Below are positions 1-64,000 of a stretch of 64,000 bases of DNA, one piece after another. Under the pieces are notes generated by a model. It had not been told where the DNA came from. It worked only from the letters and a program-made list of their open reading frames with translations, and searched no databases. The DNA is from Bacillota bacterium. Its GTDB lineage: Bacteria > Bacillota > Sulfobacillia > Sulfobacillales > Sulfobacillaceae. How positions within the stretch are numbered: the stretch's first letter is position 1; the number at the start of each line of letters is the position of its first letter. The position numbers were made by a program, and so were the translations under genes. Where the stretch lies: assembly GCA_023511625.1 (NCBI GenBank), contig JAIMBD010000005.1:1-64000 (forward strand). The letters run 5' to 3'.

Positions 1-228
1 GAGTTTCCGAGGCGCCTTGCGCACGACGGTTCCCGCTGGGCCCGGTTCGGCCCACAACCGGTCGTCCCACTGTTCCATCGCGGCGGCCAGCAATAGTCGC
101 GCCGCCTGCTGACACAGGTCCTGCACCCCGGCTTCCAAGGCCGCGAAATCCCGGGCCGTCGTGAACAGCGGCCGGATCCCCTCCCTCAGGAGCAGGAGAA
201 TGTCCATCAGTTGCCGAATCGCCCACAT
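1..228 (-). CDS. ISLre2/UPF0236-type transposase, N-terminal part, cut by window start
   Basis: Reading the minus strand from ATG at 228 gives about 76 residues without a stop up to the window edge. The pattern is F.ALE..VQDL...AARLLLAAAMEQWDDRL, then a basic stretch ending in RKAPRKL. This resembles the N-terminal helical region of ISLre2 (UPF0236) transposases, just before the conserved T-FG-V-RRR segment, which would lie outside the window. An in-frame ATG at 252 is an alternative start. The catalytic part is not visible, so whether the gene is intact cannot be judged. It lies among other broken insertion sequences. Confidence 0.5.
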   Translation of the reverse strand, partial: MWAIRQLMDILLLLREGIRPLFTTARDFAALEAGVQDLCQQAARLLLAAAMEQWDDRLWAEPGPAGTVVRKAPRKL

Positions 229-355
229 CGCGAGACCTTCAGCCTTCCTCATTGATGTTGGTCACAGCCGAGGAGTTCGCGGGAATCCCAGGGATTCCCT
301 GCCGAAGGTCTCGCCGTTTTGACGATCCCTGACCTACGAAAAGTCTACACGCTCG

Positions 356-1603
356 GTGATCGGCTTGGAGGAAACCGCGACAGGCTGGCTCCTGACGGTG
401 GATGCGCCGCGCCCGGCCCACTATTCCCCCTGTGGTCATTCGGATCTGCACCGCCATGGGACCTTAGCGCCCCGCCGGGCGCCCCACGGGGCGGTGGGGC
501 TGCGGCCCGTGACGCTGACCTGGGTGCCGCGCCGCTGGCGCTGTGTCGCGTGTCGGCAGACGGTCTGTCCCCGGCCCGCGTGGCTGCGCCCGTGGCAGCG
601 GTGGACCCCCGCTGCGCAAGAGGCGGCTCTGATCCTGCTACGCGAGGCGAACTTTCGGAGCGTGGCGCGGCTCTTGGGCGTCACGGACAATCAACTGCGG
701 CGGCTCGTGGATCGCGTGGTGCCGAGGGCCGACACCACGTGGTGGGATCAGCCCGGCGACCTCGTCCTCAGCCTCGACGAGCATAGCTTTCGAGGTCAGG
801 ACTTGCTCATCACCGTAGCCCTGCACGCGCCGGAACGGCGGTTGCTCGCCATTTTGCCCGACGATCGCCTCCGCTCCTTGGAGACGTGGTTGGCCGCCAT
901 TCCCGAGGCAGTGCGGACCCGGATTCGCGCGGTCACCGTGGATCTCAAACGGGCCGATGCCCGCGTCGTGCGCCGCTGGTGTCCGGCGGCTCAGGTCCTG
1001 GCGGACCCGTTTCACCTCCTTCAGGACGCCAATCGCCGCCTCGACGAAATCCGGCGCCTCGAACAGGCCGAGGTCCGGACAGCCATTCCGCGCTGGCCGC
1101 TGGTCAAGGGCCACGAACACCTTACGCCGCGGCAACAGGCACAGCTCGGGGACCTTCTGGCCCGCTGGCCGGCTTTGGGACAACTGTATCACCTCAAAGA
1201 AGACTTACGAGCGTTGTTCCGCGCCCAGACTCCGGCGGAGGCGCGCCAGGCCTGGGAGCGCTGGATCCTCAATGCGGAGGCTTGCGACCACGCCGAAGGG
1301 ATGGTCTGGGCCCGGACAATCCGGCGTTGGTGTCGCGAAATCCAGGGCCATTGAACGCAGTCCCAGCGGCGGACCAACGGCCTCATTGACGGCTATCATA
1401 CCAAAATCAAGCAACTCAAACGGCTCAGCTATGGGTTTCGCAATCGGGACCGCTATCGCCGCAAGATGTTTCTGGGCTTCCTGCCCCTGACGGCGATCCC
1501 ACCAATTATTGACGTAGAGCCAGGGCGCTATTGCGCCAAGCCGATAATGTCTGTGTGGTGCTGGAAAAACCACCTGAGCTCATCGTCATGCAACGTCCGG
1601 TGA
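356..1603 (+). pseudogene. ISL3-family transposase interrupted by an in-frame TGA
   Basis: From GTG 356 the frame encodes a zinc-finger-like head (C-G-H ... RC-AC), an HTH region (RSVARLLGVTDNQLRRLV) and the DDE_Tnp_ISL3 core (LSLDEHSFRG, then DLKRADARVV and DPFHLLQDANRRLDE). The frame stops at TGA 1352-1354. The same frame continues immediately with the conserved ISL3 C-terminus (RTNGLIDGYHTKIKQLKRLSYGFRN) to a stop at 1601-1603. The lesion is therefore one nonsense codon, most simply TGG to TGA (W). The N-terminus is about 15 residues shorter than usual, so the left end may also be cut. A possible right terminus is the GGCTCTACGTCAAT sequence (minus strand) near 1508-1521. That reading is tentative. 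Confidence 0.85.
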
Positions 1604-2788
1604 TTTTTTCTGGATTGCTCTGTCTGGCGCTCCGGTGACGGATCCAGCCCCAGTTGTTGGCGTAATTGATCCCGGTGTTTGATTTCCCCCTCCGAAATGG
1701 TCAGGCGCTGCCAGCGCCGACTGGCCCGGTCTAATGTCCCAAAGATCAGCTTCAGGGCACTATGCTCGGTCCAGAACCGCGGAATGACCTTCGTCCGTCG
1801 CCGTTCTTCCTCGAAGGTGCGTTCGTAAGAGAGTCGTCGTGCGGACGTACTTGCGATGAGCGGGGGGGACCCGCAGATGGTTGAGGCGGGCTGCCAAGTC
1901 GTCTTCGAGGCTCTTAAGGGCGCTCGGATAGAGGGCCCCGAACGTATCCCGGAACCGCAGCACGGCCTGCTGGCCGTCGGTCAGCGTGGCCGCCTCCCGA
2001 ATTTGAGCGAGGTGGGCCTTAACCTCGGCCCGCGCGCGCTCCGGCACTTTGTCCAGCACGTTCCGAGCCTTGTGGGCCCAACAGCGGATGCGGAGACTCT
2101 GCGGCCAGACCTGTTCGATGGCGGCGATGAGCCCTGGCGCCCTATCACTGGTGATGGTCGTAGGCGTGCGTAGCCCCCGTTTGACCATATTGCGGAGAAA
2201 CTCCTGCCAGTTGTCATGGCTCTCGGTATTGCCCAGCGCCAGATGCAATCAAACGCGGCGCCCATCCCGACAAATCCCCCACGCCGCCAAGACCCCTTCG
2301 CGAGTGCGACCCGTGCGGCGGATGGGCTCAAAGACGGCATCCAGGAAGAGATACTCTACGGGAAACGGCCGCAGATCGCGGGCTTGAAACGCTTCAAAGT
2401 CGCTCCATAACGTTTCCGTGATCGCGCTGACCGGGGATTTCGTCAGCAGCCGTGTACCCGTCGCATCCGGAAACGCGTCTTCGATGTCGCGGGTCGAAAG
2501 GCCGCGGGCGGACATTTCCGTCACCAAGCGCTGCAGCACCTCCCGATGGCCGGTGAGAAAGGTCAATAAGCGCGATTCAAGGGGCTCGGCCGTGTTTCGG
2601 ACTGGGGGGACGTGCACCGACATCGCGCCTTCGGCGGTGGGGACCCGCTTGACCCGGTAGCCATTGCGATAGCCCCGCATCCGGCGCGGGCCGCGCCGGT
2701 AGTGCTCACGGCCCAGAAACGCCGTGACTTCGTGTTCGAGGAGTTCTTGCACGACGCGTTGCGCGCCCAGGGTCAGTAATGCGGTCAC
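1528..2788 (-). pseudogene. IS256-family (mutator) transposase with nonsense codon and frameshift
   Basis: The minus strand from about 2788 encodes an IS256 transposase: ALLTLGAQRVVQELLEHEVTAFLG, RGYRNGYR, then FLDAVFEPIRR with the first DDE aspartate. A TGA at 2249-2251 interrupts it, and the same frame resumes with LHLALGNTESHDNWQEF, TSDRAPGLIAAI (second Asp) and CWAHKARNVLDKVP. Near 1828 one extra base (TTACGAACG for TTAGAACG) shifts the frame. In the next frame the C-terminus reads on as ERTFEEERRRTKVIPRFW and ends at a stop at 1528-1530. The original start lies upstream of 2788: the frame stays open through QTIQQQIQQLLARGVEG but no ATG is visible. Two lesions make it inactive. Confidence 0.85.
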
Positions 2789-2917
2789 GACCGACCCGTC
2801 ACCTTCGACCCCCCGTGCAAGCAGTTGCTGAATCTGCTGTTGAATCGTTTGGGATGGTGGTATTCTAGACCTAGGTCTGAGCCTCCTAGATAGATGTAGC
2901 CGTACTTCTATCGTAGC

Positions 2918-3052
2918 TCAGGCCTCTTGCTTTTTACAGCAACCAGGAGACGTCATCCGGGCAATGGCCCGGTCACTCAATCCCAGTTCGTAGTGCAAGC
3001 GCAGAATCTCCCGCACGCGATGCACGGGTACTGCCCTCCCTTGTTGACGCAT
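2918..3052 (-). pseudogene. istA: IS21-family istA, N-terminal fragment
   Basis: ATG 3052 is preceded by a perfect GGAGGAGGT ribosome binding site. It opens a frame reading VPVHRVREILRLHYELGLSDRAIARM, the N-terminal HTH of IS21 transposases (VREVLRLRFELGLSQRQIAR). After about 35 residues the similarity stops and the frame runs into a TGA at 2918-2920. The junction near 2940-2955 is probably where the IS256 copy, on the same strand, inserted. The remainder of istA and istB is absent from the window. Confidence 0.7.
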
Positions 3053-3135
3053 GCCACGTGGTACCTCCTCCGGACCGAGTCATTCCAGGGATCTCCTAGG
3101 ACGGGTCCGGAGACGATCGTGCCGGCAATCCCTCC

Positions 3136-3200
3136 GGTGGTGGAAGGTTTTCGGAATGGTGGTGGCAGTCTCGGAATCGGTGGTGGAGGGTTTTCGGAAT
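3136..3200. repeat. Three tandem ~22-bp repeats at an IS21-type end
   Basis: Copies begin at 3136 (22 bp), 3158 (20 bp, degenerate) and 3179 (22 bp). Copies 1 and 3 are identical except for one base, with core GGTTTTCGGAAT, and the spacing is 21-22 bp. They lie upstream of the istA fragment, where IS21-family elements carry multiple repeats bound by IstA. The rest of 3053-3487 holds no gene that I can support. Confidence 0.6.
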
Positions 3201-3288
3201 CCGTGGCGGAAGTGGCACGCCCACACGTTGCTCCGACGATTCGACAGGAACCTGGTAGTTCTTGCGAAACGATCACGGAACGCGGCGG

Positions 3289-3317
3289 TTGACTCCCATC
3301 AAACCCTCACACACAAT
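3289..3317 (+). promoter_or_regulatory. Possible sigma-A promoter for the ABC exporter operon
   Basis: TTGACT at 3289-3294, a 17-bp spacer and CACAAT at 3312-3317. A second possible -10, TATTAT, lies at 3343-3348. Either would transcribe the adaptor-ATPase-permease operon that starts at 3488. This is sequence inspection only. Confidence 0.35.
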
Positions 3318-3487
3318 ACCTGAATCTACTGTTACTGTTCCGTATTATGGACCCCCCTGAATCCTAGCTGAAGGCGGGGATTCTTAAGGCTTTCGTAATG
3401 GATTGGCAACATTCCCTGCGCTATGCTGGTTGCGCAAGCATTGGTTCGAGATCCAAAGGATTTGGCATGGGCAGGGAGGGCTTCAAT

Positions 3488-5743
3488 ATGGCGGTGCGCA
3501 CTCCGTTGACAGGCAAGGTGGTGCCGTTCCGCTTCCGGCGGCTGCCGCATCGGTGGCTGTGGGGGGTGGGCATTGGCGTGGTGCTGGCCGGCGGTGCCGT
3601 GGCCTATTGGCGCACCCATATTCCGGTGTCGACGATTCCGCCAGGGGATCTCTACACGGTGGGGTACGCCGATGTGACCCAGACCATCACGGCCCCAGGG
3701 ACGTTGCAAGCGCCGCAACAGATTGATTTAAGCTTCTCCCAGACGGCGGGTCTTTCGTCGGCCAACGAGATCGTCACGGCCATCTACGCCAAGATCAACC
3801 AGCATGTAAAGGCTGGGCAGATTTTGGCCCGGATCTCCGATTCGTCCGTCTTACCGGAGGTGCAGTCTGCGCAGGCGGCAGTGAACAGCGCCGAGGCCAA
3901 TCTCCAGAAGGCGGAAGAGCCCGCCACGCCGCAGCAGATCGCGGTGGCCCAAGCGGCGGTGCAGGCGGCGCAAACTGCACTGCAAGGGGCAGAACGGCAA
4001 TATCAGGACGCCCTGGCGGTCTACAACGACCAGTTGCCGACGGAGCAGACCATCGCCCAAGCCGAGACGCAGGTGCAGCAGGACCAGGCGGCGTTGCAGG
4101 CGGCCGAGGCCAACGTGGCCGCGGCCCAGAACAAGCTGCAACAGGCCGAGGCCGGGGCCAGCACCTCCAGCGCCAACAGCCTGCCCGAGACCATCCAGAG
4201 CGACCAGCAGGCCTTGCAGGCAGCTCAGCAGCAATTGAAAGTGGACCAACAAACCCTGCAGAACGCCCAAACCAATCTTCAGAACGACCAGCAACAGCTG
4301 CAGCAGGACCAGCAGCTCTACGGGGCCTTGGCGGCCCAGTATCCCCAGGACGAGCAGGCCTACCAGCAGGCTTTGGAGAACTACAACTCGTGGAACGAGC
4401 AGGCCCATGCCGGCACCAACCCCTATTCCACGGTGTTGAGCAACACCCAGACCATCGCCAGCCAAGCCTACAGCGCCTATCAAACCCTGCAGTCCGACCA
4501 GTCCAAAGTCCAGTCGGATGAGACCGCAGTCCTGACCGCGCAGAAGGCCGTGGCTCAGGACCAAGCGCAGATCCAGGCCGACCAGGCCAATTTGACGGCT
4601 GCCCAGACGCAGTTGCAAAACCTGCAGGAGACCAATCCGCTTTCGGTGCAGGCGGCCCAGATCGCCTTGCAGCAGGCGCAGGCGTCCGAGGCCCAGGCGC
4701 AGGCCCAGCTCAACGGGGCGGAGACCAGTTTGAAGCTGGCTCAAGAGGTGGCCAACGACAAGGCCAGCGCCAAACAGACGCTCGACCAGGCCAAAAACGC
4801 GGTGGCGCAGGATGAGGCCGCCCTCCAGCAGGCGGAGGCCAACCTGGCCGAGACCGAGGCCCCACCCACGCCGGCCACCATCGCCGCCGCCCAGGCCCAG
4901 GTGCAGTCGGCTGAGGCCCAGCTCGAGTCCGCCCAGGCCACCGAGGCCGACACGGTCCTGCGCGCCCCCATCTCCGGAGTCATCGTGGCCTCGAATTACC
5001 AGCCTGGAGACACCATTTCGTCGAGTACGCCGGTGTTCGTGCTCGACAGCACGGTCAAGAACGGGCTCCAGATCAGCGTGGACGTGCCGGAGGCCGACAT
5101 CGGGCAGGTCCACGCCGGCGAGCCGGTGGAGTTCACCGTCCCAGCCTACCCCAACCAGACCTTCACCGGCACGGTACTGGAAGTGGAGCCTAATCCTGAG
5201 GTGGTCAACAACGTCACCGAGTACACCGTGCTGACGTCAGCCAACAACCCGAACGGCAAGCTTCTGCCAGGCATGACGGCAAATGTCACCATCGTCACCG
5301 GTACCGCGAAGCACGTCTTGGCCGTCCCCGCTGTGGCCATCCAGACCCTCGGCAATATCACCGGGGTCTACGTCAAGGCGCAGCCGGGTTCCACGCCCCC
5401 GCGGCGGTTTTCGGCCAACGGCTTCCACCGTCATGCCTTCTCGGGTTCTGGGGGGCCGCCGGCGGGCGGATTCGGGCCCGGCGCGGCAGCAGGAAGCGGG
5501 GCGCCGGCGGCAGGAAGCGGGGCCGCTCCCGGCGCGGCAGGGAGCCCCGCGTTTGCCGGAGCAGGTCGGGGCCTTCCGGCCGGCGTGTACTTCCAGCCCA
5601 TCACCACTGGGCTTTTCGGCAGCAACCTCGTGCAGGTGACGCACGGGCTTTCGGCGGGTGAACAGATCCTCTTGGTGCCGCCAAGTCAGTTGGCGGCGGT
5701 CACCCAAGGCGGGCCCGGACGGTTCCGCGGCGGACTTTTGTGA
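3488..5743 (+). CDS. HlyD/MacA-type periplasmic adaptor with very long coiled coil
   Basis: This 751-residue membrane-fusion protein belongs to an ABC exporter of the MacAB/YknXYZ type. It has a short cytoplasmic head, one N-terminal membrane segment (WLWGVGIGVVLAGGAVAYW, about residues 25-45), a first half-lipoyl/barrel part (ITAPGTLQAPQQIDLSF), then roughly 400 residues of Q/A-rich heptads forming a hairpin. The second lipoyl half (TVLRAPISGVIVASNY) and beta-barrel domain follow, and a G/A/P-rich low-complexity insert lies near residues 650-700. ATG 3488 was chosen because GGGAGGG lies just upstream; an in-frame ATG at 3398 has no such site. MacA relatives are usually 350-450 residues, so the hairpin is about twice normal length. 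The stop overlaps the start of the next reading frame, implying co-transcription. Confidence 0.88.
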   Translation: MAVRTPLTGKVVPFRFRRLPHRWLWGVGIGVVLAGGAVAYWRTHIPVSTIPPGDLYTVGYADVTQTITAPGTLQAPQQIDLSFSQTAGLSSANEIVTAIYAKINQHVKAGQILARISDSSVLPEVQSAQAAVNSAEANLQKAEEPATPQQIAVAQAAVQAAQTALQGAERQYQDALAVYNDQLPTEQTIAQAETQVQQDQAALQAAEANVAAAQNKLQQAEAGASTSSANSLPETIQSDQQALQAAQQQLKVDQQTLQNAQTNLQNDQQQLQQDQQLYGALAAQYPQDEQAYQQALENYNSWNEQAHAGTNPYSTVLSNTQTIASQAYSAYQTLQSDQSKVQSDETAVLTAQKAVAQDQAQIQADQANLTAAQTQLQNLQETNPLSVQAAQIALQQAQASEAQAQAQLNGAETSLKLAQEVANDKASAKQTLDQAKNAVAQDEAALQQAEANLAETEAPPTPATIAAAQAQVQSAEAQLESAQATEADTVLRAPISGVIVASNYQPGDTISSSTPVFVLDSTVKNGLQISVDVPEADIGQVHAGEPVEFTVPAYPNQTFTGTVLEVEPNPEVVNNVTEYTVLTSANNPNGKLLPGMTANVTIVTGTAKHVLAVPAVAIQTLGNITGVYVKAQPGSTPPRRFSANGFHRHAFSGSGGPPAGGFGPGAAAGSGAPAAGSGAAPGAAGSPAFAGAGRGLPAGVYFQPITTGLFGSNLVQVTHGLSAGEQILLVPPSQLAAVTQGGPGRFRGGLL

Positions 5744-5763
5744 TGACGCCGGAAGGGGGGCCG

Positions 5764-6498
5764 ATGGCCATGGACGCGCTCATCCGCATGGAGGCCATCA
5801 CCAAGGTCTACACCGTAGGCGACGAACCCTTGTGGGCACTGCGGGGGGTGTCGCTGCAGGTGATGCCGGGGGAGTACGTGGCCATCATGGGGCCTTCGGG
5901 TTCCGGGAAGTCCACCATGATGAACATCTTGGGGTGCCTCGACCGGCCCACCGACGGCCGGTATTGGTTTGACGGGGTCGATGTGGGTTCGCTCAACGAT
6001 GATGAGCTCACGTTGTTGCGCAACCAGAAGATCGGGTTTGTGTTCCAGAGCTTCAATTTGCTACCCCGCACCACGGCGCTTGAGAACGTGGAGCTGGCCC
6101 TTTTGTACGCCGGGGTGCGGGCGGCGGAGCGGCGGCGGCGCGCCATCGAGGCCTTGGAGCAGGTGGGGCTTGGGGACCGGCTGCACCACAAGCCCAACGA
6201 GCTTTCGGGCGGCCAGCAGCAGCGGGTGGCCATCGCCCGCGCACTCGTCAACCATCCGCGCCTGCTCTTGGCCGACGAGCCCACGGGGGCGCTCGACAGC
6301 CACACCTCGGAGGAGATTTTGGGGTTGTTTGAGGCCCTGAACGACCAGGGCCACACCGTTATCCTCGTCACCCACGAGCCCGACGTGGGCCAACACGCCA
6401 AGCGCATCATCCGCTTCCAGGACGGCCAGATCATCGCCGACCAGCGCAACGCCGAACGCCGCCGGGTGGTGGCCCAGGCCCAGAAGGGGGGGACATAA
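5764..6498 (+). CDS. ABC transporter ATP-binding protein, MacB/LolD/YknY type
   Basis: This 244-residue nucleotide-binding subunit is cytoplasmic and pairs with the FtsX-type permease downstream. It has Walker A GPSGSGKST, the Q-loop region GFVFQSFNLLPR, signature LSGGQQQRVAIARAL, Walker B LLLADEPTGALDS and switch histidine VTHE. ATG 5764 follows GGAAGGGGGG; an earlier GTG at 5740 overlaps the adaptor stop and is less likely. The gap to the permease is 2 bp. The family drives export of peptides, lipids or macrolides, and the substrate here cannot be inferred. Confidence 0.93.
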   Translation: MAMDALIRMEAITKVYTVGDEPLWALRGVSLQVMPGEYVAIMGPSGSGKSTMMNILGCLDRPTDGRYWFDGVDVGSLNDDELTLLRNQKIGFVFQSFNLLPRTTALENVELALLYAGVRAAERRRRAIEALEQVGLGDRLHHKPNELSGGQQQRVAIARALVNHPRLLLADEPTGALDSHTSEEILGLFEALNDQGHTVILVTHEPDVGQHAKRIIRFQDGQIIADQRNAERRRVVAQAQKGGT

Positions 6499-6500
6499 CG

Positions 6501-7718
6501 ATGCCCTTCACCGAGACGGTGCGCATCGCCCTTCGCGCCATCTTGACCAACAAGATGCGGTCGGCCTTGACCATGCTCGGCATCATCATTGGGGTGGCCT
6601 CGGTCATCATGCTGGCCGCCATCGGGAACGGCTCTTCCCTGCAGATCCGGCAGAACATCGAGTCCTTGGGGGCAAACCTCTTGCAGATCTCGCCCACGGC
6701 GGCCCGCGAGGGGGGCGTGAGCTTGGGCGCCGGCAGCCGGCCATCCTTGACCATGGCCGATGTCCAGGCCATCGCCCAGCAGGACACGGCCGTGGCGGCG
6801 GTGGTGCCGGTGCTTTCCATCTCCGGCCAGGTGGTCTGGGGCCCCAACAATTACGAGACCTCGATTCAGGGCACGACCTGGAATTACGGGCAGGTGCGGC
6901 CGACCCCCGTGGCCGAGGGCAGAAGCTTTACGCCGCAGGAGCAGGCGCAGAGCGCCACGGTGGCGGTGTTGGGCGCCACGGTGTTGCAAAACCTGTTCCC
7001 GCCGGGATTTAACCCCATCGGGCAGACCATCGAGATCAACCGGGTGCCGTTTACCGTCATCGGGGTGCTCCAGACCGAGGGAGCCACGGGGTTCGTCAAC
7101 CAGGATGACCGCATCATCATCCCCATCACCACCATGGAAAACGACCTCGACTCGGTGCCCTTCGTCAACCAGATCCTGGCCTCGGCCAAAAGCGCGGCCG
7201 ACATGAACCTGGCCCAGGCCGAGATCACCGCCACCTTGCGGGCGGACCACCACCTGGCGCCGAGTCAGGCCGACGACTTTCAGATCTTCAACCAGGCCAC
7301 GCTGCTGAGCTCTCTAAGCTCGGTCTCGGCCACGCTGACGGCGCTTCTGACCGGCGTCGCTGCCATCTCGCTCTTGGTGGGCGGGATCGGGATCATGAAC
7401 ATCATGCTGGTGTCGGTGACCGAGCGCACGCGCGAGATCGGGATCCGCAAGGCCATCGGGGCCACCCGCGGCATGATCCTCACCCAGTTCGTCATCGAGG
7501 CCGTCACCGTCAGCGCCTTGGGAGGGCTTCTGGGCGCCATTGTGGGGGTGGGGGGATCCGGCATCTTGGGCCGCCTCATGCACACCCCGGCGCCGGTCTC
7601 CGGCACCTCGGTGGCGGTGGCCTTCCTCTTCGCCCTTTTGGTGGGCGTGGTCTTCGGGGTCTACCCGGCGCGCAAGGCCGCGCTCTTAAAGCCCATCGAC
7701 GCCCTGCGCTTCGAATAA
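6501..7718 (+). CDS. MacB/YknZ-like ABC transporter permease
   Basis: A 405-residue permease with the MacB_PCD plus FtsX arrangement: first membrane helix near residues 20-45 (SALTMLGIIIGVASVIMLAAI), an extracytoplasmic domain of about 220 residues, then three helices at the C-terminus. The conserved motif GGIGIMNIMLVSVTERTREIGIRKAIGAT precedes the last helices (given here as family motif; key residues G-IG-MNIM and ER-REIG). It ends in the usual PIDALRFE. It is the third gene of the adaptor-ATPase-permease operon and is followed by an intrinsic terminator. Confidence 0.93.
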   Translation: MPFTETVRIALRAILTNKMRSALTMLGIIIGVASVIMLAAIGNGSSLQIRQNIESLGANLLQISPTAAREGGVSLGAGSRPSLTMADVQAIAQQDTAVAAVVPVLSISGQVVWGPNNYETSIQGTTWNYGQVRPTPVAEGRSFTPQEQAQSATVAVLGATVLQNLFPPGFNPIGQTIEINRVPFTVIGVLQTEGATGFVNQDDRIIIPITTMENDLDSVPFVNQILASAKSAADMNLAQAEITATLRADHHLAPSQADDFQIFNQATLLSSLSSVSATLTALLTGVAAISLLVGGIGIMNIMLVSVTERTREIGIRKAIGATRGMILTQFVIEAVTVSALGGLLGAIVGVGGSGILGRLMHTPAPVSGTSVAVAFLFALLVGVVFGVYPARKAALLKPIDALRFE

Positions 7719-7731
7719 AGGTTCTTTCGAG

Positions 7732-7756
7732 CGGCCCCGCCCCGGGGCCGTTTTTT
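7732..7756 (+). terminator. Intrinsic terminator after the ABC exporter operon
   Basis: A 7-bp G+C stem (CGGCCCC at 7732-7738 with GGGGCCG at 7744-7750) and a five-base loop are followed by six T residues at 7751-7756. Confidence 0.85.
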
Positions 7757-7937
7757 GTCGGGAACGAAGGGCGCGCGATCCAGTCCGTTCCGGCTTCAGC
7801 CATTCTTCAGGTTCCTGGAGCCTGGGGAAGCTCGGGCGGTTTCGCTACAATAGCCCTTGGTTTATTGCCCCAATTCGAGCAATCGTGTCCAGGGCCACGA
7901 AGGGTCCGGAAGCCCGGAAAGGAGTGAACGCATTCAC

Positions 7938-9914
7938 ATGCGCTGGCGGATGCGTAGACCGGTTGCAGTGGGCGCTGCGCTCACGGCCTTGGCCCTGGCG
8001 GCAGCGGGCTGCGGTGCGCCGGCGGCGCGGCCGGTCCTAAGCGCCCCGCCGGTGCCGGTGGCGGTCGAGCGCGTGAGCCTGGCGCCGCTGCCGAACGGCA
8101 CCGTGTATCTCGGGACCATCACCCCCTACGTCGAGACCAACATCTCCCCCGCCATCTCGGGGGTCTTGGCGTCGGTCAACGTCCGCCCCGGCGATCGGGT
8201 GACGGCCGGCGAGGTGTTGGCCACCCTCAACGACTCGCTCTTGACTCCGCAGCTGGCCCAGGCCGAGGCCAATCTGCAAAAGGCCACCGAGCCGCCTACG
8301 CCGGCCACCGTGGCGGTGAGCCAAGACGCCGTGGCCAAGGCCGAGGCGGCCTTGCAGGGCGCCGAGCAGCAGCTCGCCGATGCCAAGGCGCTCTACAACG
8401 ATCGCACTCAGGCCGAGGCCCAACTCGTCAGCGCCCAAAATCAGGTCGCCCAGGCCAAGGCCAACCTGACTGCGGCCCAGGTGAACCTTCAAAAAGCCCA
8501 GTTGCAAGAACAGGCGGCTTTGAACGGCGGCGGCACCCCGCAAGACCTGGCCTCGCTGCAGCAGATCGTGCAAGCCGACCAACAGCAGGTGCAGGCGGCG
8601 CAGCAGGCGCTCCAAGTGGCGGCCAACAACAAACAGGTCGCGGACCAGACCCTGGCCACGGCCGAGAACAGCTACGGCACCATCACGGCGCAAGAGGTGG
8701 AACAGGCCTACCAGAACTACCTCTCGGAGCTGGCGGCCTTTGACAGCTGGCAACAAGAGCATGGGTCGCCGGCTGGGCCCACCAACGACAATCCCTATCA
8801 GAACGCCGTGAACGCCGATCAGTCCATCTACCAGGGGCTTTACACCGGCTATCAGGCCTTGCAGCAGGCGCAGCAGCAGGACGACCAGGCGCAGACGGCC
8901 TACGCGCAGGCCCAGACGGCCCTGGCCAACGCCCAGTCGGCGCTGGCCCAAGCCCAAAAGAACCTGGCCGACGCCGAGCCCAGCGGCAACACCAACGCCG
9001 CCCAGCAGGCGCAGCTGACGGTGGCCGCGGCCCAGGCGGCGCTTGAGCAGGCCCAGGCGCAGTACCAGGGAGCCGAGGCCTCGCTCAAGGTGGCCGAGGC
9101 CGAGTACAACGACCGCCTGCAGGCCCAGCAGAGCCTGGATGCGGCGGAGAACGCGGTGCAGCAGGACCAAGCGGCGCTGCAGCAGGCGGAAGCGTCGTAC
9201 CAACAAACGGTGCAACCGCCGGATCCGGCTACCGTCGCCGCCGCGCGCGCGGGGGTGGAACTCGTCCAGGCCCAGATCCAGGACGGCAACATCCTCTCCC
9301 CCATCACTGGGGTGGTGCAGCAGGTCACGGCCCAGGTGGGACAGGCCGTGGGGCCGAGTGCGGGCTTCATCACCATTGCGGCGACGTCACCGGTCATGGC
9401 CACCGTCAACGTCCCGGCCTTTGACATCGGCCATGTCCACGTGGGTCAGGCGATGGCAGTGACCCTGCCCGCGCTGGGGGTGACGGCCATGGGGCACGTC
9501 CTCGACATCCAGCCTGAGCTCAGCGCCTCCACCGACGCCTACCCCGTCGACGTGGTGCTGGACCGGCCGCCGCAAGGGGTGTTGCCGGGCATGCAGGTGG
9601 AGGCCCAGGCGGCGGGGCAGTCCGGTGAGAAGGCCATCATGGTGCCCGCCGACGCGGTGTTGAGCCTGCAGGGCGGGGCCTATGAAGTCTTCCTCGACCA
9701 GAACGGGGTGGCGAAGAATGTCATCGTGCAGGTGGGGCTCATGACCACCACCGAGTACCAGATCACCCAGGGGCTCAAGGTCGGCGAGCTCTTGGTGGTC
9801 CAGGGCCAGAACCTCCTCTCGCCCGGCGACCACCTGGAGGTGGTGTCGGGGCCCGGGGCGCGACCGCCGTCGGCTGCCCCCTTTTCGCGTGCCCCCGGGA
9901 AGAGGACGACGTAA
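7938..9914 (+). CDS. Lipoprotein periplasmic adaptor of an RND pump
   Basis: This 658-residue HlyD/AcrA-type membrane-fusion protein is anchored as a lipoprotein: a signal peptide ends in LALAAAGC, with Cys near residue 24. A lipoyl half (SVNVRPGDRVTAGEVLATL), a long Q/A-rich coiled-coil hairpin (about residues 110-430), the second lipoyl half (NILSPITGVVQQV) and a barrel follow. ATG 7938 is preceded by GGAAAGGAG. It lies directly before the RND pump (the stop TAA touches the pump ATG). In a single-membrane cell such adaptors would sit outside the cytoplasmic membrane. It is a paralogue of the adaptors at 3488 and 27581, and the hairpin is far longer than in AcrA. Confidence 0.88.
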   Translation: MRWRMRRPVAVGAALTALALAAAGCGAPAARPVLSAPPVPVAVERVSLAPLPNGTVYLGTITPYVETNISPAISGVLASVNVRPGDRVTAGEVLATLNDSLLTPQLAQAEANLQKATEPPTPATVAVSQDAVAKAEAALQGAEQQLADAKALYNDRTQAEAQLVSAQNQVAQAKANLTAAQVNLQKAQLQEQAALNGGGTPQDLASLQQIVQADQQQVQAAQQALQVAANNKQVADQTLATAENSYGTITAQEVEQAYQNYLSELAAFDSWQQEHGSPAGPTNDNPYQNAVNADQSIYQGLYTGYQALQQAQQQDDQAQTAYAQAQTALANAQSALAQAQKNLADAEPSGNTNAAQQAQLTVAAAQAALEQAQAQYQGAEASLKVAEAEYNDRLQAQQSLDAAENAVQQDQAALQQAEASYQQTVQPPDPATVAAARAGVELVQAQIQDGNILSPITGVVQQVTAQVGQAVGPSAGFITIAATSPVMATVNVPAFDIGHVHVGQAMAVTLPALGVTAMGHVLDIQPELSASTDAYPVDVVLDRPPQGVLPGMQVEAQAAGQSGEKAIMVPADAVLSLQGGAYEVFLDQNGVAKNVIVQVGLMTTTEYQITQGLKVGELLVVQGQNLLSPGDHLEVVSGPGARPPSAAPFSRAPGKRTT

Positions 9915-12900
9915 ATGAACCTCACAGAACTTTCCATCCGCCGTCCGGTGACCATCACCATGCTGATGATCGCCCTGGTCCTCATCGGGGTGCTGGCGTT
10001 GACTCAGCTGCCGGAAGAGCTCTTTCCTAACCTGAGCCTGCCGGTGGCGGCCGTTCACACCTCCTGGCCCGGGGCCTCGCCGACCCAGATGGAGCAGCAG
10101 GTGACGGCTCCCATCGAGCAGATCTTGCAGGAACTTCCGGGCGTGGCGCAGATCACCTCCACCTCCTCGGCGGGCCAGAGCTCGGTGATCGTCCTGTTCT
10201 CCTTCGGCGTGAATCTGAGTGACGAGGTCAACCAGATGCGCAGCCTGGTCAACCAGGTGGAACGTACCCTGCCGAACGGGGTCCAGGCGCCGGTGGTCGA
10301 GCAGTTCAATCCGAGCGAGCTGCCCATCCTCACGGTGGAGCTGTACGGCCACGTCCCCTTGGGCACCTTGAGCGCCATCGCCAACAACCTGGTGGCGCCG
10401 CCGCTCGAGGAGGCCAACGGAGTCGGCCAGGTCAACGTCACCGGCGCCCTCCAGCAGCAGGTGACGGTGACGGTGAATCCTCACCGCTTGGCGCTCTACC
10501 ACCTCTCCATCACCCAGGTCACCCAGGCCTTGCAACAAGCCAACGTGGCCGGAAACGCCGGGCCCATCAACCGGGGCACCCAGCAGATTCCGCTCTACGT
10601 CACCGGCCAGGTCACGGCGCCGCAGGAGCTGGAGGCCATCCCCATCCCCGGAACCAGCGGGCTGACCTTGGGCGACGTGGCCACAGCCCAGATGGGCTAC
10701 GCCACCCCGACTATCCTCGACCAGTACAACGGCCAGCCGGCGGTCCAGCTGACGGTGGTGGAGGCGAGCGGGGCCAACACCGTGGACGTGGCGTCGGCGG
10801 TGGAGCAAGCCATGGAGCGCGTCTCCCACGGCCTTCCCGCCGGCGTGCACTGGGCCATCATCAACAACCAGGCCACGACCATCCTCGACACCATTCACAC
10901 CGTGGCCCAACACACCCTGTTGGGGTTCATCATCGGGGTCCTGGTCATCCTCGGCATCCTGCGCAGCCTGCGCACCACCATGGTCATCGCCGTGGCCATC
11001 CCCATCGCCTTTCTCAGCACCTTCATCCTGCTCTGGGCGGCGGGGCTGTCGTTAAACTCGCTGACGTTGGGGAGTCTTGCGGTGGGCTTAGGCTCGCTGG
11101 TCGACTTCTCGGTGGTGGTGCTGGAGAGCATCTTCCGGGCCCGCATGCGAGGGCTTGACCCGATGACGGCCGCCCGCGACGGCACCCGCGAGGTGCAACT
11201 GGCGGTCTACACGGCGGCGCTCGCGCAGATCTGCGTCTTTCTGCCCGCCGTCTTCACTCCGGGCCTGGCCGGCCAGTTCTTCATGCCCATCGGCCTTTCC
11301 GTCTCCTTCTCCCACATCGCCGCGCTGTTTGTGGCGGTGACCTTCACCCCCATGTTGGCCTCGCGCCTTCTGCGGGGGCGAGAGTTTGAAGGGGAGGAGC
11401 CGGTGCCGGGGATCACCGCCCCGTTTCGGCGCTGGGCGCCGTTTGACTGGTTCGGGCGGGGTATGTACGAGCTCAACCGCGGCTACCGGCGCGTTTTGGC
11501 CTGGGCTTTGGGTCACCGCGGCTGGGTGGTGCTCTTGGCGGCGGTGATGTTCTTCGGCAGCGTGGTGTTGGTGCCGCGCATCGGCTTTGAGCTCGTGCCG
11601 GCGGTGGGCAATGGGGAGATCACGGTCTCGGCCACGCTACCCCCGGGCACGAGCCTTGCCACTGCCAACCAGTTCACCAATCGGGTGGTGGTGTTGATGC
11701 ACCAGCACCTGCCGGGCTTGGTGGCTGTCGCGGCCCAGACCGGAGGGTCGGGGCCCGCCAACCAAGGGGCGAGCAACGTGGTCACGGTGACGGCGCAGCT
11801 CAAAAACACCCACGCCGCGGCGCTCTTCGCCCTGGCCTTCCAATTCGGGCGCTACCTCTCCAACATCCCCGGGGCCCAGATCTCGGTGGTCCCCGGCAAC
11901 GCCGTGAACGGTCCGGCCGCGGGCCAGGTGTCGATTGCCATCAGCGGCCCCGACCTCAACACCTTGACGCTCTTGAGCGAAGAGGTGGCGGCAGTGATGG
12001 AGCACACGCCCGGGCTACAGTATGTCAGCAACAGTCTCGTGAGCGGCACGCCGCAGTACCAGCTCACCTTGGATCCGCAAGAGCTTGCGGCCTATGGGTT
12101 AAACGCCAGCCAGGTGTTGAACACGCTGGCTACGGCCATGCAGGGCGAGCAGGCGGCCACTTTCTATCAAGGCGACCAGACCTATCCCATCGTGGTCCAG
12201 CTGCCCCAGAACTTCTCTGAAGACATCCAGAACCTAAGCCAAATGACGGTCACCAATGCCCAAGGGCAACAGATCCCGGTCCTGCAGCTGGGTCAGCTGT
12301 CGTTGAGCCAAGAGCCGCCGGTCATCACCCACATCAACGGGCTTCGCACCGTCACGGTGACGGCGGAGGTCTTCGGCACCTCGCCCGGCCAGGCCCAGGA
12401 GGCAGTGCTGGCCGCCATCCACCACCTCCGCATCCCGGCCGGCTACTTCGTCTCCACGGGCGCGGCGCGGGGACTCGGCTTGGTCCAGACCCTGCTTGAG
12501 CTCGCCTTCGCCTTGGTTCTGTCGGTGGTGCTGGTCTACATGGTGATGGCGAGCCTCTTCGAGTCGCTTCTGACGCCGTTCGTCATCATGTTCTCGCTGC
12601 CGCCGACCTTCGTGGGGGCCGCGTGGGGACTCTTTCTCACCCATCGCACGCTCAACATCGACTCCCTCATCGGCGTCATCATGCTGATTGGGCTCGTCAC
12701 CAACAACGCCATCGTGCTGGTCGACTACACCAATCAGCTGCGCGCGCGGGGGCTGTCGCTGCCGGAGGCGCTTCTGACGGCGGGGCCGATTCGTCTTCGC
12801 CCGATTCTCATGACCACCATGACCACCGTCCTGGCCATGTTGCCCCTGGCCATCGGGGGCGGAACCGGCGAGTCCACCTTGGCCTCGATGGCCACCGTCA

Positions 12901-13046
12901 TCACCTTCGGGCTCTCCTTATCGATGCTGGTGAGCCTGGTGCTGGTCCCGGTGATGTACGTGAGCCTCGACCGCGAGACCCGCGGATGGCGCCGGGCGCT
13001 CTTTCGGGCGCGCCCCCAAGGGGCACCCAAGGCACCGCCGGCGTAA
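9915..13046 (+). CDS. RND (HAE1/AcrB-like) efflux pump
   Basis: A 1043-residue RND transporter with the normal family length and two repeats of one helix, a large porter loop and five or more helices. The start (LSIRRPVTITMLMIALVLIG) and the C-terminal GGTGESTLASMATVITFG region are typical. The closest style is the Gram-positive SwrC/HAE1 group. Oddities lie in the proton relay: in TM4 the usual LVDDAIVV is LVDFSVVV (D397 kept, second Asp replaced by F398), and in TM10 the lysine of AKNAI is asparagine (TNNAI, N930). The family normally exports amphiphilic drugs or lipids using proton motive force. It is co-transcribed with the lipoprotein adaptor; no outer-membrane channel gene is present. 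Confidence 0.92.
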   Translation: MNLTELSIRRPVTITMLMIALVLIGVLALTQLPEELFPNLSLPVAAVHTSWPGASPTQMEQQVTAPIEQILQELPGVAQITSTSSAGQSSVIVLFSFGVNLSDEVNQMRSLVNQVERTLPNGVQAPVVEQFNPSELPILTVELYGHVPLGTLSAIANNLVAPPLEEANGVGQVNVTGALQQQVTVTVNPHRLALYHLSITQVTQALQQANVAGNAGPINRGTQQIPLYVTGQVTAPQELEAIPIPGTSGLTLGDVATAQMGYATPTILDQYNGQPAVQLTVVEASGANTVDVASAVEQAMERVSHGLPAGVHWAIINNQATTILDTIHTVAQHTLLGFIIGVLVILGILRSLRTTMVIAVAIPIAFLSTFILLWAAGLSLNSLTLGSLAVGLGSLVDFSVVVLESIFRARMRGLDPMTAARDGTREVQLAVYTAALAQICVFLPAVFTPGLAGQFFMPIGLSVSFSHIAALFVAVTFTPMLASRLLRGREFEGEEPVPGITAPFRRWAPFDWFGRGMYELNRGYRRVLAWALGHRGWVVLLAAVMFFGSVVLVPRIGFELVPAVGNGEITVSATLPPGTSLATANQFTNRVVVLMHQHLPGLVAVAAQTGGSGPANQGASNVVTVTAQLKNTHAAALFALAFQFGRYLSNIPGAQISVVPGNAVNGPAAGQVSIAISGPDLNTLTLLSEEVAAVMEHTPGLQYVSNSLVSGTPQYQLTLDPQELAAYGLNASQVLNTLATAMQGEQAATFYQGDQTYPIVVQLPQNFSEDIQNLSQMTVTNAQGQQIPVLQLGQLSLSQEPPVITHINGLRTVTVTAEVFGTSPGQAQEAVLAAIHHLRIPAGYFVSTGAARGLGLVQTLLELAFALVLSVVLVYMVMASLFESLLTPFVIMFSLPPTFVGAAWGLFLTHRTLNIDSLIGVIMLIGLVTNNAIVLVDYTNQLRARGLSLPEALLTAGPIRLRPILMTTMTTVLAMLPLAIGGGTGESTLASMATVITFGLSLSMLVSLVLVPVMYVSLDRETRGWRRALFRARPQGAPKAPPA

Positions 13047-13055
13047 CCTGCAAGA

Positions 13056-13093
13056 GGCGTTGCCCCTCTCCCCCGATGGGGTGGGGCAACGCC
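13056..13093 (+). terminator. Hairpin after the RND operon
   Basis: A perfect 11-bp stem (GGCGTTGCCCC at 13056-13066 with GGGGCAACGCC at 13083-13093) has an inner CCCC/GGGG pair. The downstream bases GTTCTGCT are only weakly T-rich, so termination is likely but not certain. Confidence 0.65.
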
Positions 13094-14104
13094 GTTCTGC
13101 TCCGGCCGGCATGCAGGGCGCAGCGAAGCCTCCGTCGGGTGAGCGATGTCCGGCGCCTCGAAAGCCGTTGGAAGGGGCATCGGGTCCTTCAGATGGTGGA
13201 CCAGCTGCTCCCTCCAGCTGCCGCCCGGCAGCCCGTGGCCGGCAAGAACTCCTCTCTGGACAAGTCCTGCGAGCCGCCGATCGCACAGATGATGTCCCCC
13301 GCTTTGGGGTTTCCGACCCCCTATGGTCATTCCCGAGGTGCCGACGCCGGGCTTTGACCGCAGAAGGGGCGAGGGCGGCGCTGAAAAGACGCTGCGCCGT
13401 TGGCTTGAGCGCCTTCGGTGGTTGCCAACCCTTCGGGGGCTTACCCTAAAAAGCGGGGTCATCGGATGGCACGAGCGGTGCCGGCTCCCGTTCGGCGGCC
13501 CCAAGTGGTCCGGATCCCGGTGCCGGTCCGGGCGATTGCCCGTTTTGGGCGGCAAGCGGTGTCGTTGGCTGCTTGCGGGTGTTTTCCACAACTTCTCTCC
13601 ATCTTATCATCTTCATCATCGTCTTCCTCGCCATCCTCCGCTCCCTCTTCCGGTCCACGGGGCAACCCGGGTTGGACCTCAAGCCGCTTTGTCTTACAAG
13701 CGCCGGCGTGGCCAAGGTTGCCTTGCGTCAGGGAGGGGACGTTCGCACCGGGGACTTTCCTAGCGGATCTGTCTTGCCGGTCGATGGCCAAGGTCCGAGC
13801 ACCGACTCGAAAAAACTGAGCGACCATCGCCGGATGGGCCCGGGGCCAAAACCTTGGACTCCTTGCGTGGGCTGGGCTTGTTCCGAGCGGAGGTCTTGCA
13901 CGACGCGATGTCGTATCCGACCAGCCAAAACGCGCCCATGCCGCCGGAGGCGCCACCGAGCGGGGCGCCGACGGTGCTCTTCCCATCTGCCCCGCGGCGA
14001 TGGGCCCGTTTTTGCGCAAGGAAAGTGCACCCGATGTCGTTCCACATCTTTTCCGCAACATCGGACGGTCGGCTGGTCGTAGTCGGTGGCAGGGAGGTCC
14101 CCGC
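13094..14104. other. About 1 kb with no gene supported
   Basis: Open frames exist on both strands, but none has a ribosome binding site, a recognisable domain or plausible amino-acid content. A purine-rich stretch on the minus strand (GATGATGAAGATGATAAGATGG, around 13600) stands out. The region may contain decayed coding sequence that I could not identify. Confidence 0.5.
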
Positions 14105-14133
14105 TTTACGGTCGCCCGGCGACCTATTACAAT
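14105..14133 (+). promoter_or_regulatory. Possible promoter of the MFS gene
   Basis: TTTACG at 14105-14110, a 17-bp spacer and TACAAT at 14128-14133. It is followed by an AT-rich stretch (CAAATGATTGATTTGGTTAACC) before the start codon at 14176, the only such AT-rich patch nearby. Confidence 0.45.
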
Positions 14134-14175
14134 GCAAATGATTGATTTGGTTAACCATGGGCGGAGGTGCAGGCG

Positions 14176-15402
14176 ATGGGGCTATATCCCGACCCGGTGG
14201 TTCGCCGACTGCAGTGGGCTCGGTGGATCCGCAGCGTGGCCCAGGGCATCGGTGTCGTGGACGTCGCGCTGTATTTAAACGCCCTGCACTGGTCGGCGGT
14301 GGCCATCGGTGGAGTGCTGGCCGCCAGTGCCGTGATGGGCGCCGTCCTGATTGCGGCAGTGGGGCCTCTGAGCGACCGCTTTGGCCGTCGGCCCTTCCTC
14401 CTCGCCTATGACGGGCTGGTCGTGGCCGGCATCTTCGCCCTTTTGGCCTTTCCGGTGCCGCCGGTCATCACTGCCGCCTTGGTGGTGACGGGACTCGGAC
14501 GCGGGCAAAACGGTTCCGCGGGGCCGTTTACCCCCGCCGAGCAGGCTTGGATGGCCAGCCGGGTGCCGGGCCGGGAGCGGGGCATGGTCTTCAGCGCCAA
14601 CAATGCCGTGGCCTTCTTTGGCATGGGGGTGGGGGCCATTTTGGCCGGGGCTCCCCACTGGTGGGCCGCCCGCCTTGCGGGCCCCGAGCGGTTTTTGCCC
14701 GTCTTTGCCTTGGTGGGCCTGTGCTCGTTGGTGGTCTGGATCATCTTGTGGGCCACGCCAGAAGTACGCGTGACCCGTCGTCCCCAGGCCGCCGAGGGGG
14801 TGCGGCGGGAAGAGAATCGCCGACTCGGGCGCCTTGCCTTGACCACGGGGCTCAACGGTTTCGCGCAAGGGTTTACCGGGCCCCTCATCAGCTACTGGTT
14901 TGCCACTCGCTACCACGCGTCTACGGCGGCAGTGGGGCTGACGCTTGCGGCCTCGTTCTTCGCCACCGGGCTGGCGGCCTTCGGGGCGGGGCGGTTGACG
15001 GGGCGGTTTGGCTCCGTGCGGGTGGTGGCGGTGCTCCAGGCGGCGAGCGGGCTTCTGGTGGTGCTCTTGCCCTGGATGCCCACCTTGGCCGCGGCGGCCG
15101 CCTTGAACGCCGTCCGGGCGGCCTTAGTCCGGGGCGGACAGGGGGCGCGGGCAGCTGTGAGCACGAGCCTGACCCGCGACGAGCGGCGGGGATTGGCCTT
15201 GAGCGTCAATGCCCTCGCCTTCCGCACTAGTTCAGCGGCTGGCCCTCCTATTGCCGGCGCCTTGTGGGAAGCGGGGTGGGCCGAGGCGCCGTTTGCGGTG
15301 ACGGCGGTCCTCCAGTTGGCGGGAGCCTGGCTGTACTGGCGATGGTTTCGCCAACAAGAACCCCGAGCGGCCCAACCTCTCGAGGAAGTGCCCTCGTCTT
15401 GA
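14176..15402 (+). CDS. Major facilitator superfamily transporter
   Basis: A 408-residue protein with about 12 predicted membrane helices. The MFS motif A, PLSDRFGRRPFLLAYDG, lies between helices 2 and 3 near residue 65. ATG 14176 was chosen because GGAGG lies 8 bases upstream. Two six-helix halves are separated by a basic loop near residue 200 (RVTRRPQAAEGVRREENRR). The length fits single-gene drug or solute exporters. The gene stands alone and its substrate is unknown. Confidence 0.88.
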   Translation: MGLYPDPVVRRLQWARWIRSVAQGIGVVDVALYLNALHWSAVAIGGVLAASAVMGAVLIAAVGPLSDRFGRRPFLLAYDGLVVAGIFALLAFPVPPVITAALVVTGLGRGQNGSAGPFTPAEQAWMASRVPGRERGMVFSANNAVAFFGMGVGAILAGAPHWWAARLAGPERFLPVFALVGLCSLVVWIILWATPEVRVTRRPQAAEGVRREENRRLGRLALTTGLNGFAQGFTGPLISYWFATRYHASTAAVGLTLAASFFATGLAAFGAGRLTGRFGSVRVVAVLQAASGLLVVLLPWMPTLAAAAALNAVRAALVRGGQGARAAVSTSLTRDERRGLALSVNALAFRTSSAAGPPIAGALWEAGWAEAPFAVTAVLQLAGAWLYWRWFRQQEPRAAQPLEEVPSS

Positions 15403-15867
15403 TCATCCCGAAGGGCTTTGCAGCGAAAAGGATTCGCCCGCCGCGCCCCTGGGGCTTCCGCCGAGCGCGGCACGGGCGGCCTATCTGGGTGCGTGCTAAA
15501 CGGCCGCTCTCCGGTCTTAAGGCGCGGGGGCGTCCCGGTGCCAGGACGACACACCTCAGACCGGCGGGGATGGGGAAGGATCCCAAGCACCTTGTGCGAT
15601 GACGCCGCCGCGGATCCTTGCCCTGGGACGAGCCCACCCCAACGGGCCTTTCGGCCACGTCACGCCGCGATGCTCCCCCAAGACGGTCGGAAAAGCCGCT
15701 CGGGGGGGCTTTTGGCGGGAAAACCAGCCCCTTCCAAAACGCGGCCTTTGCCCCACGCCGGCGATGAAAAGGAAAGGGCCAAGGGGGGTGCCACCGGAAG
15801 ACTTGGGGCGGCCTTTTCTCCCGACCGCCCTCCGACGTGGCTCCGTGGGACTTTGACCCTCACGCCC
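15403..15867. other. Intergenic region with a possible bidirectional hairpin
   Basis: No gene is supported here. A hairpin at 15691-15713 (AAAAGCC/GGCTTTT, loop of nine) could terminate transcription from either convergent neighbour. Several smaller GC-rich inverted repeats are present. No riboswitch signature was recognised. Confidence 0.4.
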
Positions 15868-17076
15868 CTATGGCTGCGGCGACGCCGGCTGTGCCTCCTT
15901 CTCCAATTCTTGCGCCCACACCCCAAGGTCGTCCGCCAATCGTCCGGCTTGGTCGAGCCATGGCACCAATGTGTCGAACGCCTGGGGCGGATGGTCGAGC
16001 AGTGCGGCCGTGGCGCGGTGAAATGCCTGATGGCTTTGGTCGATGCGGGAGAACGCGGGCTCGCGCTGCCACGCGTCCCGTAGGGCATCGAGGCGACGGC
16101 CCAGGCGGCAGGCGTGGGGGTTGACGGCGGCCTCGCGGTCGATGGGGCCTTGGTCGAGGAGATGGCGGAACACCATAAACCGCCACAGCACGTGGTCTCC
16201 GACCCCAAGCCGGATGGTGAAGGCCACCGGCGGATCCGCCACCGCCGCGGCCGCCTGGCGCGTGTCGTTGATGGTATCGACCACCCTGGCCAAGAGCTTG
16301 GCCCCGTCTCGGAAGGTGTTGCGCTGCACTTCCATGAACTCGGCCAAATCGGCGAGCACCGTGGCGGCGCTGACCCAGGTCTCTTGGTGGGTGCGAAAGG
16401 TGGTCGCGAACTCCTCCAACGCGGCTTCGAGGGCGTCCATGGCCGCCTTGGCCTGGGGATCTGCCTCCGTGAACTGGTTTAAGCCCACCACGGCCGCCTG
16501 GGCTTGGTCGAGGGGCGCCCGCAACTGGTTGACCACCCCTTCGATGTCGGCGAGGGCGCTGCGGCTCCTCGAGGCGGCGTCTTGACTGCGCTGCGCCAGT
16601 TCCCGCACGGCATCGGCGACGACGGCAAACCCCCGTCCGGCGTCTCCCGCCCGCGCGGCCTCGATGGCTGCGTTGAGCGCTAAGAGGTTCGTTTGGTCCG
16701 AAACGGACTGCACGGTTTGGACCAGGGTGCCGACGTGCTTGACCTGGTCCAACAGCGCTTCTAAGGGACTTAAGAGGGCGGACAGGGCAGACCCCGCCGT
16801 CTCGGCGGCGGCGGCGCGCTGTGCCTGGAGCTTCTGCTCGGCCGCAAGGCGTCGGCGCCATTCGTCCAAGAGCTCCCGCATGCGCGCGGTCATCGTGGGA
16901 AGGTCCTGGGTCAGGAGCTGGTGCAGCGAGTTCCAGGCGTGGCGGTGCTGGGCCATGGTGCGCAAGTGGTCGTCAAGCTGCCAGCGGAAGCGGGCGAAGG
17001 CCTCGTAGGCGCCTACGGCGTCGATCAAGACGGCGTTCCAGCGCAAGGCCAGTTCAGGGGCAGCGGTCGATTCCAT
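15868..17076 (-). CDS. Cytoplasmic methyl-accepting-type receptor with C-terminal CZB zinc domain
   Basis: A 402-residue soluble chemoreceptor with no membrane helix. The MCP signalling hairpin tip ([28 protein letters not shown]; key residues [16 protein letters not shown]) lies near residues 120-150. The C-terminal 110 residues fit a chemoreceptor zinc-binding domain: a His in DHVLW, a Cys in HACRLGRRL and two His in SHQAFHRAT, the 3His/1Cys set that binds zinc in this family. ATG 17076 follows AAAGGAG. CZB domains are reported to sense zinc or hypochlorous acid and often regulate diguanylate cyclases; a GGDEF gene lies just upstream in the same direction, 77 bp away. The ligand is inferred from the family only. 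Confidence 0.88.
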
Positions 17077-17153
17077 GGATCACAAGACTCCTTTCTGGCA
17101 GGGGTCCGGATCTGCGTCAAAGCCGGGACAGCGGGGACATCAGCGGGCGCGGG

Positions 17154-19256
17154 TCAGGCGCTGTGGCGATCGAGCCAGGGGCCGGGACCCGGCGGCTCCC
17201 ACCAAAAGCCCTGGCCGAGGTCCACCCCGAGGGCGCGGGCGGCGTCCCGCTCTTGGGCGGTCTCGATGCCCTCGGCGACCACCCGGATGCCCTCGGCGTG
17301 CGCCCATCGGACCAGATGGCGTACCCAGCGGCGCGCGCGCCCCGATCGCGGCAACTCGGAGGTTAAGCTGCGGTCGAGTTTAATCCATCGCACGGGGCTT
17401 GCCACCAAGCGCAGGCCCTCGTGGTCGGCCACCCCCACGTCATCGAGGGCGATGGTCAGGTCTTGGTCCCGGGGGGCGTTCCACTGGCCGGGCGTAAGCC
17501 TGGCCTGTCCGTGCTCGCCGAGCTCCCAGATGACCTGGTCGCCTGCCACGAGGGCCAAGAGCGCGCGGAGCTCGGCCCAGACCCCCTCGGCCGCCACCGT
17601 CTCCGGGCGCACGTTGACCCAAAGGGCCCCGGCGCTCGTGGGCCAGCCGCCATGTGCCTGGATGGTCTCGAAGAGGCTTAGGACGCAGGCCCGATCGACC
17701 CGCACCACGTCCCCAAGCCGCTCCGCGATTCCGAAAAGCTCAAGCGGGGGAATCGGCTGACCGCCGCGCTTAGGTCGGATGAGGGCCTCGTAACCGACCA
17801 CGCGCTCGGTGGCCAAGTCCCGAAGCGGCTGGAAGACCGGGGCCAAGGTGGTGCCGTCGAGCACGCTCGCCTGCAGCGGGGCCTGGGCCGAAGGCGCCAC
17901 CTCCTGCACGGCGGCCCAAAATCCCACGATCCGCGATCCCAAGACGACCGGGGCGATGGTTTCCTCGGCCCACCAGGTCGACCCGTCGCGGCGGCGGTTC
18001 TCAAACACTCCGTGCCAGGACTGGCCCGACTCCAGCCGCTCCCAAAGCGCGGCGTAGACCGCCGGGGGCGTGCGCCCGGCACTGAAGATGCGGGTGTGGC
18101 GCCCCACCAGCTCAGAGAGCGGGTAGCCGGTCATTTCGGCGAAGGCCGGGTTCGCAGCCAGGATGGTGCCGGTCCGGTCGGTCAAAAGGGCCGGTTGCGG
18201 CCAGCGCCGCCAAAAGGCTTCCACGGCCGTGACGAGCCAACCGAGGCCCGGCGTGGTGAGCCGCTGGTCGATGCCCGAGCGCCGAGGCTCGGCCGAGGCC
18301 GCCACGATTCGGTTCTTGCCGGCGCGTTTGGCGGCCAAAAGGGCATCGTCGGCGGCGCGGGCCGTCTCGTCCTCCAGGGGTCCGGTGGCATAGCCCATGG
18401 AGACGCCGAGCTGGATCGGCTCGGCATCTACCACGTAAGGCGTCTCCACCAGCACTGCGTGCAGGCGGCTGACTACGCGCCCGGCGTCGGAAGGAGCCAC
18501 GCCAGGCATCCAGACCACGAACTCGTCGCCGCCCGTGCGCACCACGGCATCGCCGGGGCGGACGGCGCCAGCCAGGCGGTCCGCTACGGCGGACAAGAGC
18601 GCATCGCCGGCAAAGTGGCCCCAGGTGTCGTTGATCCACTTGAAGTCGTCGAGGTCGGCCGCAATCACGAGGCCCTGCGCCGCCCCTTGGCGGCGGCGTT
18701 GTTCCAGCCACTCCTGATGGCCGGCGCGGCTGAGCGCGCGCGTCAGGGGGTCGCGGTAGGCCAGTCGGCGGCGTTCCTCGTCATAGAGGGCGACGGTGAG
18801 CACCATGTCGGCCATGAGGCGGCGGGTGACGGCTTCCAGTCCAGCCTCCATATCCTCGGGACGGGCGGCGAACTGGGCGCGGACCTGCCGTTCGGCTTCC
18901 ACCCACAGGAGGCGGTAGGCGGCCATGTACCAATCGGGGCCGAGCCCCACGCGGACATGGGCAGCGGCGATGCGGTGGATTTCTTGGAGGTAGGCCTTGC
19001 CTTCGGGAGGATTTTCTAAGCTCCGAATGTACTGCGCGAGCGTGCGATGGAGCGATTCGTAGGTGGTGGTGCGCCGGACCAGGGCATCGAGTGCCGGAGT
19101 CTTTTGGATCCGCTCGTAGAACCGCGGGACCACGCGGGCTGCCACCCGAGGCCAGTCGATTCGACGGAGCCATACCGCATCCGCGGCCGTCCATCCCAAA
19201 AATTGGAGCCACTGGTCCCAGGCCGTAAATGGTCCGAAAGTTGGCGCATCGACCAC
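17154..19256 (-). CDS. Protoglobin-GGDEF-PAS-EAL protein (c-di-GMP turnover)
   Basis: This 700-residue soluble protein has an N-terminal globin-coupled-sensor domain (about 1-165; proximal-His candidate H100 in AAAHVRVGLGPDWY). A GGDEF domain follows (about 185-345; active motif GGDEF with an RPGD inhibitory site five residues before it), then PAS (about 355-470) and EAL (about 490-695). The EAL part keeps YEAL, VNV, LDD, IKLD and VAEGIE, but DDFG is DDVG and the ELTE-like motif is altered, so phosphodiesterase activity is plausible but unproven. GTG 19256 was chosen because GGGAGGG lies 8 bases upstream; longer in-frame starts lack this. The likely role is oxygen- or heme-ligand-controlled synthesis and/or breakdown of c-di-GMP. 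Confidence 0.88.
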   Translation of the reverse strand: MVDAPTFGPFTAWDQWLQFLGWTAADAVWLRRIDWPRVAARVVPRFYERIQKTPALDALVRRTTTYESLHRTLAQYIRSLENPPEGKAYLQEIHRIAAAHVRVGLGPDWYMAAYRLLWVEAERQVRAQFAARPEDMEAGLEAVTRRLMADMVLTVALYDEERRRLAYRDPLTRALSRAGHQEWLEQRRRQGAAQGLVIAADLDDFKWINDTWGHFAGDALLSAVADRLAGAVRPGDAVVRTGGDEFVVWMPGVAPSDAGRVVSRLHAVLVETPYVVDAEPIQLGVSMGYATGPLEDETARAADDALLAAKRAGKNRIVAASAEPRRSGIDQRLTTPGLGWLVTAVEAFWRRWPQPALLTDRTGTILAANPAFAEMTGYPLSELVGRHTRIFSAGRTPPAVYAALWERLESGQSWHGVFENRRRDGSTWWAEETIAPVVLGSRIVGFWAAVQEVAPSAQAPLQASVLDGTTLAPVFQPLRDLATERVVGYEALIRPKRGGQPIPPLELFGIAERLGDVVRVDRACVLSLFETIQAHGGWPTSAGALWVNVRPETVAAEGVWAELRALLALVAGDQVIWELGEHGQARLTPGQWNAPRDQDLTIALDDVGVADHEGLRLVASPVRWIKLDRSLTSELPRSGRARRWVRHLVRWAHAEGIRVVAEGIETAQERDAARALGVDLGQGFWWEPPGPGPWLDRHSA

Positions 19257-19628
19257 AGGCGTGTCCCTCCCTCGTGTAGACGCTGGGAGCGGTTGACGGG
19301 ATATCCGGGTTCCGAAGGACAGAACAGCACGGCCGGCCGTACCTTGGGATGGCAAAGGCGGCCCGCTTCCCCCTCTCCCTAGTCTTCAGGGTACGACGCC
19401 CCGCGCCGGGGCGGATCCGGCATTCGGGCGGAAATCGACTCCGTTCGATCCAATTTTCTTCTATTCGACCCGACTATGCCAGCGCGGCCGTTCGGAGGAC
19501 GCCGGGCGGCACCAAAGTCGACACCAAGCACCGCTGTTCGACCGTATTCGCGGAGTTTGGCCTCCCTTAGGGTAGGAATCGAACGCGCAGGGCGTGCTGC
19601 GCCGCAGCGAGGGAGGAGATGACACGAC
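19257..19628. other. Divergent intergenic region
   Basis: 372 bases lie between the divergently oriented GGDEF-EAL gene and the sigma-factor gene, and promoters for both must lie here. An AT-richer patch around 19445-19480 is visible, but no -35/-10 pair on either strand was convincing. No gene is seen. Confidence 0.4.
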
Positions 19629-20255
19629 GTGCCCCAGCAGGAAGAGACCTCCTTTGAGGTGGAGCACTGGTTGCGGCAGGCGGCGGACGGAGACCCGGCG
19701 GCATGGCACAGGTTGACGGCGCCGGTGACTCCCGTGGTGCGCCGGTGGGTCGCCACCCACCGGGTGGCGGGCTTGGAGGCAGACGACTGGTGGCAGGAGG
19801 CGGCCGTGGCGGTGTGGATTGCGGCGCGGGACTACGACCCGAGTCGCGGCGGCTGGGAGGCATGGGCGAATTGGGTGGTCCGAAAGCGTCTGCGCTCTGC
19901 CCTCCGGGGGGCTCTTCGGGCTAAGCACCTTGCGCTCAACACGGCCCTTTCGCTGGACGCCGGCCTTCTTCCGGCCAAAACCGCCCTCCCGGCCCGGGAT
20001 CCAGCGGCCCGCCTGATGGCCCGAGAGCGCTGGCGAGCCCTTGGCCGCTGGGCCAGGGAGGCCTTGACTCCCTGGGAGCGACGGTGCTGGCTGGCCTGGC
20101 TCGGGGGCGTGTCCATCGCCGACCTCGCCCGCCGTTGGGATGCGCCCCCAAAGCGCGTGGACAACGCCATCCAGCGGGCGCGCCGAAAACTCCGCAAGGC
20201 CTGGGATCCGGCCACGGACCGGTTGGCCCTGCCTTCTCGGCGGCGCGGGCGCTGA
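19629..20255 (+). CDS. Sigma-70-family factor, SigH/ECF-like
   Basis: A 208-residue protein. Region 2 is around residues 30-95 (GLEADDWWQEAAVAVWIAARDYDP, then WANWVVRKRLRSALR). Region 4 is around 140-190 (ALTPWERRCWLAWLGGVSIADLARRW, then KRVDNAIQRARRKLRKA). The VDNAIQRARRKL motif is close to that of sporulation-type SigH (SIDNALQRVKRKL). GTG 19629 follows GGGAGGAG at good distance. It sits immediately before cheW-cheA in the same direction (24-bp gap), so it may direct expression of the chemosensory genes. No anti-sigma factor is adjacent. Confidence 0.75.
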   Translation: MPQQEETSFEVEHWLRQAADGDPAAWHRLTAPVTPVVRRWVATHRVAGLEADDWWQEAAVAVWIAARDYDPSRGGWEAWANWVVRKRLRSALRGALRAKHLALNTALSLDAGLLPAKTALPARDPAARLMARERWRALGRWAREALTPWERRCWLAWLGGVSIADLARRWDAPPKRVDNAIQRARRKLRKAWDPATDRLALPSRRRGR

Positions 20256-20279
20256 GTCCAGAGAGGAGCGAGACCAGGA

Positions 20280-20768
20280 ATGGAGAGGCCCAGTGCAGCG
20301 GCACGGGAGTCCTCCACGGCCGAGACGGCGCCCCTTTTGGTGGTGGCCGTGGGCGAGGACCGCTGGGCCGCACCGACGACCCGGGTGGTGGAAATCGTCG
20401 CCCTGCCGCCGGTGACGCCGTTGCCGTTGGCGCCGCCGCTGGTCATCGGCGTCGCCGTGTTGCGAGGCCAGCCGCTGGTGGTTCTCACTCCGCGCCCGGG
20501 GGGCAACCCGGGGCCGGTGGCCCTGCGGTGGGTGGTCGACGGCCAGGGCTGGCTCGTGGCGGTCGATGGGGTCGAGCGGCTGTGGCGACCGGGACCCTCG
20601 TTGCCCGCCACGGCATGGCAGACCTTGGCGCCCCCGGAGGCCCCGGTGGCGGCGGCCTATCGACTGGAGGACGGCTGGGTCTGGCAATGGCCGGACGACC
20701 TGCCTTGGCGTCTTCTCCGCGGGCGCTCGCCGGAAGTCCGAGAGGAGGGGCGTCACGATGCGTCTTGA
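20280..20768 (+). CDS. cheW: CheW-like adaptor
   Basis: A 162-residue protein. The central part fits a CheW domain: LLVVAVGEDRWAAP, VVEIVALPPVTPLP, PPLVIGVAVLRGQPLVVL. CheW normally couples receptors to CheA in the array. The start ATG 20280 is preceded by GAGAGGAG. The 3' end overlaps cheA by 11 bases, indicating translational coupling. The C-terminal third (proline- and tryptophan-rich) diverges from ordinary CheW. Confidence 0.75.
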   Translation: MERPSAAARESSTAETAPLLVVAVGEDRWAAPTTRVVEIVALPPVTPLPLAPPLVIGVAVLRGQPLVVLTPRPGGNPGPVALRWVVDGQGWLVAVDGVERLWRPGPSLPATAWQTLAPPEAPVAAAYRLEDGWVWQWPDDLPWRLLRGRSPEVREEGRHDAS

Positions 20769-23460
20769 GGAGGTGGTTTGGGGCTCGGCCGAAGAGCGCC
20801 AGCTGTTCCGGGACGAGGCCCGCGAACTCATCGATGCCTTGGAGTCTGGCGCCGTGGCGGACCCGCCGGCCATCGACGCCTTGTTTCGCGCGGCCCATAC
20901 CCTCAAAGGGTCCGGGGCCATGGTGGGGCTTGACGAGTGGGCGGCGGCCGCCCACCGCGTGGAAGACCTCCTGGGGGCCGTGAGGGCCGGGGAGCGCCCC
21001 TGGGACGAGGCCGTGCGGAAGGCGGTCCTGGACCTCGTGGACGCGCTGCGGGCGGAACTGGATGGAAAGCCAGTGGCCGACGCGGGCCAAGGTGCCGCTG
21101 CGCCGTGGAGGGTGGTCCTCGCCCAGGACTGCCCGATGCCCGGCGTTCGGGCCTACCAAATCTGGAAAACCCTGGCGTCTAAGGTCCCCGAAGTGCGCAT
21201 GGATCCTCCACCGGAGGCGCTAGACACGTGGCGCGGCGACGCCGTCACGGTTTGGATGCCGGCCGGCTGGTCGCTCGATGCGCTGCGGGAAGCTTTGCAG
21301 GCGGTGCCCGACGTGGCCCAGATCGAGGCGGGCCCTGCGCCCACGGGCGTAGAGTCGGACTTCAAGCCCGGGCGACCTGACGCCGGCGAGGCTTTTCCAG
21401 AACGCGAAACCATTCGGGTGGCGGCGGACACCCTTGAGCGCCTGTTGGAAGGACTCGGCGAGATCCTCTTGGACCACGGGCAAGTCTTGCACCGCGCCCT
21501 GGATCGGCTGGATGCGGCCAGCCGCGCCAGTTTGGAGCATCTTCGGCGGCGGGCGCTGGATCTGCAGGAGATGACCCTCAAGGCCCGGATGCTGCCCCTG
21601 CAGACCCTCTTCCGCCAGTACCCGCGGGCCGTGCACGACCTGGCCGCTCAGCTCGGAAAGCGCATCCGGCTCGAATGGGAGGGGGGCGAGACCGAGCTCG
21701 ACCGGCTGGTGATGGACCGGCTGCACGAGCCGCTCTTGCACCTGCTGCGCAATGCCTGCGACCACGGCATCGAGCCGCCCGAGGTCCGGGAGGCGGCCGG
21801 AAAACCCCCCGAAGGGCGCGTGCGACTGCGCGCCTGGGCGGCCCAGGGACGGGTCCACATCGTGGTGGAGGACGACGGCGCCGGCATCGACTGGGAGGCC
21901 GTGCGCGAAAAGGCTACGGCGCGGGGCTGGCTTACGCCACAGGCGGCAGCGGCCGCCTCGGAGTCTGACCTGGTGGCCCTCTTGTTGCGGCCCGGAGTGT
22001 CGATGCGCGACACCATCACGCCGGTCTCAGGACGCGGGGTGGGACTCGACGTCGTCCAGGCTTTCTTGGAGGCTTCGCACGGCACCTTGGCAGTGACCAG
22101 CCGACCCGGCCAGGGGACGACCTTTCACCTGGAGTTGCCGATGACGTTGGCCATCATGTCGGCGCTGGTGGTCGATGTGGGCCCGTGGACGTGCGGGATT
22201 CCGGTGCTGGCCGTGGAGCGCATCGAGACGGCCGAGGCGGCCGGGATCGCCGACACCTTGGGCCGTCCGGTGGTGGCCGAGGGCGACCATCCCCTCCCCG
22301 TCTACGCGCTTGCGGCCCTGTTGGGACACGGCACGCCGCCAGACCGGGCGGGATTCGTGGTGCGCGTGGCCGACGGGCCGGCCCAGGCGGCCTTGTGGGT
22401 GGACCGGATTCGGGGCCAGCAAGAGGTGGTGGTCAAGCCCCTGCCCGGCCTCGATACCGTGATGCCTTGGCTGAACGGCGTGGCGCTCTTGGGGGACGGT
22501 ACCGTCGCCCTGATGCTGGACCTTCGGCGTCTTGTCCCGCCGCACCGCGCGGAGCGGCGCCGGGCGCAGGATGACGGCGTGCTGCGGGCGGGATCGAACC
22601 AGATGGAGCTGCTCGTCTTCCGCCTGGCTGACGGACAGGCGTATGGGATCAACGTGTACAAGACGCGCGAGGTGCAACCCATGCCGCCGATCCACCCGGT
22701 TCCCGGCCAGCACCCGTGGATCGTCGGATTCCTGCGCCTGCGCGGCGAGACGGTGCCGGTGGTGGCCTTGAACCGGGCCTTGGGACTGCCCGAGGAGCCG
22801 CCGGCCTTTTTGCTCATCACCGAATTCAACCAGACCGTCCAAGCCTTTCCGGTACAAGGGATCGACCGCATGGTGCGCGTGGGGTGGGACGCCGTGGAGC
22901 CGTTGCCGCGGGTATTGGATGCCGCCGACGGTCCTGCGCGCCGCTTCACCGGCCTCATCGACCACCCGGACGTGGGCCCGATTCAGCTGCCCGACTTCGA
23001 ACAGATCCTCGCCCAAATCGTGCCCCCCCAATTTCCCGCGACCGTGGCCGGCGTGCGCCCGCCGGGGCCGGAGCCGGTATGGCTGGCCGACGACTCGCGG
23101 GTCGCGCGCCAACAGGTCGAACGCGCCTTGGCTCCCCTGGGGGTGGCCTTGCGCACGTTCCCGGACGGTCAGGCTTTATGGGAGGCCGTGGAAGCGAAGG
23201 AGCCTTTGCCGCGGTGCTTCGTGCTGGATGTGGAGATGCCGCGCCTGGACGGCTACACGCTGGCCGCGCGGCTGAAGGCCCGTCCCGAGACGGCGGGCAC
23301 CCCCGTCATCCTGCACACCTCCCTCTCCGGCCATTGGCATGCAGAGCGGGCGCAGGCCGTGGCTGTGGACGCCATCGTGACCAAGTTTGACGCCGAGCTT
23401 TTGGCCCGGACGGTGGCCGGGCTGGTGGCGCCGGCCCGCGCGACGGCCGAGGCGGGATGA
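20758..23460 (+). CDS. cheA: Hybrid chemotaxis kinase: CheA fused to CheV-like CheW-REC
   Basis: This 900-residue protein has, in order: an HPt domain with phosphoacceptor H47 (AAHTLKGSG); a P2-like CheY-binding domain about 117-190; a P3 dimerisation domain about 215-275; a histidine-kinase ATPase about 290-440 (N-box LLRNACDHG, G1 DDGAGID, G2 GRGVGLDVV); a P5 CheW domain about 445-590; a second CheW domain about 610-745; and a receiver domain about 770-890. The receiver keeps the acidic pair (LADDSR), phosphoacceptor D824 (VLDVEMP) and K876. The last two domains equal a CheV protein. ATG 20758 follows GAGAGGAGGGG. It probably takes signals from the soluble receptors nearby, and the attached receiver could act as a phosphate sink or adaptation device. 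Confidence 0.92.
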   Translation: MRLEEVVWGSAEERQLFRDEARELIDALESGAVADPPAIDALFRAAHTLKGSGAMVGLDEWAAAAHRVEDLLGAVRAGERPWDEAVRKAVLDLVDALRAELDGKPVADAGQGAAAPWRVVLAQDCPMPGVRAYQIWKTLASKVPEVRMDPPPEALDTWRGDAVTVWMPAGWSLDALREALQAVPDVAQIEAGPAPTGVESDFKPGRPDAGEAFPERETIRVAADTLERLLEGLGEILLDHGQVLHRALDRLDAASRASLEHLRRRALDLQEMTLKARMLPLQTLFRQYPRAVHDLAAQLGKRIRLEWEGGETELDRLVMDRLHEPLLHLLRNACDHGIEPPEVREAAGKPPEGRVRLRAWAAQGRVHIVVEDDGAGIDWEAVREKATARGWLTPQAAAAASESDLVALLLRPGVSMRDTITPVSGRGVGLDVVQAFLEASHGTLAVTSRPGQGTTFHLELPMTLAIMSALVVDVGPWTCGIPVLAVERIETAEAAGIADTLGRPVVAEGDHPLPVYALAALLGHGTPPDRAGFVVRVADGPAQAALWVDRIRGQQEVVVKPLPGLDTVMPWLNGVALLGDGTVALMLDLRRLVPPHRAERRRAQDDGVLRAGSNQMELLVFRLADGQAYGINVYKTREVQPMPPIHPVPGQHPWIVGFLRLRGETVPVVALNRALGLPEEPPAFLLITEFNQTVQAFPVQGIDRMVRVGWDAVEPLPRVLDAADGPARRFTGLIDHPDVGPIQLPDFEQILAQIVPPQFPATVAGVRPPGPEPVWLADDSRVARQQVERALAPLGVALRTFPDGQALWEAVEAKEPLPRCFVLDVEMPRLDGYTLAARLKARPETAGTPVILHTSLSGHWHAERAQAVAVDAIVTKFDAELLARTVAGLVAPARATAEAG

Positions 23461-23493
23461 GGCGACCGGGCGCCGGCGAGCGGAGGGGTCGGA

Positions 23494-24063
23494 ATGGATT
23501 TCGCAGAGATTTTCGGGATCTGGCGGCGGGTGACAGGCCGCGCGCTCGTCGAAGTCCGTCGGGCGCTTGCAGTCATGACCGGCATGCCGGTGACCATCAC
23601 CGACACCTGGGTCGGGCGGGCGGCGGGGCGTGAGGTCGTGGAGGGCGTGGCTCCCGCCGGCGCCAAGCCGCTGTTTGTGGTCACGCGTTATGCCTGCGGA
23701 CTCTGCGATGCCCGCATTTGGCTAGGCTGGACGGAGCCGTCGGCCTATGCGTGGGTCGCTGCGCTCCCCGGCAAGCCCGTGCCGCCCCTTAGATGCGCTC
23801 GGCGAGTCGGCCTTGACCGAGGTCGGCAACGGGGTGGGGGCGTTTCTCAACGGCTTCGCCGATCGCTTGCGAAGCCGCTGGGAGCCGACCCCACCACGCC
23901 TCTACCACAACGGGCGTGAGGGCCTTGAGGCCAAGGCAACGGCGCAAGCGCTTGGGCTCACGGTCGAGGCAGGGTTCCCGGTGGCCGATACGGCCGTCGA
24001 GGGCCGGCTCGTCATCGCGTCCGCGTGGCCAAGCGCCGTCCCGGCCGGTCCGAAAAACCCTAA
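23494..24063 (+). pseudogene. CheC-like CheY phosphatase gene, frameshifted
   Basis: The frame from ATG 23494 encodes MDFAEIFGIWRRVTG... up to ALPGKPVPP, then loses similarity. In the +1-shifted frame the next residues are [22 protein letters not shown], the CheC signature S-x3-E-x2-N. The break coincides with a run of four C at 23785-23788; three C would restore one frame. The restored frame has no stop before the next gene. One extra A in the A5 run at 24053-24057 would create GPKKP-TAA at 24061-24063, just before the next ribosome binding site. Both breaks are in homopolymers, so sequencing error cannot be excluded. CheC-family proteins remove phosphate from CheY. Confidence 0.7.
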
Positions 24064-24088
24064 AACTAGAAAGGAGGAGACATGGCGG

Positions 24089-25312
24089 ATGGTGTGGAAT
24101 GAACTGCTGGCGTATTTGGAGTGGAGCCCGGACGATGCCCGCACGGTGGCCCGGCTGGATTGGTCCCGGATCGCCGACGCCGTGGTCGACCGGTTTTACG
24201 CCAAGATTGCGGCCACGCCGCAACTTGACGCCTTGGTCCGACGCCACAGCCGCTACGAGCGACTTCGGGAAACGCTCAGGGAGTATATCGTGGGCCTCAA
24301 AGAGGCTCCTTTAGGCGGGGGCTACACGGCGGCCATACGCCGCATCGCTGCCCAACACGCGGCGATTGGGCTGACCCCCGACTGGTATCTCGGGTCGTAC
24401 CGGCTTTTGTGGGTGGCGGCGTGGGACGCCGTCGTGCGCGAGATCTCGGCGGAGGCCGAGCGCCGGCAGGCCTTTGAGGCCGTGTCGAAACGGCTCATGG
24501 CAGATATGGTGCTCACCTTGATGACCTATCACGACCTCGTCACCGAGCGCCTGCAAAAGACCCTCGACGCGGTGTCGGCCGTGGAGGCCGAGTTGCACGA
24601 CCAGGCCAACACCCTCGCAGCGGCGGCCGAGCAGGCGGCGGTCCGGGCCGCCCAGGTGGCGCAGGTGGTGGCGTCTTTTGCCACTGCCTTCGCGGCGGTG
24701 GTGGACGCGGCGGAAGCCGCCCGCAAGGAGGTGGAACAGGGCACCGAGGCCTTGGAGCGGCTCGCAGCCCACCAAGGGCTGACGCAGGAGAGCATGGCCG
24801 CCGTCGAGACCGCCGGGGTCAAGCTCGCGGACCAGACCGAGGCGATTCATGCCGCCACCACCCTCATTCGCGACATCGCGCGCCAGACCAACCTTTTGGC
24901 GCTCAACGCGGCCATCGAGGCGGCGCGGGCGGGGGAGGCGGGGCGCGGCTTTGCGGTGGTGGCCGACGAGGTCAAACAACTGTCCGAGCGTTCGCAGACG
25001 GCCACGACCTCGATTGACGAAACCGTCCGCACCATCACGCAGCAGCTGGATGCGCTAAGAGAAGCCGTGGCCCAGGTCGAGAGCGCAGCGGCCGAACGGG
25101 CGGCCTTGCAACGCACCACCGAGGCGGCCTACGGCGCCATCGATCAGGCCATCCGCGGGGCGGCCGACCAGGTCCGTCGCGTGGCCGGGGAGTTGGAGGA
25201 GGCACGGACGGCCACCACCGAACTCAAAACCGTGGCCGGAAGGGCCCAAGAACTGGCGCGGACCCTGCGGGGGTCGGCCGAGCGCTTGCGCAAGGCCATG
25301 GCGGAGGCGTAA
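24089..25312 (+). CDS. Protoglobin-type (HemAT-like) soluble chemoreceptor
   Basis: A 407-residue cytoplasmic receptor. Residues 1-155 form a globin-coupled-sensor domain similar to that of the GGDEF protein ([16 protein letters not shown], with heme-ligand candidate H90 in [22 protein letters not shown]). Residues about 165-400 form the MCP coiled-coil hairpin with tip [23 protein letters not shown] 24089 was chosen because it lies 11 bases after AAGGAGG. ATG 24082 is closer but gives only a six-codon frame. HemAT proteins bind oxygen and control CheA. The reading frame is open upstream into the broken cheC-like gene, so a fused longer product is formally possible. Confidence 0.88.
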
Positions 25313-25486
25313 AGGCCTTGGGCCGGCCGTAGGCAGAGACCAGGCCGATGGCGGGACGCCATGACCGATTCCGACGGAGCAAGGGCGGGCAGGGCTTGGG
25401 TCGCCGAGCAGGTCGGCCACGCGTCGGTACCCTACCGAACGGCTATCGCATCCCATCTCTCGCGTCCTAAAGGAGGGGGCTTCACG

Positions 25487-27061
25487 ATGTGGCCATGGAG
25501 GAAGTCTCGGCAGTCTTCCCTAGCCCGGTGGTGGCGACAGGGCATAGGCGACCGGCGAGGGGCGATGGCTCTCGAATGGCGGCGGGACGGGGCACCGCCC
25601 AAGGAGGGGGAGCCCCGGGGAGAGGCGCTGCAACGCCAAGCCCACCGCGTGTGGGAACATACCGTCACCTTGGGCGACATCGCCGAGGGACTTCGCAACG
25701 TGGTTCGGGATCTGCGCGCGGCCAGTAGCCAAGAGATGCGATCGGCTTCGGCCGGGGTGGCGGCGGCCGACGCCTTACGGCGTATCGCACAAGAGGTGGC
25801 CGAGGGCGCCGACGCCCAGGTCCAGGCGCTCGGCACCATCGCCGAGCGGCTTCGGGAGGTCAAAACGGCCACGGAACATAGCCTCGAGCGGTTTTCGCAC
25901 ATCGCCACCCAGGGGGAGGGCGCGGCCGAGGCCGTGGCGGCGGCCAAGGCGGCCGTGCAGGAGGCGCGAGAGGCGCTCGGGAGGGCGGCCGGGGTCCTCG
26001 GGGCAGTGGGGGAGGCCGTCGGGCAGGTAGAGGCCCGCCTCGGCGCCGTCACCCAGATGACCGGCACCATCGCCGAAATTGCGTCCCAGACCAACCTGCT
26101 GGCGCTCAACGCGGCCATCGAGGCGGCGCGGGCGGGCGAGGCGGGGCGCGGCTTTGCGGTGGTGGCCGACGAGGTGCGGCGGCTCGCGGATTCCTCGGCC
26201 CGCGCCGCCCAAGATGCCGACGGCCTTCTCAGCGGACTGCGGGCCGAGATGACGCAATTGGCCAAGGCTGCCAGCGAAGGACATGGCGCGGCCTCGAGTG
26301 CCCACCAGGCCTTCGAAACGGCCGGGGCCGGGTTGGAGGCGGCTTGGGGTCACATCGCCCAGGCCCGGGAGGGGTTGGCCGAGGGCCAAAAGGAATGGGT
26401 AGCTGTGGCCGCGCGGTGGCAGGCGGTGGCTGGGGCGGTCTCGGAAGTGGCTGCTGTGGCCACCCAGCACACCGAGGCCGCGGCCCGCCTGGCGCAGCAC
26501 GCCGATGCGGTGGCGACCGAGGCCCAAAAGACCCAAGGGGCAAGCGAGCTCGTGATGCGTGGCGCCGATGCCGCCCAAGACCACGCCCGCCAACTGGAGG
26601 AAGCGGCGAAGGCCGTGCGTGGGGCGGCCGAAGATGCCTTGGTCAACGCCATCGTCGAAAGCCTGCAAGACCCCTCGCACGCCGCGGCGTTGGTGTGGGA
26701 CCCGGCCTATGCCACCGGCATCGCGGCCATGGATGGGCAACATCAGACCATCATCGACCTCATCAACCGAGCGGCTCGGGCCCGGCCAGAGGAGGTGGAG
26801 GCTGTGGTCGCCGAGCTCGCCGAATACACGGCCACCCATTTTGGCGCCGAAGAGCAGGTAATGGCCGACTTGGGGTTCCCCGACCTTGCCCAACACCGGG
26901 CGGCGCACGGGCGCCTGTTGGATTGGGTGCATCGGGCCAAGACCGAGGGGGTGTCCCGGGAGGACCTCTTGACTGAGCTCGCCACATGGCTTGTGCGCCA
27001 CATCCTGGCCCAGGACAAGCAGTACGGGCAATGGGCGGCGCGCGCCGGAAAGCCGCGGTAA
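25487..27061 (+). CDS. Soluble chemoreceptor with C-terminal bacteriohemerythrin domain
   Basis: A 524-residue cytoplasmic receptor. The MCP signalling region lies around residues 195-240 ([20 protein letters not shown]) within long alanine-rich coiled coil. The last 125 residues are a hemerythrin domain with the full diiron ligand pattern: DGQHQ (H419), THFGAEE (HxxxE), HRAAHGRLL (two His) and HILAQD (HxxxxD). ATG 25487 follows AAAGGAGGGGG. Hemerythrin receptors bind oxygen, so this and the neighbouring globin receptor would give CheA two chemically different oxygen or redox inputs. Having the sensor at the C-terminus is the reverse of the usual receptor order. Confidence 0.9.
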
Positions 27062-27085
27062 GCCCCGGTTCGGGAGGCGCAATCC

Positions 27086-27417
27086 ATGAGGAGGGGGGCC
27101 GCGGGGACCATTTTGGTGGGGTCGACGATGCCGCATTCATGCGTCTGCGGTTAAGGCAGCTCTTGGAGGCCCAGGGCCATGTCGTGGCGAGGCCGCCCAC
27201 GGCCGTGAAGCCCTCGCGGTCTACGAGCCACACCGGCCCGACATGGTCCTCATGGATGTCCACCATGCCCGAAATGGACGGGATCGCGGCGGTGCAGGCG
27301 CTGGTGGCGCGGGACCCCAACGCCCAGCGCAGGGATGGTGTCGGCCTTGGGCCAGCCGGCGATGGTGCTGGCGGCATCCAAGCCGGGGCGAAGGATTTCA
27401 TCGTCAAGCCGTTTTGA
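27086..27417 (+). pseudogene. cheY-like response regulator with several frameshifts
   Basis: ATG 27086 has a GGGAGG site 8 bases upstream. Joining frames gives a complete receiver: GTILV-VDDAAFMRLRLRQLL, then EAAHGREALAVYE, PDMVLMDV (phospho-Asp), TMPEMDGIAAVQALVARDPN and QAGAKDFIVKPF (Lys), ending at TGA 27417. At least four small indels separate these pieces, near 27119, 27188, 27258 and 27327. The spread of lesions makes sequencing error an unlikely sole cause, since the neighbouring long genes are intact. It was probably the output regulator of the adjacent CheA. Confidence 0.8.
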
Positions 27418-27520
27418 CCCGATCGGGTGCTTGGGGCAGTGGCGCAGTGGGTAGAGGGGGGAGAAAGACGGAGAGCCGACGGTTTTGACCGCCCCCGTTT
27501 TGGGCCATGGGGCTAGGCGC

Positions 27521-27561
27521 AAAAAAGCGCGCCGCAGGGGAAAGATCCGCCGGCGGCGCGC
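27521..27561 (-). terminator. Intrinsic terminator of the MarR-EmrAB-HlyD operon
   Basis: Minus strand: a 9-bp stem GCGGCGCGC pairs at 27553-27561 and 27527-27535, followed by six T residues (27526-27521). It lies 20 bases after the adaptor stop. Confidence 0.85.
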
Positions 27562-27580
27562 CGTGGCAAGTTTGCGACGT

Positions 27581-29461
27581 TTAGTGGAAGAAGAACCGAC
27601 CTTCGCCGAGGAGGATGGTCTGGCCGGCCCGGAGCCCGTGCAGCACCTGGTCAAACCGGGTGCCTTGGACGCCCAGCACCACAGGTTGGAAGTAGACGCC
27701 GGGCGGAAGGCCGGGGACGTCCTGCGCTCCCTTGGGCGGTTGTCCTACCACATAGACGCCGGTCTGGCCGCTGACGGTGGTCAGGGCTGTGGAGGGAACC
27801 ATCAAGGCATGGGCCGTGGCTCCGAGGTGGATGGTGACGTTCCCCGTCATCCCCGGCTTGACCTTCCCCGTGGGGTCGTGGACGGTGGCCAGGACCTCAT
27901 ACTCTCCGCCGTTTTGGGGAATGGGGGTGGGGTAGACCTGGAACACCCGCCCGGTGAAGGTCTTGCCGGGGAGCTCCGGGACCGTCAGCGTGATGGGGTC
28001 GCCCACCCGCACCGCATCGACCTGGTTTTCGCTCACGGCAATGGCCACCTGCAGGGCCTTGACGTCTAAGGTGAAGATGGGGGTGCCGGCTCCCACGGTG
28101 TCGCCCGGGTGAAGCGGCGCCTGGGTCACGAGCCCCGATACCGGCGCAGTGAGCACGGTGTTGTTCTCCTGCACCTGGGCCGCCTGGACCTGGGCTTGGG
28201 CCGCCGCCACGTTGGACTCGGCCGTGGTCACTCCGGCCTCGGCGGCACTGACGGCGGCCTTGGCCGCAGCGATCTCCTGGGGCGTGGCCGGTTGGGTGGC
28301 CGCAGCGGCCTGGGCTTGAGCCGCCTTGACAGCGGCCTCGGCCTGGTCGACGGCGTTTTGCGCCTGGACCACGGCCTGCTCCTCCGGCGTGCGGTCGTTG
28401 TAGAGCGCCTCGGCCTGGGCCAGCTGCTGCTCAGCGGCCTGGTAGTTGGCCTCGAGCTGGGCCGTGGAGGTGCTGACCTGGTTGACCTGGGCCTCGGCCT
28501 GGGCCAAGGCCGCTTGGGCTTGCTGATAAGCCTGCTGGGCTCCTTGCAGGTTGTTGTACTCGGCGGAGAGGGTGTTGGCGATCGTCTGGTCGGCTTGGAG
28601 CGGTACTTGGTAGGGATTTGGTCCCGGGTAGGCCCCCTGTTGCCACGCCTGGAAAGCCGAAAGCTCCTGCTGGTACTGTTGCTGGGCCTGCTCCACCTGT
28701 TGCAGGGTGATGTTGCCGTACTCCTGCTCGTAGGTCTGGAGGTTTTGCTGGGCTTGGGCCAGGTTCTTTTGGGCCGCGGCCAGGGCCGCCTGGGCGGCTT
28801 GTTCCTCGGCCGGCTGGTTTTGCTGTGCGGTCTGCAAGGCGGTCAACGCCTGTTGGACCGCAGCTTGGGCCGCCACCAACTGGGCTTTTTGCTGGGTGCG
28901 GTCTTGGTAGAGCTGCTGGGCCAAGGCGTAGGCGCGCTGGGCGGTCTGAAGCCCGGTCTCGGCCTGGGCCACCTGGGCCTGGGCGGCGGCTACCGTGGCG
29001 GGGGTGGGGCCGGCGAGAAGCTCCTGCAGTTTGGCTTGGGCCTCGGCCACCTGGCTTTGGGCCGCGCCGACCTGGCTTTGGGCCACGCCCACTCCCGCCT
29101 CGGCCTGAGCCAGCGCCGCGCGCTGGGCCGAGTCATTGAGCGTGGCCAGGACCTGGCCGCGCTGGACGGTGTCGCCGACCTTGACGTTGACCGTCTTCAA
29201 GGTGCCGCCTACCGGGAAAGCCAGTTGGATCTCCGATTCCGCCTGGACGGTCCCCCGCGTGGCGATGGTGGTGGTGTCCGAGGCGGGGCGCACGGTGTAG
29301 AGATCGGCCGCCGGGAGCGTGGGGGCGGCGGGACGGGTGGCAGCGCGCACGACGGCCGCCGCGAGCGCCAACACGACCAGGATGGCCAATCCCATCCACA
29401 CCGCCCGCCCGCGCGGCGGGCGGCCGACGACTCGAGGTTCCAAGGGAGTACCGGTCTGCAA
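27581..29461 (-). CDS. HlyD-type adaptor with long coiled coil
   Basis: This 626-residue protein has one N-terminal membrane helix (MGLAILVVLALAAAVVRA, about residues 22-40) and a lipoyl half (VNVKVGDTVQRGQVLATL). A Q/A-rich hairpin of about 330 residues and a second lipoyl half (NTVLTAPVSGLVTQAPL) follow, then a beta-barrel. TTG 29461 is favoured because AAGGAGG lies nine bases upstream; a TTG at 29491 lacks a site. It is the last gene of a minus-strand operon after marR-emrA-emrB, so this operon carries two adaptors of different size. It is paralogous to the adaptors at 3488 and 7938, with repeated motifs such as LYNDR inside the coil. Confidence 0.88.
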   Translation of the reverse strand: MQTGTPLEPRVVGRPPRGRAVWMGLAILVVLALAAAVVRAATRPAAPTLPAADLYTVRPASDTTTIATRGTVQAESEIQLAFPVGGTLKTVNVKVGDTVQRGQVLATLNDSAQRAALAQAEAGVGVAQSQVGAAQSQVAEAQAKLQELLAGPTPATVAAAQAQVAQAETGLQTAQRAYALAQQLYQDRTQQKAQLVAAQAAVQQALTALQTAQQNQPAEEQAAQAALAAAQKNLAQAQQNLQTYEQEYGNITLQQVEQAQQQYQQELSAFQAWQQGAYPGPNPYQVPLQADQTIANTLSAEYNNLQGAQQAYQQAQAALAQAEAQVNQVSTSTAQLEANYQAAEQQLAQAEALYNDRTPEEQAVVQAQNAVDQAEAAVKAAQAQAAAATQPATPQEIAAAKAAVSAAEAGVTTAESNVAAAQAQVQAAQVQENNTVLTAPVSGLVTQAPLHPGDTVGAGTPIFTLDVKALQVAIAVSENQVDAVRVGDPITLTVPELPGKTFTGRVFQVYPTPIPQNGGEYEVLATVHDPTGKVKPGMTGNVTIHLGATAHALMVPSTALTTVSGQTGVYVVGQPPKGAQDVPGLPPGVYFQPVVLGVQGTRFDQVLHGLRAGQTILLGEGRFFFH

Positions 29462-29521
29462 GCGAAAACGCCTCCTTATGACATCACCCAACGGTCTTTG
29501 GGCATCGCGGGAGCCGGCCGG

Positions 29522-31117
29522 TCACATCTCGACCACCGCCTGCTGCTGTCCGGCCCCATGGCGCCGCCCGCGCCGGATGGCTTCCTCCTTGGCGCTGGCG
29601 AAAAAGAGGTTCAAGACCCAGGCGGCGATGGCCATGAGGGTGGAGATCCAGAAGGTGTTGTCGAGCGCGCTGACAAACGCCCGGTCTTGAATGGTCTGGT
29701 ACATCAAGAGGCCGGCCTGGGTCTGGGCTTGCGCCAAGGACATGCCCTCGTGGGCGAGGCGGCTGACCAAGGCCTGGTACTGCACGCCTTGCGGCGAAAA
29801 GAGGCTTAAGCGCTCGGCCAGGTGCTGGGCGTGGAGCGTCTGCATCTGGCTCAAGTAGTTGGTCAAGATGGCCGTCCCCAGCGAGGCCGCACTCTGCCGC
29901 ACGGTGTTGGACAGGGCCGAACCCTGGCTGATGAGCTGCGGCGGGACGGTGTTCATGCCGGCGGTGGTGACCGGCATCATGGTCAGCCCCATGCCGATGC
30001 TGCGGGCGATGTAGAGCGTCTGGATGAAGGCCGCCGAGGAGTTGAGGTCGAGGTGGGTGTAGCCGAAGGTGGTCAGGGCCAGCACGCCGAGCCCTACCAC
30101 CCCCAAGGGGCGCGCCCCCACCCGGTCAAAGAGCCGGCCGGAGATGAGCATCATCACGGCCGAGACCAAGGCCGCCGGTGTGAGGAACTCGCCGGTCTGG
30201 AGCGCGTTGTAGCCCATGATGTTCTGAAGGAAGAGGGGCATGAGGAAGACCCCGACGAACATGGAGACGTAGACCAGCGAGGAGATGACGAGGCTCATGG
30301 AGTACATGTACTCCCGGAACACCCGCAGCTGAATCAACGGATGCTCCTGGCGCAGTTCGTACCAGACCAGGATGGCCAACAGCACCACGCCGGCGATGAC
30401 GAAGGGCTCCACGCGCCAGTCGTGCCAGCCGTACTGGGCCACGTTGCTAAAGCCGTAGAGCAAGCTGAAGAACCCGGTGACGGTGAAGATGACCCCGCCG
30501 ATGTCCAGGCCCGCCCGCACCTGGTGCGGAAAGTCGTACAGGCGCGTGACGGCCAAGATGGTGGCCACCACCCCTACCGGCACGTTGATGTAGAAAATCA
30601 GGCGCCAACTCGCCTCCTGCACCAGCCAGCCGCTCAAAAGCGGGCCCAGGGCCGGCGCGACCATGATCACGATGCCAAAGACCCCCATGGCGGCGCCGCG
30701 CCGCTCCGGGGGAAAGATGAGGTAGATCATGGACATGGCCACCGGCATCATGAAGCCGCCGCCGAGCCCCTGGATGACCCGGAAGATGATGATGGAGGGG
30801 AGGTTCCAGGCCATGCCGCACAGGGCCGACCCCAAGGTAAAGGTGGCGATGGAGAAGATGAAGAGGCGCTTTGCGCCAAAGCGGTCAGTGAGCCACCCGG
30901 AGAGGGGCACCAGTACGCCCAACACCAAAAGGTAGCCGGTCAGCACCCACTGGATCTGGTCGGTCGAGGCCGAAAGCTCTGCCTCCATGGTGGGAATCGC
31001 CACCTGCACCACGCTGGTGTCGAGGATGGCCATGAACGCCCCCAGCAGGATGATGAACATCTGGAGGGTGGGCGACTCCAGGCGGTGCAAGTGGTACTCG
31101 GTGTGATGGCTGGCCAC
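29522..31117 (-). CDS. emrB: EmrB/QacA-type MFS drug exporter (DHA2, 14 helices)
   Basis: A 531-residue protein with about 14 membrane helices. It has the DHA2 N-terminal motif LDTSVVQVAIPTM, motif A LTDRFGAKRLFIFSI, motif C region MVAPALGPLLSGWLVQEASWRLIF and the conserved NVPVG. GTG 31117 follows AGGAGGTG. It is the third gene of an operon after marR and the EmrA-like adaptor. The family exports lipophilic drugs or uncouplers by proton antiport. The cytoplasmic C-terminus is rich in basic residues (IRRGRRHG). Confidence 0.92.
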   Translation of the reverse strand: MASHHTEYHLHRLESPTLQMFIILLGAFMAILDTSVVQVAIPTMEAELSASTDQIQWVLTGYLLVLGVLVPLSGWLTDRFGAKRLFIFSIATFTLGSALCGMAWNLPSIIIFRVIQGLGGGFMMPVAMSMIYLIFPPERRGAAMGVFGIVIMVAPALGPLLSGWLVQEASWRLIFYINVPVGVVATILAVTRLYDFPHQVRAGLDIGGVIFTVTGFFSLLYGFSNVAQYGWHDWRVEPFVIAGVVLLAILVWYELRQEHPLIQLRVFREYMYSMSLVISSLVYVSMFVGVFLMPLFLQNIMGYNALQTGEFLTPAALVSAVMMLISGRLFDRVGARPLGVVGLGVLALTTFGYTHLDLNSSAAFIQTLYIARSIGMGLTMMPVTTAGMNTVPPQLISQGSALSNTVRQSAASLGTAILTNYLSQMQTLHAQHLAERLSLFSPQGVQYQALVSRLAHEGMSLAQAQTQAGLLMYQTIQDRAFVSALDNTFWISTLMAIAAWVLNLFFASAKEEAIRRGRRHGAGQQQAVVEM

Positions 31118-31142
31118 GGCGTCACCTCCTGATTTAGGGTCT

Positions 31143-31829
31143 TCAGCGGGCAGTGGAGAGCGCGGCCTCGGCCGGTGCCTTGGCGATGTCCACCGTCACG
31201 TCCATCCCCGGCACGAGGCTGGCCAGGGGCGAGTATTGAATGGCGATCCGCACCGGCACCACCTGCGTGACTTTGGTGAAGTTGGCGGTGTCGCTGTTGA
31301 CCGGGATCAGGGAGAAGGTGGCAGCAGTGGCGGGCTGGATCTGCACCACCCGGCCGTGCAGGGTCAGGTTGGGGTAGGCATCCACGTGGATCTGGACCGG
31401 AGCCCCGATGGCCACGTCTCTGAGGTCGGTCTCCTTGACGTTGGCCGTCACCCAGAGGTGGTTGAGGTCGTAGGCGTAGGCGAGCGGCGTGCCGATGGCC
31501 ACGTACTCGCCGTCCACGGCCGACCGCTGCACGATGGTGGCGTTCTCCGGCACGGGAATGGCCACGGTGGAGGTGGAGTTCCCGGCCTGTACCTCGATGT
31601 CTCCCACGGTGGCGCCGGCGGGGAACGTCGCCCCCACCTGGCCGACCCAGTCGACGATCTTGCCCGAGGCGGGCGCGGCGATCACGATCTCGCGGCCGTC
31701 GATGTAGGCGTCATCGGTGGAGAGGTACTCTTGGTTGAACCGCCACACGCGGTAGCCGGCATAGCCTCCGCCGCCTACCACCAAGATGGCCAGGACGAGC
31801 CCAAGCCACCGTTTCCAGTTAGACCTCAT
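31143..31829 (-). CDS. emrA: EmrA-like membrane-fusion protein
   Basis: A 228-residue adaptor with an N-terminal helix (WLGLVLAILVVGGGGYAGY), the EmrA motif YLSTDDAYIDGREIVIAAPASGKI, a second lipoyl part and a barrel (LWVTANVKETDLRDVAIG). It is short because the coiled-coil hairpin is almost absent, in contrast to the other adaptors in the window. Its start overlaps the 3' end of marR by 11 bases. It partners the EmrB-type pump downstream. Confidence 0.88.
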   Translation of the reverse strand: MRSNWKRWLGLVLAILVVGGGGYAGYRVWRFNQEYLSTDDAYIDGREIVIAAPASGKIVDWVGQVGATFPAGATVGDIEVQAGNSTSTVAIPVPENATIVQRSAVDGEYVAIGTPLAYAYDLNHLWVTANVKETDLRDVAIGAPVQIHVDAYPNLTLHGRVVQIQPATAATFSLIPVNSDTANFTKVTQVVPVRIAIQYSPLASLVPGMDVTVDIAKAPAEAALSTAR

Positions 31830-32307
31830 ACGGCGTCCCCCTATGCTTGCGCAGATTTTCGGTCAGGGTGCGATTGGCCGCGATCAGGCGGCGCATCTCC
31901 TCTCCGGAGAGGTCGAGCGAGGCCTCCAGAATCCGGCGCAACGGCGCTCCCTCCCCGAACAGCCGGTTTACGGCAGCACGACCGGCCGGTGTCAGCGAGA
32001 GCACCACCCGCCGGCGGTCCTCGGCCGAGCGGGTGCGCTCGACCAGACCCTGGCGGTGGAGTTGCTCGACGGCGACACTGCACTTGCTTTCCGCCATAAA
32101 CAAGGCGTCTGCCAACTCCCCGAGGCTTAACCCCGGATGGTCCTCCACCGTCTTGAGGATGGAGGCCTCGAGGAGCGAGAGCCCCACCGCCTCGCAGGCC
32201 TGCCGGAAGATGGTCATCAGGACCTTGTACAGATCCCGATACGAGCGCACCAAATCATAGCGGAGGTCGGAGTCCACACCGCGTCCCCTCCGGTCCCCAA
32301 ATTCCAT
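31819..32307 (-). CDS. MarR-family transcriptional regulator
   Basis: A 162-residue winged-helix protein. The recognition region is GLSLGELADALFMAESKCSVAVEQLHRQGLVERTRSAEDRRRVVLSLT in outline (key elements: L-ELA, S-C-VAVEQL, GLVERT, DRR-V-L-LT). It is the first gene of the efflux operon and presumably represses it until a ligand binds. The promoter and an AT-rich segment lie directly upstream of ATG 32307. Confidence 0.9.
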   Translation of the reverse strand: MEFGDRRGRGVDSDLRYDLVRSYRDLYKVLMTIFRQACEAVGLSLLEASILKTVEDHPGLSLGELADALFMAESKCSVAVEQLHRQGLVERTRSAEDRRRVVLSLTPAGRAAVNRLFGEGAPLRRILEASLDLSGEEMRRLIAANRTLTENLRKHRGTPYEV

Positions 32308-32332
32308 AACCTCGGGAAAAATTCACGGGGAT

Positions 32333-32361
32333 ATTATTTGGGGTCGGCAGGGATTTGTCAA
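32333..32361 (-). promoter_or_regulatory. Sigma-A promoter of the marR-emrAB-hlyD operon
   Basis: Minus strand: a perfect TTGACA (32361-32356), a 17-bp spacer and AATAAT (32338-32333), 25 bases before the marR start. The AT-rich bases around the -10 are a likely MarR binding site. Confidence 0.75.
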
Positions 32362-32471
32362 GCGGCCCGGGCCAGGCCACAAGGCGTAGCCTTTCGAGAC
32401 GCGCTTGGGGCCCTCGTTGATCTACAATCGAGTCAAAACTCCACCGCAGGGAGAACACAGGGGGATGGGCC

Positions 32472-33203
32472 ATGGCGCGGTTTTTATTAATCCACGGGGC
32501 GTGGCACGGAGCCTGGTGCTGGGAAAAGGTGGTGCCCTTGCTCGAGGCCAAGGGGCATAGGGCCTGGGCCATCGACCTTCCTGGCCACGGGGCCGACCCT
32601 ACCCCGCCGGGAGAGGTCACCCTGAAGGCCTACACCGACCGCATCGGCGCGGCGCTGGCCGAGTGGGGAGGGCCGGCGATTTTGGTCGGCCACAGCATGG
32701 GCGGCGTGCCCATCGCCCAAAGCGCCGAGCAGTGGCCGGAACGGGTCGAGGCCTTGGTCTACCTGACCGCCTTTTTGCTCCAGGACGGACAACGGATGGC
32801 CGACGTGCGCCCGAGCGCGCCGGGAGCGCCGCCTCCACCGTATCTGGAGGTCTCGGCCGACGGTACGTTCACGCGCTTTCGGGCCGAGATGGCGCGCGAC
32901 CTCTTCTACCACCGCTGTGCGCCGGAAGACGCCGCGCGGGCCGAAAGTCGGCTCGGCCCGCAACCGTCTTCCATCGGCCAGACGCCCCTGCGCCTGACCC
33001 CGGAGCGTTGGGGTCGGGTGCCGCGCTACTACATCCAGTGTTTGGATGACCGGGCCGTGCCCATTGCCCTGCAGCGCCAGATGCTGGAGGCCGTGCCTTG
33101 TCGGCGGGTCTTTAGCCTGGACGCCGACCACTCGGCGTTTTATTCGGCGCCCGAGGCCCTGGTTGCCATCTTGGACGAGGTGGCGAAAACGACGCGCGGG
33201 TAG
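32472..33203 (+). CDS. Alpha/beta-fold hydrolase (esterase)
   Basis: A 243-residue cytoplasmic hydrolase of the EstC/plant methylesterase-like group. It has oxyanion HGAWHGAWCW near residue 10, nucleophile elbow GHSMGG near residue 75, Asp in CLDDRAVP and His in DADHSAFY. The start ATG 32472 is weakly placed after ACAGGGGGATGG. The natural ester substrate is unknown. It lies 19 bases before the carboxyltransferase gene in the same direction, so the two may share a transcript. Confidence 0.88.
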   Translation: MARFLLIHGAWHGAWCWEKVVPLLEAKGHRAWAIDLPGHGADPTPPGEVTLKAYTDRIGAALAEWGGPAILVGHSMGGVPIAQSAEQWPERVEALVYLTAFLLQDGQRMADVRPSAPGAPPPPYLEVSADGTFTRFRAEMARDLFYHRCAPEDAARAESRLGPQPSSIGQTPLRLTPERWGRVPRYYIQCLDDRAVPIALQRQMLEAVPCRRVFSLDADHSAFYSAPEALVAILDEVAKTTRG

Positions 33204-33222
33204 GGAGTAAGGAGGGCGAGCG

Positions 33223-34719
33223 ATGACAGACGCGAAGGTCGAGTTGGTCGATACCACGCTGCGAGACGGGGCGCAGAGCCTATGGGCTTCGGCCATGCGG
33301 TCGGACATCATCGCCGAGGTGGGCCCGCTATTGGATGAGGCCGGGTTTCTCGCCGTCGAGGTCCCCATGAGCCCCACCTTCTTCAAGAAGTTTGTCCGCG
33401 ACCTCCGCGAAGACCCGTGGGAGATGGCGCGCGTCATCGCCCGCACGATGCCCCACGCCGTCAAGGCCACTATGGCCGGCGACACCATGGACCACTTCGG
33501 GCCCTTGCCGCCGCGGGAGATCATTCAGCGCTTTTACGGCCGCTTGGCGGAGATCGGGGCGTTGAACCGCGTCCAGCTCATCTGCAACACCACCGACCAG
33601 ATCCGCACCAGCTTTCCCTGGCTCATCCCCTTCTTTCGCTCGGTGGGCCTGAAGGTGGTGGTGGCCTTGGCCTACACCCTCTCCCCGCGCCACGACGACC
33701 GCTATTACGCCGACAAGGCCCGTAGCGTCCTGCCGTTTCAACCCGATGCCATCTACCTCAAAGACCCCGGGGGGCTTCTGACTCCCGAGCGGATTCGCAC
33801 CCTTTACCCTGCGGTGAAAAACGCCGCCGCGGGGGTGCCGGTGGAGGTGCACACCCACTGCACGGCGGGGATGGGCGATGCCGTCTACGTCGAGGCGCTG
33901 AAGGCCGGGGCCGACACGGTGCACACCGGCATCCCGCCCTTGGCGAATGGCTCGGCGCAGCCGTCGGTCTTTGCCCTGCTGCACAATTTGGAGTACCTGG
34001 GGCGCCGGGCGGCGGTGGACCTGGAGCGGGTCGAAGCCGTCGCGCGGCGGCTTTCGGCCATCGCCCAGCGCGAGGGGTGGCCCCAAGGCACCGTGCACCC
34101 TTACGACTACGGCCAATACGTGCACCAGGTGCCGGGCGGTGTCATCTCCAACCTCCGCCACCAACTGGCCGAACTCGGGCTTCAGGCGCGCATCCCCGAG
34201 GTGCTTGAAGAGGCGGTGCGGGTCCGCGCCGAGCTCGGCTACCCCATCATGATTACCCCCTACTCGCAGTTTGTGGTCACCCAAGCGGCCATCAACGTGG
34301 CCGTGGGGACCCGGTGGAAGGTGGTGATCGACGCCTGCATCCGGTTTGCCCTGGGGCTGTACGGGGAGGACTCGGGGTACACCTTCATGGACCCCTCGGT
34401 ACGGGATAAGATCCTGGCGCTGCCGCGGGCGCGCGAGCTGCAAGCCGAACCCCAAAGGGCCACCGAACCTCCGAGCGTGGACCAGTTGCGGGCACAGCTG
34501 GGGGGGCCGGACCTTTCCGACGAGGAGTTTCTCCTCCGCTACCTCATGAAGGGCGACAAAGAAATCCAAGCCATGCGGGCAGCCCAAACCGCACCAATGA
34601 TTCGCCCAGGCCCCCTCGTGCGCCTGGTGGAAACCTTCAGTGCCGGATCGGGGATCGGGTACCTTCGCCTGGAGCAGAAGGGGGATCGGTTGGTTCTGGC
34701 TCGGTTGTGGCAGCCCTAG
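33223..34719 (+). CDS. Pyruvate/oxaloacetate carboxyltransferase-like (PycB/OadA) protein
   Basis: A 498-residue HMGL-like TIM barrel with DTTLRDGAQSLWA, catalytic lysine YLKDPGG and metal ligands VHTHCTAGMGD, followed by the conserved carboxylase domain (PGGVISNLRHQL, TPYSQFVVTQAAINV). It ends without a biotin-carrier domain, and no biotin carboxylase or carrier gene is nearby. ATG 33223 follows AAGGAGGGCGAGCG. The family transfers the carboxyl group between biotin and pyruvate/oxaloacetate or methylmalonyl-CoA; the acceptor is unclear. Its 3' end overlaps the convergent gene at 34637 by 83 bases. Confidence 0.85.
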   Translation: MTDAKVELVDTTLRDGAQSLWASAMRSDIIAEVGPLLDEAGFLAVEVPMSPTFFKKFVRDLREDPWEMARVIARTMPHAVKATMAGDTMDHFGPLPPREIIQRFYGRLAEIGALNRVQLICNTTDQIRTSFPWLIPFFRSVGLKVVVALAYTLSPRHDDRYYADKARSVLPFQPDAIYLKDPGGLLTPERIRTLYPAVKNAAAGVPVEVHTHCTAGMGDAVYVEALKAGADTVHTGIPPLANGSAQPSVFALLHNLEYLGRRAAVDLERVEAVARRLSAIAQREGWPQGTVHPYDYGQYVHQVPGGVISNLRHQLAELGLQARIPEVLEEAVRVRAELGYPIMITPYSQFVVTQAAINVAVGTRWKVVIDACIRFALGLYGEDSGYTFMDPSVRDKILALPRARELQAEPQRATEPPSVDQLRAQLGGPDLSDEEFLLRYLMKGDKEIQAMRAAQTAPMIRPGPLVRLVETFSAGSGIGYLRLEQKGDRLVLARLWQP

Positions 34720-35368
34720 AGGCGGAAGGACCAAAGTGCGGGGGCGCGGCGCTTCTTTCGGCGCGTGGCAGTTGGGGTCGGGCATTCCACAACAGGGTCA
34801 GGAACGCGGCGGTGACCCCAGCCCAAAAGAAGTGGGCCACTACCGATTCTAGCGTGATCTCCTGACGAGCCAGTGCCGAGGTGGTTAGGGCGGGCGACGC
34901 GGGAGGGGCAGTGGTGGTGGGGACGATGTCTCCGAACGAGAAGCCCAAGAAGACCTGAGCCGCAAGGTAGTGACTTTGGGCCGCGCTCAAATGGGAGAGG
35001 GCGATCCCGTTGACCTCCCAGGTTCCGGGAGCAGCAGGGATCTCTGCGAAGGATTCGGCGAAGAGGTTGACCAAGATGAGCACCCAAACTGCGAGATAGG
35101 TGACGGCCTCAAGCGTGGCAAACCCTCGCGGCTTGCGGTTTTTCGCCACCGCGCGGTAGAAGTCTAGAAGCACGAGCAAAGGTGGCCCCAGCAAGAGTAG
35201 AAAAGCGCTCCAGCGTAGGATGTAGCCAAAGGAGATCGCCAGGTTGGCCCAATGGAAGCCAGGCAGGAGGTCGGGTAGCGTCTGCGGGAAGAGGGCGAGC
35301 GGTGGACGTAAGACGAGGGCGGCGCCGGCCATCAAAAAGAGATAGGCGCGGATCGACCACCGAAGCAT
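34637..35368 (-). CDS. Membrane protein with K+-channel-like pore segment
   Basis: A 243-residue protein with several hydrophobic helices (about residues 7-25, 42-72, 86-108 and 178-200). Before the last helix it has LGFSFGDIVPTT, which resembles the potassium-channel filter and following residues (TVGYGDIVPTT). The first filter glycine appears replaced by serine, and the tyrosine by phenylalanine. This suggests a two-helix ion-channel (Ion_trans_2-like) relative with an unusual filter; conduction of K+ is not established. The start ATG 35368 lacks a clear ribosome binding site. A tiny membrane-peptide gene lies upstream in the same direction. Confidence 0.6.
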   Translation of the reverse strand: MLRWSIRAYLFLMAGAALVLRPPLALFPQTLPDLLPGFHWANLAISFGYILRWSAFLLLLGPPLLVLLDFYRAVAKNRKPRGFATLEAVTYLAVWVLILVNLFAESFAEIPAAPGTWEVNGIALSHLSAAQSHYLAAQVFLGFSFGDIVPTTTAPPASPALTTSALARQEITLESVVAHFFWAGVTAAFLTLLWNARPQLPRAERSAAPPHFGPSASRAATTEPEPTDPPSAPGEGTRSPIRH

Positions 35369-35486
35369 CGCGAGAAGTGCGGAGGGAATCTGAGAGGTCA
35401 GCCGTTCCCAAAGCCGTTTCCAGAAGGGAAGCCGCAGGAATCGAACGAAGGAGAAGGGAACGAACCGAGGTCGCTGACTGGTCCGC

Positions 35487-35573
35487 CTAAGAATTTTCGC
35501 AGAGGCGAAGTTCTGGAAGCCACCACCATCCCGCCAGAAAGAGGATGACGCCGAGTACCGGTCCGACGGTCAT
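35487..35573 (-). CDS. 28-residue membrane peptide
   Basis: ATG 35573 is preceded by a strong AGGAGG eight bases upstream. The product is one hydrophobic helix (VGPVLGVILFLAGWWWLP) with a short charged tail ending CENS, then TAG. Size and form recall KdpF-like or other small regulatory membrane peptides, but no specific family match is claimed. It lies 119 bases upstream of the channel-like gene in the same orientation and may be co-transcribed. Confidence 0.5.
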   Translation of the reverse strand: MTVGPVLGVILFLAGWWWLPELRLCENS

Positions 35574-35759
35574 GGTCAAACCTCCTAGGTGGTTCAGTAG
35601 GATGGTTCAGATGGAGGAGACGGCCCTCTTCGGGAGCATTCGACGATGAACCTGCAACTCCTCATTTCTTAATCAGAGGAAATGCATATGTTCCCCGCCG
35701 GGTAAGGCATTGGGGGCAGCAGCCGTCCAGCGAGGCGTCGGGTAGAGGGGAGGACGACG

Positions 35760-36107
35760 ATGCGCGTCAAAAATGCCTTTTTGGCCGTGGCCGATGTGGG
35801 GGCGGCCGTGCGGTTCTATCAGGGGGTCTTGGGCTTGCCGCTCCAGTTTCAAGATGGGGATCGGTGGGCCCAGTTTAAGGTCGACGGATTTACCTGGGCG
35901 CTTGCGGCCCCCTCGGAGGCCGAGGCGGCGCCGGGGAGCAACGCCGTGTTGACCTTGGAGGTCGAGGACCTCGACGCGGCGGTGGAACGGTTGCGGGGGG
36001 CGGGGGTGAGAGTCGCGGCCATCCGCGATATGGGTTCCCACGGGCGCGCGGCGCGCTTTTACGACCCCGACGGCAACGCCGTGCAGCTATACCAGGCCCC
36101 GCGCTGA
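35760..36107 (+). CDS. VOC-superfamily (glyoxalase/dioxygenase fold) protein
   Basis: A 115-residue single VOC domain with the pattern FLAVADVGAAVRFYQGVLGLPLQF, an Ala-rich middle, VEDLDAAVERLRGAGVRV and the C-terminal YDPDGNAVQLYQ. ATG 35760 follows GAGGGGAGG. Members are glyoxalases, dioxygenases or antibiotic-binding proteins; the metal ligands are not sufficiently clear to choose. It is monocistronic. Confidence 0.85.
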   Translation: MRVKNAFLAVADVGAAVRFYQGVLGLPLQFQDGDRWAQFKVDGFTWALAAPSEAEAAPGSNAVLTLEVEDLDAAVERLRGAGVRVAAIRDMGSHGRAARFYDPDGNAVQLYQAPR

Positions 36108-36142
36108 TCGCGCGGGCTTGCGCGGGGCCTTACGCTGCGGCC

Positions 36143-37060
36143 TTACCGGCAGGCCGCCCAAACCAGGCGGCTTTGGCACAAGAGGGCCACGAAGCAGCTG
36201 TCGCACCGGGCTTGGGAAAGGGCTTGAAACCTGGTTTGCAGATCCTCCGCCTTAGCCTTCAGCCGCGCGCCCACGGCGTGCACCCGGCGCCGGGAGGACG
36301 GCGCGCCGTCCGACGACGAGGGATCGAGGCCGATGCGCTTGGCCTTGCGCTCGATCTCGGCGCGGAGGTTGTCGAGAAATTCGCGCCCATCGAGGCCGAT
36401 GGTCTCGGCGTCGGCGTTGAGTCGGTGGTACATGGCGTCCATGATGCGCAGAAGGTCGTCGCGCATCTCTACGAGTACGGCCCGGCGTTCGGCGGGCAAC
36501 TCGGGCATGGCGCGCTTGAGGTAGTGCTCGGCAAACGCCTGATGGCGCGACTCGTCCTGCAGGATGCGGCTGGACAGCTTGCCGAATAGCGCCTCCGGCT
36601 GCGACTTGGCGAAGGTCTGATAAAAGTTCTTGGCGAAGATGTCGCTGATCAAGATGCCCCACACCCAGTCGATGCGGTCCCCCTTGCGCAACCGGTTGTG
36701 GTACTGGAGCATCTCTGGCATCTCGCGCAGGTTGACGGGCTGAATCTCCAACCGGTGGTAAAGGCGGGTCAGCACCTCGAAGTGGCGCGCCTCGTCCATC
36801 AAGAAGCTGCTCAAATAAAGCTGCGCCGTGGTCTCACCGGCCATCGCCACTTGGGGCAACGCCACACTGGCCCCGATCATGGCCGACTGTTCGCCGAGGT
36901 AGACCGGACTGAGTAGCCGCCCCAAGGCCCGGGCCTGGACCGGGGTGAATTGCACCGGCCGGTCCCACTCCACGTCTTCGGCCGTCCACTGCGCCTTGAC
37001 GCCTTTGTGGAAGAGCTTGACCAGCAGGTCTTCGTCCAACTTGGGGAACATTTTCAGCAT
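36143..37060 (-). CDS. R2/ferritin-like diiron protein
   Basis: A 305-residue all-alpha protein with ribonucleotide-reductase-R2-type ligand spacing: E57 (LGEQSA), E90xxH93 (DEARH) and E170xxH173 (DESRH), with D140 a candidate for the remaining carboxylate. It resembles R2-like ligand-binding oxidases, but the valine that forms the Tyr-Val crosslink in R2lox is not evident after E57. The C-terminus has several Cys (CDSCFVALLC ... AACR) of unknown role. ATG 37060 is preceded by GGGGGTGG and a good promoter. No class I RNR large subunit is nearby, so an oxidase role is more likely than dNTP synthesis. Confidence 0.75.
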   Translation of the reverse strand: MLKMFPKLDEDLLVKLFHKGVKAQWTAEDVEWDRPVQFTPVQARALGRLLSPVYLGEQSAMIGASVALPQVAMAGETTAQLYLSSFLMDEARHFEVLTRLYHRLEIQPVNLREMPEMLQYHNRLRKGDRIDWVWGILISDIFAKNFYQTFAKSQPEALFGKLSSRILQDESRHQAFAEHYLKRAMPELPAERRAVLVEMRDDLLRIMDAMYHRLNADAETIGLDGREFLDNLRAEIERKAKRIGLDPSSSDGAPSSRRRVHAVGARLKAKAEDLQTRFQALSQARCDSCFVALLCQSRLVWAACR

Positions 37061-37110
37061 CCACCCACCCCCTTTACCCCGGGATTCCTCGGAAGCCGCA
37101 ATACCGGCCT

Positions 37111-37139
37111 ATTATATATACTACCCCACTCACTGTGCA
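37111..37139 (-). promoter_or_regulatory. Promoter of the diiron protein gene
   Basis: Minus strand: TGCACA (37139-37134), a 17-bp spacer and a perfect TATAAT (37116-37111), about 50 bases before the start codon, inside an AT-rich island. Confidence 0.65.
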
Positions 37140-37287
37140 CACCGCACCTATCATACCAAAGTTCCCGAACGGTCCCAACCAGATGCCCACCTTTCCCGCT
37201 GTGGCCCCCATGCGCTCTCAAGCCGGGGTCATCCCTTCATCCCTCCCATCCTATCACGGAACTTCCCCGGGAGCGCAGGCGTCTTGA

Positions 37288-38175
37288 TCACACCTCGCCG
37301 TGCAGGCGATGGCGCAGGCGAAAGCCGATGGCCCAAAGAAAGGCTCTGGGGTCCCGCCGAAGTTCGGCGCCGAACACGCCCAAGGCTCCGGCGAGGCCAT
37401 CGTGGTCCCAGGCGGCGCGCAGCCGGTCTACCCCCTCGCGCGCCCAATGGCGCCGAGCCCAATGGGGTCCAAGTCCGAGCCGCGGAAACCACTCCGCCAC
37501 CACCTCGCGCTCGCTGGCTTGAAGCTTCGCCACTTGGTGGTGCACGCCGGCGGGATGGTCGCGGTAGTGCACCCAAGGGTCGGGCAGATAGGCTGCACGC
37601 CATCCCGCCGTCAGCAAGAGGAGCCACAACAGCCAGTCGTCAGATCCCGGGTGTTGCAAGGATGGGAGGACTGGAAGAGATCGGTAGGCCGCGGCGCGAA
37701 TGACGACCTGGCTTGGGGTGGCTATCTGATTGGCGACGGCGAGATCGCCCAAGCGGAGGGTGGGACGGCGGGGCGCATAAAGCAGGCGCCCGCCACCGGC
37801 TTCCTCCACCCGGGCTTCGGAGACCACAAACCCTACGTCTGGCGCCGCGCGGAGCGTCCTTACGGCGGCGGCGAGAAAGCCGGGTTCCCACCAGTCGTCT
37901 TGATCCAAAAAGGCCAGCGCCGTCACGGTTTGAGAGAGCTCAGAGGCTCCGTAGTGGCGCGCGTAGGCCACGCCCCGGTTTTCGGGCAGGGCCACGTAGT
38001 GCACCGGGTATTGGGCCACCAACCCGGCCGCGTCGTCGGGGGGTGGCGTCCCGTCTTCGACCACTACCACCGCCACGGCGACCCCCGTCTGCCCGAGAGC
38101 GCCTTCGAGTGCTCTGCCAAGGAAGGCCTTGCCGCGGTAGACGGGAATGACCACCCCCACTGTCTCCAGAACCAC
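37288..38175 (-). CDS. Family 2 glycosyltransferase
   Basis: A 295-residue GT-A fold enzyme with VGVVIPVYRGKAFLGRALEGAL at the N-terminus, VVVEDGTPPP, the metal-binding LDQDDWW (DxD-type) near residue 100 and an acidic GSDDWLLWL about 70 residues later. GTG 38175 is preferred because GGAGAGGAG precedes it; GTG 38202 is an alternative. The acceptor is unknown. It lies 75 bases after otsB in the same direction and may belong to the same transcript. Confidence 0.83.
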   Translation of the reverse strand: MVLETVGVVIPVYRGKAFLGRALEGALGQTGVAVAVVVVEDGTPPPDDAAGLVAQYPVHYVALPENRGVAYARHYGASELSQTVTALAFLDQDDWWEPGFLAAAVRTLRAAPDVGFVVSEARVEEAGGGRLLYAPRRPTLRLGDLAVANQIATPSQVVIRAAAYRSLPVLPSLQHPGSDDWLLWLLLLTAGWRAAYLPDPWVHYRDHPAGVHHQVAKLQASEREVVAEWFPRLGLGPHWARRHWAREGVDRLRAAWDHDGLAGALGVFGAELRRDPRAFLWAIGFRLRHRLHGEV

Positions 38176-38250
38176 CGCTCCTCTCCCAGTCGGTGGGCGC
38201 ACGGCGCCACCGGATCTCGGGCGGTATTCTACCGGTTTGGCCGGGGCGAC

Positions 38251-39069
38251 TCAAACCGGCCTCGGCGACCTTACGGCTTCGTCCAGGTGGCGGCGGAGGA
38301 AGGCCTCGACGGCCGCGGGATGAGAAAGCCTAAAGCGGGCGAAGGTGGGTTCCGACGGCGGACCGACCCGTACCGTCAGGGCGCCCTCGCCCAAAGCCAG
38401 GAAGGCCTCCTCGTCGGTGGCGTCGTCGCCCATCATGATCACCGCCAGCCGGTCTGCCCACTCGGCCCCCGCCTCGCGCCCGAGTAAGGTCACAATCGCC
38501 TCGCCTTTGTCCGGGCCAGGTACCGGCCGAACCTCCCACGCCATTTTGGCCGGGCAGCGCCGGAGCCCGGGGTAGTGGGCGAGGGCCGTGTCCAGGGCCC
38601 GGGTCAAGGGCTCCACGGCTTCGGGAGCCAAAAGGCGCCAGTGTAGAGCCAAGGCACCGTCCTTCACTTCCAGGCGGCTTCCGGGAAACCGAGGCAAGAG
38701 GCGGCCCAGATCTTCGGCCAACTCGGCCAGGGCGGCGTCGATCGCTGGCGGGATGCGCCGCTCGGTGTGCCCACGGTGGCGCATCACGGCTCCGTGCCCG
38801 GCGATGACCGACCATCCTTGGGGGAGGGCCTCGGGAAAGAGCCGGTCGATGTCTTGAATTCCGCGACCGCTGGCCAAGGTCACCCAGGAGGTGGGCGGGC
38901 AGTGGAGCGCCTCAAGGAGTTGGCGCCGGCGCCGGGGGACGGCGACCGCGTCCGGCGTGGGACGGATTTCGGCTAAGGTGCCGTCGATGTCGAAAAACCA
39001 ATAGCGCGGGCGCCCTGCCAGCGCCCGGAGGGCGCCCGCGAGGGCTGGGGCGCCGGCGGGCACCGTCAT
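38251..39069 (-). CDS. otsB: Trehalose-6-phosphate phosphatase
   Basis: A 272-residue HAD-superfamily enzyme with nucleophile motif FFDIDGTLAEI, LASGRG (motif II region), catalytic lysine in DKGEAI and the acidic motif GDDATDEEAF. It removes phosphate from trehalose-6-phosphate. The start codon overlaps the otsA stop (ATGA at 39066-39069), so the pair is translationally coupled. Confidence 0.92.
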   Translation of the reverse strand: MTVPAGAPALAGALRALAGRPRYWFFDIDGTLAEIRPTPDAVAVPRRRRQLLEALHCPPTSWVTLASGRGIQDIDRLFPEALPQGWSVIAGHGAVMRHRGHTERRIPPAIDAALAELAEDLGRLLPRFPGSRLEVKDGALALHWRLLAPEAVEPLTRALDTALAHYPGLRRCPAKMAWEVRPVPGPDKGEAIVTLLGREAGAEWADRLAVIMMGDDATDEEAFLALGEGALTVRVGPPSEPTFARFRLSHPAAVEAFLRRHLDEAVRSPRPV

Positions 39070-40523
39070 GAACTGGCCACCTTCACCACACGGTTTAAGG
39101 CCACCTCGTACAACGTGGCGAGGATGGCGTCGATCCAGCCCTCGAGGTCGTTTTCAGTCAGGTGCCGCTGCATGTCGGCCATGCGGCGCGCCCGTTCGGC
39201 ACGGTCCATGTTGAGCGCCGTGGCCAAGGCGTCGGCAGTGCCCTCCGGATCCAGGGGGTGGATGGGCAGGGCCCCTCCCAGCTCTTGGGCGGCGCCCGCG
39301 CTGCGGCTTAGCAGGAGCACGCCCCGGCGCTCCACCTGAGCCGCGACGAACTCCTTGGCGACGAGGTTCATCCCATCCAAGAGGGAGTGGATGACCACCA
39401 CGTCGGCGGCGCGGAAGAGGGCCATCAAGCGCGGCCGGTCCACCTCGCGGGGGATGGTAAGGAGCAACGGACTTCCCTGCCGTGGCCAGCGTCGGTTGAA
39501 GGCCCGGCTTTGGCGCATCAGGCGCGCGAAGAGCTGGCGGTACTCCGGCACTTCGGTGCGGCTTGGGACCAGCACCTGGAGGAAGGTCACCCGATCTCGC
39601 CAACCCGGATACCGCGTCAAGAAGGCATCCCACGCCGCCAATCGGCGCAGGCATCCCTTGGTGTAGTCGGCCCGCTCTACTGCCACCACCAGCTGATGGC
39701 CCCGGCGGTCGAGGCGACGGCGCAGGCGCAGGCTCAGGCGCTCGACCCGGGGACTTTGCACCAGGGCCTGAATGCCGGCAGTGTCCACGGCAATGGGGAA
39801 GGCGCGCACCCGCACCGTGCGCCCCTGCCACTGCACCTGGCCCTGGGCGAAATCGACGCCGGCCGGCGTCAAGGCGGCCACGGTGGCGAGGAACTGCTCG
39901 GCGTCGGCCGGGGTCTGAAAGCCGAGGACGTCTGCGCCCAAGAGCCCTTGGAGCAGCGCGCGATGCTGCGGCACCAGTTGAAAGACGCGCGCAGGCGGCC
40001 AGGGAATGTGCCAAAAATGGGCGATGGTGACGTCTGGGCGCAGCGCTCGGAGGGTCGAAGGAAAGAGCGCCAGCTGGTAGTCGTGCGAAAAGACCCAGGC
40101 GTCCTTGGGGGCGCGATCGGCCGCAGTGCGGGCGAAGCGCTGGTTGACGGCCGCATAGCGCGCCCACGCGCGCTCGGCAAATTGCGCCCGCTCGATCAGG
40201 AGGTGGCACAGCGGCCACAGTCCTTGATTGGAATACTCGGCGTAGAACCCTTCGACCTCCTCGGGAGCCAAGAACACCCGGTGCAGCCGGTAGCGGGGCC
40301 GGTCGGGGGGAACCCAGCGGACGCCATCGCGCAGGGTATCGCGGTCGGCGCTGCCGCTGCCCCACGCCACCCAGTGCCCTCCCAAGGTTTGCATCAGGGG
40401 GTCGAGGGCGGAAACCACCCCTCCGGCCTTTTGCACCGTGCGAATACCGAACTTGGTGTGCTCGTCGACATACGGTTCGCGCGAGGTCACCACCACCAAG
40501 GGCGGCATCTCCAGCCTGAGCAT
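39066..40523 (-). CDS. otsA: Trehalose-6-phosphate synthase (GT20)
   Basis: A 485-residue GT20 enzyme with the N-terminal loop GGVVSALDPL, FSHDYQLALFPSTLR, FWHIPWPP, GFQTPADAEQFL, VERADYTKG (donor-binding Arg/Lys) and DGMNLVAKEFVAAQ (acidic nucleotide-binding motif). ATG 40523 follows AAAGGAG. It makes trehalose-6-phosphate from a nucleotide-glucose and glucose-6-phosphate. The related glucosylglycerol-phosphate synthases are an alternative, but the coupled otsB supports trehalose. A riboswitch with terminator lies in the 230-base leader. Confidence 0.9.
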   Translation of the reverse strand: MLRLEMPPLVVVTSREPYVDEHTKFGIRTVQKAGGVVSALDPLMQTLGGHWVAWGSGSADRDTLRDGVRWVPPDRPRYRLHRVFLAPEEVEGFYAEYSNQGLWPLCHLLIERAQFAERAWARYAAVNQRFARTAADRAPKDAWVFSHDYQLALFPSTLRALRPDVTIAHFWHIPWPPARVFQLVPQHRALLQGLLGADVLGFQTPADAEQFLATVAALTPAGVDFAQGQVQWQGRTVRVRAFPIAVDTAGIQALVQSPRVERLSLRLRRRLDRRGHQLVVAVERADYTKGCLRRLAAWDAFLTRYPGWRDRVTFLQVLVPSRTEVPEYRQLFARLMRQSRAFNRRWPRQGSPLLLTIPREVDRPRLMALFRAADVVVIHSLLDGMNLVAKEFVAAQVERRGVLLLSRSAGAAQELGGALPIHPLDPEGTADALATALNMDRAERARRMADMQRHLTENDLEGWIDAILATLYEVALNRVVKVASS

Positions 40524-40706
40524 CTTGGGTCTCCTTTCCGCCGCTGGCTGCTCGGGCCCGCCCCGAGAAACGTGCGGCAAGAAAACCGGCCGAATGAAAT
40601 CCTATGCCGGCCTGCCTTGGAATAGTCCCCGGCTTTCTCCTCCCCCAAAGCGGGCGGGCCCGATCCGGCCGCGTCCAGTTGGTAATCGGTCAGGCCTTGC
40701 GGCCCA

Positions 40707-40752
40707 TAAAAGAAGCTACCCTCGGCCGTCGTGGTTTCGCCTGCAGGGTAGC
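40707..40752 (-). terminator. Leader terminator (expression platform) of otsA
   Basis: Minus strand: GCTACCCT (40752-40745) pairs perfectly with AGGGTAGC (40722-40715), followed by TTCTTTTA. It lies just after the riboswitch aptamer and about 185 bases before the otsA start, as expected for a transcription-terminating switch. Confidence 0.7.
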
Positions 40753-40759
40753 GACAATA

Positions 40760-40895
40760 CGCATACGGCAATGCCTTGTGCCCTGCAACGCCTACGAGGT
40801 TAGCTGTCGGGCTAGGGCAGCCGAGATAGCCCCCCGGAACCTCCGGTTAGCCCCAAAGTCGCCGAAGCGACAAAACTTGCGATCCCCCGTTTGCC
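40760..40895 (-). promoter_or_regulatory. c-di-AMP (ydaO/yuaA-type) riboswitch upstream of otsA
   Basis: The minus strand contains CCCGACAGCTAACCTCGTAG (40812-40793), close to the most conserved segment of the ydaO riboswitch. It is preceded by a GGAGGTTCCGGGGGGCTATC element and followed by GCGTTGCAGGG. Paired segments lie on both sides, and a terminator hairpin follows. This class binds cyclic di-AMP and usually turns expression off; known targets include potassium uptake and osmolyte genes. The identification is by sequence memory and was not covariance-scored; the ends are approximate. The remaining bases of 40524-41111 contain no gene. Confidence 0.75.
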
Positions 40896-41111
40896 CTTCT
40901 GGGCAATTCGGCGAAAAACCACAAAGTTACCGCGCTTGATCCAATATCCCAATATTTTCCTCTGGATGCGGGTGGCCTTCGGCCAACCCCGACATCTGTT
41001 CTCAGGATACCGAAAACTGGGGATTTCAGCAAGGGGCTCGTCGGTCGAGGGCCTGGCCGGTCGTGCGGCGCCTGACCCCGGGCGCAAGGGCGCCCCTGGC
41101 GCTGTCGCCTG

Positions 41112-41684
41112 TTAGCGGGGTTGGGAGGGGAGCGGGATCTCGTCGAAGTCGGAGACTTCCTTTAGGGGCCATCCCAGTTCGCGCGCGGTCTCGCGGTAGA
41201 TGCGCCGCACGGTGGGCGAAAAGACCACGAACGTCACCAGTTCAAGATGCCGTCGGGGATAGCCGAAGACGGTGCTCAGGGCGATGCGGGTGGCCTCCCC
41301 GGCCGGGTAGCCGTAGGCGCCGATGCTCAGGGCGGGGAAGGCCACGTCGGGCACGGCCAACGCCTCTGCCTGATCCAGAGAGGATCGATAGGCCGAGGCC
41401 AAAAGGCGCGCCTCGTCGTGCCCGCCCCCGCGCCAGATGGGGCCGACGGCGTGGATGACGTACCGGGCCGGCAGTCGGAACCCCGGCGTGACGCGGGCCT
41501 CGCCGGTGGGGCACCCCCCGATGCGCCGGCACGCCTCAGACAATTCCGGCCCCGCCGCCCGATGAATGGCTCCGTCCACGCCTCCGCCTCCGGCCAGGGC
41601 GCTGTTGGCGGCGTTGACGATGGCGCTGCCGGGATATCGCGTGATGTCGCCCTCGACCAAGAAGGCGGTCCATCCTTGGGCCAT
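41112..41684 (-). CDS. Macrodomain protein (O-acetyl-ADP-ribose deacetylase type)
   Basis: A 190-residue macrodomain of the MacroD/YmdB group with VEGDITRYPGSAIVNAAN, GGGGVDGAIHRAAG, PTGEARVTPGF (substrate loop), YVIHAVGP and FPALSIGAYGYPAGEATRIA. ATG 41684 follows GGAAGGGGGAC. Such enzymes hydrolyse O-acetyl-ADP-ribose or remove ADP-ribose from proteins. The C-terminal 40 residues (RRIYRETARELGWPLKE...) extend slightly past the core fold. Confidence 0.92.
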   Translation of the reverse strand: MAQGWTAFLVEGDITRYPGSAIVNAANSALAGGGGVDGAIHRAAGPELSEACRRIGGCPTGEARVTPGFRLPARYVIHAVGPIWRGGGHDEARLLASAYRSSLDQAEALAVPDVAFPALSIGAYGYPAGEATRIALSTVFGYPRRHLELVTFVVFSPTVRRIYRETARELGWPLKEVSDFDEIPLPSQPR

Positions 41685-41779
41685 GCCTGCCGTCCCCCTT
41701 CCGTTCAGGCCGTGACGTCTTATTTTCCTTTCCATTAGTTTGGCGCAGGGCTCTGTCCTGTGCAAGCGCCTGGCCCGCT

Positions 41780-43531
41780 TCAGACCGGCTGTAGGCGACC
41801 TTGGGCCGGGACGGCCGCCATCTCGCTTAAGGCCTGGAGAATGCCGAGGTGTGAGAACGCCTGCGGGAAGTTGCCCCGCGGCACGCCGGTGGCCTGGTCG
41901 ACATGCTCGCCCAAAAGTCCCAGGCTCGTCCGGGCGGCCAACACCGGTTCCAGGGCGCGCGCGGCCTCGGCCGTGCGGCCTTGGCGCCAGTACACGCGGG
42001 CGAGCCAGGTGTTGGCCAAGACGAAGGGGTGGGCGGCGGCCCCGAACATGTCGCGGCGGTAGCGGTACACCCAGCCGTTGTCCACCAGATCGGTCTCGAT
42101 GCGCTGGAGGGTCGCCTGAAAGCGCGGGGCATCGACGGCACAGTACTCGTAGAGCGGCAGGAGCAAGAGGGCTGCGTCGACGGCGGAGCCTCCAAAGCGC
42201 TGGACGTAATGGTCTCCGGAGGGGTCGGTGCCCCACCGCTCGATGGCGGCCCGCACCCGCAGGGCCTCCTGTTCCCAGCGCAGCGCCTGCTGCCCGTGAC
42301 CCAGGCGGCGGCCGATGCGGGCGCCGCGGTCCAGCGCCACCCAGCACATCAGCTTGGAGTGGGTGTAGTGGGCGTCTTGCCCGCGGAACTCCCACAAGCT
42401 CGCGTCGCGCTCGCGCCAGTGGGCCCCGCTCCACTCCACCAGGCGGACGATGCGGGGCCAGTGCTCGGCGGCGAAGTCCCAATCGTCGCTGGCCTCCAGG
42501 TACCGGTGGAGGCTGGCCAAAAGGTCCCCTTCGATATCGAGTTGCCGTTGGTCGGCCGCACCGTTGCCCTCACGGCAGGGCCAGGATCCGGCGTGGCCCG
42601 GCAGCCATTCCAGATCCCGCTCGGCTGGCACCAGCGAGCCGTCCACCCGCACCAAGGGAGCGTCGAACGGAGCGGCCTCGGGCGCGACCCGGTTTAAGAG
42701 GAAGGCGAGGGTGGCGCGGGCTGCCTCCAGGGCTCCCGCGCCGGTCCAGGCCTCGGCCACGTAGGCGGCGTCGCGGATCCAGGTGTAGCGATAATCCCAT
42801 TGGCGCGTGCCGCCTACCTCTTCTGGCAGCGAGGTCGTGGGCGCCGCGATGACGGCGTGGGTCGGGGCGTAGGTCAGCCCTTGCAACACCAGCGCCGAAC
42901 GGGCAAAGGCTTCGGGATGGGGCCCGTCGTAGGGTATCTGCCGGCGCCGCCAGTGATGGGCAGCTGTGGCCACCGTCTCCTCAGGTCCGCGGTTGTGACC
43001 GACGGCGCCGAGTTCTACGAGGTAGCGCCCGGGACGAAGGGCCCACACGATCTCCTCGCTCGACCCCAGGCGGGGGGGAGGGAGCGGCCGCCCCTTGAGG
43101 TTTCGCACCACCAATTCCAGGTGCAGGGGCTCGAGCGGATGCCGGAGGTCGAGCCCGCGGGCAGTGGCGCGGACCGCAGCCGGAACCAGCCCGTAGTCAA
43201 AAGCCAGCTTCAGGTGAAGGCGCAGCGGGCGTCCTGCGGCGAGCGCGCGGCAAAGCACCGGCCCCTTGGGGTCGAGGAAGTCGGTGATGGATGCCGCCTG
43301 GGCCCCCTCGCCTACTCGGGTCTCGATCACGTTGGTGCCGTCGAGGTAGCGCTGGGTGACTTTCGCCGGGCCGTCCCAGGCCACTGCGAAAAAGCCGTGG
43401 CGCCGTCCGCCCAAGATGCGGGTCAGCACCGAGGGGCTGTCGAAGCGCGGGTAGGGAAACCAGTCGATGGAGGTGTCGGGACCCACCAATGCTGCCGTGT
43501 GCCCATTGGAGAGAAAGCCGTAAAAGTGCAT
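41780..43531 (-). CDS. GH15 family glycosidase (glucoamylase/trehalase-like)
   Basis: A 583-residue cytoplasmic-looking enzyme without signal peptide. The N-terminal beta-sandwich starts GFLSNGHTAALVGPDTSIDW. The (alpha/alpha)6 barrel contains RQWDYRYTWIRDAAYV, GNGAADQRQLDIEGDLL and GLLGEHVDQATGVPRGNFPQAFSHLG. ATG 43531 follows GGAGG at a rather long spacing. GH15 covers glucoamylases, glucodextranases and bacterial trehalases. Given otsAB nearby, a trehalase role is attractive but unproven. The usual YGE at the LD-x-YGE motif is EGD here, which should be checked. Confidence 0.88.
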   Translation of the reverse strand: MHFYGFLSNGHTAALVGPDTSIDWFPYPRFDSPSVLTRILGGRRHGFFAVAWDGPAKVTQRYLDGTNVIETRVGEGAQAASITDFLDPKGPVLCRALAAGRPLRLHLKLAFDYGLVPAAVRATARGLDLRHPLEPLHLELVVRNLKGRPLPPPRLGSSEEIVWALRPGRYLVELGAVGHNRGPEETVATAAHHWRRRQIPYDGPHPEAFARSALVLQGLTYAPTHAVIAAPTTSLPEEVGGTRQWDYRYTWIRDAAYVAEAWTGAGALEAARATLAFLLNRVAPEAAPFDAPLVRVDGSLVPAERDLEWLPGHAGSWPCREGNGAADQRQLDIEGDLLASLHRYLEASDDWDFAAEHWPRIVRLVEWSGAHWRERDASLWEFRGQDAHYTHSKLMCWVALDRGARIGRRLGHGQQALRWEQEALRVRAAIERWGTDPSGDHYVQRFGGSAVDAALLLLPLYEYCAVDAPRFQATLQRIETDLVDNGWVYRYRRDMFGAAAHPFVLANTWLARVYWRQGRTAEAARALEPVLAARTSLGLLGEHVDQATGVPRGNFPQAFSHLGILQALSEMAAVPAQGRLQPV

Positions 43532-43646
43532 CCGCGCGTCTGTCCTCCGTCCCGCACAACGTATGCGCCCCGGGCGGGGCGGCAATTCAGCAACCATGGT
43601 TCGACGTCCGCGGCCAAAATCCTTGTGGGTTCGGCAAGAAATTGCT

Positions 43647-43666
43647 GGGGGGCAGTGACGCCCCCC
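43647..43666 (-). terminator. Possible terminator of the CWB2 protein gene
   Basis: Minus strand: a 7-bp stem GGGGGGC/GCCCCCC with a six-base loop, followed by AGCAATTTCTTG. The trailing T content is modest. Confidence 0.5.
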
Positions 43667-43674
43667 GCGGACGA

Positions 43675-46600
43675 CTAGAGCAGGATATGCCAGAGCGTGG
43701 GCGGGCGAGCACTCCCTGTGCCGGGAAATGCCAGCGGCGCCCGGTACCAGCGGCCTAAGACTCCTGCCAGCACCGCCTCGACTCCGGGGTGCCCGGTCGG
43801 TCCCGGGGCCCAAAGCGCGCCGGGGTCGCTCAGCTGAGGCGCAAGACGATCGGCCAGCTGGCCGGGGTCGGAGGCGCGGAGGGTCTTAAGGCGGCGCACA
43901 AGGTCGGGGGGAAGCCGCAGTCCGGCGAAGTCGGCCGGTGGGCCCACCTCCACAGGAATGATCCAGGGATGGCGCCGAAGCCAGCGCACCAGGGCCGGGG
44001 TGTCGTTGCCGTGGGGGTCCCAGTACAGGATGGGGCCTTCGGCTGGGGTGTAGGCAAGTTCGGCTACCGGCGCCCCGTCGCCGGGTCGCGCCCCGTCCAA
44101 GAGGTAGACGGCATGGGGGCTCAAGGAGCCCGGCCAGTCGCTGACGGCCGTGGCGATGTCGAGCGCTGTGGCCGCCCGGTCTTGACCTTGGAACGGAGTG
44201 AGGACGGTGTACCCGTGGGTCGTAAGCCAATGGACCACGGCCGGCGCGATGGCGGCCGGGCCGCCCACCACGAAGACCCGGCGCACGCCGAGGGCGACGA
44301 GGGCTTGTCGGTCTGCGGCCGCAAGGTGGTCCGAAGGGGTCAGGAGGAGCGGGGCATCAAGGCGCCGGGCGAGAGGCGCGGCGGCCACGGCGTCGGGCGG
44401 GGTGTGGCCCGATGGGCCGGCCGCGGCCAAGACGGCGCTTTGAGCCCCTGCCGGGAAGGTCATGACGGCGATTTCGGCGGCCCGATGGACGCGGTCGCCG
44501 TCGAGGCTGAAGGCAAAGGGCGGGGGGGCATCGCTGATGGCAAAGCAGGTGAGAGCAGGAGTGCGGGCGACCATTCTGCCCGGGGCCACGCGGGTGGGGA
44601 ACAGGGGGAACCAGCGCCGGGCCGGCGCGCTGTAAACCCAGAGGCTGAAGGGGTGGACGAAGCCAGGAGGCGCCGCGATGGTCAGCCGGTAACGCGCGGG
44701 GTAGTCGCGGAGGGCTCCCGCCGCCCGAACCACGAAAGCCCACCGGAGGTGTCCGACCGGGAGCGGGCGCGGCAGCGTGGCGGCGGCCGCCACCGAGAGC
44801 AACGGAGGGTGTGGGCCGGCGCTCGGCCCCGGCGTGGCCCGGACGATCCAGCCAGAAAACCCGGCCCCGGGCGGTGCCTTAGGTCCGGGGGCTGGTGCCG
44901 GCGCCGGGGGCGGAGCCGGCGGGCCACTGGCCACCCAGGTCACGGTGGCTTCGGCGGTGACTCCGGGGGCTTGAGCGAGATAGGTGACGGGGCCCGGCGT
45001 GGAGTTGGAGACGGTGATGGAGGCCGTGCCAAGGGCGTCGGTGACGGCCGTGCCGAGGGCGCCGAACACCACCGGGACTCCGGCTTGGGGGGTGCCGGTG
45101 GCGTCTTGGAGGGTCGCTGTCAGCGTGACCGCCGCTCCGACCGGTGCGGTCGGGGTTTGGGCCGACAAGGATAGGGAAGGGCCTTTAAAGGCCGCCACTC
45201 CGTTCGGAGTCAGGGCGTAGAGCCAACGGCCGTGGGGGCTTAGGGCGAGGCTTTCCACGGGGCCGGTGCTCTGGCCTGCACCGAGGGTCACGGGGTCGAG
45301 CGGCACCGTGCCCAAAAGGCCTTGAGTCACCGAGACCACCGTCAAGGCAGAGGCGTTGGGGTCGGTGGCGAGAAGATATCCGCCGTCGGGGGTGACAGCG
45401 GCAGGGCCCGCAAGGCCGCTCGCTTGGGCCGAAAGCCAGGGCGCCCCTTGGGGTCGAAGCCCCACCAGTTGGCCGCCGCCTATGGCCACGACGCCCGGTC
45501 CGGCCGTAAGCAGGCTCGCGGCTCCGGAGAAGGGCAGGGGCGTGGCCGTACCGCCGGGCCAGGCGACGAGATTCCCGCCTTCCAAGGCCGCAACGCCGCC
45601 TTGCCAGGGGGCAAGCGCCGTGGCGACGGCGCCGCCGTAGGTGGCAGCGGTGGCTGTAAGCGTTCCGGTGGGCGTGTATACGGCGATGGCGGGCGGGTTT
45701 GCCACGGCCACCGCCAACGCGCCGTTCGGCAAGCGCGCCAGCCCGCCGGTGGGCTGTGGCGAGACGGGGAAGGTCGAAGGGACTGCCGGTTGGATCGTGG
45801 GCAGGCGGTCGATGCCGCTCGCAGCCGGGATGTAGAGGGCGTCTTGCGTGGCTTGCAGCTCGGCGGAAAAGCTGTTGAGCGGCGGCAGGGCCAAGTCGTT
45901 TAGGGGCAGGGTGGCCGGGCCTTCCCCAAAGTCAGCCCAGAGCAAGCGGTGGCCGGTAGGGGCCAACACCACCCCACCGTTGGCGCTCAAGGGCCCTTGG
46001 GGAGCCGGCCCCCCAAGGGCGGTCAGTCCCCCTGGGTTCGGGCGGTAGACCATCAACACCGGCGAGCCTTGGGCGTTTTGCCCGAGGACGTAAAGGCCGT
46101 CGGCGCCGAGTGCGAGGGATCCCGGCAAGGAAGTGGTGGCGTCACCGGCTGGGGGAAGGAGGGTGGGGCCGGTGATGGCAGGGGCGTACACCGCGTCGGG
46201 CACGTACTGCACGCCGCCGGGCTGGTTCACGGTGGAGGCCTCTTCGACCCAGAGCCCTCCTTGGCCGTCCACGGCCACACCTACGGGAATGCCGGTCTCG
46301 TCTGGGAGTACCGCCACGCTGGCCGTCCCGCTGGAGGGGTTGACGGTCACCCGCATCACGGCGGGGGTGTTGGCCGTGGCCGAAGGGATAAAAAGCACGG
46401 TGTCGTCGCCTACGGCAAGGACCCCGGCCGGCCCTGAAGGCGGGTCAGGCAGGGCGATGCGGTCGGGGAGAGTGTCGGCCGGAGCAAAGAGGCTCACCCA
46501 GGAGAGGGAAGCGGCATCGACGGCGTAACAGGTGTTGGATCGCGGACCCACCGTAAGGTACAGCGGAGTGTTGGGGTCGGTGGCCAACAGCGAGAGCGTG

Positions 46601-47007
46601 TCTTGCGTCGGGGAGGGTGCGAGGGTCAATCGCCAGATGGCGCCGGTGGCGGGGTTGAGGACCACCGCCGTTCCCCCCTTGGGAGCGACGGCGAGGTCGG
46701 GACCGAGGTTTCCGGGGTTGTCTAGGCTCCACGACCCGGTAGGTACCCAGGCGGAGGCGGTCTCGGTGAAAAGAGTCAGCGTCCCGGCCTCGTCCTCGGT
46801 CAGGGCGGCCTGGGTGAGGGGATCGTAGACGGCCTGGATGGGGGCGCTCGGCAACGGCAAAAAGCGGGTAAAGCGGTAGCCGGCGGCAAGATCGGGCGGC
46901 ACCGCAGACGACTCGGCGCGGGCCGCTAGGCCTTTGGGGACGAGGCCCGTTCCCAACAGCAAAAGGGCCAAGACGACGGTGGTCCAACGGAAAAGACGCC
47001 GTAACAC
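43675..47007 (-). CDS. Secreted beta-propeller/Ig protein with CWB2 cell-wall-binding repeats
   Basis: A 1110-residue exported protein. A signal peptide (VVLALLLLGTGLVPKGLAARA) is followed by about 620 residues of propeller-like repeats rich in G, A, P and L. Next come a big/invasin-type Ig domain (SLSAQTPTAPVGAAVTLTATLQDATGTPQAGVPV), a P/A linker, a beta domain, and at about 870-1100 cell-wall-binding-repeat-2 units (APLLLTPSDHLAAADRQALVALGVRRVFVVGG in outline; key residues LLT, L--LGV--V-VVGG). CWB2 repeats hold S-layer-type proteins of Bacillota to the wall polymer. GTG 47007 is chosen because GGAGGG lies seven bases upstream. It stands alone. Confidence 0.83.
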   Translation of the reverse strand: MLRRLFRWTTVVLALLLLGTGLVPKGLAARAESSAVPPDLAAGYRFTRFLPLPSAPIQAVYDPLTQAALTEDEAGTLTLFTETASAWVPTGSWSLDNPGNLGPDLAVAPKGGTAVVLNPATGAIWRLTLAPSPTQDTLSLLATDPNTPLYLTVGPRSNTCYAVDAASLSWVSLFAPADTLPDRIALPDPPSGPAGVLAVGDDTVLFIPSATANTPAVMRVTVNPSSGTASVAVLPDETGIPVGVAVDGQGGLWVEEASTVNQPGGVQYVPDAVYAPAITGPTLLPPAGDATTSLPGSLALGADGLYVLGQNAQGSPVLMVYRPNPGGLTALGGPAPQGPLSANGGVVLAPTGHRLLWADFGEGPATLPLNDLALPPLNSFSAELQATQDALYIPAASGIDRLPTIQPAVPSTFPVSPQPTGGLARLPNGALAVAVANPPAIAVYTPTGTLTATAATYGGAVATALAPWQGGVAALEGGNLVAWPGGTATPLPFSGAASLLTAGPGVVAIGGGQLVGLRPQGAPWLSAQASGLAGPAAVTPDGGYLLATDPNASALTVVSVTQGLLGTVPLDPVTLGAGQSTGPVESLALSPHGRWLYALTPNGVAAFKGPSLSLSAQTPTAPVGAAVTLTATLQDATGTPQAGVPVVFGALGTAVTDALGTASITVSNSTPGPVTYLAQAPGVTAEATVTWVASGPPAPPPAPAPAPGPKAPPGAGFSGWIVRATPGPSAGPHPPLLSVAAAATLPRPLPVGHLRWAFVVRAAGALRDYPARYRLTIAAPPGFVHPFSLWVYSAPARRWFPLFPTRVAPGRMVARTPALTCFAISDAPPPFAFSLDGDRVHRAAEIAVMTFPAGAQSAVLAAAGPSGHTPPDAVAAAPLARRLDAPLLLTPSDHLAAADRQALVALGVRRVFVVGGPAAIAPAVVHWLTTHGYTVLTPFQGQDRAATALDIATAVSDWPGSLSPHAVYLLDGARPGDGAPVAELAYTPAEGPILYWDPHGNDTPALVRWLRRHPWIIPVEVGPPADFAGLRLPPDLVRRLKTLRASDPGQLADRLAPQLSDPGALWAPGPTGHPGVEAVLAGVLGRWYRAPLAFPGTGSARPPTLWHILL

Positions 47008-47301
47008 GCGCAATCCCTCCTAGCGCTAGTTATCTGGAGTCCGAAATGTTGGTGGGACGAATCGAGAATTGGGGAAAAGATCCGAGAATCCTCTTTTTGG
47101 GAGGAGGAAATTGTGCCTATAGGCAATCGGAGGGATGGTCGGGGAAGACGCCATGAGATGTTTTTATTGCATGATTATCGAATGCGAGATTAGAGAAATG
47201 TATAATGGCCCAAGGCTGCGGAGTTGTCCGCGTGGAGCCTCCCCGCGCGTTGGGAGGAGATCCAGGGTGGCAGCCAACCGTAGTGCAAGGAGGACAACGC
47301 C

Positions 47302-47961
47302 ATGCAAGCGCAAGAAGCCGTGACTGCGAGTCTGCCGCGCATCGGGCAGCCGGCCCCCGATTTTGAGGCCAAGAGCACCTTTGGGCCCATTGGCCTCTCC
47401 CAGTATCGGGGCAAGTGGGTGATGCTGTTTTCGCACCCTGCCGACTTCACGCCGGTCTGCACCACCGAGATCACCGAGTTCGCCCGGCGCTACAACGAAT
47501 TTGAACAGCGCGGGGTGCAGCTTTTGGGCCTCTCGGTCGACAGCGTGCCGGCGCACCTCGCCTGGACGCGGGACATCGCCCAGCGCTTAGGACGGCCGGT
47601 GCCGTTTCCCATCATCGCCGATCTCGACATGAAGGTGAGCCAGCTGTACGGGATGATCCACCCCGGCGAGTCGGAGACTGCCACCGTGCGGGCGGTGTTT
47701 TTCATCGACCCCGAGGGGATCATCCGGGCCCTGTTGTACTATCCCTTGAGTCTCGGCCGGTCCGTGGACGAACTGTTGCGAGTGATCGACGGCCTTCAGA
47801 CCGCAGCGAAGCACCAAGTGGCGACGCCGGTGGATTGGACGCCCGGCCAGCCGGTGGTGGTCCCGGCTCCGGCGACGGCCGGCGAGATCCTCGAGGCTGA
47901 GGAGGCCAAGGCCCGGGGGCTCCAGTACGAGACCTGGTACCTGCGCCGGCGCACGCTGTAG
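47302..47961 (+). CDS. 1-Cys peroxiredoxin (Prx6/AhpC-TSA type)
   Basis: A 219-residue thiol peroxidase with the active-site motif HPADFTPVCTTE (C53), conserved Arg in TVRAVFFIDPEG and the extended Prx6-type C-terminal domain (VATPVDWTPGQPVVVP). C53 is the only cysteine, so it is a 1-Cys enzyme needing an external reductant. ATG 47302 follows AAGGAGG. A perfect TATAAT at 47201-47206 marks the likely promoter, in an AT-rich stretch containing TTGCATGATTATCGAATGC that might bind a peroxide regulator. A G+C hairpin follows the gene. Confidence 0.92.
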   Translation: MQAQEAVTASLPRIGQPAPDFEAKSTFGPIGLSQYRGKWVMLFSHPADFTPVCTTEITEFARRYNEFEQRGVQLLGLSVDSVPAHLAWTRDIAQRLGRPVPFPIIADLDMKVSQLYGMIHPGESETATVRAVFFIDPEGIIRALLYYPLSLGRSVDELLRVIDGLQTAAKHQVATPVDWTPGQPVVVPAPATAGEILEAEEAKARGLQYETWYLRRRTL

Positions 47962-47978
47962 CCAAACGCCTCGCTGGA

Positions 47979-48009
47979 GGCCCCGGTAGCCACGATGGCC
48001 GCCGGGGCC
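47979..48009 (+). terminator. Hairpin after the peroxiredoxin gene
   Basis: GGCCCCGG (47979-47986) and CCGGGGCC (48002-48009) form an 8-bp stem 18 bases past the stop. It is followed by TTATGCG, so the T tract is weak. Confidence 0.5.
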
Positions 48010-48176
48010 TTATGCGTGGGTTCGGGGCCTTGCGGGGCGCGCTTTGGGAACGATGCTCCCACTTAAAGCCAAGATGAGATGATAAGATGAGAGGGCATGG
48101 AGGCGTCTTTTCGCGGACGAAAGGCGCCCCCGAGTGGCTTCAGAGGGGACAAGGGATCCGGAGGGGGTTCGGTGCG

Positions 48177-49169
48177 ATGGCGCGGCGAGTGCCGATGACG
48201 TTTGCCTGCGCCCCGTATGACCGGATGCAGGCGCTGGTCACGGGCCAGGTCGAGCCCGAGGGGATTGCGCTGACCTACTTGGCGCAGCCGGTCGAGGAGA
48301 CCTTCTGGCGGCAGCTGCGGCACGAAGAGTTCGATGCCTCGGAGATCTCGTTCTCCTCGTTCCTGATTGCCAAAGCGCGCGGAAAGCCAGACCTCGTGGC
48401 CATCCCGGTCTTTCCTTCGCGCGCCTTTCGCCACGGCGCCATCTTCGTCAACGTCGAGGCCGGCATCGCGCGCCCCCAAGACCTCGTCGGCAAGCGGGTG
48501 GGGGTGCCGGAGTACCAACTGACGGCGTGCCTGTGGGTGCGGGGCATCTTGGAAGACGAGTACGGGGTGCGGCCGGAGGACATCGAGTGGGTCACTGGGG
48601 GCGAGGAGCGCCCAGACCGGGAGGAGAAGCTGCCGGTGGCGCCGCCAGGGGTGCGCATCCGACCGTTGGGTGCGGGCCAGACCTTAAGCCACGCGCTGTT
48701 GGCGGGGGAGATCGACGCCGTGATTGCGCCCCGTGCGCCCTCCACCCTGTTTCATCCGTCCGGCCGGGTGCGGCGGCTGTTCGAGCGCTACGAAGAACTG
48801 GAGGCGGCGTATTGGCGCCGGACCGGCATCTTTCCCATCATGCACACGGTGGCGTTAAAACGCGCCTTCTACGAGCAGTATCCGTGGGCGGCCCAAAACC
48901 TCTACAAGGCGTGTGTCGAGGCCAAGGCCCGGGCCTTGGCCCAGCTTGGGTCGACGGAGGCCTTGGTCACTGCCTTGCCGTGGCAGGTGCCGGCGGTGGA
49001 GAAGACCCGGGCCCTGATGGGGGAAGACTGGTGGCCGTACGGGGTGGAGCCGAACCGCAAGGCGCTCGAGACCGCGATCCGCTACGCCGTGCGCCAGGGG
49101 CTGATCCCCCGCGCGTTTGGGGTCGAGGAGCTGTTTGCGCCCAACACGTTGGACCACTTCGTGATTTGA
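48177..49169 (+). CDS. 4,5-dihydroxyphthalate decarboxylase-like / periplasmic-binding-fold protein
   Basis: A 330-residue protein of the Pht5-like family, which has a type II binding-protein fold: LTYLAQPVEETFWRQLRHEEFDASEISFSSFLI in outline, then VNVEAGIARPQDLVGKRVGVPEYQLTACLWVRG. There is no signal peptide, so it is probably a cytoplasmic enzyme rather than a transport receptor. ATG 48177 follows GGAGGGGG. A hairpin (GGCG-CTTT/GAAAG-CGCC around 48108-48134) lies in the leader. It begins a row of catabolic-looking genes (YciI, FAH, RibB-like). The substrate is unknown; phthalate- or protocatechuate-like acids are possible. Confidence 0.7.
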   Translation: MARRVPMTFACAPYDRMQALVTGQVEPEGIALTYLAQPVEETFWRQLRHEEFDASEISFSSFLIAKARGKPDLVAIPVFPSRAFRHGAIFVNVEAGIARPQDLVGKRVGVPEYQLTACLWVRGILEDEYGVRPEDIEWVTGGEERPDREEKLPVAPPGVRIRPLGAGQTLSHALLAGEIDAVIAPRAPSTLFHPSGRVRRLFERYEELEAAYWRRTGIFPIMHTVALKRAFYEQYPWAAQNLYKACVEAKARALAQLGSTEALVTALPWQVPAVEKTRALMGEDWWPYGVEPNRKALETAIRYAVRQGLIPRAFGVEELFAPNTLDHFVI

Positions 49170-49241
49170 CCGGAAACGGCCAGGCTTTCGCCGGATTGCG
49201 ACCCGGCTTGGTCTCGTCAGCCTCGGGAAAGGAGGGGCGCT

Positions 49242-49499
49242 ATGACCTACTTGGTGTTGGTGGAGAAGTTGAAGGAGTTCCCAGAAGACGTGCTCACCCG
49301 GCATCGCGCGTTTTTGGCCGAGAACCGCAAATTGGGTAAGGTGATTCAACACGGCCCCCTACTCGACGGGTGGGGAGAGGCCTACACCCTGGCCGCCGAG
49401 GGCTTGGAGGAGGCCGAGAGCTTTACCGACCGCGACCCCCTAAAGCAGGCGGGAGATTATGCCCGCTACATCCTGCATCCCTGGATGCTCACTCCATGA
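49242..49499 (+). CDS. YciI-family protein
   Basis: An 85-residue protein with the YCII/muconolactone-isomerase-like ferredoxin fold: VLVEKLKEFPEDVLTRHRAFLAEN, then GKVIQHGPLLDG (with the conserved His) and ESFTDRDPLKQAGDYARYILHPW. ATG 49242 follows AAAGGAGG. Relatives act in aromatic breakdown (lactone isomerase or dehalogenase side steps). It lies between the decarboxylase-like and FAH genes, consistent with one pathway. Confidence 0.8.
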   Translation: MTYLVLVEKLKEFPEDVLTRHRAFLAENRKLGKVIQHGPLLDGWGEAYTLAAEGLEEAESFTDRDPLKQAGDYARYILHPWMLTP

Positions 49500-49571
49500 T
49501 AAAGGTCTTTGCCCCGGGGAGTGACAAGAGCCCCCGGGGTCGGGCGGCTAGGCCGTAAAGGAGCGAAACCG

Positions 49572-50417
49572 ATGCGACTCGTGATGTACAATGACTGGCG
49601 GGTCGGCGTGGTGGAAGGGGAGACGATTTACGACATCACCACGCTCGTGCCCGGATGGAGTCCCGAATGGCCTCAGAACTTCATGGTGCGGTTCATCGCC
49701 GCGTTTGATGAGCTCCGCCCCCGCATCGCCGAAGCCTTGGCCACGGCGCCGAGCCTTGCGCTGGCCAAGGCCAGGCTGCTCGCGCCCCTGCTCTACCCTA
49801 CCAAGATCCTGGCGGCTCCCGTAAACTACCGCGCGCACCAGGCAGAGATGGGCCAAGTCTACCAGGGGCAGACCTTGCACACCATCGCCGAGTACGGCGT
49901 GTTCTTAAAACCCTCCTCGTCGTTGACCGGGCCCGGCTCCACCGTGCGCATCCCCTTCCCCGACCGGCGTACCGACCACGAGGGAGAGCTTGGGCTCATC
50001 ATCGGCAAGACGGCCAAGAACGTCCGGCGCGAGGAGGCGCTCGACTACGTCTTCGGCTACACCTGCGTGATGGACATGACCGTGCGGGGCGGGGAGGACC
50101 GCACCTGGCGCAAGGGGTTTGACACCTTTACGCCTATCGGGCCGTGGATCGTCACCGCCGACGAGATTCCCGACCCGGATCACCTGGATCTGAAGCTCTG
50201 GGTCAACGACGAGTTGCGGCAGAATTCCAACACCTCCTATCTGATCTACGATGTCGCCCGCATCATCGAGCTGGCCTCTACCCATCAGACCCTGTATCCC
50301 GGCGACCTGATTTCCACCGGCACGCCGGAGGGCGTGGGGCCCATTCGCCCGGGGGACCGGGTGCGCCTGGTGGTGGAACGGGTGGGAGAACTGGTGGTCG
50401 ACGTGGCCGAGGCGTAA
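49572..50417 (+). CDS. Fumarylacetoacetate hydrolase (FAH)-family enzyme
   Basis: A 281-residue enzyme with an N-terminal region MRLVMYNDWRVGVVEG and the FAH core: KILAAPVNYRAHQAEM, VFLKPSSSLTGPGSTV, FPDRRTDHEGELGLIIGK (metal-binding E-x-E), GYTCVMDMTVR and STGTPEGVGPI. ATG 49572 follows AAAGGAG. The family cleaves C-C bonds of acylpyruvates or decarboxylates and isomerises meta-cleavage products. This supports an aromatic-type pathway in the cluster. Confidence 0.9.
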   Translation: MRLVMYNDWRVGVVEGETIYDITTLVPGWSPEWPQNFMVRFIAAFDELRPRIAEALATAPSLALAKARLLAPLLYPTKILAAPVNYRAHQAEMGQVYQGQTLHTIAEYGVFLKPSSSLTGPGSTVRIPFPDRRTDHEGELGLIIGKTAKNVRREEALDYVFGYTCVMDMTVRGGEDRTWRKGFDTFTPIGPWIVTADEIPDPDHLDLKLWVNDELRQNSNTSYLIYDVARIIELASTHQTLYPGDLISTGTPEGVGPIRPGDRVRLVVERVGELVVDVAEA

Positions 50418-50519
50418 GGGCCTGGGCAGTTGACGCCTTATGCGTCCAGCCATAGGCTCTAAGACAGGACGAACGCATCGCCGGAGCCGGCGGTGTGGTG
50501 CGGGAAGGGGGAAGAGGGT

Positions 50520-51143
50520 ATGGCGGCGTCCCTGCAAGCAGCGGTCCAAGCCATCGAGGCGCTCCGGGAGGGCCGGATGGCCGTGATCTTGGGCAGGTTG
50601 AACGGCGTGGAGGTGGCCACCTTGGTCCGCGACGCCGAAACGGTAACTCCAGCCGACATCAATTACATGGCGTGGTGGGGAAGGGGACTCATCTCCTGCG
50701 CGGTGCGCGCCGATCGCCTCGAGCGCTTGGCCATCCCTCGCATCGACTCCGACCGGCCCGGCGCGACGGCCTTCTGCGTGTCGGTGGACGCCCGCCGAGG
50801 GACCACCACCGGCATCTCGGCGCATGACCGGGCCCTTACGGCGCGGGTGCTGGCCGATCCCCTGGCCAAGCCCGAAGATTTGGTGCGGCCAGGACACCTC
50901 TTGCCGATTCGCGTAGAGGCCGAAGGCCTGCGCCAGCGGCCGGGGCTGGCGGAGGCGGCAGTGGCCTTGGCAACCTTGGCGGGAAGAGCGCCGGTGGCCG
51001 TCACCTGCCCGATGCTGGAAGAGAGCGGCGAGGTGGCTGGCCGCGCGGCCGTAGAATCCTTCGCCCGCCGCGAAGGGTTGACGGTGGTGCGCGTGGCCGA
51101 CCTTCTGGAGTACCTCGAGGGGCACGTGGCCGAGGCCATCTGA
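50520..51143 (+). CDS. RibB (DHBP synthase)-fold protein lacking the catalytic acidic motif
   Basis: A 207-residue RibB-like protein. Retained parts are the VTPADINYMAWWGRGLISCAV region, TTTGISAHDRALTARVL and RPGHLLPIR. The essential motif near the N-terminus (D-DE-RENEGD in true 3,4-dihydroxy-2-butanone-4-phosphate synthases) is replaced by VILGRLNGVEVATLV, and the RGHTEA motif reads RPGLAEA, losing the histidine. No other riboflavin gene is near; it follows the FAH gene in the same direction. It is probably not a riboflavin enzyme but a repurposed fold in the catabolic cluster. GTG 50493 is an alternative start. Confidence 0.75.
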   Translation: MAASLQAAVQAIEALREGRMAVILGRLNGVEVATLVRDAETVTPADINYMAWWGRGLISCAVRADRLERLAIPRIDSDRPGATAFCVSVDARRGTTTGISAHDRALTARVLADPLAKPEDLVRPGHLLPIRVEAEGLRQRPGLAEAAVALATLAGRAPVAVTCPMLEESGEVAGRAAVESFARREGLTVVRVADLLEYLEGHVAEAI

Positions 51144-51209
51144 AAAAGCCATCGCCATCGGGCCAGGCCGGCCGCGGCGTACCTCCGTCAGCGGGCTCAA
51201 CGAGGCGTC

Positions 51210-52025
51210 TTATTGGCCAGAGACCGGCTGCGGGACTGCCGTCGCCACGTCTGCCAACGGGCTCCACCCAAGCTTTTGGGAGATGGCGCGGGCGGTCTGG
51301 CGCACGGCGGCCACCACCTCCGGCAACACCTCCGGGTTTAAGGCCGCTGAGGGCCCCACTACGCCGACGGCCGCGACGCAGCGATGGCAGGCGTTGAAGA
51401 TGGGAGCGCCGACGCCCGTTGCGCCGACGATGGTCTGCCCGACTTCGACCAGGTAACCCTGGTGACGGATCTCTTCCAGTTGGCGCACGATGGCCTCTGG
51501 CTCCACCACCGAGTGTTCGGTGGTGGGAGCGATGGGCTGGGAGAGGATGGCATCGACCAATTCCGGGGGCTGGTATGCCAGCAGGACCCGTCCCAGCACC
51601 CCGTAGTGGAGCGGGCGCAGGCGGCCGATGTACGACGAGTACTTCAGCCCTTCCAGGGTCTCGCGACTGTCGATGTAGACCAGAGACTGTCCCTCGGCGA
51701 TGCCCATCAGCACCGTCTGTCGGGTTTTGAGCTGCAGCTGGTTCAGCTCCTCGTCGGCTTCGGTGCGGATGGCCAGGGTCGAGAGGAGGATGCCTCCGTA
51801 GTTGAGGAGCTGGAACCCCAGCCGGTAGACGGCGCGGGGGGCGTGGTAGCGGATGAGGCCATGGTATTCCAGGGTGTACAGGATGCGGTAGACAGTAGCT
51901 TTGGCGAGTCGAGTGCGCTCCACGATCTGGTCGATGCTGAGCTCGGGCTCTTGGACGGAAAAGCAGTTCAGGATCTGAATGGCGCGTTCCACCGAGCGAA
52001 TGCGGCTGACTTTGACCTCGCGCAT
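51210..52025 (-). CDS. IclR-family transcriptional regulator
   Basis: A 271-residue regulator with an N-terminal winged helix (RSVERAIQILNCFSVQEPELSIDQIVERTRLAKATVYRIL in outline) and a C-terminal effector domain (GQSLVYIDSRE, RPLHYGVLGRVLLAY, GATGVGAPIFN). ATG 52025 follows GGGGGAG. IclR proteins commonly control aromatic and carboxylic-acid catabolism. Its position between the decarboxylase-FAH-RibB-like row and the dienelactone hydrolase suggests it regulates both. Confidence 0.92.
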   Translation of the reverse strand: MREVKVSRIRSVERAIQILNCFSVQEPELSIDQIVERTRLAKATVYRILYTLEYHGLIRYHAPRAVYRLGFQLLNYGGILLSTLAIRTEADEELNQLQLKTRQTVLMGIAEGQSLVYIDSRETLEGLKYSSYIGRLRPLHYGVLGRVLLAYQPPELVDAILSQPIAPTTEHSVVEPEAIVRQLEEIRHQGYLVEVGQTIVGATGVGAPIFNACHRCVAAVGVVGPSAALNPEVLPEVVAAVRQTARAISQKLGWSPLADVATAVPQPVSGQ

Positions 52026-52083
52026 GGATCTCCCCCTCTCCGCGGGATGGGGTGGGTCGTGCTCCGCGGCTATTGTAACAGAA

Positions 52084-52113
52084 GTTCCCCCCGGCCCTAA
52101 GACCGGGGGGAAC
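52084..52113 (-). terminator. Terminator of the dienelactone hydrolase gene, near iclR promoter
   Basis: An 11-bp perfect stem (GTTCCCCCCGG/CCGGGGGGAAC) with an eight-base loop. On the minus strand it is followed by TTCTGTTACAATAG, whose TACAAT could be the -10 of the iclR gene. Confidence 0.7.
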
Positions 52114-52142
52114 TGCCCGTCTGCCATCCGGGAGCGATGGGT

Positions 52143-52967
52143 TCAGGAGGCGGCGGGGGCGAGATACTGGGCGAAGAGGCCCAAGGAGCGAGCCCAGGCC
52201 GCGCGGGCGGCGTCGACGTGGTAGGAACTGCGGGTGTCATTGAAGAAAGCGTGGCCGGCGCCCCGGTAGACGACGGGTTCGAAGGTCTTGCCCAGAGCCC
52301 GCATCGCTTCGGCCACGCTCGGAACCGGCTCGGTGATGCGGGGGTCGTGTTCCCCATAAAACCCGTACACGGGGCAAGCCACGTGCTGCAGCCGGTCCTG
52401 GGCCGGGGCCGCCCCGTAGTAGACCTGCGCGACCTTCAGGCGCGGCTCGGCCGTGGCCAGGGCGAAGGAGAGCATCCCGCCCAGGCAGTATCCCACGCTG
52501 CCGACGGGTTGTCCCGCAGCACCGGGAGAGGCTTGCAGGTAATCGACCCAGGCCTTGAGGTCAGATACCCAACCGTCCACATCGCGGGGGCCAAACAGCT
52601 TGCCTAGCGTCTCGCCCAACTGCTGTGCCTCGGCCTGGGGGCGCTTTTGTAGCTCGGCCTGCAACACCGACTGGTCGTGCCAGGCGCTCTGCGGCACGCT
52701 GTCCAAAAAGCGCTTGACGGCCTCGATACGCGCCTCCGACAAGACCTCGGGGCGTCCGCCGCGGGAATACAGGTCCGGCGCCAGGGCCGTGTAGCCCGCC
52801 GCCGCAAAACGGCGCGTGACATCCTGGATGTGCCCGTCCGGTCCCCAGATCTCTTGGATGACCAAGATGGCCGGCAAGGGCCGGTCGACCCGCGCCGGGC
52901 GGGCCAAGTAGGCGCGCATGGTCTCGCCCGCGCGCTGATGTTCGACCCATCGGGTCTCCAGTTCCAC
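52143..52967 (-). CDS. Dienelactone hydrolase
   Basis: A 274-residue DLH-family alpha/beta hydrolase with VIQEIWGPDGHI (conserved Glu), nucleophile Cys in GYCLGGM, Asp in YGEHDPRI and His in GAGHAFFND, so the Cys-Asp-His triad is complete. GTG 52967 follows GGAGGTGA. The family hydrolyses dienelactones from chlorocatechol-type ring cleavage and related esters. It is read in the same direction as iclR, with a terminator between them. Confidence 0.92.
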   Translation of the reverse strand: MELETRWVEHQRAGETMRAYLARPARVDRPLPAILVIQEIWGPDGHIQDVTRRFAAAGYTALAPDLYSRGGRPEVLSEARIEAVKRFLDSVPQSAWHDQSVLQAELQKRPQAEAQQLGETLGKLFGPRDVDGWVSDLKAWVDYLQASPGAAGQPVGSVGYCLGGMLSFALATAEPRLKVAQVYYGAAPAQDRLQHVACPVYGFYGEHDPRITEPVPSVAEAMRALGKTFEPVVYRGAGHAFFNDTRSSYHVDAARAAWARSLGLFAQYLAPAAS

Positions 52968-53174
52968 AGGGAATCACCTCCGTGCGGGATAAGGACCAAA
53001 AGCCCGCCCTCCTGCGGAGGATCTCCGCCGGACGGCGCGCCTAAGACCCCGGGAAGCCGTCCCAATTATCCCATGATTGATAAGAAAGCTCTAGTCCCTG
53101 TCTGCCCCCCGCGCCTTGTCAAGCCGGCGAAAGCCGAATAGTATGATAGGTAATCTAGAGTAGGAGGCGGCGCC

Positions 53175-54878
53175 ATGGGGGATCAGCCTAGCAAGGTGGA
53201 GACCATCAAGGCCCAAAGCCGGTGGTTGCGGGGGCACTTGGCCGAGGAGCTGCGCGATGCCAGCACGCCCACCGTCAGTGAAGAGGGCTACCAGCTCTTG
53301 AAGTTCCACGGCGTCTACGCGCAGGACGACCGAGACGTTAGGCGGGCCAGGCGGGCGGCGGGGCAGATGCCTGATTACCGGTTCATGGTGCGGGCGGCCA
53401 TCGCCGGAGGCGTGCTCGGCCCCGACCAATACCTTGCCCTCGAGGCCGTAGCCGAGGAGCTCGGCGTTCCCAGCTTGCGCATCACCAGTCGGCAGGGCAT
53501 CCAATTCCACGGGGTCCACAAGTTCCAGTTGCGCCATTTGATCGGCGCGCTCAACCGGCACCTCATCACCACCTGGGCCGGATGCGGCGACGTGGAACGC
53601 AACTTGACCGCGTGCCCCGCGCCGTGGGAGGACGGCGCCCACCGCAAGCTCGGCGCCCGCGCGAAAGCCCTGGCGCAGCACCTCAAGCCGCGCTCGCGAG
53701 CCTACGTCGAGCTTTGGATGGACGGCGAGGCGGTCTATTCGTGGGAGGCGGATGCCGAGCCGCTGTACGGGCCCACCTACCTGCCGCGGAAATTCAAGAC
53801 CGGGCTTACGCTAGCCGGGCACAACTGCATCGACGTCTTGACCCACGACCTCGGGTTGGTCGGCCATCCCACGCCGGACGGCGAAGACATCGCGGCCTGG
53901 ACGGTGCTGGTAGGCGGGGGATTAGGCAAGTCGCACGGCGTGGCGGCTACCCATCCCGCCTTGGCCCAGGTGTTGGGGGAGGTGGCCGACGCCGACGTGG
54001 TTGCGGCCGTGGAAGCCGTGATCACCGTCCAACGAGACTTCGGCAACCGCAGCGACCGCAAGTTTGCCCGCTTAAAGTACTTGGTCGAGGCGTGGGGCAT
54101 CGACCGCTTCCGAAGGACCGTCGAAGAGCGGATGGGATTTTCGTTCCGGCCGGCCCGTCCGCTTGACTTTGAGCCGTTGGACGACCATTTGGGATGGCAT
54201 GAGACGGGGCCGGGCCGGGGCTTCCTCGGCCTGTGGGTGGAATGCGGCCGCATTGTCGACACCCCGGAACGTCGGTTGCGCACGGCCCTTAAGGAGGTGG
54301 TGCGCCGCTGGCGGCTCGGGGTCCACCTGACGCCGCACCAGAACCTCTTGCTGACCGGCATCGCCAGCCCCGAGCGCCGCGCCATCGAAGAGTGCTTGGC
54401 CGCCCACGGCGTCAAGCCGGTGGAAGGGCTTTCGCCGGTGCAGCGGTACGGCATGGCGTGCCCCGCCCTGCCGACCTGCGGGCTTGCCCTGACCGAAGCC
54501 GAGCGCGTGTTTTCGGGCGTGGCCGCGGCCTTGTCCGCGCGTTGGGAGGCGCTGGGACTGGGGGCGGTGCCGATCGCGGTGCGGATGACCGGATGTCCCA
54601 ACAACTGCGCCCGCCCGTTCACGGCCGAGGTGGGCCTCGTGGGCCGAAGCCCGGGCCGGTACGCCATCTACCTCGGTGGCAACGCAAAAGGCACGCGCTT
54701 GGCCCAACTGTGGCGCGACGCGGTGCCGCTTGAAGCGGTGGTCCCGGCGCTCGAGCCGCTGTTTACGGCCTATGCCGCCCGCCGCAGGCCCAACGAGCGC
54801 TTTGGAGACTGGTGGGCGCGCGAGGGGGCTTTAGCCGGCGTGGCGACGGAGGGGGAGCCATGGGCTACTACCCCGTGA
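53175..54878 (+). CDS. Ferredoxin-type assimilatory sulfite (or nitrite) reductase
   Basis: A 567-residue siroheme/[4Fe-4S] reductase. It has the two duplicated ferredoxin-like halves (LRITSRQGIQFHGV; RLGVHLTPHQNLLLTGI) and the cluster cysteines in ACPALPTCG and GCPNNCARP. ATG 53175 follows AGGAGG; TATGAT near 53144 is a possible -10. It reduces sulfite to sulfide (or nitrite to ammonia). Coupled siroheme-synthesis genes downstream (the next start overlaps this stop) supply its cofactor. Sulfite is favoured by overall similarity, but substrate choice from sequence alone is uncertain. Confidence 0.9.
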   Translation: MGDQPSKVETIKAQSRWLRGHLAEELRDASTPTVSEEGYQLLKFHGVYAQDDRDVRRARRAAGQMPDYRFMVRAAIAGGVLGPDQYLALEAVAEELGVPSLRITSRQGIQFHGVHKFQLRHLIGALNRHLITTWAGCGDVERNLTACPAPWEDGAHRKLGARAKALAQHLKPRSRAYVELWMDGEAVYSWEADAEPLYGPTYLPRKFKTGLTLAGHNCIDVLTHDLGLVGHPTPDGEDIAAWTVLVGGGLGKSHGVAATHPALAQVLGEVADADVVAAVEAVITVQRDFGNRSDRKFARLKYLVEAWGIDRFRRTVEERMGFSFRPARPLDFEPLDDHLGWHETGPGRGFLGLWVECGRIVDTPERRLRTALKEVVRRWRLGVHLTPHQNLLLTGIASPERRAIEECLAAHGVKPVEGLSPVQRYGMACPALPTCGLALTEAERVFSGVAAALSARWEALGLGAVPIAVRMTGCPNNCARPFTAEVGLVGRSPGRYAIYLGGNAKGTRLAQLWRDAVPLEAVVPALEPLFTAYAARRRPNERFGDWWAREGALAGVATEGEPWATTP

Positions 54879-55429
54879 TGGTGGACCTCGGGCGAATTCC
54901 GGTGTTGGTCGTGGGAGCCGGGCACGTGGCCGAGCAGAAGCTCTACGCCCTGCTCGCGGCGGGGCCTCGGAGGCTCGACGTGGTGGCGCCTCGGGCCACG
55001 CCTACCATCGCCGAGTGGGCCGAGACCGGACGGCTCCGATGGCATGCCCGCCCCGTGCGGCCGGAGGACATCCAGCAGCACCAGTTGGTGGTGGCGGCGA
55101 CCGGCGATGCGGCCGTCAACCGCGACGTGGCGCGGTGGGCGAAGGCGGCTGGGGCGTGGGTCAACGTGGTCGACGACCGGCGCCGTTCGACCGTCATCGG
55201 GGCGAGCCACTTTCGGCGCGGCCCCCTGGTGGTGGCCGTCTCTACCTCTGGTCGGGCTCCGGGCCTCGCCAAGCTGTTGCGCCAAGTGCTGGAAGCCGAG
55301 TTCGGGGCCGAATGGGCGGCGTGGACCCGGGAAGCGGGGCGGCTGCGGCGGTCGTTGCCGCCCGAGGACCGGGGCCCGGCGCTCGGGCGCTGGTGGCGGA
55401 CCAAGCAGGAGGCAGGGGGGAAGTCGTGA
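54860..55429 (+). CDS. Precorrin-2 dehydrogenase (siroheme synthase N-terminal type)
   Basis: A 189-residue Met8/CysG-N-like enzyme with the NAD-binding VLVVGAGHVAEQKLYALLAAG, then VVAATGDAAVNRDVARWA and VNVVDDRRRSTVIGASHFRRGPLVVAVSTSGRAPGLAKLLR in outline. It oxidises precorrin-2 to sirohydrochlorin. ATG 54860 follows GGAGGGGGAG and lies inside the reductase 3' end. The usual C-terminal dimerisation part is short, and ferrochelation may need another protein. Confidence 0.9.
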   Translation: MGYYPVMVDLGRIPVLVVGAGHVAEQKLYALLAAGPRRLDVVAPRATPTIAEWAETGRLRWHARPVRPEDIQQHQLVVAATGDAAVNRDVARWAKAAGAWVNVVDDRRRSTVIGASHFRRGPLVVAVSTSGRAPGLAKLLRQVLEAEFGAEWAAWTREAGRLRRSLPPEDRGPALGRWWRTKQEAGGKS

Positions 55430-56193
55430 CCCGCGAACCAGTCTATTTGGTAGGCGCTGGGCCGGGGGCTCCCGACCTTTTGACGGTGCGGGCGGCGCGG
55501 GTGTTGGCCCGCGCCGACGCCTTGCTCTACGACCGCTTGGTCCATCCTGACGTGGTGGCCTTGGCCACCCAGGCGCGCGTCAAGGTCGCCGTCGGCAAAT
55601 CGCCCGGCGCGCCTAAAGCGGCCCAAGAGGCGATCTGCGCGACCTTGCAGGCCTTGTGGCAGGCCGGATACGACCCGGTGGTGCGGCTCAAAGGCGGCGA
55701 CCCCTTTGTCTTCGGGCGCGGTGGGGAGGAGGCGGCGGCGCTCTCGGCGGCCGGCATCCCCTGGGAGGTGGTGCCGGGGTTGAGCGCGGCGCTCGCCGCG
55801 CCGGCCCTGGCCCACATCCCGGTGACCCACCGCGGGGTAAGTCCGGGGGTGGTCATCGTGAGCGGCACCGCAGCCGGCGGCCGGCTCCATTCCTTGGCCG
55901 GTGAGGGCCAGACGCCCTACACGCTGGTGGTGTTGATGGGCGTGGCGCGGCTCGAGGCGCTGGTGAGATCCCTTATCGCGGGCGGCAAGCCGCCCGATAC
56001 CCCTGCGGCGCTTTTGGCCGCCATGGCCTGGCCCGAGGCGCGGGCCGTGCGGGCCCCCCTGGCCGAGCTGCCTGCGGCGGCCCGGGCGGCAGGGATGACG
56101 GCGCCGGCCACACTGGTGGTGGGGCCGGTGGCGGCGCTGTTTCCGCTGCCCTCGGACTTACGAGGTGCCGTGGATGCGTTCGCGCCCGGCTAA
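55426..56193 (+). CDS. cobA: Uroporphyrinogen-III C-methyltransferase
   Basis: A 255-residue SAM-dependent methyltransferase with VYLVGAGPGAPDLLTVRA, DALLYDRLV, VVRLKGGDPFVFGRGGEE and VTHRGVSPGVVIVSGT. It makes precorrin-2 for siroheme or B12. GTG 55426 overlaps the preceding stop (GTGA), so sulfite reductase, dehydrogenase and methyltransferase form one coupled operon. Its 3' end overlaps the convergent xdhC gene by 36 bases. Confidence 0.93.
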   Translation: MTREPVYLVGAGPGAPDLLTVRAARVLARADALLYDRLVHPDVVALATQARVKVAVGKSPGAPKAAQEAICATLQALWQAGYDPVVRLKGGDPFVFGRGGEEAAALSAAGIPWEVVPGLSAALAAPALAHIPVTHRGVSPGVVIVSGTAAGGRLHSLAGEGQTPYTLVVLMGVARLEALVRSLIAGGKPPDTPAALLAAMAWPEARAVRAPLAELPAAARAAGMTAPATLVVGPVAALFPLPSDLRGAVDAFAPG

Positions 56194-57213
56194 GGGCGTC
56201 GCCGAGCGGCCGCTGCGTTCGGCCATCAGCTGGGCCACGATGCTGACGGCCACCTCTTCGGGGGTTTCGGCGCCGAGGTCGAGGCCCACGGGGGCCACGA
56301 TGGGCCCGTCTTGGAAGGCGTGCCCGATGTTGGTCAGCATCTCGCGCGTGCGCGACAGCGGGCCCAGCACTCCGATCCACCGCGGCCGCGAGGCCAGAGC
56401 CAGGCGCAAGGCGGCTTCGTCGCGCGCTTGATTGTGGTTCATGATCACCCACCAGCGGTGGAGCAAGCGGTCCGGGGGCACAGCGTCCGGCTCGGCCACG
56501 AGAAACTCCACCCCGGGCTGGGGGAAACGGCTCGGGCCGTTGAAGGCCGCCCTGGGGTCTAGCACCGTGACGGCAAACCCGACCTCGGTCGCCCGGGCCA
56601 CCACGGGGATGGCGTCGTGCCCGGCCCCGGCCACCACCAGCGGGTCCGGGGGCAACAAGGGGTCGATGACCCACTGGCTGCCCTCGATGGCGCGCACGGC
56701 GGCCCGGGTCCCGGATTTCAGCGCCTCCGCCATCGCCTCGCGCAAGGCCGGCGCGGGTGGGTCGCCCCAGGTGTGCCCGGCGCCATCGAGCCCGGTGCGG
56801 CGACCTTGCGGCAGCTCAAGGGCCAGAGCGAAGGGGGCGAGGCCTTCCGCTCGGGCGAAGGTTTCCCGCCAGAACCCATCTTCCGGGGAAACCGGCGTCA
56901 GGAGGATGTCGACGGCGCCCTTGCAGCCGATCCCGAGGCCCCACATGTCGTTCTCCGTCAGGTCATAGCTCTGGATGCGGTTTTCGCCGTCGGCCATGGC
57001 CAGCTCGGCCCACTGGTAGAGATCGCCTTCAAGACAGCCTCCGCTTAAGGTCCCGTGCATGCGGTTGTCCTCGGCCATCATCATCTTGGCTCCCGGCCGG
57101 CGGTAGGCTGAGCCTCGGACCGACACCAAAAGGGCTAGGGTGGCTTTTTTGCCGCGCGCCCAGGCCTCGGCGATGGCGTGAAACGTCTCGCGCGCCTCCA
57201 ACAGCGAAGACAT
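56158..57213 (-). CDS. XdhC/CoxI-family protein
   Basis: A 351-residue protein with the XdhC N-terminal domain (ALLVSVRGSAYRRPGAKMMM, GTLSGGCLEGD, IGCKGAVDILL) and a C-terminal Rossmann domain (PLVVAGAGHDAIPVVARATEVGFAVTVLDPR in outline). Family members help sulfurate and insert molybdenum cofactor into xanthine or CO dehydrogenases. No such enzyme is in the window. ATG 57213 follows a GGAGGGGACGG-type site. Confidence 0.88.
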   Translation of the reverse strand: MSSLLEARETFHAIAEAWARGKKATLALLVSVRGSAYRRPGAKMMMAEDNRMHGTLSGGCLEGDLYQWAELAMADGENRIQSYDLTENDMWGLGIGCKGAVDILLTPVSPEDGFWRETFARAEGLAPFALALELPQGRRTGLDGAGHTWGDPPAPALREAMAEALKSGTRAAVRAIEGSQWVIDPLLPPDPLVVAGAGHDAIPVVARATEVGFAVTVLDPRAAFNGPSRFPQPGVEFLVAEPDAVPPDRLLHRWWVIMNHNQARDEAALRLALASRPRWIGVLGPLSRTREMLTNIGHAFQDGPIVAPVGLDLGAETPEEVAVSIVAQLMAERSGRSATPLAGRERIHGTS

Positions 57214-57554
57214 CGTCCGTCCCCTCCTCCATCCCGCGTCGATTTCGATTGTCGCCCCATCTCGGTTTCGGCCAACAGTTTAACGGTTTCCCGATCCGGT
57301 GGCGAGGGCCAGATGGTCCTTCTTGGTTCAACCGCACTCCGAGGGAAGATTCGAAGGAAGATGCGAGGGAAGATGGAAACCATCGGGTCGTCTCGGGGAG
57401 CTCCTCCCGGAGATTGCGGGCCCACCGGTTGGCCGAACCCGGCCCGAAAGGCGGGGGCCGCCGGGGAGCCGCGCGGCCTTTCACCTGCCACCCGACGGGG
57501 GGCCTGCCCCTAAAAAAGTTTTTCGCCCCGCGCGGAAAAACTGGGCCCAGTGCA
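57214..57554. other. Intergenic region with three tandem 12-bp repeats
   Basis: No gene is supported. Three adjacent 12-base units beginning GGAAGAT start at 57344, 57356 and 57368. They differ mainly in their last five bases. Their role is unknown. Confidence 0.45.
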
Positions 57555-57582
57555 TTGACAACGGCGTTCGAGGTGGTATGAT
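57555..57582 (+). promoter_or_regulatory. Promoter of the MarR-ABC exporter operon
   Basis: TTGACA at 57555-57560, a 16-bp spacer and TATGAT at 57577-57582. The AT-rich segment TTAAATTTTAGTCTTTATTGATATTT follows at 57591-57616, a plausible operator for the MarR protein encoded next. Confidence 0.7.
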
Positions 57583-57629
57583 GCCCTTGGTTAAATTTTA
57601 GTCTTTATTGATATTTGGAGAGGTGAAGG

Positions 57630-58058
57630 ATGGCGCGCGAACAAGATCTCGAGGCCGTCGACGGGTTTTTCCTGCGCATCGGCCAACAGTTTCGGCAGCG
57701 CCCAACGGGCGATCATCTGACGGTGGCGCAGTTTCTGGTGGTCCGCAAGCTCTACACCCACGGGCCTATGGCCATGGGCGAACTGGCGGAGTCCCTGGGG
57801 GTCTCGTTTGCTGCCGCCACCGGCATCGTGGACCGATTGAGTCAGGCCGGCCTCGTCCACCGGCGGCGGTCCGACGTCGACCGACGCGTGGTGTGGGTGG
57901 AACTCAGCCCCGAGGGCCATGCCAAGATGGCCGAGATGCGCCAGGCGCGCCGCCATCTGCTCGAGGCCATGATGCAACCCTTGGACGACGACGAGCTGCA
58001 CGAGCTGGTGCGGCTTTTGGGCAAAGTGGTGGAAGGGGTGGGCGAACGCCATGGGTGA
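57630..58058 (+). CDS. MarR-family transcriptional regulator
   Basis: A 142-residue winged-helix protein with LTVAQFLVVRKLY, MGELAESLGVSFAAATGIVDRLSQAGLVHRRR in outline and DRRVVWVELSPEG. ATG 57630 follows GGAGAGG. Its 3' end overlaps the ABC ATPase gene by 8 bases. It probably represses its own operon from the promoter just upstream. Confidence 0.92.
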   Translation: MAREQDLEAVDGFFLRIGQQFRQRPTGDHLTVAQFLVVRKLYTHGPMAMGELAESLGVSFAAATGIVDRLSQAGLVHRRRSDVDRRVVWVELSPEGHAKMAEMRQARRHLLEAMMQPLDDDELHELVRLLGKVVEGVGERHG

Positions 58059-59031
58059 CCGGATCGTGGTAGAACAGTTGACCAAGCGGTTCGGCGAAAT
58101 CGAGGCCGTCCGCGGCGTCAGCTTCACGGTGGGAGCGCGCGAGGTGTTTGGCTTCCTCGGTCCCAACGGCGCCGGCAAGACCACCACCATCAAGATGCTG
58201 GCCACGCTGCTCGAGCCCACTTCGGGTCGGCTTCAGATCGAGGGGCTGGACGTGGTCCGCCAGCGCCAGGAGGTGCGGCGCATCATCGGCTTGGTGTTTC
58301 AGGACCCGACCTTGGACGACCGCCTGACGGCGTGGGAGAACTTGTTGTTTCACGGCATGCTCTACGGTCTCTCCCAGGCCGAGATCCGGCGCCGGGCCGA
58401 ACCGCTGCTCGAGATGGTGGGGTTGGCCGAGCGCCAAAACAGCCTGGTGCGCACCTTTTCCGGCGGGATGAAGCGCCGCTTGGAGCTGGTGCGGGGGCTG
58501 ATCCACACGCCCAAGGTGTTGTTCTTGGATGAGCCTACGGTGGGCTTAGACCCGCAGACGCGAAGCCAGCTCTGGCAGCACATTCGGGAGCTGTCGCGAC
58601 ACCATGACACCACCGTCTTCGTCACCACCCACTACATGGACGAGGCCGAGCACTGCGACCGCACGGCGATCATGGACCACGGCCAGATCGTGGCCTTGGA
58701 TACGCCGGAACACCTAAAACAGGTCATCGGCAGCGAGGAGATTCGCTTGACGGTGCGGGCCTCGGCGCTGTCGGAGCGCTCGCGGTGGGAGGCCGAGCTC
58801 GGCCAGAGCTTTTCCGGGGCCGGGACCGAACTGCTCTTCAAGACCCGCAACGCCGGCGCCGACGTGGCTCGCATCGTGCAGGCAGTGGGACCGGCGATCG
58901 AGCGCATCGAGATCAAGCGGCCGACCTTGGAAGACGTCTTCTTGCACCTGACCGGGCGCGAAATCCGGGAGGAGACGGTATCGGCCCGCGATGCCTGGCG
59001 GGAGTTTGGGCGAAGGAGGATGGGGCGATGA
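58051..59031 (+). CDS. DrrA-type ABC transporter ATP-binding protein
   Basis: A 326-residue ATPase with Walker A GPNGAGKTT, Q-loop GLVFQDPTLDDRLT, signature FSGGMKRRLELVRGL, Walker B VLFLDEPTVGLD and switch His TTHYMDEAEHC. The DrrA-like C-terminal extension (LTVRASALSERSRW, RPTLEDVFLHLTGREIRE) is present. It powers the ABC-2 permease encoded next (the ATGA overlap shows coupling). The family exports drugs or lipids. Confidence 0.93.
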   Translation: MGDRIVVEQLTKRFGEIEAVRGVSFTVGAREVFGFLGPNGAGKTTTIKMLATLLEPTSGRLQIEGLDVVRQRQEVRRIIGLVFQDPTLDDRLTAWENLLFHGMLYGLSQAEIRRRAEPLLEMVGLAERQNSLVRTFSGGMKRRLELVRGLIHTPKVLFLDEPTVGLDPQTRSQLWQHIRELSRHHDTTVFVTTHYMDEAEHCDRTAIMDHGQIVALDTPEHLKQVIGSEEIRLTVRASALSERSRWEAELGQSFSGAGTELLFKTRNAGADVARIVQAVGPAIERIEIKRPTLEDVFLHLTGREIREETVSARDAWREFGRRRMGR

Positions 59032-59810
59032 TCGCGTTGCGCGGCATCTACGTCATTTGGCTGCGGGAGCTTATCCGCTTCGTGCGGGAGCCGGCGCGGA
59101 TCGTGGGGATGGTGGCGCAGCCCTTGCTCTACCTCATCCTGGTCGGCAACGGGCTTGCGCACGGGTTTCAGTTTCGTGGGGCGGGGTCGGTGAACTACCT
59201 GGCCTTTATGTTCCCGGGCATCGTGGCCATGTCGGTGCTCTTCACCAGTGTCTTTTCGGCCATGTCCATCGTCTGGGACCGCGAGTTTGGCTTTCTCAAA
59301 GAAGTGTTGGTCAGCCCGGTGCCGCGGGCGGCCATCGCCATCGGTAAGGCGCTGGGCGGCACCACTGTGGCCGTGGCCCAAGGGGCGGTGATTCTGATCT
59401 TAAGCCCCTTGGTGGGCATCGCCCTGGAACCTGGCCGGTATCTGGCCATGCTTGGGGTGTTGGCGCTGCTGGCGCTGGCGTTGAACGGCCTCGGCATCTT
59501 GGTGGCGAGCCGCATGGAGTCGATGCAGGGTTTCCAAGTGGTCATGAACTTTCTTGTCATGCCGCTCTTTTTCTTGAGCGGCGCCTTGTACCCCTTGCGG
59601 GGGATGCCGGGGTGGCTGGCCGCCTTGATGCAGATCGACCCCGTCACCTACGGCGTCGATGCCCTGCGCCATCTGGTCTACTTCCGGAGCGCCCTGTTGG
59701 CTACCATCACCCAGTTCTCGCTGGCCGAAGACCTGGCCGTGACCTTGGGCACGGCGGCGCTTCTGCTCGTGGTTTCCACGGTGGCCTTCAACCGCACCCG
59801 GAGCGCCTGA
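59028..59810 (+). CDS. ABC-2 type permease (DrrB-like)
   Basis: A 260-residue protein with six membrane helices and the ABC-2 motifs MFPGIVAMSVLFTSVFSAMSIVWDREFGFLKEVLVSPVPR in outline and LSGALYPLRGMPGWLAALMQIDPVTYGVDALR in outline. ATG 59028 follows GAAGGAGG. It forms the membrane part of the exporter with the DrrA-type ATPase. Confidence 0.92.
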   Translation: MIALRGIYVIWLRELIRFVREPARIVGMVAQPLLYLILVGNGLAHGFQFRGAGSVNYLAFMFPGIVAMSVLFTSVFSAMSIVWDREFGFLKEVLVSPVPRAAIAIGKALGGTTVAVAQGAVILILSPLVGIALEPGRYLAMLGVLALLALALNGLGILVASRMESMQGFQVVMNFLVMPLFFLSGALYPLRGMPGWLAALMQIDPVTYGVDALRHLVYFRSALLATITQFSLAEDLAVTLGTAALLLVVSTVAFNRTRSA

Positions 59811-59928
59811 TCCGGGCGGGGATCCAGCCTCACGCCTTAAAGCGGCCGCGCCCGGGGCCCTTTGTTGCCCGCACGGCCTGGCTGGGTCGGGGAGGCTTGC
59901 AAACCGGCCGCGAAAGGTAGAAAACTTA

Positions 59929-59951
59929 AATGTTGGTTGGAGGTCAACATT
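59929..59951. promoter_or_regulatory. Inverted repeat, possible operator of the DHA2 pump
   Basis: AATGTTG (59929-59935) and CAACATT (59945-59951) form a perfect 7-bp inverted repeat with a nine-base spacer, 64 bases before the pump start. This suits a dimeric repressor such as TetR or MarR. Confidence 0.45.
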
Positions 59952-60014
59952 CAACGGGACCGGAGGATTTCCGTCCTGACGGGTGCACCGAAAACGGGAA
60001 GGGAGGGTGCGATC

Positions 60015-61490
60015 GTGAGCGTGCGCGGACAAGATCCGGTGGCCTCCCCCCAGTTGGCGGCCCAGCCCTTAGGCGAGCGCGAGCAGCGTTGGGTGCTGGC
60101 AGTGGTGTTGATGGGGCTGATGATCACCGCCGTCGACACCACCATCGTGGTGTTGGGCCTGCCGGTGATCATGCGCGACCTTCACGCTACCCTGGCTTCG
60201 GTGGTCTGGGTGATCATGGTCTACCTGTTGGTGCTGACCTTGCTGGCCACCCAGGTCGGGCGGCTTGGGGACCTCTACGGGCGGTCGCGGATGTACAACC
60301 TCGGTTTTGCCATCTTCACGCTGGGGTCGGTGCTGTGCGGCCTGTCCCAGTCGGCACCGGAGCTGATCGGCTTCCGCGTGCTGCAGGCCATCGGCGGAGC
60401 CCTCATCACGGCCAACAGCGGGGCCATCGTGGCCGACGCCGTGCCCGGTCCCAAGCGCGGCCGGGCCTTCGGCATCACCAGCATCGGGTGGAACATCGGC
60501 GCCATTCTGGGCATCCTCTTGGGCGGGATTCTCATCACCTACGTCAGCTGGCGGGCGGTGTTCTACATCAACCTGCCCATCGGCGTGGCCGCCCTGCTCC
60601 TCGGCTACCGGTGGCTGCCGCGCCGAGACCGCGGGCAGCGCCAGCCCCTCGACCCTGTGGGGATGGTCCTGCTCGGGGCGGGGTTGAGCGCGGTGCTGTT
60701 CGGCTTGACGCGAATGACCGGGACCGGCTTTACGGCCGCGGTGGGGGCGTTGGTGGCGGTAGGGCTTGGGTTCCTGGCAGGTTTTGCGGCCTGGGAGGCA
60801 CGGCACCCGAGCCCCTTGGTCAGCCTCGACCTCTTCCGCCATCGGGTGCTAAGCGCCTCCATCTTGGCGAGCTTCTTTCAGTCCCTCGGCGGGTACGCGG
60901 TCCTTTTCCTGGTGATCATGTTTCTGCAAGGGGTGCGCGGGTTAAGCCCCTTTTCCGCCTCCTTGTTGTTGGTGCCGGGCTACCTCGTCGGGGGGGCCAT
61001 TGGCCCTTGGGCCGGCCATTTGGCCGACCGCTGGGGTTCGCGGGTACCGGCGACGGTGGGCCTGTTGGTGCAGGTGGTGGGCATCGCCATCTACGGGAGC
61101 CTGACGGTGGGAAGCCCGCTGTGGCACGTGGCCCTGGCCTCGCTCATCAATGGGCTCGGCAGCGGGGCCTTTTATCCCGCCAACAACAGCGCAGTGGTGG
61201 TCAATGCTCCGCCCTCGGCGTACGGAGTGGCCAACGGGCTGTTGCGCACGTTTGCCAACGTGGGCATGGTGAGCAGCTTTGCCGTGAGCCTGTTGGTGGC
61301 CTCGATGGCCATTCCGCGCCAGGCGGCGTTTGCCATCTTCTTGGGCGTGACCCAACTCGGGGCGCAATTGGGCGGGGACTTCGTGCGCGGGCTGCATGCG
61401 GCCTTGGGCACGGCCATTGCCCTCATCTTGGTGGCGGCCCTGCTGTCGATCCTGCGCGGGGCCGAGCCGGCGCGCCGCGCTTCGCATTGA
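60015..61490 (+). CDS. EmrB/QacA-type MFS exporter (DHA2)
   Basis: A 491-residue protein with about 14 helices. It has VDTTIVVLGLPVIMRDL, motif A RLGDLYGRSRMYNLGFAIF, the motif C-like IGWNIGAILGILLGGILITYVSWRAVFYINLPIG in outline and a long C-terminal half. GTG 60015 is preferred because GGGAGGG lies seven bases upstream. It follows the MarR-ABC operon in the same direction after 204 bases with its own possible operator. The pump is a drug or metabolite antiporter; the substrate is unknown. Confidence 0.9.
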   Translation: MSVRGQDPVASPQLAAQPLGEREQRWVLAVVLMGLMITAVDTTIVVLGLPVIMRDLHATLASVVWVIMVYLLVLTLLATQVGRLGDLYGRSRMYNLGFAIFTLGSVLCGLSQSAPELIGFRVLQAIGGALITANSGAIVADAVPGPKRGRAFGITSIGWNIGAILGILLGGILITYVSWRAVFYINLPIGVAALLLGYRWLPRRDRGQRQPLDPVGMVLLGAGLSAVLFGLTRMTGTGFTAAVGALVAVGLGFLAGFAAWEARHPSPLVSLDLFRHRVLSASILASFFQSLGGYAVLFLVIMFLQGVRGLSPFSASLLLVPGYLVGGAIGPWAGHLADRWGSRVPATVGLLVQVVGIAIYGSLTVGSPLWHVALASLINGLGSGAFYPANNSAVVVNAPPSAYGVANGLLRTFANVGMVSSFAVSLLVASMAIPRQAAFAIFLGVTQLGAQLGGDFVRGLHAALGTAIALILVAALLSILRGAEPARRASH

Positions 61491-61522
61491 AGCGCTCCAA
61501 GTTCCCTCCAAGTTCTCTTCCA

Positions 61523-61551
61523 GGGCCCCTGCCGGAATCGGGCAGGGGCCC
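61523..61551 (+). terminator. Hairpin after the DHA2 pump
   Basis: A perfect 11-bp stem (GGGCCCCTGCC/GGCAGGGGCCC) with a seven-base loop is followed by TTGGTTCG, a weak T tract. Confidence 0.7.
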
Positions 61552-61647
61552 TTGGTTCGCCTGCCAAGAATATGGGGGCTGACCCGAGGGGCGGAGCAGT
61601 GGTAGGATCGCGCTCATATGGCGCGGCAAGCAAGGGAGGGAGGACAG

Positions 61648-62166
61648 ATGTGGCAGCCAAGGGGGCACAGGATAACACGCGCGGCCCTGGTGGGGCTCGG
61701 AGCTTTGGCCTTGGCCGTCACCGGGCCGGGGGCTAGGGCCGCCCCGGCCGAGGCGTCGGCGGCGTTGCCTTCGGTGCGGCAACCCAAAGCGCCGGCTTTG
61801 CCTCCGCTCACCATCGCCGGCCGCCGGGTGTTGGCAGTCTACACCATGCAGGCGACGGCTTACGGGCCCGAGGCCGAAGACAACTACCCCTACGGTCCTA
61901 CCAACTTTTTTGGCAGGGCGTTACGGCCGGGCACGGTGGCGGTCGACCCGCACACCATTCCCCTCGGGTCGACCGTGTACGTGACCGGATACCGCGACCC
62001 CCTGTTGCCGCCGGGGGGATTTGTGGGCAGGGCGCTTGACACCGGCCACGGCATCGTCGGCGCCCGCATCGACATCTACCTGGCGGGCTCGGCCGAGGCG
62101 GTCAACGCCTTTGGCGAACAAAAGGTGGCGGTTTTCGTCCTGGGGCCGCCGCAGGCGGGCGGCTGA
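61648..62166 (+). CDS. Secreted 3D-domain protein
   Basis: A 172-residue exported protein. A signal peptide (ITRAALVGLGALALAVTGPGARA) is followed by a 3D domain with its three aspartates: VAVDPHTIPLGSTVYVTG, RALDTGHGIVG and RIDIYL. The 3D fold resembles MltA-type lytic transglycosylases and is usual in Bacillota resuscitation/cell-wall hydrolases. ATG 61648 follows GGGAGGGAGGAC; ATG 61618 has no site. There is no LysM or G5 domain, so it is a minimal member. Confidence 0.85.
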   Translation: MWQPRGHRITRAALVGLGALALAVTGPGARAAPAEASAALPSVRQPKAPALPPLTIAGRRVLAVYTMQATAYGPEAEDNYPYGPTNFFGRALRPGTVAVDPHTIPLGSTVYVTGYRDPLLPPGGFVGRALDTGHGIVGARIDIYLAGSAEAVNAFGEQKVAVFVLGPPQAGG

Positions 62167-62317
62167 GCTTTGGCTGAAATCCGGGCCGAGCCATCCCGGC
62201 GCAGGGCGCCCTTATGGCAGACTGGAGGGCGATGACGCCCGAGGGGGCGCATATCGCACAGGACCCGCCGCGTGGTGAGGAGCGCGGCGTGTACCCAAGG
62301 AGGGAGTGGTTGCGAAC

Positions 62318-62851
62318 ATGCGTGGATTCCGGGGGATGGCGTCTCGGCGCCCGGCGTGGCTTTTGGCCGGTGCCCTGATGGCGGCAGGCATCGCCGGGTG
62401 CGGCGGCGCGGCCAGCTCCGGAGGATCCAGCGGCGCCACTGCACCGGCACCGGCGTCGGCGGCCGCAGCGCATCCTTCGGCCTTGGCGCACGGGCCGCAT
62501 TTCGGCCAGGGACGCCGGCTGGGGATGGCGCCGTTGGCCGCCACCTTAAGTCCGGTGCTGAAGCTTCCGGCGTCGACCATCGCCCAGGATCTGGAGCATG
62601 GCGAGTCGCTGGCCCAGATCGCGAAGCAACAGGGGGTATCCACTCAGGCCTTGACCCAGGCGCTGGAGCAACACCAAAAGACCGTGCTGGACAACCTGGT
62701 CAAAGCGGGGCGCCTGACCGAGGCCGAGGCGCAGCAGCGGTTGCAGCAGTTCGAGCAGCGCATCCCGCAGCTGATCAACCATGCCGGCGGCTTCTTTCCC
62801 CCGCGCATGCCGCCGTCGGGAGCGCCGGCGACACCCAGTCCAGGGCAGTGA
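62318..62851 (+). CDS. Lipoprotein with DUF2680-like helical repeat
   Basis: A 177-residue protein. A signal peptide with lipobox AAGIAGC is followed by an S/G/A-rich linker, then a helical part SLAQIAKQQGVSTQALTQAL, VKAGRLTEAEAQQRLQQFEQRI. This resembles DUF2680-type modules found in secreted Bacillota proteins. Its function is unknown. ATG 62318 is 13 bases after AGGAGGG; GTG 62306 is an alternative. A strong hairpin follows the gene. Confidence 0.7.
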   Translation: MRGFRGMASRRPAWLLAGALMAAGIAGCGGAASSGGSSGATAPAPASAAAAHPSALAHGPHFGQGRRLGMAPLAATLSPVLKLPASTIAQDLEHGESLAQIAKQQGVSTQALTQALEQHQKTVLDNLVKAGRLTEAEAQQRLQQFEQRIPQLINHAGGFFPPRMPPSGAPATPSPGQ

Positions 62852-62854
62852 CAA

Positions 62855-62880
62855 CGTCCCGGGGGCCCTCCCCCGGGACG
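62855..62880 (+). terminator. Hairpin after the lipoprotein gene
   Basis: A perfect 11-bp stem (CGTCCCGGGGG/CCCCCGGGACG) with a four-base loop, followed by CGGTGCGTTTTGG. It may act on both strands, since the next gene is convergent. Confidence 0.7.
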
Positions 62881-62915
62881 CGGTGCGTTTTGGGGCCGCA
62901 AGGCGGGTGGACATC

Positions 62916-63257
62916 CTACGGTTTGAGGTAGGCAAAGCCCTCCAGTTGCCGGCGGACCAGCTCGCCCACTGCCGATGGCACCACCTCGACGCCCGCAAGG
63001 AGCGCTTCTGGACTGACCCCCCGTGCCCGCATGGTGTTGCGGCACACGGCCACCGTGACGCCGCGAGCGCGTAAGGCCTCGAGCTCCAAAGGGAGCGTCG
63101 AGCGGGCGGCCTCGACGAGCGGCAAGGCATCGCCCTGGATCACGAGCTCGACGGTAGCGTCGGGCATCTCCGCCAAAAGGTTGGCGATGGAGGTCAAGGC
63201 CGCCCGATGACGGTCTGGATGGCCGGTGTTGAGGTGAAAGACGACGCGTGCAGACAT
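62916..63257 (-). CDS. DsrE/DsrF-like family protein
   Basis: A 113-residue small alpha/beta protein with VVFHLNTGHPDRHRAALTSIANLLAE, TVELVIQGDALPLVEA and a single Cys in VTVAVCRNTMRARG, the position of the sulfur-carrying Cys in DsrE-like proteins. ATG 63257 follows AAGGGGGAA. A perfect TATAAT on the minus strand at 63312-63307 may be the -10. A role in sulfur transfer is possible but not shown. Confidence 0.75.
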   Translation of the reverse strand: MSARVVFHLNTGHPDRHRAALTSIANLLAEMPDATVELVIQGDALPLVEAARSTLPLELEALRARGVTVAVCRNTMRARGVSPEALLAGVEVVPSAVGELVRRQLEGFAYLKP

Positions 63258-63490
63258 GCAGACGGTTCCCCCTTCGGAAGCTCGGGTGGCTTTCCTCAAT
63301 AAGTCAATTATAGCGCGGGAACCGCACCGGCCTTTCGGGAAGGGACAGGCAGGGAAAACCGGGGCCGAAGGCGAAAGGGGAGGGAGATCGGGGAGTGGCG
63401 CTGTCTTTCCCGGCAACGATGTGCATCAGGCGGTAAGACCAAGAAGGGAGGGAGGCCGGGCCGCTCAATACGGCCGGGCCGAGAAGCACC

Positions 63491-64000
63491 ATGGATCTGA
63501 AGTTGCGAGGCAAGCGGGCGTTGGTGACCGGCGGCAGCCGCGGCATCGGGCGGGCCATCGCCTTAAGGCTTTTGGAGGAAGGGGCCGAGGTGGCCATCGC
63601 CGCGCGCACGCGCTCGCGCCTGGAACAGGCGACGGCGGAGTTGAAGGCCGCGACGGGCGGCCGGGTGGTGCCGGTCGAAGTGGAGCTCACCTCGGCCGAG
63701 TCGATTCAGCGCATGGTGCGCGAGGCCGTGGAGGCGTTGGGCGGGCTCGAGATCCTGGTCAACGCCGGCGCCCGCGTCAGCGGCGGGGCCCCTGAGGACT
63801 TCGAGCACGTCACCGACGAGATGATCCTCCGCGACTTCGAGGAGAAGTTTCTCGGCTACCTGCGCTGCATCCGCGAAGCGGTGCCCTGGATTCGGCGGGC
63901 CGGCGGCGGAAGCATCCTCAACCTGGGCGGCAACGCCGCCCGCCAAGCGGGCGGGATCTCGGCCGGAGCCCGCAACGTGGCGGTGGTCAATCTGACCCGC
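63491..64000 (+). CDS. Short-chain dehydrogenase/reductase, cut by window end
   Basis: The first 170 residues of an SDR: KRALVTGGSRGIGRAIALRLL (cofactor TGxxxGIG), AARTRSR (suggesting NADP(H)), ILVNAGA and SILNLGG. The segment where YxxxK is expected reads GISAGARNVAVVNLTR, so the catalytic Tyr and Lys are not obvious. It may be an atypical SDR. The C-terminus lies outside the window. Confidence 0.85.
   Translation, partial: MDLKLRGKRALVTGGSRGIGRAIALRLLEEGAEVAIAARTRSRLEQATAELKAATGGRVVPVEVELTSAESIQRMVREAVEALGGLEILVNAGARVSGGAPEDFEHVTDEMILRDFEEKFLGYLRCIREAVPWIRRAGGGSILNLGGNAARQAGGISAGARNVAVVNLTR

Follow-up and report, generated by a model that had tools for sequence, protein, structure and literature searches.

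A predicted c-di-AMP riboswitch of the ydaO/yuaA class in the leader of the otsA-otsB trehalose synthesis genes of a Sulfobacillaceae bacterium

The window, as we call the whole 64,000-nt stretch of DNA that was analysed, carries a trehalose synthesis operon on its minus strand. The first gene, otsA (39066-40523), encodes a trehalose-6-phosphate synthase of family GT20 (PF00982, 364 bits); its ATG is at 40523, with an AAAGGAG ribosome-binding site. The second, otsB (38251-39069), encodes a trehalose-6-phosphate phosphatase (PF02358, 80 bits; TIGR00685, 119.5 bits against a cut-off of 68). The otsB ATG overlaps the otsA stop codon (ATGA), so that GT20 synthase and HAD phosphatase lie in one operon. 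OtsA scored 430 bits against TIGR02400, below the cut-off of 565 for that equivalog model, so its sugar-donor specificity is not assured. Upstream, a macro-domain gene (41115-41789, minus strand; PF01661, 148 bits) separates the otsA leader from a GH15 trehalase-like gene (41783-43546, minus strand; PF00723 and PF19291 TREH_N). The latter scored 527 bits against NF041084 TreH1, below the cut-off of 820, and is not under the riboswitch described here. Further features on the same strand are a gene for an AurF-like (PF11583) diiron protein at 36143-37060, with similar DNA following otsB in another genome of the genus (G009), and a long open reading frame at 43675-47013 whose 1112-aa product has, by eye, an N-terminal signal-like stretch and C-terminal repeats resembling cell-wall-binding repeats.

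An Rfam search found a match to RF00379, the c-di-AMP (ydaO/yuaA) riboswitch, in the otsA leader at 40923-40774 (minus strand), with a score of 69.2 bits and an E value of 5.6e-14 for 64 kb. It was the sole Rfam match in the window to reach its gathering threshold. The RF00379 gathering score is 38 bits, well below that of the aptamer before otsA, and model positions 1-134 are all covered. A preliminary description, made from the sequence, had claimed a ydaO-type core in the otsA-otsB leader and proposed this covariance model search as its check, which the element passed by a wide margin; the core string CCCGACAGCTAACCTCGTAG lies at 40811-40792 (minus strand), and the order and strand of the two genes downstream are likewise as claimed. 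The span given there ends at 40900 and misses the 5′ strand of P1, whose CGCC (40913-40910) pairs with GGCG (40792-40789) in the pair table.

Covariation was examined in 12 aptamers with the window structure as reference; nine of the 12 have a definite or probable otsA link. The Rfam pairing of the window aptamer left 90% of cells paired across this alignment, compared with only 38-51% when structures were slid by 1-3 columns. Two-sided changes occurred at 10 helix pairs, a count as high in none of 500 shuffles; the short hairpins 4 and 6 aligned poorly. By covariance-model score and helix pairing, membership of the element in the c-di-AMP (ydaO/yuaA, RF00379) class is confirmed.

Past the aptamer comes an intrinsic terminator (40708-40752, minus strand). 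Its arms GCUACCCU (40752-40745) and AGGGUAGC (40722-40715) form an 8-bp perfect stem of -17.3 kcal/mol, followed by UUCUUUU (40714-40708). Dinucleotide shuffling of the 250-nt leader gave such a stem, with at least six T in the seven positions after it, in only 5 of 3000 cases, which upholds the earlier placement of a terminator downstream of the core. Its loop is large compared with that of a standard terminator. A consensus scan of 40400-41200 found no promoter and no terminator; it allows terminator loops of 3-8 only and missed this one because the loop exceeds that limit. By eye there is a weak TTGCTG-17-TATCCT at 41032-41004, which we do not claim as a promoter. Nearer to otsA, about 60 nt before it, a weaker hairpin of CCGGC and GCCGG (-8.1 kcal/mol) is followed by UUUUCUUG (40586-40610, minus strand), possibly a tandem terminator.

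Folding and a co-transcriptional series of minimum free energies also predict an antiterminator, an element absent from the preliminary description. Its 5′ strand, UCGUAGGCGUUGCAGGG (40781-40797, minus strand), includes the entire P1 3′ strand and adjacent bases, and its 3′ strand, CCCUGCAGGCGAAACCACGA (40729-40748, minus strand), overlaps the terminator 5′ arm and includes its CCCU bases. The duplex is worth -20.0 kcal/mol, versus -12.0 ± 2.7 for shuffled partners, 0.9% of which were as low. When the platform was folded alone, the antiterminator was the best fold of the nascent RNA from a length of 59 nt up to the appearance of the terminator 3′ arm, after which the terminator is slightly favoured (-30.1 versus -28.5 kcal/mol). 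Because it contains the whole P1 3′ strand, the antiterminator would compete with the ligand-bound aptamer, and in the models it excludes the terminator; this mutual exclusion gives the layout of a classic transcriptional OFF switch. For the 411-nt leader as a whole, the minimum free energy did not improve on that of shuffles (z -1.2), an uninformative measure for a leader so rich in G+C.

The genome appears equipped to make the ligand. It has one DAC-domain gene (141.8 bits, G000:C10) of the membrane CdaA type, followed by a CdaR-like gene, and one 7TMR-HDED gene for a PgpH-type phosphodiesterase (117.6 bits, G000:C37), and from this gene content the organism is predicted to produce c-di-AMP. 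There are five RF00379 matches in all, the four besides the otsA copy scoring 36.9-90.5 bits. The strongest (L001, 90.5 bits) precedes a gene for a 3D-domain protein, one of two cell-wall genes in this set. Another (L003, 43.1 bits; positions 1501-1653 of the locus, minus strand, or G000:C20:26621-26773) precedes a gene for a 188-aa possible lipoprotein, which had no Pfam match. The third (L004, 38.0 bits) lies before kdpF and then kdpA of kdpFABC, with kdpF read by eye and the KdpA family match made on the orthologous locus L151. The fourth (L005, 36.9 bits, just under the gathering score) lies before a peptidoglycan-binding NlpC/P60 gene. Potassium import and the cell wall are established targets of ydaO riboswitches; judged by the placement of the aptamers, this genome puts potassium import, cell wall and trehalose under one signal.

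We looked for the same arrangement at other otsA genes. In G009, a sister species, an aptamer 88% identical to that of the window over 166 nt keeps the GCAGGG arm. Its contig ends 12 nt downstream and the G009 otsA contig begins 27 nt before the ATG; the two contig ends do not overlap, and the 1.5 kb upstream of the aptamer is unlike the window. It is probable from these ends that the aptamer adjoins otsA in this species too. In G001, from another family of the order, RF00379 (49.3 bits) lies before the second otsA (G001:C7). No U-rich terminator was found in that leader, so it may act on translation instead. In the scan of the order, the positives were G001:C7 and the window itself; no aptamer was found at 30 of the 31 other otsA loci with readable upstream DNA, L145 being truncated. 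Because of these 30 loci, the link appears, on the sequences sampled, not to be ancestral to the order but limited to a few lineages. A phylum-wide scan of 47 otsA upstream regions gave RF00379 in six (82.7-93.1 bits), one from each of the six genomes sampled in an unrelated genus, g33 of family f21; none of the three sampled genomes from other genera of that family had it before otsA. A GC-rich hairpin and T-rich tail follow the aptamer in all six g33 leaders. When the ydaO label is mapped onto a tree of 55 OtsA proteins, strongly supported branches force a minimum of two changes, compared with 8.5 expected by shuffling. This suggests either that the otsA link arose at least twice, or that it was lost very often.

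Our interpretation, which we hold to be very probably correct, is that a c-di-AMP riboswitch of the ydaO/yuaA class turns off otsA-otsB transcription. Bound c-di-AMP would hold P1 closed and make its 3′ strand unavailable to the antiterminator; the terminator at 40752-40708 would then form and RNA polymerase would stop about 185 nt before otsA. At low c-di-AMP, 40797-40781 would pair with 40748-40729, occupying the terminator 5′ arm, and polymerase would read through into otsAB. We infer c-di-AMP binding, the lowering of otsAB transcription and the physiological trigger with its osmotic logic; the OFF direction follows from the anatomy of the platform, in which ligand-induced closing of P1 does away with the antiterminator and makes termination more likely, and from tested relatives. 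Among these are B. subtilis ydaO, described in PMC9960051, and the ydaO-type riboswitch of B. thuringiensis kdpFABC, where termination rose from 27% to 63% with c-di-AMP (PMC6488665). The preliminary description had likewise proposed that low c-di-AMP relieves termination, and the modelled exclusivity of P1, antiterminator and terminator supports it. The likely use would be compatible-solute control, with trehalose made as c-di-AMP falls and the kdp potassium uptake genes released along with otsAB. That such control makes sense had been offered earlier as an argument; it is not evidence by itself, although it turned out to be consistent with the results.

The aptamer scores less than the genome's best RF00379 copy, as might a chance or decayed match to a functionless relic, but that idea is barely credible for a full-length match with so low an E value, whose helices are preserved through two-sided changes and which a sister species retains at 88% identity. 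Output could also pass through translation initiation, or through the second hairpin (40610-40586) and its UUUUCUUG rather than the terminator at 40752-40708. That hairpin and T-run are present, the G001 leader lacks an evident terminator, and the ydaO-type riboswitch of C. glutamicum nlpC seems to act on translation (PMC9960051). Against this, the 5′ arm of the first terminator is also part of an antiterminator in which the P1 3′ strand is included, the anatomy expected of a transcriptional switch; the ribosome-binding site is about 240 nt past the aptamer; and terminators are present in all six g33 otsA leaders. We consider this route to otsAB very unlikely and retain control through the terminator at 40752-40708.

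The ligand itself needs weighing, since the core departs from consensus at some junction positions. Most of the conserved bases at the two ligand sites are kept (CCGAAU, CGGGGGA and CCCGnCAGCUAACC), but the window aptamer reads GGGGCUAA/UAG where the consensus is GGGGUGAA/GAA, and GG replaces the consensus UA before the last hairpin. The GGGGCUAA...UAG form occurs in three otsA leaders (window, L150 and L146). The full form is also found in the kdp aptamer L151 of the genus, while the L004 kdp aptamer has CUUA. Among the readable aptamers of the order, the CU..UAG junction is confined to these otsA leaders and the kdp leaders L004 and L151; the pattern is unreadable in about 31 weaker aptamers, making the frequency of the variant a lower bound. 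According to a review, U43, U71 and A72 are among the ligand contacts of the class (PMC7288161); with that numbering mapped onto the window aptamer by eye, the departures could alter its affinity. The otsA and kdp aptamers of the genus might then be a ydaO variant whose remodelled junction changes ligand affinity or specificity, which we think quite improbable. If it were so, the compatible-solute and potassium genes would respond to a different level of signal, or to a different nucleotide, from that read by the cell-wall genes beside them in the cell. In a stronger form, the remodelled core would bind something else, or bind with a greatly altered affinity, sensing a related nucleotide and not c-di-AMP. 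The restriction of the CU..UAG form to otsA and kdp leaders speaks for this. However, the first change is a clean swap of U-A to C-G common to many other aptamers of the order, where the intermediates CGAA/UAG and CGAA/GAG also occur; the remaining changes each occur alone in other aptamers (UUAA in L252 and L259, UAA in many); the same junction form precedes kdpFABC, a tested c-di-AMP target in other bacteria (PMC6488665); and c-di-AMP enzymes are encoded in the same genome. A changed ligand was given low weight on account of the swap, its intermediates and the kdp leaders, and is highly improbable. That the swap and the single changes occur elsewhere, and that the full form recurs in a kdp aptamer, argues for a lineage-specific core with c-di-AMP still the predicted ligand, though affinity may differ.

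Other likely osmolyte genes follow RF00379 aptamers in related genomes. Across 24 genomes of the window's family, every strong match to sucrose-phosphatase (PF05116, E 1e-33 or better) had a listed RF00379 aptamer about 1.4 kb upstream on the same strand. A GT4 glycosyltransferase gene precedes that of the S6PP-family phosphatase, giving the order aptamer, GT4, S6PP. Examples are L012, L015, L017, L020, L023-L027, L029 and L030, and further G012:C141:18233-20325 and G028:C1:2400278-2402350. The GT4 and phosphatase pair gave only a weak, sub-threshold NCBIfam match to sucrose-phosphate synthase; the conserved operon likely represents disaccharide osmolyte synthesis under c-di-AMP control. No strong PF05116 match was found in G000, G009 or G001, where otsA is linked or probably linked to an aptamer. 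In two genomes an aptamer lies before a gene for a ProV-type betaine/proline ABC ATPase (L255 and L267). The order seems to deploy the c-di-AMP riboswitch on any osmolyte pathway that happens to be available, and control of disaccharide synthesis by riboswitch appears to be a recurring feature of this group. Other genes behind RF00379 were those for phosphosulfolactate synthase (ComA, PF02679) in three genomes (L223, L235 and L236) and an ABC permease (PF00528) in 12 (L243, L244, L247, L251, L253, L258, L261, L265, L266, L268, L270 and L272). Control by c-di-AMP of sulfolactate, an osmolyte or cofactor precursor, would be unusual.

The leaders of B. subtilis ydaO (kimA) and ktrAB resemble that of the window in aptamer sequence and fold, P1-coupled terminator and predicted OFF logic, but their targets are in potassium transport rather than trehalose synthesis, and the J1/J3 junction bases are CU/UAG in the window versus UG/GAA in the ydaO/yuaA class. 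The kdpFABC riboswitch of B. thuringiensis BMB171 (PMC6488665) likewise has an aptamer followed by an intrinsic terminator, roughly 140-185 nt ahead of the first gene; it is a tested OFF switch and controls a potassium pump, whereas the window switch precedes otsAB. The ydaO-type riboswitches of nlpC and rpf genes in Actinobacteria (PMC9960051, PMC10117811) share the aptamer class but have cell-wall hydrolase targets. The GT4-S6PP operons of the Sulfobacillus group have the same aptamer class and, like the window, a likely disaccharide-synthesis pair; they use GT4 and a sucrose-phosphatase family enzyme, the window a GT20 OtsA and OtsB.

It is background knowledge that c-di-AMP controls potassium and osmolyte transport. 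A review also places c-di-AMP riboswitches near osmoprotectant-synthesis genes (PMC7288161); the aptamer class, the mechanism and a general tie to osmoprotectant synthesis are already known. In the open-access literature we found no paper joining ydaO with otsA or trehalose control, a link that primary surveys may list. The type of switch is ordinary and the otsA target less familiar; in this case the controlled gene can be named, the anatomy of the switch is complete, and the otsA link is seen in two lineages or more. In this bacterium, trehalose is probably made as c-di-AMP levels drop. Together with the sucrose-phosphatase operons of sister genera, this suggests that acidophilic bacteria of the Sulfobacillus group use c-di-AMP to control the synthesis of disaccharide osmolytes directly.
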